Part shown: piece by piece, positions 1-17,862 of the stretch
Layout of the letters: the number at the start of each line of letters is the position of its first letter
How positions within the stretch are numbered: position 1 is the stretch's first letter
Source of the DNA: Candidatus Brocadiia bacterium
Lineage (GTDB): Bacteria > Planctomycetota > MHYJ01 > JACQXL01
Assembly (NCBI GenBank): GCA_020062035.1
Contig: JAGUXD010000060.1
Span: forward strand, 1 to 17,862
Reading direction: 5' to 3'
Length of the DNA stretch: 17,862 nucleotides
Translations under genes and position numbers: made by a program
Notes under the pieces: model-generated
Database searches by the model: none
Seen by the model: the letters and a program-made list of their open reading frames with translations, nothing else
What the model was told of the DNA's origin: nothing

Positions 1-453
1 AAGAAGTAGATGTTCCTTTTGCATCTTCTTAATACAGAGATAAAGAGCGACAAATGCACCGCTAATAGAAGCGGTTCTGGTGCCGCCATCTGCCTGAAGC
101 ACATCGCAGTCAATCCAGATGGTCTTTTCACCCAAGAGTTCCAAATCTACTATTGAGCGTAAAGCCCTGCCGATAAGCCGTTGAATCTCAAATGTTCTAC
201 CATCGGGTCTGCCGCTTCGGGATTCCCGTTGTTTTCGCTGAGGAGTTGAGCCCGGTAACATTGAGTATTCAGCAGTAAGCCAGCCCTTGCCTTTATCTCT
301 CAGAAAATCAGGCACAACTAATTCAAAGTTTGCTGAACACAAAACCTTGGTAGAGCCGAGTTCAATCATGGCAGAGCCCGGGGTAGATGATGTAAAATAT
401 GGCATGATTTTTACTTTTCTCAGTTCATCAAACGAACGATTATCCGGTCGCAT
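1..453 (-). CDS. rph: Ribonuclease PH, partial (3' end off the window)
   Basis: The first 151 codons of ribonuclease PH, the phosphorolytic 3'-5' exoribonuclease that trims tRNA 3' ends. The reading frame is open from the ATG at 453 to base 1. The translation begins [16 protein letters not shown] and continues with family landmarks: [10 protein letters not shown] near residues 66-75, then [20 protein letters not shown] and [17 protein letters not shown] family member is about 240 residues, so roughly the last 90 are missing. The start lies 3 nt after the stop of the HEAT-repeat gene. No Shine-Dalgarno is visible, which suggests translational coupling to that gene. The identification is from recognised conserved blocks and is firm. 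Confidence 0.95.
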
Positions 454-456
454 ATT

Positions 457-1215
457 TTATTTTTGTTCTAAGTCACGATAAGTACCTTGTAAAGACCGAC
501 GCGTCTTTTGTGATTTCTCATCTTGACCAGTATATTTATCTCGCACCTTTGCTATCACAGGCATCACTGATTTATCGCCAATAGCCGCTAATGTTCTTGC
601 TGTTATAATCTGGACATCCGAATCAGAAGTCGTTTCTAAAAGTGAAGTCAATTGGGGAACCGCTTTTCTGCCGATTCTTTCTAATACAACTTTGGCTTGG
701 GTTCTAATAGTGGCATCATCACCAGAAAGCGATTCTACCATTGTATCAATAGATTTTTCACCCAAATTAACCAGACAATTCTGGGCTGATTCTCTGGCAG
801 TTGCGTGTTCGTCTTTTAACATCTCTATCAGGTCTGTAATTGCGTTTTCTTTAATCAATTCGGTTAAACCTTCGGCGGCCCTGGCACGAACTTCTGCATC
901 TTTATCCTTAAATGCCCTTTTAAGAGGGGTTTTTGCTGACTTATCACCTATATTGCCAAGCGCCAATGCTGAATATGCCCGAATCATCTGGTCAGAACTA
1001 TTTTCAAGTGCATCAATAAGCGGGTCAACTGCCTTTTGTCCCATATCCACCAATTGTCTCATATAAGAATCACGGGTCGGGGTTTTAGATTTACTTCCCA
1101 TCTCTTTAATATAACGATTGATTTTTTCCTTCTCGCTCTCGCCACAGCCAAATAATATCCCGATTGTCCCGACAATCCCCAAGGTTATCACCGCTATCAT
1201 CTTTTTGGTTTTCAT
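457..1215 (-). CDS. HEAT-repeat lipoprotein
   Basis: A 252-residue protein that appears to be a secreted lipoprotein made almost wholly of HEAT (PBS-lyase type) repeats. Starting at the ATG at 1215 gives a basic N-terminus (MKTKKM), a hydrophobic stretch and a lipobox L21-F22-G23-C24. AAAAGGAG lies 7 nt before this ATG, so I prefer it to the in-frame ATG at 1296, which would add 27 residues lacking signal-peptide character. From about residue 58 there are five or so units of about 31 residues. Each has the helix-turn-helix pattern with conserved Asp/Arg, for example the units ending ALALGNIGDKSA and RARAAEGLTEL. Such proteins are usually scaffolds for protein-protein contacts. The partner is unknown. 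It is followed 3 nt later by rph and is probably co-transcribed with it. Confidence 0.85.
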   Translation of the reverse strand: MKTKKMIAVITLGIVGTIGILFGCGESEKEKINRYIKEMGSKSKTPTRDSYMRQLVDMGQKAVDPLIDALENSSDQMIRAYSALALGNIGDKSAKTPLKRAFKDKDAEVRARAAEGLTELIKENAITDLIEMLKDEHATARESAQNCLVNLGEKSIDTMVESLSGDDATIRTQAKVVLERIGRKAVPQLTSLLETTSDSDVQIITARTLAAIGDKSVMPVIAKVRDKYTGQDEKSQKTRRSLQGTYRDLEQK

Positions 1216-1329
1216 ACAAGTTCTCCTTTTTGCCCTCCCGAGGCAGATTTTGCTATCATGCCTGCTTGTGCCAACCTCCATCTGGTTCGCACTCATGAAA
1301 TTCGGTTTATAATGTTATTTTAGTTATTT

Positions 1330-1357
1330 ATTGTAACAAATTATATAAAATAGTCAA
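1330..1357 (-). promoter_or_regulatory. Candidate sigma-70 promoter for the HEAT lipoprotein-rph unit
   Basis: On the minus strand, TTGACT (1352-1357) is followed by a 16-nt spacer and TACAAT (1330-1335). Each hexamer matches the consensus at five of six positions. Transcription would start near 1323, giving a leader of about 108 nt before the ATG at 1215. The flanks are very AT-rich. This is a motif match by eye only. Confidence 0.5.
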
Positions 1358-1398
1358 ATATAAAAACAATTCCGATAATTTCGGGAAGGAGAAAAAAT

Positions 1399-2118
1399 AT
1401 GATAGCATCTGATAAGTTTCTTTCCGGACAAACTCTTTTGGTTATTTCTCCACATGCTGATGACGAGGCATACGGCTGTGCCGGAACGATTGCCAAAATT
1501 AAAGCATTAGACGGTAAGGTTTATATTATGGTCTTTTCTATTGGGGATTTGTGGCAGTATAAAGAAAAATATACACTGGTAAAACAAGAAACCCGTCATA
1601 ACGAGTTTATGAAAACCGCAAAATTCCTTAAGATAGATGGTTATGACATCGTTTTCAAGGATACAGAAAAACATCTTCGGCTTGATGCGGTTCCACGACG
1701 GGATTTGGTCTCTATTATTGAACGTGATAGCAATGTCTCGCTTGATAAAATTAATCCAACAATTGTGGCTTTGCCTGCGATTTCATATAATCAAGACCAC
1801 TGCGCTATTTTCCATGCGGGCTTTACCGCAACAAGACCAATGGCGCAAGACAACAACTGTCCCCGTATTGTCCTATCTTATGATAACCCGACACTATTCT
1901 GGAATGTGGAACGAGAGAAATTTCATCCTAATTTTTATGTGGATATCTCAAATTATCTGGATATAAAACTCAAGGCACTCAGGTTTCATAAATCACAATT
2001 AAAACCCAAATATCATCATTGCAGTCTGGAAGGTTTAGAGTCATTGGTAAAACTACGCGGTAAAGAAATCTCGGTCAAAGCCGCAGAGGCATTTATGTGC
2101 TACAGGTTTGTGTGCTGA
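1399..2118 (+). CDS. PIG-L/LmbE-family deacetylase
   Basis: A 239-residue PIG-L (LmbE-like) family protein. These are zinc-dependent hydrolases that remove N-acetyl groups from sugars such as GlcNAc-inositol, bacillithiol precursors or glycan intermediates. The family metal motif appears as PHADDEAYGCAGT near residues 19-31, and a second conserved histidine block as NQDHCAIFHAG near 133-143. The start is supported by AAGGAG at 1385-1390. No signal peptide or membrane segment is visible, so it is probably cytosolic. It is followed on the same strand by a DegT-type aminotransferase. Together they could act on an amino sugar or nucleotide sugar, but the substrate cannot be read from the sequence. 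A 7-bp perfect hairpin straddles its stop codon. Confidence 0.85.
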   Translation: MIASDKFLSGQTLLVISPHADDEAYGCAGTIAKIKALDGKVYIMVFSIGDLWQYKEKYTLVKQETRHNEFMKTAKFLKIDGYDIVFKDTEKHLRLDAVPRRDLVSIIERDSNVSLDKINPTIVALPAISYNQDHCAIFHAGFTATRPMAQDNNCPRIVLSYDNPTLFWNVEREKFHPNFYVDISNYLDIKLKALRFHKSQLKPKYHHCSLEGLESLVKLRGKEISVKAAEAFMCYRFVC

Positions 2119-2126
2119 AAGCACAC
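2110..2126. repeat. Small perfect hairpin across the PIG-L stop codon
   Basis: GTGTGCT, then GAA, then AGCACAC form a 7-bp perfect stem with a 3-nt loop. The stop codon TGA (2116-2118) lies at the loop. There is no following T-run, so it is not a standard intrinsic terminator. It abuts the larger hairpin of 8-nt units. Confidence 0.7.
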
Positions 2127-2198
2127 TAAAGAACTGAAGAACGGAAAAACGAAAGAACAAATAGTGTTCTTCAGTACTTTAGTTCTTCAGTTCTTTAG
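2126..2198. repeat. Long hairpin built of 8-nt units
   Basis: The left arm is four 8-nt units (CTAAAGAA, CTGAAGAA, CGGAAAAA, CGAAAGAA; 2126-2157). The right arm is four units (TTCTTCAG, TACTTTAG, TTCTTCAG, TTCTTTAG; 2167-2198). The two outermost units pair perfectly: with one flanking base at each end this makes an exact 18-bp inverted repeat, 2125-2142 against 2182-2199. The third and fourth units pair imperfectly. The loop is about 9 nt. The right arm ends 3 nt before the degT start codon. Seen directly; function unknown. Confidence 0.85.
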
Positions 2199-2201
2199 TT
2201 T

Positions 2202-3266
2202 ATGATTAAGCATTCTTGTCCAACTATCGGGAATAGAGAAGCCAGAGTAATAAATGCCGTCCTGAAAACCAAATATCTTTCACAAGGTAATGTTGTCCGC
2301 AGGTTTGAGGAGTCCGTAGTCAACTATCTCGGCGGTAAAGGTATTTATGCGATTGCAGTAAATTCAGGTTCAAGCGCCCTGCATCTGTCCTTATTATCAT
2401 TGGGTATAAAAAAGACAGATGAGGTTATCATTCCAAGTTATGCCTGCTCCGCTTTATTAAATGCGATTAATTACATATCTGCAAAACCCGTATTAGCAGA
2501 TATAAACGAAGATGACTTTAATATAAGTTTTGATTCGGTAAATAAGAAAATCACCTCAAGAACCAAAGCAATTATTGTTGCCCATCTTTTTGGATTTCCT
2601 GCTGATATGGATAGATTTTCTTCTCTAAAGATTCCGGTCATAGAGGACTGCGCCCAGACTATTGGTGCAACATATAAAAATAAACCGGTCGGCACTTTTG
2701 GGAAATTATCTGTCTTCTCCTTTTATGCAACAAAGGTCTTAACTACTGGCTACGGCGGGATGGTAATCTCACAGGATTATAAACTGATAGATAAGATTCT
2801 GGACAGAATAAGTTATGATAATCGGGATGATTATCTCGTGCGATATAATTATCAGATGTCAGAATTATCTGCCGGGTTAGGTCTGGCACAGTTAGACCAA
2901 TTAGACACATTTATTAAGAAAAGGTCTCTTATCGCTAAAAAATATCGTCAATCATTACAATCTATCCAGATAGAAGATTTGGTGCTACCCACTACTTCAA
3001 CAGATACAGAACCAATCTTTTATCGCTATGTTATTCGCCATCCGCGCTCAGAGAAATTAATGAAGCAATTAAGACGCTATGGAATAGAAGCAAAGAGACC
3101 GGTTTATAAACCGCTTCATCATTATCTCAAGTTAGATAGCAAAGATTTTCCCAATACCGAAATCGCCCATCGCAATGCCACATCACTTCCGATTTATCCA
3201 TCATTAACAAATAGACAATTAAATTATATTATAGACAAAGTAATCAAGACGTTAATATCAGTATAG
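2202..3266 (+). CDS. DegT/DnrJ/EryC1/StrS-family PLP aminotransferase
   Basis: A 354-residue fold-type I PLP enzyme of the DegT/DnrJ/EryC1/StrS family, which usually transaminates keto-sugars bound to nucleotides. Visible landmarks are NSGSSALHLSL near residues 54-64, EDCAQTIGATY at 148-158 (D149 as the pyridine-binding Asp) and FSFYATKVLTTGYGGM at 172-187, with K178 the likely Schiff-base lysine. The usual motif reads FYPTKNLGALGDGG, so Y184-G185-G186 replaces the common GDGG form. The N-terminus (PTIGNREARVINAVL, LSQGNVVRRFE) aligns with family starts, so the ATG at 2202 is probably right. It has no Shine-Dalgarno and sits 3 nt after a long hairpin. The upstream PIG-L deacetylase suggests amino-sugar metabolism. 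The last 23 bp overlap acpS tail to tail. Confidence 0.85.
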   Translation: MIKHSCPTIGNREARVINAVLKTKYLSQGNVVRRFEESVVNYLGGKGIYAIAVNSGSSALHLSLLSLGIKKTDEVIIPSYACSALLNAINYISAKPVLADINEDDFNISFDSVNKKITSRTKAIIVAHLFGFPADMDRFSSLKIPVIEDCAQTIGATYKNKPVGTFGKLSVFSFYATKVLTTGYGGMVISQDYKLIDKILDRISYDNRDDYLVRYNYQMSELSAGLGLAQLDQLDTFIKKRSLIAKKYRQSLQSIQIEDLVLPTTSTDTEPIFYRYVIRHPRSEKLMKQLRRYGIEAKRPVYKPLHHYLKLDSKDFPNTEIAHRNATSLPIYPSLTNRQLNYIIDKVIKTLISV

Positions 3267-3618
3267 CAAGGGCGTATTTAGTGGTATGAGTAAGCGAGAG
3301 ATGCGAGTCCTTTATCCTATGTTTTTTAGCAATCTCTTTTGCTTTATCTGATAATTTGAGAGAGGGCTTTTTATTTTCATCTATTACTTCTATTTCCTGT
3401 AATTTAGGGCTAAATCTTGTTCCCCAGCCCGTGCCAATGGCTTTAAGGAATGCCTCTTTAGCCGCGAATCGTGCGGCAAATGACTCAGCCGGATATTTCC
3501 TGCGCTCACAATATCTAATTTCCTTAGCCGTGAAGATTCGTGTTAAAGACGACCTCCTCTTAAGTAGACGCTTAAAACGACCAACTTCAACCAAGTCAAT
3601 ACCAATACCAATTATCAT
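3244..3618 (-). CDS. acpS: Holo-[acyl-carrier-protein] synthase
   Basis: A 124-residue AcpS, which transfers 4'-phosphopantetheine from CoA to apo-ACP for fatty-acid synthesis and acts in the cytosol as a trimer. The sequence has all three family blocks: GIGIDLVEVGRF at residues 4-15 with the metal-binding Asp (D8), FAARFAAKEAFLKAIGTGWG near 47-66 with the catalytic Glu of KEA, and LSLTHTTKYALAI near the C-terminus. The length is normal. The ATG at 3618 is the only reasonable start given GIGID. No Shine-Dalgarno precedes it, and a good promoter lies so close that the mRNA may be leaderless. It diverges from comEC and converges on degT with a 23-bp overlap. Confidence 0.95.
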   Translation of the reverse strand: MIIGIGIDLVEVGRFKRLLKRRSSLTRIFTAKEIRYCERRKYPAESFAARFAAKEAFLKAIGTGWGTRFSPKLQEIEVIDENKKPSLKLSDKAKEIAKKHRIKDSHLSLTHTTKYALAILILTS

Positions 3619-3627
3619 TATTAAATA

Positions 3628-3656
3628 ATCTTATTAAAACAGATAAGTTCAGTCAA
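3628..3656 (-). promoter_or_regulatory. Candidate acpS promoter giving a near-leaderless mRNA
   Basis: On the minus strand, TTGACT (3651-3656), a 17-nt spacer and TAAGAT (3628-3633). Only 9 nt separate the -10 box from the acpS ATG at 3618, so transcription should begin within about 3-5 nt of the start codon. The -35 box is 4 nt from the inverted repeat beginning at 3661. Confidence 0.5.
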
Positions 3657-3660
3657 GAAA

Positions 3661-3738
3661 TTCACCGCAGAGACGCCGAGAACGCAGAGGAATAAATAAT
3701 TGTCTTCTTCTCCGCGACCTCTGCGCCTCTGCGGTGAA
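3661..3738. repeat. Inverted repeat of 9-nt GCAGAG-type units
   Basis: The left arm at 3661-3690 starts TTCACCGCAGAG and continues with roughly 9-nt units. The right arm at 3709-3738 is its complement and ends CTCTGCGGTGAA. By hand alignment 24 of 30 positions pair, around an 18-nt AT-rich loop. It lies between the divergent starts of acpS and comEC, so it cannot serve as a terminator for either gene. I recall similar GCAGAGACGC-type repeats from other bacterial genomes but cannot verify that here. Confidence 0.85.
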
Positions 3739-3760
3739 GAATAGTTACGGAGTTTTCTTG

Positions 3761-3789
3761 TTGATTTATGATTAGGCATCTGATATAGT
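3761..3789 (+). promoter_or_regulatory. Candidate comEC promoter giving a near-leaderless mRNA
   Basis: TTGATT (3761-3766), a 17-nt spacer and TATAGT (3784-3789). The comEC ATG is at 3798, 8 nt after the -10 box, so the transcript would start at or within a few nt of the start codon. No Shine-Dalgarno is present. Confidence 0.45.
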
Positions 3790-3797
3790 AACCTTTG

Positions 3798-6389
3798 ATG
3801 AAAGATAGTACCATCCTACCTCGTCCTTTTTTTGCTATAGCAGTTGCTTTCATTAGCGGGATTGTATTATCGGATTATTTGCTTTGCCGTGTTTCTTCAG
3901 CCATATTGGTAAAAACGATTCTCTTTATTTCCTCTGCGGTTATTTTGCTCTTTATTAGTTGTCAGATTATTAAGACATCTCGTCAGACGGTTCTGCCTGA
4001 TATTTTTTTGATAATACTCTGTTTGCTCGGCGGCTCATTTCGGCTTTTAATCTCCAATAATTTACAGGGAAACCATATTGCTAAATTCCAATCAAACGAT
4101 GTGCCGGTTTATCTGGAAGGAGTTGTAATAAAAAAGCCAATATATTACCAACCAAGAAAGAACGAATTTTTCCCTGATGATAACAACACAAAGAGCGGTT
4201 ATTTTATAATCAAAGCCAGAAGGATTTCCTGGGCTGATGAGACATCATCGGTATCAGGTAAGGTGAGAGTGAGTTTTTATGGCTGGAAGTCCGTAGAGAT
4301 ATTAGATAATATCCGATATGGTGTATCTATTCGTATTCTTGGCAGGGTCTATTCGCCTCGCGCACCAACCAATCCCGCAGAAAAGGATTATTCTAAATAT
4401 CTCAAGCGAGAGGGTATTTACAAGACAATCAGGATAAAAAGCCCGGAGCATTTGACATTTCTAAAATCAGATAAACAAATCTCATTATGGAGTTTTTTAG
4501 AAACCATCAGAGATTTCCTGAGCCAGCAATCAAGAAAACACTTCAGCCCTGAGCATTCAAGTTTTCTACAAGGAATCCTGTTGGGCGAGCGAGATACTTT
4601 TCCCGCGGATTTAGAAACCAAGTTTATGCGTACAGGCACCATTCACTATCTCACAGTAAGCGGCTTACATTTAGCGATGTTTATCGCTTTTATGTTTTTT
4701 ATCCTCTCCATTGCAGGGATTAAAGACAGAGTCAGGGCAATTTCTCTTATTGCGATTGCCTTGTTTTACGCATTACTTACCGGTCTCGGCACCCCTGTTA
4801 CCAGGGCGTTAATCATTGTAACTATATACCTCTCGGCAGAGGTATTTAACAGGAAATCAAACAGTATCAATTCGCTTTCCTTATCCGCTTTACTTATTAC
4901 ATTGTATAACCCCAATGAAGTTTTTAGTGTCGGCTTTCAACTCTCTTTTCTCTCGGTTTTGTCTATTATTACCTTCATTCCTATTCTTACTGGCTTACTT
5001 AAAAGAGGAACCACAGATAATTATCTGCCTTCTATTATTCCGCAGAGTATTTTTTACTGGCTATTTTTAATCTCACGAAAATATCTCCTTAATGCAATTG
5101 CACTATCAATTAGCGTTTGGTTCGGAATCTTTCTCATCATCCTCCATCAGTTTAATATCATCACACCTGTTGTTGTTTTAGCCAACCTTATCCTCTTGCC
5201 GATTATCTTTTTCATAATGGTGGCAGGTTTTATTCTACTACCACTTCTCTCATTAGATATTTATTCCTATCTTGTACCATTTGAATCACTCTTGGTAAAA
5301 ATATTAGATGCAATTGTAGGTGGATTAGAAAAAATTCCGTTCGGCTATTTTTATCTGCCGGATATTCCGGTTGTGTTTATCTGGGTTTTCTATTTGGGCT
5401 TCTTCTTATATCTTATCAGGCATCATCTTAAATTCTTCAGGCTCAGATATTTCGTCGGGTTGGTTGTTATATTTGTATTCGGATTTTTTATCTATCTTGT
5501 CAGCCAGCAGAGATATTGCAAAACAGACGGCTTATTTTTAACAATGCTGGATGTCAAACAAGGAGCGGCTTTTGTTATCCAGACACCTGAGCGCAAAACG
5601 CTCATTTACGATGCCGGCACTATCGGAGTCCGTGATGTCGGAGAACAAGTCATCGCACCATTCTTATGGAAAAAAGGCATCACCACAATAGATTATCTTA
5701 TTCTCTCTCATTCCCACTTAGACCACATTAACGGTGTCAAATCACTCTCGGAACGATTCAGAATTAAAAAGGTTATCAGCAGTCCATACTTCTCAGATAA
5801 ACGCATTTCTTTCTTATCGCACAATAAGATACCGATTGAACGTGTTTCTAAAAGCAATAAAATATACTCTGAGCCGAATATGTCTCTTGATATTCTGGGA
5901 CCGCCTGGAAATCTTACCCAAACACATAGACAATATGAAGAAAATGACCTTTCTCTTGTTCTAAAAATTGCTTATAAAGACAAATCAATTATTTTAGCAG
6001 GGGACATACAGGCAAACGGGATTGAATGGTTGATTCATAACATGGATATAGGTGTCAGTGCAGATGTTTTTCAGATTCCTCATCACGGTCTTTCTATTAA
6101 AACAGATAAAAAATCTCTATTAGGTTCGTCCCGTCTTCAGCGGGACCCACTGCAAGCAAGTAAATCTTACATAGAAGAACTACTTATTCGGATTAATCCA
6201 AAATATGTTTTGATAAATGCAGACGGTAGCAAGATAGATGATGATATTTTAGAGACCTGCCAAAAGATGAATATAGAGATACTCTCAAATCACCGCTATG
6301 GAGCCGTGACCATAAAAATAAAAGATAAAATAGAGGTAGAAAATTTCCTCTCTGATGCTGAAATTATTCAGGAGGCCTATACGGAATAA
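3798..6389 (+). CDS. comEC: ComEC/Rec2-family DNA uptake channel
   Basis: An 863-residue polytopic membrane protein of the ComEC/Rec2 family, the channel that carries single-stranded DNA across the inner membrane in natural competence. It has N-terminal membrane helices, then a soluble domain to about residue 230. The competence domain follows, with GILLGERDTF from G259, GTIHYLTVSGLHL near 280-295 and GLGTPVTRAL, and then many more membrane segments. A C-terminal metallo-beta-lactamase domain starts near residue 575 (MLDVKQGAAFVI). Its metal motif is complete, H638-S-H640-L-D642-H643, with H762-H763-G764 further on. After HHG, about 17 residues appear extra compared with the family and correspond to a 51-bp repeat-flanked insert. 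The ATG at 3798 is preceded directly by an in-frame TTG at 3795; either could initiate. No comEA or pilus gene is in the window. Confidence 0.93.
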   Translation: MKDSTILPRPFFAIAVAFISGIVLSDYLLCRVSSAILVKTILFISSAVILLFISCQIIKTSRQTVLPDIFLIILCLLGGSFRLLISNNLQGNHIAKFQSNDVPVYLEGVVIKKPIYYQPRKNEFFPDDNNTKSGYFIIKARRISWADETSSVSGKVRVSFYGWKSVEILDNIRYGVSIRILGRVYSPRAPTNPAEKDYSKYLKREGIYKTIRIKSPEHLTFLKSDKQISLWSFLETIRDFLSQQSRKHFSPEHSSFLQGILLGERDTFPADLETKFMRTGTIHYLTVSGLHLAMFIAFMFFILSIAGIKDRVRAISLIAIALFYALLTGLGTPVTRALIIVTIYLSAEVFNRKSNSINSLSLSALLITLYNPNEVFSVGFQLSFLSVLSIITFIPILTGLLKRGTTDNYLPSIIPQSIFYWLFLISRKYLLNAIALSISVWFGIFLIILHQFNIITPVVVLANLILLPIIFFIMVAGFILLPLLSLDIYSYLVPFESLLVKILDAIVGGLEKIPFGYFYLPDIPVVFIWVFYLGFFLYLIRHHLKFFRLRYFVGLVVIFVFGFFIYLVSQQRYCKTDGLFLTMLDVKQGAAFVIQTPERKTLIYDAGTIGVRDVGEQVIAPFLWKKGITTIDYLILSHSHLDHINGVKSLSERFRIKKVISSPYFSDKRISFLSHNKIPIERVSKSNKIYSEPNMSLDILGPPGNLTQTHRQYEENDLSLVLKIAYKDKSIILAGDIQANGIEWLIHNMDIGVSADVFQIPHHGLSIKTDKKSLLGSSRLQRDPLQASKSYIEELLIRINPKYVLINADGSKIDDDILETCQKMNIEILSNHRYGAVTIKIKDKIEVENFLSDAEIIQEAYTE
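6111..6161 (+). repeat. 51-bp in-frame insert in comEC with a palindrome and flanking direct repeats
   Basis: AAATCT occurs at 6111-6116 and again at 6162-6167, exactly 51 nt (17 codons) apart. Between them is a hairpin, GTCCCG (6128-6133), loop TCTTCAG, CGGGAC (6141-6146). The encoded residues (about 772-788) fall between HHG and EELLIRINPKYVLIN, where I recall other ComEC proteins having no such stretch. The direct repeats and hairpin are seen; that the segment was inserted is inferred. Confidence 0.6.
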
Positions 6390-6560
6390 TACGGGTTAGT
6401 CCTACCTACCTGAATGGTGAACTTAAGGAGGTTTTTGACCATTTTAGCAAGGGTAAAAATCAACCTATCCAGATTTGTCTTGCGAAATAAAGAGATGGTC
6501 CTGAAATCGGGTTTTCTTGACGAGCTCAATTAGGGAGTAGGGGGTGATTGTAGAACTTAA

Positions 6561-8408
6561 CTACAAGCGTGCCTGCGAACCCTTTCCAAAATATATCATT
6601 AAAACCGATATATCTGATAAAGAAACACCGGCAATCCGTGATGCCTGGCCTAATGAAATTGGCTTGAATTTGTTTAATTGCGTCCGTGCTTCTTTGCTGA
6701 GATGTGTAATTATCTCGTAATCAATATTGGGAGGCAGGCGATAATTCTCCATCCTTTTTGCCCGTTCTATCTCTTCTAATTGCCTCTTTATATACCCTTC
6801 GTATTTTACTTCTATCTCAATCTGTTCTTTAATACTATTATCAAGACCCACGGGGTCAAGTAATAATCTCTGAAAGGCAGGCGAGTTTTTTACCAAATCA
6901 TCCAATCTGACCTGCGGTTGTTGTAGAATCTTTTTTAGTGATTTACCGTTATAAAACGATTTACCCAGAATTGCCTTTGCCTCCTGAATAATTTTCTCTT
7001 TCCGGTCTAACTTATCTTTATGTGTCTTATTAAGTAGTCCTAATTTCCAGCAATGTGGCATCAGACGTCTATCGGCATTATCAGAACGTAAAAGTAAGCG
7101 ATATTCAGCCCGAGAAGTGAACATCCTGTAAGGTTCGGTAGGTCCAAGGGTTACTAAATCATCTATCAGGACTCCGATATAAGCATCACTTCTGGCGAGG
7201 ACAAAGGGTGTTTCTTTTCTAATCTTTCGCACGGCATTGATACCCGCCATAATCCCCTGAGCCGCGGCCTCTTCATAACCCGAGGTCCCGTTTATCTGAC
7301 CTGCTAAAAATAAACCTTCTATCTTCTTGGTTTCAAGTGAGGGTCCTATCTGATATGGTAATACAACATCATATTCTATGGCATAGCCGTAACGAATAAA
7401 TTTTGCTTTTTCTAATCCCTTGATAGAATGCACGAATTCCTTCTGGATATCACGTGGTATGCTTGTTGAAATGCCGTTACAATAAACCTCCGGGACACCC
7501 CTGCCTTCTGGCTCAAGAAATATCTGGTGTTGCTCTCTTTCAGCAAATCTGACTATTTTATCTTCAATAGAAGGACAATAGCGGGGTCCAATGGCTTTAA
7601 TCTGACCGGTATAAAGCGGTGCACGATTGAGATTAGTTCTGATTATCTCGTGGGTTTTTTTATTGGTATGGGTTATGTAACAGGGTATCTGTCTTTGTAA
7701 AATTTTCGCTGTGGAGAAAGAGAACGGTTTTGGTATTTCATCTCCCGCCTGTTTTCTCAAGATAGAATAATCTATTGAGTCAGTATCAAGTCGTGGTGGG
7801 GTGCCGGTTTTCAGACGGCCGAGTTCAAGACCAAGTGATTTGAGACTATCTGATATATTTTCTGCAGAAGGTTCATTGATTCTGCCGCCTACAATTTTAT
7901 CTTCCCCGATATGAATCAATCCTCTCATAAATGTGCCGGTGGTGAGAATGATTGCTTTACCTAAATATGTCTTATTCCCTTTTACTCCGATTACCCGATT
8001 GCCTTCGGTTAATACTTCATTTACCATTTCTTCTATCACGGTGAGACCGGGTTGATTTTCCAGCACCTTTCTCATATAGAGATGATACTCTTTTTTGTCG
8101 CACTGGGCGCGCGGTGATTGCACGGCTGGACCTTTACCCGTGTTGAGAATACGGAATTGGATACCGGAAAAATCGGTGGCTTTTGCCATCTCGCCACCAA
8201 GTGCATCTATCTCGCGGACCAATTGCCCTTTGGCTAAACCGCCGATTGCGGGATTACAGGACATCTGAGCAATGGTATCAAAAGAGATTGTTAAAAGAAG
8301 TGTGGAACAGCCCATCCGTGCGCAAGCCAGAGCCGCCTCTATGCCCGCGTGCCCGGCACCAACCACAATGATGTCAAAAGATAAGCGATTCTGCGATTTG
8401 AACTGCAT
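6561..8408 (-). CDS. mnmG: tRNA uridine-5-carboxymethylaminomethyl modification enzyme, FAD subunit
   Basis: A 615-residue MnmG (GidA), the FAD-binding partner of MnmE that installs (carboxymethyl)aminomethyl groups at U34 of certain tRNAs. Family blocks in order are VVGAGHAGIEAALA (dinucleotide-binding), GTFMRGLIHIGE, RLKTGTPPRL, PLYTGQIKAIGPRYCPSIED, HQIFLEPEG, YAIEYDVVLP, LFLAGQINGTSGYEEAAAQG and SRAEYRLLLRSDNADRRL, with the usual helical C-terminus. I place the start at 8408 because AAAAGGTG lies 9 nt upstream and the N-terminus then has normal length. An in-frame ATG at 8444 would add 12 residues and lengthen the overlap. The first 35 nt overlap the end of asd, so the two are probably co-translated. 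mnmE is not in the window. Confidence 0.97.
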   Translation of the reverse strand: MQFKSQNRLSFDIIVVGAGHAGIEAALACARMGCSTLLLTISFDTIAQMSCNPAIGGLAKGQLVREIDALGGEMAKATDFSGIQFRILNTGKGPAVQSPRAQCDKKEYHLYMRKVLENQPGLTVIEEMVNEVLTEGNRVIGVKGNKTYLGKAIILTTGTFMRGLIHIGEDKIVGGRINEPSAENISDSLKSLGLELGRLKTGTPPRLDTDSIDYSILRKQAGDEIPKPFSFSTAKILQRQIPCYITHTNKKTHEIIRTNLNRAPLYTGQIKAIGPRYCPSIEDKIVRFAEREQHQIFLEPEGRGVPEVYCNGISTSIPRDIQKEFVHSIKGLEKAKFIRYGYAIEYDVVLPYQIGPSLETKKIEGLFLAGQINGTSGYEEAAAQGIMAGINAVRKIRKETPFVLARSDAYIGVLIDDLVTLGPTEPYRMFTSRAEYRLLLRSDNADRRLMPHCWKLGLLNKTHKDKLDRKEKIIQEAKAILGKSFYNGKSLKKILQQPQVRLDDLVKNSPAFQRLLLDPVGLDNSIKEQIEIEVKYEGYIKRQLEEIERAKRMENYRLPPNIDYEIITHLSKEARTQLNKFKPISLGQASRIAGVSLSDISVLMIYFGKGSQARL

Positions 8409-9366
8409 TGAGCGCCGCACCTTTTCGTAAGTTGTCCGAGACAATCCAGAGATTTATGCCGTTCTTTACTGTCGGGTCTTTGCGGATTCTGCCTACATAT
8501 ACATCGTCTTTACCAGCCACATCAATCGGCATCGGATAAATCCCTTCTTGTGGATTATCCATTACCTTAATACCCTTGGTTTTACCTAATAATCTTCTAA
8601 CTGTCGCAACTGTTATTGGTTTATCTGTTTCAATATTTACTGATTCGCTATGACCGCAATAGACCGGTATCCGCACGCAGGTTGTGGTTATTTTTATAGA
8701 ATAATCATTGAGTATTTTGAGGGACTCCCGTATCATTTTGGATTCTTCAGCGGTGTAGTCATCTGAACCAAAGGAGTCAATCTGGGGGATAGCATTGAAG
8801 GCATACCAATTGCGAATTGAGAATTGCGAACTAGGAATTTTAGATTTAATCTGTTTCTCCATCTGTTGTATGGCTTTTAATCCGGCGCCAGAGACAGATT
8901 GATAAGTGGAAACGATTACCCTTTTTACCCTGAAATAGTCGTGCAATGGTTTTAGAACCATCACCAGCGGAATAGTAGAGCAATTGGGACTTGCGATTAT
9001 ACCTTTATGTCTTTTAATAGCATCAGGATTTACTTCCGGAACAACTAATGGAACATCTTTATCCATCCTGAAAGCATTTGATTTATCAATTACAATCGCC
9101 CTGTTCTGGATAGCAAGAGGCGCACATTTTTTGCTTATCCTGCTATCCACCGCGAAAAAAGCAATATCTATATCTTTGAATCCGTCTCTTCTTAACTCTT
9201 GAACCTTGAACCTTGAACCTTTGAACTTGAGTGAACTGCCTGATGAGCCTGCAGAAGCGAATAAACGCAATTCATTTACAGGGAACTTACGTTCTTCTAA
9301 TACCTTTAGTAATTCTAATCCGACTATGCCGGTTCCACCAACAATTGCTATGTTATATTTACTCAT
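8374..9366 (-). CDS. asd: Aspartate-semialdehyde dehydrogenase
   Basis: A 330-residue aspartate-semialdehyde dehydrogenase, which reduces beta-aspartyl phosphate with NADPH on the way to lysine/diaminopimelate, threonine and methionine. Landmarks are IVGGTGIVGLELL at 8-20 (NADP-binding), SPNCSTIPLV with the catalytic C129, STYQSVSGAG (Q156), NAIPQIDSF at 191-199, and CVRIPVYCGHSESVN with substrate-binding R232 and catalytic H239. AAAGG lies about 6 nt before the ATG at 9366, which is 11 nt after the endonuclease Q stop. mnmG begins inside its 3' end. Two short-unit DNA repeats are embedded in the coding sequence, at residues 47-56 and 180-187. Both fall in variable loops, so the enzyme is probably intact. 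Confidence 0.96.
   Translation of the reverse strand: MSKYNIAIVGGTGIVGLELLKVLEERKFPVNELRLFASAGSSGSSLKFKGSRFKVQELRRDGFKDIDIAFFAVDSRISKKCAPLAIQNRAIVIDKSNAFRMDKDVPLVVPEVNPDAIKRHKGIIASPNCSTIPLVMVLKPLHDYFRVKRVIVSTYQSVSGAGLKAIQQMEKQIKSKIPSSQFSIRNWYAFNAIPQIDSFGSDDYTAEESKMIRESLKILNDYSIKITTTCVRIPVYCGHSESVNIETDKPITVATVRRLLGKTKGIKVMDNPQEGIYPMPIDVAGKDDVYVGRIRKDPTVKNGINLWIVSDNLRKGAALNAVQIAESLIF
8808..8830. repeat. Direct repeat AATTGCGAA, 14-nt period, inside asd
   Basis: AATTGCGAA occurs at 8808-8816 and 8822-8830, with partial extension beyond (GGAATTTT). It encodes part of a loop (SSQFSIRNW, residues 179-187) just before the conserved NAIPQIDSF. That loop varies in length among aspartate-semialdehyde dehydrogenases I recall. 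Confidence 0.7.
9199..9227. repeat. Heptanucleotide tandem TTGAACC inside asd
   Basis: Three exact copies of TTGAACC run from 9199 to 9219, followed by one extra T and a degenerate copy TTGAACT (9221-9227). The repeat is read in three frames in turn and encodes part of FKGSRFKVQEL (residues 48-58), a segment whose length looks normal for the family. Confidence 0.8.
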
Positions 9367-9377
9367 AATAACCTTTG

Positions 9378-10709
9378 TTAAAACATCTGCATCTGTATTG
9401 GCTGGACAGGAGAGACCTGATAGGAAGTTCTGGATTCCTGGATTTTTTCTGTATGGCTGTTGGATTCATAACCTACGGTTTTAGCATTAGATTCATCTTC
9501 TAATTTTCTGAAGATAGAGATTTTCCCGAAGACACCGTCATAGCCGGGTACAATATTTATCCTGCCTTCCCGGACGCATCGGATTCCCTCAGCAATCTTT
9601 TGTGGTGCGAAAAGTTTCAGTTCTTCTATCGGGACATCTAAAAGGATATTGAATTCATTTTTGCCTCGGGCAATAAGTTTATGATACTGTTCATCAACCG
9701 CTTGAGTTCCGACATTCTGCTCTAAAGCATCTGCAATTACTTCTTCCAGAGGAATAAGATATTTATTACCAATTGGATTATCCGGTTTGTAATTTACGGG
9801 TCTATCTGCTAAAGTATCAACACGATGACAGACGCCGATTGTTAATTTCTTCTTGCACCGCGGACAGATATTATTATGCTTTTTGCTTTCATCAGGCGAG
9901 AAGATAATTTTGCAATCCCGATGTCCGTCATAATGATATTTGCCTTCCTCCGGAAAGAACTCTATGGTATAAAGTAATTTTGTGGGGTCCTTGGTTTTCA
10001 AGGCGTGAATAATAGTAGAATAATTCAAATCGCAGTCAAAAACATTTGCCTCTCTTCCGATTTTCCTTGGTGAATGGGCATCAGAATTTGAGATAAGAGC
10101 AATTTTGTCTAAGGCGCTCAAACGCCAGTTCATCGGCGGGTCTGAAGACAGTCCAGTTTCAATACAATAAATATTTTTGCCTTCTTCCTCAAAGCATTCC
10201 TCAATGGAATCAAACCCTGAATTCGCTCCGAATAAAGAAAACCACGGCGTCCAGGCATGCGCTGGCACAAGAAAACACTTCTCGGAAATATCAAGCACTA
10301 ATTTTACTAATTCCTTTACTGGTTGACCCAAAATAGGTCGTCCATCTGCAGAAAGATTACCCATTTTACTTAACTTAGAATTAATCTTGCTTGCCGTTCC
10401 TAAATCAGGTGCGAAAATAATAGTGTGAATCCTGTGCGATTTGCCTTTCTGAGAGAAGATATGAGAAACCTCCGTGGTTAAAATAAAACGGGTTGCTGAA
10501 TTGCCCTTTTTGAGCCGATAGAGACCTTCTTCAGCACGGACTAATCTTAGTTTTAATTCCGCGAAATAATTCGGATGAGTAAAATCGCCGGTCCCGACAA
10601 GGTTGATGCCTTTTATCTCTGCCCAGCGAGACAGATTCTCCACATCCATATCTTTACTTGTAGCACGGCTATATTTAGAATGGACATGAAAGTCCGCTAT
10701 AAATCGCAT
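9378..10709 (-). CDS. Endonuclease Q-like PHP-domain DNA repair nuclease
   Basis: A 443-residue protein matching endonuclease Q (the TIGR00375-type family), a PHP-domain nuclease that nicks DNA 5' of deaminated bases such as uracil and hypoxanthine and of abasic sites. Probable metal ligands of the PHP domain are H8 and H10, D42, E80, H95, H151, E184, D210 and H212. A zinc-finger-like block follows: H263, C266, then C282-P-R-C285 and KKLTIGVCHRVDTLADRP. The C-terminal part ends in a low-complexity tail whose last five residues, QMQMF (439-443), resemble a bacterial sliding-clamp motif. CAGGA lies 8 nt before the ATG. The gene leads a unit with asd (11-nt gap) and mnmG. The family is known mainly from archaea and some bacteria. 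The family call is strong; activity is inferred. Confidence 0.85.
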   Translation of the reverse strand: MRFIADFHVHSKYSRATSKDMDVENLSRWAEIKGINLVGTGDFTHPNYFAELKLRLVRAEEGLYRLKKGNSATRFILTTEVSHIFSQKGKSHRIHTIIFAPDLGTASKINSKLSKMGNLSADGRPILGQPVKELVKLVLDISEKCFLVPAHAWTPWFSLFGANSGFDSIEECFEEEGKNIYCIETGLSSDPPMNWRLSALDKIALISNSDAHSPRKIGREANVFDCDLNYSTIIHALKTKDPTKLLYTIEFFPEEGKYHYDGHRDCKIIFSPDESKKHNNICPRCKKKLTIGVCHRVDTLADRPVNYKPDNPIGNKYLIPLEEVIADALEQNVGTQAVDEQYHKLIARGKNEFNILLDVPIEELKLFAPQKIAEGIRCVREGRINIVPGYDGVFGKISIFRKLEDESNAKTVGYESNSHTEKIQESRTSYQVSPVQPIQMQMF

Positions 10710-10735
10710 AATAAAAATCCTGAAAATTAAGTCTT

Positions 10736-10763
10736 ATAATACAACTAATTTTCTTCTTGTCAA
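10736..10763 (-). promoter_or_regulatory. Candidate promoter of the endonuclease Q-asd-mnmG unit
   Basis: On the minus strand, a perfect TTGACA (10758-10763), a 16-nt spacer and TATTAT (10736-10741). It gives a leader of about 19 nt that includes the CAGGA Shine-Dalgarno at 10718-10722. The -35 box overlaps the -35 box of the divergent promoter within the palindrome CTTGTCAAG. Confidence 0.55.
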
Positions 10764-10785
10764 GAATAAAAATTTATATTAAAAT
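10757..10785 (+). promoter_or_regulatory. Candidate promoter of the divergent membrane-protein gene
   Basis: TTGTCA (10757-10762), a 17-nt spacer and TAAAAT (10780-10785). The ATG at 10795 is 9 nt after the -10 box, so the mRNA would be nearly leaderless. A perfect TATAAT at 10787-10792 lacks a -35 box at proper spacing and is too close to the ATG. Confidence 0.4.
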
Positions 10786-10794
10786 TTATAATAC

Positions 10795-11355
10795 ATGAAA
10801 AATATTATCGTCTTCATTTCTGTTTTGTTAATTATTGCTTTTGTTGGTATTATCTGGGGATTTTATGAGTATCGGGTAAAAGAAGGACTTACTATTTCTC
10901 AAACCATTAAACTGATTAGAGATATTATTAAACCGCCCCAAGAAATAACAAAGGCAAAACTTCCTGAATCCACATCAGACAAGGTGTCCGACCAAGGCAA
11001 GGCAACGCAAGGAATAATAACTCCGACAGACCAAACCCCAATCACAGCGACTATTACAGAAATAATCCGAAAACCCTATCACCCACCGAAATTATTAGTA
11101 AAACCAGAAGCCCAGGAATTAGTCAACGAAGCAAATCAGTTTTATGACGAAGGGATAAGACACTTACAAAACACCTTCAAAAAGGATGATAGTTTTGATA
11201 AAGAAAATAACCTGGCAATAGAAAGTTTCAGAGAGGCACTAAAGAGATATTTGGAGGCAGAAAAGATTGATGGTGAGAGTTTATGGCTGAGAAACAGAAT
11301 CAGAGATACCAATCAAAACCTGGTTACCTGTAGAAAACAAACCAGAGGACGATGA
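10795..11355 (+). CDS. Unknown single-pass membrane protein with a helical C-terminal domain
   Basis: A 186-residue protein I do not recognise. Residues 4-24 form one hydrophobic segment, followed by a charged stretch. A Thr/Pro/Gln-rich linker (about 50-95) contains the low-complexity DNA CAAGGCAAGGCAACGCAAGG. The C-terminal part (about 100-180) is strongly helical. The sequence AIESFREALKRYLEAEKID there resembles one TPR or MIT-like helical pair, but no full repeat array is seen. The start codon has no Shine-Dalgarno and lies very close to a promoter. It diverges from endonuclease Q. Topology is probably cytoplasmic N-terminus with the helical domain outside, though the reverse is possible. 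Real-gene status rests on the long open frame, promoter and membrane segment. Confidence 0.65.
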   Translation: MKNIIVFISVLLIIAFVGIIWGFYEYRVKEGLTISQTIKLIRDIIKPPQEITKAKLPESTSDKVSDQGKATQGIITPTDQTPITATITEIIRKPYHPPKLLVKPEAQELVNEANQFYDEGIRHLQNTFKKDDSFDKENNLAIESFREALKRYLEAEKIDGESLWLRNRIRDTNQNLVTCRKQTRGR

Positions 11356-11431
11356 GAAGGAGAAAATCTGTGGTTCCTTAACTTGAAAGTATGATTTCAG
11401 GATATTATTTTCTCGGGATATCAGGATTGAA

Positions 11432-11929
11432 TCAGACAATCCGACAAATATTAAGGATAGTAATTAAACTTCCCAGGAAATAGCCAATCCAGATAACCAG
11501 ATGAGAGCATTTAATCCATACCTTTAAGTTAGAGATGTTTTCCGATGTGTCTCGTTCAGGGAAGACGCCTTCGGTTTTATAGTCCGTAGTTTTACCAAGC
11601 CAGGAGGGTATCGGACCGATATACTTTGCCATTCCCCAGCCGGCATCACGCATCCAGGCAGTATACCAGAGTAATCCCGGTCCTGTTCCGACCCATGCAA
11701 CCGTAGAGCCAAAAACCCAGATGTCAATATCAGATGGGATATTCCAATGGATTAATCCGTTACCGATATTGGTAAGTGCTTCTTTAGAAACGCCGCAGAA
11801 AACCGCTATAACAAGAATTATCCAGCATATTATAAGACTGATAACCGAGATTAGTTCTGCACATTGCCGTGCAACTCTGGAAAAGAATATCAGGGCAAAG
11901 ACAAATATAAAAGTGGTTATTTCGTAGGG
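11432..11929 (-). pseudogene. Remnant of an Nramp-like metal transporter
   Basis: This frame is open for 165 codons, from just after a TAG (11930-11932) to a TGA at 11432, but it has no plausible start in its first half. The translation begins in mid-domain with YEITTFIFVFALIFF, has two or three hydrophobic segments, then WVGTGPGLLWYTAWMRDAGW, GMAKYIGPIPSW and a final hydrophobic stretch ending in NICRIV. That order resembles the middle of large Nramp-related transporters, in which a glycine-rich segment is followed by a (R/D)KGWGM-type block. Those proteins are several hundred residues, so both ends are missing here. It lies 9 nt after lemA on the same strand. I call it a truncated gene remnant; the family call is from memory and moderate. 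Confidence 0.55.
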
Positions 11930-11938
11930 CTAATAGAG

Positions 11939-12496
11939 TCAGAATTGTACCTTGGGCGCTTTACGTTCTTCCGGCACTTCTATCTCAAAAAACTCTGATT
12001 CCTTAAAATTGAACATCCCTGCAATGATATTAGAAGGAAACATCTGAATTTTATTATTCAACCGCATCGTATTATCATTATAGAATTGTCGGGCAAAGGT
12101 AATCTGGTTTTCAGTGGTTGTTAATTGTTCCTGTAGTGCCAAGAAATTCTGATTGGCTTTGAGTTCAGGATAGTTTTCTACAACCGCAAATAAACTTTTT
12201 AATGTCTGGGTAAGAAAACTCTCGGCTTTACCCTGCTCAACAACACCTTGTGCTTGCATACAGGCAGAACGGGCCTTGGTTACATTCTCAAATACCGTGC
12301 TTTCGTGTTTTGCATAGCCCTTGACGGTTTCCACAAGATTAGGAATCAAATCATACCGACGTTTCAGTTGGACACTAATCTGAGACCAGGCATTCTTAAC
12401 CGCGTTGCGTAGTCCAATTAATGCGTTATAAGCGACTACAAACCATATCACCGCGATTACCACCAATGCAATTGCACCACCTATGATATACAACAT
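11939..12496 (-). CDS. lemA: LemA-family protein
   Basis: A 185-residue LemA family protein. It has an N-terminal membrane segment (about residues 3-22) followed by the family's long helical domain. Recognised blocks are [61 protein letters not shown] and [21 protein letters not shown], ending with the short [17 protein letters not shown] tail. The length is typical. The start is fixed by a strong AAAGGAGG about 6 nt before the ATG at 12496. A long hairpin sits directly upstream of that Shine-Dalgarno. LemA proteins are membrane-anchored and of uncertain function, and are often encoded next to TPM-domain proteins. Here the upstream interval holds only a TPM-like fragment and the downstream one only a transporter remnant. 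Confidence 0.95.
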
Positions 12497-12513
12497 ACCA
12501 ACCTCCTTTTTTT

Positions 12514-12557
12514 AGAGCCCGTTATCCCCTGATGTCAGCGGGGGAATTACCGGCTCT
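12514..12557 (-). promoter_or_regulatory. Stem-loop in the lemA leader
   Basis: Read on the minus strand, a 44-nt element starts AGAGCCGGTAATTCCCC and ends GGGGATAACGGGCTCT. Paired blocks are AGAGCC/GGCTCT, a partly paired middle and CCCC/GGGG, around the loop CGCTGACATCA. It is followed by TAAAAAAAGGAGG, the lemA Shine-Dalgarno, so it would form at the 5' side of the ribosome site. It lacks a U-run on either strand. Confidence 0.6.
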
Positions 12558-12695
12558 TAGGCCCCTATTTTTCATCGGGGTAGTTTTAACAATGGGATTA
12601 AACAGGTTTAAAAGATTATTATCTGTATTTTTCTGGTGATAGATTTTATTTACGTTTTATTTATTACCTAGTTGGCTAATTCAAATACCATTTCC

Positions 12696-12878
12696 CTATC
12701 GGGTTTTATATCGTGCCTGCTGATAAAATTCCGCCATTGCGCGATAATGTACTTCATTCTGCATTTTTATCCTTGGCACTAATAATCGTTTGAAATAAGG
12801 AATCAATTCAATTATAACAAATCCCGTAAAGAAACCAATAAGTTCTATTACAATTACAATAACAAGAATTTTAGTAAA
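12696..12878 (-). pseudogene. Remnant of a TPM-domain protein upstream of lemA
   Basis: Sixty codons are open between a TAA (12879-12881) and a TAG (12696-12698) on the minus strand, with no start codon at a sensible place. The translation has one hydrophobic segment (ILVIVIVIELIGFFTGFVII), then PYFKRLLVPRIKMQNEVHYR and AMAEFYQQARYKTR. This resembles the region of small TPM-domain membrane proteins in which a membrane segment, a KRLL-type basic stretch and a RAxxxFYxxGLYKTR block precede the catalytic-like part. The domain's N-terminal half and everything after KTR are absent. The rest of the 434-bp gap 12497-12930 holds only the lemA leader hairpin and AT-rich sequence. The homology is from memory. 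Confidence 0.5.
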
Positions 12879-12930
12879 TTATAAACAACCTACTCACTCT
12901 CCCTCAATAAAGGGGGTGGCCTGGGGTTAT

Positions 12931-13083
12931 CTATTGTTTATTAGGTGGAAATAATTTAGCAATAATCCTGCTTGAGATAGCGAGTGCTATCTGTAATATT
13001 GCCAGTATAATAAAAACACCGACAAATCTGATGAGTAAAGTAGCCCAGATATATGTCCAGTTTATATCTCCTTCGGGGTTCAT
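12931..13083 (-). CDS. Small OadG-like gamma subunit of a sodium pump
   Basis: A 50-residue membrane protein with a clear start: AAAAGGAG lies 7 nt before the ATG at 13083. One hydrophobic helix covers about residues 10-36 (TYIWATLLIRFVGVFIILAI). A basic, amphipathic end follows (SSRIIAKLFPPNKQ). This matches the OadG/MmdD gamma subunits of sodium-pumping decarboxylases, which have one helix ending in a (R/K)xxxxFFP-type motif and help assemble the beta subunit with the carboxyltransferase. It follows oadB by 25 nt. Family members usually carry a longer soluble tail, so this is a minimal form. The family call is by pattern and position. Confidence 0.7.
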   Translation of the reverse strand: MNPEGDINWTYIWATLLIRFVGVFIILAILQIALAISSRIIAKLFPPNKQ

Positions 13084-13105
13084 TATAACACTCCTTTTTG
13101 TTATA
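13084..13105 (-). promoter_or_regulatory. Hairpin presenting the oadG ribosome site in its loop
   Basis: On the minus strand, TATAAC (13100-13105) and GTTATA (13084-13089) can pair as a 6-bp stem. The 10-nt loop AAAAAGGAGT contains the Shine-Dalgarno. The stem ends directly at the ATG. It is AU-rich and weak. Confidence 0.4.
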
Positions 13106-13108
13106 GGA

Positions 13109-14260
13109 TTACTTAAACATCGCGATAAACATACCGGCTGCGGCGGCTGTGCCGATGACGCCTGCTAAATTCGGTCCCATGGCGTGCATTAAGAGGAAGT
13201 TTTTAGGATTATATTGCTGACCTACTACCTGCGAGACCCGTGCAGACATAGGAACCGCTGAAATGCCCGCAGAACCAATAAGCGGATTTAGTTTGTTTTC
13301 TGCCTTCAAAAATAGGTTCATTATTTTTACTGTAAGAATGCCGCCTGCAGTACAAAAAACGAAATCAATTATCCCCAGCCCAAAAATTAGTAGCGGTTTA
13401 GGACTTAAAAACTTATCTGCCTCCATCGTCGCACCAATAGAAACACCTAAAAATATCACTACGATATTCATTAAAGCACCCTGTGATGTTTCTGTTAATC
13501 GTCCAACCACGCCACTTTCTTTCATAAGATTACCAAACATAAACATTCCCATCAAGGGCATTACCGCGGGAACTAAAAGCGAGATTAAGGTAGCGGTTAA
13601 TAACGGAAAAATAATCTTTTCAGTATGCGAGACCGCCCGAAGTTGCCTCATTACAATAACTTTTTCTTTACTGGTAGTAAGCAGTCGCATAACCGGCGGT
13701 TGAATAAGAGGAACTAAAGCCATATAAGAATAAGCCGCTAATGCAGTTGGACCTAATATTTCAGGTGCTAATTTCTGTGTCAGATAAATTGTTGTCGGAC
13801 CGTCTGCTCCGCCGATGATACCAATAGCCGCAGCTTCTTTGAGAGTAAAACCACCCAAAACAATAGAACCAATAAAAGTAACGAATACCCCCAATTGAGC
13901 ACCTGCACCAACTAAAAGTGTTTTGGGATTAGAGATTAAAGGACCGAAATCGGTCATTGCTCCAAGTCCGAGAAATATTACACAGGGTATCACTTCCCAC
14001 TCTATTCCGTAATGATAGAATATATTAATAAGTTGCCGATGTCCTTCTGAAAAGCCCATTAAAGGCGTCAATGGGAAATTTATCAGAAAGATACCGAAAC
14101 CGATTGGCAATAATAATAACGGTTCAAATTTCCGCACTATCGCCAAATAGATAAACAAAAACCCTATCAGCCACATCAGCATATATTTCCAGTGAAGATG
14201 TAATACGCCTGTTTGCACTACGATGTTTTTGAGCATTTCTAATATATCACTTACTTGCAT
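13109..14260 (-). CDS. oadB: Sodium-pumping decarboxylase beta subunit (OadB/MmdB/GcdB type)
   Basis: A 383-residue polytopic membrane protein of the OadB/MmdB/GcdB family. In this family the beta subunit removes CO2 from carboxybiotin and couples it to export of two Na+ ions. Recognised blocks are [20 protein letters not shown] with D104 at the equivalent of the essential Asp, [15 protein letters not shown] (150-156 core), [16 protein letters not shown] and a C-terminal [21 protein letters not shown]. The length is within the family range. The ATG at 14260 has only a loose purine-rich GGAGAAAGAG upstream. The next gene is a small OadG-like subunit, but no alpha subunit or biotin carrier gene lies within the window. 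The decarboxylated acid therefore cannot be named. The gene symbol is used in the family sense. Confidence 0.93.
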
Positions 14261-14307
14261 AGATTAATCTCTTTCTCCGAAAGCATTCGGGGATATGATG
14301 GAATGTG

Positions 14308-14335
14308 ATTATACCGATGTCAAGAAAAATTGCAA
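14308..14335 (-). promoter_or_regulatory. Candidate oadB promoter
   Basis: On the minus strand, TTGCAA (14330-14335), a 16-nt spacer and a perfect TATAAT (14308-14313). A second possible pair overlaps it: a perfect TTGACA at 14318-14323 with CATCAT at 14295-14300, spacer 17. Either gives a leader of roughly 30-40 nt containing a small CCGAA/TTCGG hairpin. The -35 box touches the inverted repeat starting at 14334. Confidence 0.45.
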
Positions 14336-14394
14336 CCGCAGATTACACAGATTTCACTGATTTTTTGTCTGTGTAATCGGTGAAATCTGTGGTT
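14334..14394. repeat. Inverted repeat of 9-nt AGATTACAC-type units
   Basis: The left arm begins AACCGCAGATTACACAG and continues with the unit ATTTCACTG. The right arm (14369-14394) reads CTGTGTAATCGGTGAAATC then TGTGGTT. Both arms are tandem 9-nt units (AGATTACAC, AGATTTCAC). The outer 10 nt pair with one mismatch. The right arm ends one base before the stop codon of the methyltransferase gene and the left arm touches the oadB -35 region. I recall similar sequences from other bacteria, unverified. Confidence 0.8.
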
Positions 14395-14395
14395 T

Positions 14396-15076
14396 CTATC
14401 TCATGATACCTTTAGTTTTAATGATAAATTCATAAATCGGTGGGAAGAACAGGATAAATAGCAATATTATTGCTAATGCGCTATTTAATGGTTCAGATAA
14501 AATATCAAAGGCACGGTGCATCTCACCAACATAGCCCAGAGTAATTGTTCTGAGATAAAAGAAGATAATAAGTCCTAATATTCTGATTAGCCGCCATTGC
14601 TCACGGTATTTAAGTATTAGTTTCAGGTAAAAATGACCGCTTCTTTCTGGTAATCTCGCGGGAAAGAGACGGGGAATAAAACGCGGGACGAGGTTACAAT
14701 ATTCTGCATACTTATCGTGGAAGACATCCCGCAACAACATCTCTTCTTTTCTGACCCTACGTGGAATAATAATGAGATAAAAAATCGGCAAATAAATAAT
14801 CGCCAGATATATGTTCTGGGTGATGATACAAAGCCCGACATCAACCAAGAAACTACTCAGATAAAAAGGGTTGCGCACATAGCGGTAGGGTCCAGCGGTA
14901 ATTAGTTTTTCCTTTTTCACCAGATAGCCGGCAGAGATAAAATGAATAACCTGTCCTATGATAACAGAAATACTACCGATAATTAAAGAAGTAATATTTG
15001 GATAAGACCAGATGAGTAGGATAATAATAAATATCGCCCGTAATCGTGTTCTTAATTTCGTTTTAGTTGATTTCAA
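14396..15076 (-). CDS. ICMT/PEMT-family membrane methyltransferase-like protein
   Basis: A 226-residue membrane protein with the isoprenylcysteine/phospholipid methyltransferase signature. GPYRYVRNPFYLSSF spans residues 62-76. EEMLLRDVFHDKYAEYCNLV and PRFIP (111-135) match the C-terminal SAM-binding part of the family (EExxLxxxFGxxYxxYxxxVPRFIP). About five membrane segments are visible, two of them after the methyltransferase motif, which makes the protein longer than minimal members. The start codon is TTG at 15076: an in-frame TGA lies five codons upstream and no ATG is available before the motif. AACGGAT may serve as a weak ribosome site. The substrate is unknown; isoprenoid or lipid thiol, amine or carboxyl groups are typical. 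It is the last gene of a five-gene minus-strand cluster. Confidence 0.75.
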   Translation of the reverse strand: MKSTKTKLRTRLRAIFIIILLIWSYPNITSLIIGSISVIIGQVIHFISAGYLVKKEKLITAGPYRYVRNPFYLSSFLVDVGLCIITQNIYLAIIYLPIFYLIIIPRRVRKEEMLLRDVFHDKYAEYCNLVPRFIPRLFPARLPERSGHFYLKLILKYREQWRLIRILGLIIFFYLRTITLGYVGEMHRAFDILSEPLNSALAIILLFILFFPPIYEFIIKTKGIMR

Positions 15077-15111
15077 ATCCGTTTTATCGGCTCAATTTTC
15101 TCACTTAACAA

Positions 15112-15744
15112 TTAAACCTTATCTTTCGGTCTAAAGGTTTTGGGATTAAAGACCCAGAATCTTCTAATCGCCCAGAATCTTCTCAAAAACTTCTTATCAC
15201 CCTCGGTCATCTTATCAGGAAAATAACGGTTCTTGAATTTCAGGAGACTTCCTTTATCAATCAAACAAAGATAGTTAAACAATTCTCGCCAGATTATGGC
15301 TTTTTGCCTGATATATAAGGCATTAGCAAAGTCAATAATGTAGGGTGTCAAATCATCTCCAATCAGGATATTCTTACGTTGTGCTAAATCAAGATGCACC
15401 ACAGAGCGATTATGAATCTCGCTAATTAATCCCTGGAGTTTAGGTATTATCTCATAAGGCAAGTCAGTGGAAGAAAACTTATGCAAGAACGAACCCTGAA
15501 TATATTCTGTCAAAAAGCCGTGTTGGGTTTTGGTCAAGACTTTGGGAACGCCTTTTATGCCTTTGAATCGCTGGAGAATAGCGAACTCGTTATTAATCAG
15601 AACCTCACCCCAGGTCATTTTGACCCAGAATGGTTTTGAGGAGTAGTCCTTCCAGATAACCCTTTTGCCCTGATAGTCAACCAATTTAATAGTCGGCGTA
15701 AGGATTGATTTATCTTTGATGACCTCAATAAGCTCCAAATTCAT
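15112..15744 (-). CDS. Protein-kinase-like (RIO/Kdo kinase-type) protein
   Basis: A 210-residue protein with a compact kinase-like fold. RVIWKDY gives a VAIK-like K32, and NEF (E53) may be its helix-C partner. GFLTEYIQG looks like a hinge. HLDLAQRKNILI holds the catalytic-loop D119 and N125, and IIDFANA (D138) stands for the metal-binding DFG. The D-F-A form and the short C-lobe resemble RIO, Kdo kinase (WaaP/KdkA) and related lipopolysaccharide or small-molecule kinases rather than eukaryotic-like Ser/Thr kinases. The expected catalytic residues are all present, so it may be active. There is no membrane segment. It overlaps the thioesterase gene upstream by 20 bp, with no visible Shine-Dalgarno. 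The substrate is unknown. Confidence 0.7.
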   Translation of the reverse strand: MNLELIEVIKDKSILTPTIKLVDYQGKRVIWKDYSSKPFWVKMTWGEVLINNEFAILQRFKGIKGVPKVLTKTQHGFLTEYIQGSFLHKFSSTDLPYEIIPKLQGLISEIHNRSVVHLDLAQRKNILIGDDLTPYIIDFANALYIRQKAIIWRELFNYLCLIDKGSLLKFKNRYFPDKMTEGDKKFLRRFWAIRRFWVFNPKTFRPKDKV

Positions 15745-16138
15745 CTTGTATAGATGCGTTTATTCTCTCAATGAAATCCGCTGATAGTCGCTGGGGCTTC
15801 ATCTGATTATTTACCATCGCAATCTTGGTTTTACCAGTCACTAAAAGTTTATCACGATGTCCATCTGGATAAACTTTATAACCGAATGTAATCGTTGCAT
15901 TAGATGTTTCTTGTACAAAGGCATCAACTATAAGTGTATCGCCATATCTGGCTGGTGCTAAATAAGAGACTTCAGCATACACTACGACAAAAATAATTTC
16001 TTCTTTAACCATTTTGGCAGGGTCAATACCGCGCTGGAGCATATATTCGGTTCTGGCTCGCTCAAAATATTTCAAGTAATTAGAATGATAAACCACACCA
16101 CCTGCATCTGTATCCTCATAATAGATTTTTACTTTCAT
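15725..16138 (-). CDS. YbgC/4HBT-family acyl-CoA thioesterase
   Basis: A 137-residue single hot-dog-fold thioesterase of the YbgC/FcbC type, which hydrolyses acyl-CoA or acyl-ACP thioesters. The active-site block YYEDTDAGGVVYHSNYLKYF (residues 6-25) holds the catalytic Asp and the H18-x-N-Y-L motif, followed by ERARTEYM. The rest fits the strand pattern of the fold (VVYAEVSYLAPARYGDTLIV, ATITFGYKVY). In proteobacteria ybgC sits beside tolQRA; no tol gene is present here. The start codon overlaps the hpt stop as ATGA, and the gene's own end overlaps the kinase gene, so tight translational coupling is likely. Confidence 0.9.
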   Translation of the reverse strand: MKVKIYYEDTDAGGVVYHSNYLKYFERARTEYMLQRGIDPAKMVKEEIIFVVVYAEVSYLAPARYGDTLIVDAFVQETSNATITFGYKVYPDGHRDKLLVTGKTKIAMVNNQMKPQRLSADFIERINASIQDEFGAY

Positions 16139-16647
16139 CTTATATATCCTATATATGATAGTTGCCTGTATTGTTCGTTATAGTCAATGCCGTAGCCGAC
16201 TACAAACTTATCAGGAACCACAAATCCACAATAGTCAATTTTTATAGGTATAATACGTCTGGCTTTTTTATCAAGAAGAGTGCATATTTTCATCCGTCTG
16301 GGCTTTCGTTTGTTTAACTCTTTTATCAGATAATTAATAGTAAATCCACTATCTATTATATCTTCAATAATAATTATATCCTTTCCTTTAATAGATATAT
16401 CCAAATCCATTACGATTTTAATTCGTCCTGAGGATCGGATGGATGCGCCATAAGAAGAAACCCTCATAAAATCACATCTTATAGGAATTGTTAGATGCCT
16501 AATCAGGTCAGCGGTGAACACAAACGCTCCATTCAGGATACTAATTAAAAGTGGCTGTTTGTTTTTGTAGTCCGTAGATATTTGTCGAGATAATGTTTTT
16601 ATCCGTTTCTGTATTAAACGACTGGATAAAAGAACCGGAATTTTCAT
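16135..16647 (-). CDS. hpt: Hypoxanthine phosphoribosyltransferase
   Basis: A 170-residue purine-salvage phosphoribosyltransferase that converts hypoxanthine or guanine plus PRPP to the nucleotide. It shows LLISILNGAFVFTADLIR (33-50), the PRPP loop IIIIEDIIDSGFT (91-103) with the acidic pair and S100/T103, CTLLDKKARR (122-131), and GFVVPDKFVVGYGIDYNEQY (141-160), whose P-D-K-F segment binds the purine. The length is typical. It follows the aminotransferase by 6 nt without a clear Shine-Dalgarno and overlaps the thioesterase start by 4 bp. Hpt is often next to tilS or ftsH in other bacteria; that context is absent here. Confidence 0.95.
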   Translation of the reverse strand: MKIPVLLSSRLIQKRIKTLSRQISTDYKNKQPLLISILNGAFVFTADLIRHLTIPIRCDFMRVSSYGASIRSSGRIKIVMDLDISIKGKDIIIIEDIIDSGFTINYLIKELNKRKPRRMKICTLLDKKARRIIPIKIDYCGFVVPDKFVVGYGIDYNEQYRQLSYIGYIR

Positions 16648-16653
16648 ATCTGG

Positions 16654-17793
16654 TTATTTCTTAAAGAAATCTTTTATTTTCCCCACCACATATTCCTGCA
16701 TTGAGTCAGTTAATTCAGGATAAATCGGCAGTGAGAGAACACTCAAAGAAGATTTTTCTGCAATTGGTAAATCGCCTTTTTTGTAGCCAAGGTAAGCAAA
16801 GCATTCCTGGAGATGTAAAGGCAGAGGATAATAGACCTCACAACCGATATGATTCTGCTTTAAGAAGGCAATCAGTTTATCCCTTGTTTCTGGAATATTA
16901 CTATCAAAAACTCTGATTGTATATTGATGGTAAATATGATTACGGTTTGGTTTTGTAATTGGAGTCGCGATATATTTGATGAGTCCTTCTTTTTGGAAAA
17001 GGGAATCATAAGACATTGCACGTTTAAGTCGTTCGTTATTCCAGAGGTCAATATATTTTAGTTTCACGCGCAATATCGCGGACTGGATAGCATCTAAACG
17101 GCTGTTTAAGCCGATATATTTATGATAATACTTATTTTCTGCGCCGTGAACCCGAAGCATTTTTATCAGCTTAGATAATTTTTCATTATTAGTTGTAATT
17201 AAACCGCCATCGCCCCAGCCACCTAAATTCTTGGTCGGATAAAAAGAAAAACAGCCCAAGTCGGCTATTGTTCCTGTCTTTTTTGTCTTATAGACCGCAC
17301 CGATGGATTGCGCCGCGTCTTCTATTACAAGTATCTGGTATTGCTGCGAAAGAGAAATTATCTCATCCATATCAGCAGATTGACCATAGAGATGAACCGG
17401 AATTATTGCTTTCACTTTTTTGTGTTTGTTCAAGGCATTTCTAATCTCAGAAGTGCTAATATTAAAAGTGTCTCTATCTATATCCACAAATACGGGTTTT
17501 GCGAATAGACGGGCAATTGCTCCAGCCGTTGCGAAAAATGTGAAAGGAGTCGTAATCACCTCGTCGTCGGGCTTTATACCAATCGCCATTAAAGAAAGCA
17601 ATAATGCATCAGAACCAGAAGCAACACCAATTGCATATTTTACTGCTAAATAGTTAACCAGTTCATCTTCTAATTGCTCAACGACCGTTCCAAGGACAAA
17701 ATGCTGGGAAGCAATAACCTCTTCCAAGGCGGTCCCCATCTCCTGCCTGATTGAACGATATTGACTCTTCAAGTCCAAAATAGGCACTTGCAT
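16654..17793 (-). CDS. DegT/DnrJ/EryC1/StrS-family PLP aminotransferase (second copy)
   Basis: A 379-residue sugar aminotransferase-type PLP enzyme with a textbook motif set: GVASGSDALLLSL near 56-68, VIEDAAQSIGAVY near 157-169 (D159) and CFSFYPTKNLGGWGDGG (181-197) with K188 as the Schiff-base lysine. It is closer to the family norm than the 2202-3266 paralogue. I start at 17793 (MQVPILDLKSQYRSI), which matches family N-termini. The in-frame ATG at 17814 would add seven residues and lies inside a perfect hairpin. No Shine-Dalgarno is visible. It is the first gene of the minus-strand cluster leading to hpt. No other nucleotide-sugar gene is nearby, so the substrate is open. Confidence 0.9.
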   Translation of the reverse strand: MQVPILDLKSQYRSIRQEMGTALEEVIASQHFVLGTVVEQLEDELVNYLAVKYAIGVASGSDALLLSLMAIGIKPDDEVITTPFTFFATAGAIARLFAKPVFVDIDRDTFNISTSEIRNALNKHKKVKAIIPVHLYGQSADMDEIISLSQQYQILVIEDAAQSIGAVYKTKKTGTIADLGCFSFYPTKNLGGWGDGGLITTNNEKLSKLIKMLRVHGAENKYYHKYIGLNSRLDAIQSAILRVKLKYIDLWNNERLKRAMSYDSLFQKEGLIKYIATPITKPNRNHIYHQYTIRVFDSNIPETRDKLIAFLKQNHIGCEVYYPLPLHLQECFAYLGYKKGDLPIAEKSSLSVLSLPIYPELTDSMQEYVVGKIKDFFKK

Positions 17794-17804
17794 ATTTTCA
17801 AGAA

Positions 17805-17839
17805 CCCAGCACATAATCCCACCGGGATTATGTGCTGGG
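17805..17839. repeat. Perfect 16-bp inverted repeat upstream of the second degT
   Basis: CCCAGCACATAATCCC (17805-17820), loop ACC, GGGATTATGTGCTGGG (17824-17839). The stem is perfect and ends 11 nt upstream of the likely start codon at 17793. No T-run follows on either strand. Confidence 0.9.
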
Positions 17840-17862
17840 TATACTAATTAGGGTCTGCTGAA

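Follow-up and report, generated by a model that had tools for sequence, protein, structure and literature searches.

Is the short hairpin that lies in the comEC gene of this planctomycete, shortly behind the codons for the HHG motif of the encoded protein, a mobile element that a protein has come to tolerate? Our analysis of this question started from a window of 17,862 nucleotides, which corresponds to contig C66 of a genome assembly that comprises 1.19 Mb in 211 contigs and is 64% complete. The comEC gene occupies positions 3795..6389 of the plus strand and encodes a protein of 864 amino acids. Its reading frame is open over the entire length, and the initial annotation was correct in placing the hairpin in frame. 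The ComEC protein matches the Pfam family Competence (E 5e-47), and in addition DUF4131 and Lactamase_B.

The comEC segment, its hairpin and the flanking hexamers

The HHG codons of the metallo-beta-lactamase-like domain (6081..6089, plus strand) are found just upstream of the extra segment, and the corresponding residues H763, H764 and G765 are invariant in an alignment of five sequences. The extra codons follow directly 3' of PHHG (residues 762-765); they form a lineage-specific segment of 14-17 residues, LLGSSRLQRDPLQASKS, at 6111..6167 of the plus strand, of which the middle third alone corresponds to a repeat. The C-terminal domain of ComEC was matched in 43 of 58 relatives, and 29 of these 43 sequences were fetched. 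None of the 28 fetched relatives that span the site possesses the segment; the 29th sequence (L020) ends short of it. Compared with the two genomes of the same family that possess a full-length comEC, the gap amounts to 14 residues (G002) and 15 residues (G001), and it reaches 22 residues against G005 and G006. Hence, the claim that 17 codons were added after HHG holds with respect to the presence of an additional segment, but its size is approximate since the gaps differ between the relatives. The loop after HHG varies in length among the ComEC proteins of the relatives, and about eight of the extra residues are left unaccounted for once the hairpin has been subtracted. The alignment with the solved ComEC domain 9ic4 reaches just past HHG and no further. 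When an alignment was used as the query, the nearest named relatives of this ComEC were found in MAGs called Planctomycetota (L138 and L139), whereas a single ComEC sequence as the query retrieved no relative among named genomes.

Two copies of the hexamer AAATCT are present on the plus strand at 6111..6116 and 6162..6167, and the hairpin GTCCCG-TCTTCAG-CGGGAC is located at 6128-6146; both the 51-nt spacing of the hexamers and the position of the hairpin are as originally described. The hexamers do not adjoin the hairpin, as they are 11 and 15 bp away from it. With flanks arranged as in comEC (17 bp on the left, 21 bp on the right), a 6-mer common to both sides is found at 6.2% of the window positions (1112 out of 17805), a background that changes to 4.6% with 17-bp flanks and to 8.5% with 21-bp flanks. 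Within comEC alone, there are 18 six-mer repeats at spacings of 45-57, five of them at exactly 51. Seen against a background of 6%, both the left and the right AAATCT copy probably owe their position to coincidence, and the pair is weak evidence of an insertion. The suggestion that the entire 51 bp represent a mobile palindrome akin to the RPEs, with a 6-bp target-site duplication at its borders, draws upon the in-frame location, the AAATCT flanks and the palindrome contained between them. We consider it hardly credible. The 51-bp block has a single copy in the 64%-complete assembly, and a search of the genome with these 51 bp (E up to 10) returned, beyond the block itself, three partial matches that cover the hairpin only. 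Furthermore, a 6-bp duplication adjoins none of 55 copies of the palindrome family described below, and the view of AAATCT as an insertion duplication is therefore not supported.

Judged by its sequence, the family of its core and its DNA fold, the hairpin GTCCCGTCTTCAGCGGGAC (6128..6146, plus strand) can be read as a member of the dispersed palindrome family RTCCCGCTNNAGCGGGAY that has gained one extra T. Comparison with 66 copies identifies the core at 6129..6145 (plus strand) as the equivalent of a 16-bp repeated unit, with a length of 17 bp in this case; the comEC core TCCCG(T)CTTCAGCGGGA differs by a single base from the unit TCCCGCTNNAGCGGGA. The DNA folding of the 62-nt hairpin region was equalled by 3 of 200 shuffles (z -2.4). 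As a pattern, the 19-mer hairpin has its sole genome match at up to two mismatches in comEC, and three more matches appear at three mismatches. The exact 19-mer is also present in one viral contig (L137).

A palindrome family in this genome and a few relatives

When the 1.19 Mb were searched with TCCCGCTGAAGCGGGA at up to two mismatches, 53 forward and 52 reverse matches were obtained, compared with 0 and 0 for the reversed-pattern control. The genome-wide repetition of a small palindrome, which had been surmised from the window, is thereby confirmed, although at a different scale than proposed: the 51-bp block occurs once, and it is the hairpin core that recurs, with 66 distinct copies at up to two mismatches in the fetched loci. 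Several of these copies sit in one common larger repeat and are not of separate origin. The repeats inside asd, which had been taken as a hint that the process may be genome-wide, are, as far as we looked, a different thing, namely a short GTTCAAG tandem.

These data bear on the simplest alternative, according to which a GC-rich hairpin is present by chance in a variable ComEC loop of the ordinary kind and no element is involved at all. The varying loop length among the relatives, the uniqueness of the 51-bp block and the fact that pairs such as AAATCT are not rare would agree with this, as would the finding that perfect stems of 7 and 8 bp barely exceed shuffles in a 214,579-bp sample (110 versus 92, and 34 versus 26). 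However, the 17-mer in comEC is just one inserted base away from a 16-mer that was found 66 times with a clean control, and by our estimate a match that close would arise about 0.01 times per genome. A chance hairpin is thus quite unlikely. Instead, we assign a probability of about 0.7 to the reading that the comEC hairpin is a decayed copy of a small dispersed palindrome that has spread in this planctomycete genome and in a few of its relatives.

The column table of the 66 copies shows strong conservation of a 16-mer that ends one base outside of it, where 94% of the copies have a purine (A or G) at -1 and 93% have a pyrimidine (T or C) at +16. Farther out, the bias of the flanks is weak, with A present at -2 in 40% and scarce at -3 (12%) among 110 flanks. 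In the 55 non-redundant copies, which are the 66 minus those with short or similar flanks, the bases at -1 and +16 are complementary in 24 cases, with 25 expected. As the outer pair is no more complementary than chance, the unit measures 16 bp and is not a perfect palindrome of 18 bp. We searched for target duplications with lengths of 2-9 and with boundaries moved by 0-3 bp. An adjacent perfect 6-bp repeat is found in none of the 55 copies at any of the four assumed boundaries. Two copies have 4-bp repeats adjoining the 16-mer (CGAA at L056 and CTAA at L093; 0.3 expected), and two have 5-bp repeats one base farther out (AATTC at L061 and AATCC at L107; 0.2 expected). The target-site duplication typical of a MITE or another DNA transposon derivative is not seen (0/55 at 6 bp).

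Related palindromes of the type YCCCG..CGGGR were found at 81 places and represent 37 sequence types in own-genome sequence whose selection was partly guided by palindromes. Nested and merged palindromes were observed as well. In the sample C1-C40, which was taken regardless of palindromes, perfect stems of 9 bp number 12 versus 6.3 in shuffled sequence, and those of 10 bp number 5 versus 1.7. Among 59 genomes, the genome under study and those of G002, G003 and G008 are the only ones rich in the palindrome (27, 23, 22 and 26 matches on both strands, respectively), and every other genome contains at most one match, which is the control level. All eight perfect 18-mers of G003 belong to the GAA type (four are positioned at contig starts and are perhaps not independent), and all five of G002 belong to the AAA type. 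These uniform but different types suggest that the palindrome expanded separately in G002 and G003.

One might also envision the palindrome as a functional signal, be it an intrinsic terminator, a structured RNA or a DNA-uptake sequence. A hairpin this size can act as a transcription terminator, comEC is a gene for DNA uptake, and the half-site TCCCGCT is found 39 times in C1-C40 compared with 7.7 by base composition, with 23 of the 39 outside palindromes. Yet TCCCGCT ranks only fifth among the 105 seven-mers that can be composed from its letters (highest count 50, median 14), the column table reveals no T run after the copies, the window contains no Rfam match at gathering scores, and copies are situated inside open frames. 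We therefore view such a signal as very improbable.

Copies inside genes and sites without the palindrome

The palindrome is depleted in genes, but it is not excluded from them: 17 of the 66 copies lie in a frame that stays open for 40 codons or more in either direction, compared with 2034 of 3000 random positions (68%) in the same loci, and in two further copies the frame is open only if the unit is removed. Thirty-three distinct ORFs of at least 85 aa extend over a copy; 30 of them were scanned against Pfam, and 28 match at E 0.001, with 25 exceeding the curated cut-off. The genes with copies include those for MurF, TruA, Mfd, DHquinase, an ACD-type ATP-grasp protein, an M28 peptidase and PurH, where some of the names were assigned from the Pfam family or from solved relatives. 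In AccA, the copy is placed at the very end of the gene, and some of the copies at ORF ends may fall outside the true gene. Depending on the copy, the palindrome is read in one of several frames and on either strand, and the resulting peptides differ (e.g., SRFSG, PLKRD, PAKAG and PLQRD).

At the corresponding sites of relatives, the palindrome is missing from TruA of G001, G002 and G003, from the ACD protein of G001 and G002, from MurF of G001, and from ComEC of G001 and G002. A clean gain of six residues, equivalent to 18 nt, was seen in none of the five in-gene cases that we compared. The net gains are 14 or 15 residues for comEC, three for TruA against G001-G003, zero (against G001) or three (against G002) for ACD, about two for MurF and one for the thiolase. 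Since these gains are unlike 18 nt, replacement or later trimming must be assumed. Alignments of the thiolase (L089) and of a PBP (L096) with solved structures give almost no net gain, and the in-gene copies recovered at two mismatches may consequently include convergent coding sequence; comparisons of PurH (L107), DHquinase (L057), the M28 peptidase (L058) and MurF (L054) with solved structures did not define the gain any more precisely. A query with GDT1 had no match in seven relatives. Other and larger palindromic inserts exist at other positions in ComEC of G001 and G002, and MurF of G003 contains a GC-rich multi-hairpin insert in the same loop in which MurF of the genome under study has its copy. 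Judging by these further inserts, proteins of this lineage seem to acquire palindromes.

Candidates for unfilled sites are present within the same genome. An intergenic larger repeat at 3662..3738 of the window (TTCACCGCAGAGACGC..., an inverted repeat with no strand assigned) is devoid of the palindrome. We regard it as the unfilled site for L055 because L055 is a copy of that repeat interrupted by the palindrome; the two can be aligned across the join with 86% over 77 columns (E 6e-16). In a second pair, L052:519 and L254 are likewise aligned across the join (E 3e-11). L055 and L052 are the only cases in which the unfilled site is strong as an alignment, and several others are weak. When 9/13 matches per side were asked for, unfilled sites were counted for 6 of 63 copies (the 66 minus three too near a contig end) versus 28 of 1036 control blocks, a modest excess over the controls. 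Stricter settings of 10 and 11 of 13 gave 2/63 and 1/63 versus 10/1036 and 3/1036, numbers that are too small for a judgement. A laxer count yielded 8 of 63 copies compared with 7/61 and 7/59 in nearby control blocks, and with 0-3 in blocks farther off. Collectively, the notion of a small mobile palindrome that is tolerated within a protein was largely right in view of the family, the in-frame copies and the absence from relatives; its 51-bp unit and its 6-bp duplication were not, and the mobility of the palindrome is presumed.

A possible mode of spread and comparison with known systems

If the comEC hairpin is indeed a decayed copy of the dispersed palindrome, then the palindrome would have landed in the length-variable loop after HHG of the nuclease-like domain of ComEC, and it would persist there because its net length is frame-neutral and the loop tolerates the added residues. 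In such a scenario, the bare unit would insert at a purine/pyrimidine step without target duplication, and in-gene copies would survive only after small length changes in their neighbourhood have restored the frame, a step that we infer because 16 cannot be divided evenly by three and because comEC possesses one extra T. Copying might act on a single-stranded hairpin, either via HUH/Y1 transposases or through template switching during replication; the lack of a target duplication would suit single-strand, hairpin-based copying of this kind. With 16 bp, the unit has zero coding capacity and scarcely room for anything beyond the hairpin itself. More tentatively, and with considerable doubt on our part, bare YCCCG..CGGGR hairpins of 16-18 nt with many different interiors might be copied by structure alone, with no tag, terminal sequence or target duplication, and their in-frame copies might feed new peptide loops into ComEC, TruA, MurF and Mfd. 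If true, hairpins copied in this manner would rank among the smallest movers known. A moving unit would come close to the minimum size of what is termed mobile, and its lack of both a tag and a target duplication would point to copying guided by the DNA hairpin and not by the sequence. The in-frame copies would constitute a natural collection of insertions into the loops of housekeeping proteins, in a planctomycete lineage that is uncultured, and the different dominant variants of related genomes render gain and loss testable from sequence, given closer strains. In the literature that we searched, whose coverage is partial, we found neither the palindrome sequences nor repeats of such a kind in this lineage.

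A single-strand Y1 mechanism would leave no target duplication, and the absence of such duplications here would fit an element of the REP type, which might be of the CGTC kind or owe its spread to a RAYT (Y1 tyrosine transposase) with the ability to recognise the hairpin. Y1 genes are present in all eight relatives G001-G008. In G007, the 165 bp that precede a Y1 gene contain two YCCCG..CGGGR palindromes, and in G002 one such palindrome is located about 750 bp upstream. At locus L280 of G007, the Y1 gene is positioned between two CGCCTGTAAAGGCG hairpins, which we take to be ordinary IS200/IS605-like ends. The REP literature reports that small palindromes have entered genes, and the comEC copy, which begins with CGTC and then has CCCA, comes near the CGTC head and CCA tail given there (PMC3733652). 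However, such tags are missing from the family as a whole: a CGTC start is found in 6 of 55 copies, none of which then has CCA, and GTAG in 0 of 110 flanks. Moreover, zero Y1 genes (Y1_Tnp) were detected in the 64%-complete assembly under study, Y1 genes occur alike in palindrome-rich (G002, G003, G008) and palindrome-poor (G001, G004-G007) relatives, and the 16-bp unit is present in none of the four Y1 loci that were read. We deem a REP-type element unlikely. A link to RAYTs gains no support from the distribution of Y1, which does not follow the abundance of the palindrome.

RPEs, to which the initial annotation had likened the comEC insert, are portrayed in PMC10969869 as elements of about 150 bp that encode a conserved peptide and reside in frame in unrelated protein genes. 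Palindromic repeats in frame within unrelated genes are found here as well. Nevertheless, conservation extends over 16-18 bp only and not over a repeat of 100-150 bp, and the copies are read in several frames, which leaves no conserved encoded peptide; membership in the RPEs, as that source presents them, is thus not upheld. Size alone does not settle this assignment because some RPE families are short, and PMC3733652 treats RPE-4 and RPE-6 as short CGTC-tagged REPs. The GC clusters of yeast mitochondria are, according to PMC4478555, GC-rich palindromes that proliferate and merge, with GC42 displaying an AG target-site mark. Nested and merged palindromes occur here too, but the hosts of the GC clusters are mitochondrial, and no duplication was found here.

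As summarized in PMC3733652, REPs have 20-40 bp, are tagged with GTAG or CGTC, reside in some cases inside genes and, in the CGTC group, have no dedicated transposase. The palindrome studied here resembles them as a very short dispersed palindrome with many copies, some in genes, but with 16 bp versus 20-40 bp it is smaller, has neither a family-wide GTAG/CGTC tag nor a common tail, and is CGTC-like at its ends in the comEC copy alone. Small dispersed repeats (SDRs) of cyanobacteria were reportedly described by Elhai et al. in 2008 in Genome Research. Later papers depict SDRs as possibly mobile, tandemly repeated units of about 20 bp with various copy numbers (PMC2884548) and describe SDR5 as inserted precisely inside a HIP1 site (PMC4390886); cyanobacterial SDRs are also cited in PMC3116915. 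With regard to a defined target, the ends of our unit show the R/Y step, and the candidate unfilled sites are strong in two cases and weak in several others. Like the SDRs, our family consists of short dispersed units, here 66 copies of 16-18 bp, slightly under the 20-30 bp or so of SDRs. It differs in belonging to another phylum, in its sequence, which we assume to be different, and in not being tandem, as SDRs are called in PMC2884548. In terms of size, the cyanobacterial SDRs, as presented in papers that cite them, come nearest, and with regard to kind, REPs and cyanobacterial SDRs are the closest counterparts of the palindrome in comEC.

Palindromic inserts in proteins of relatives

The ComEC proteins of two relatives, G001 (L017) and G002 (L016), carry in-frame palindromic inserts that are larger than, and different from, the one in the comEC gene of the window. 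One of this pair is centred on CTCTCCCCTTAGGGGAGAG and lies in a linker; the other is GC-rich, comprises multiple hairpins and precedes the channel domain. A GC-rich multi-hairpin insert of ~20 residues, likewise in-frame, is present in MurF of the relative G003 (L274), where it occupies the same loop that holds the 16-bp unit of the palindrome in the own genome.

Larger repeat and an apparently broken reading frame

At ten loci (L062, L066, L067, L069, L070, L074, L076, L082, L088 and L092, with L066 and L067 representing one place and both counted), a larger repeat is present, in which '...AGTCCTTGNTTTAGATAA' is followed by the palindrome. These loci are positioned at or close to contig ends, and the larger repeat may therefore cause breaks in the assembly. 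A GDT1-like gene (L056:1407-1712) contains an in-frame palindrome copy, 3' of which the frame is apparently broken; this seems to reflect either a pseudogene or an assembly error.

Other repeats in the window

The short repeats that the initial annotation had mentioned inside asd are probably a GTTCAAG tandem (approximately 9195-9228) encoding KFKGSRFKVQ; the tandem is unrelated to the palindrome. An intergenic inverted repeat (2125-2199; arms of 35 nt, 83% complementary) abounds in GAAC words.

Viral match and a Y1 transposase locus

An IMG/VR viral contig (L137:1241-1259) contains a 19-mer identical to the comEC hairpin, a match that may be due to chance. In the relative G007, two near-identical hairpins with CGCCTGTAAAGGCG flank a Y1 transposase gene, an arrangement (L280:132-656) that we take to be an IS200/IS605-like layout.
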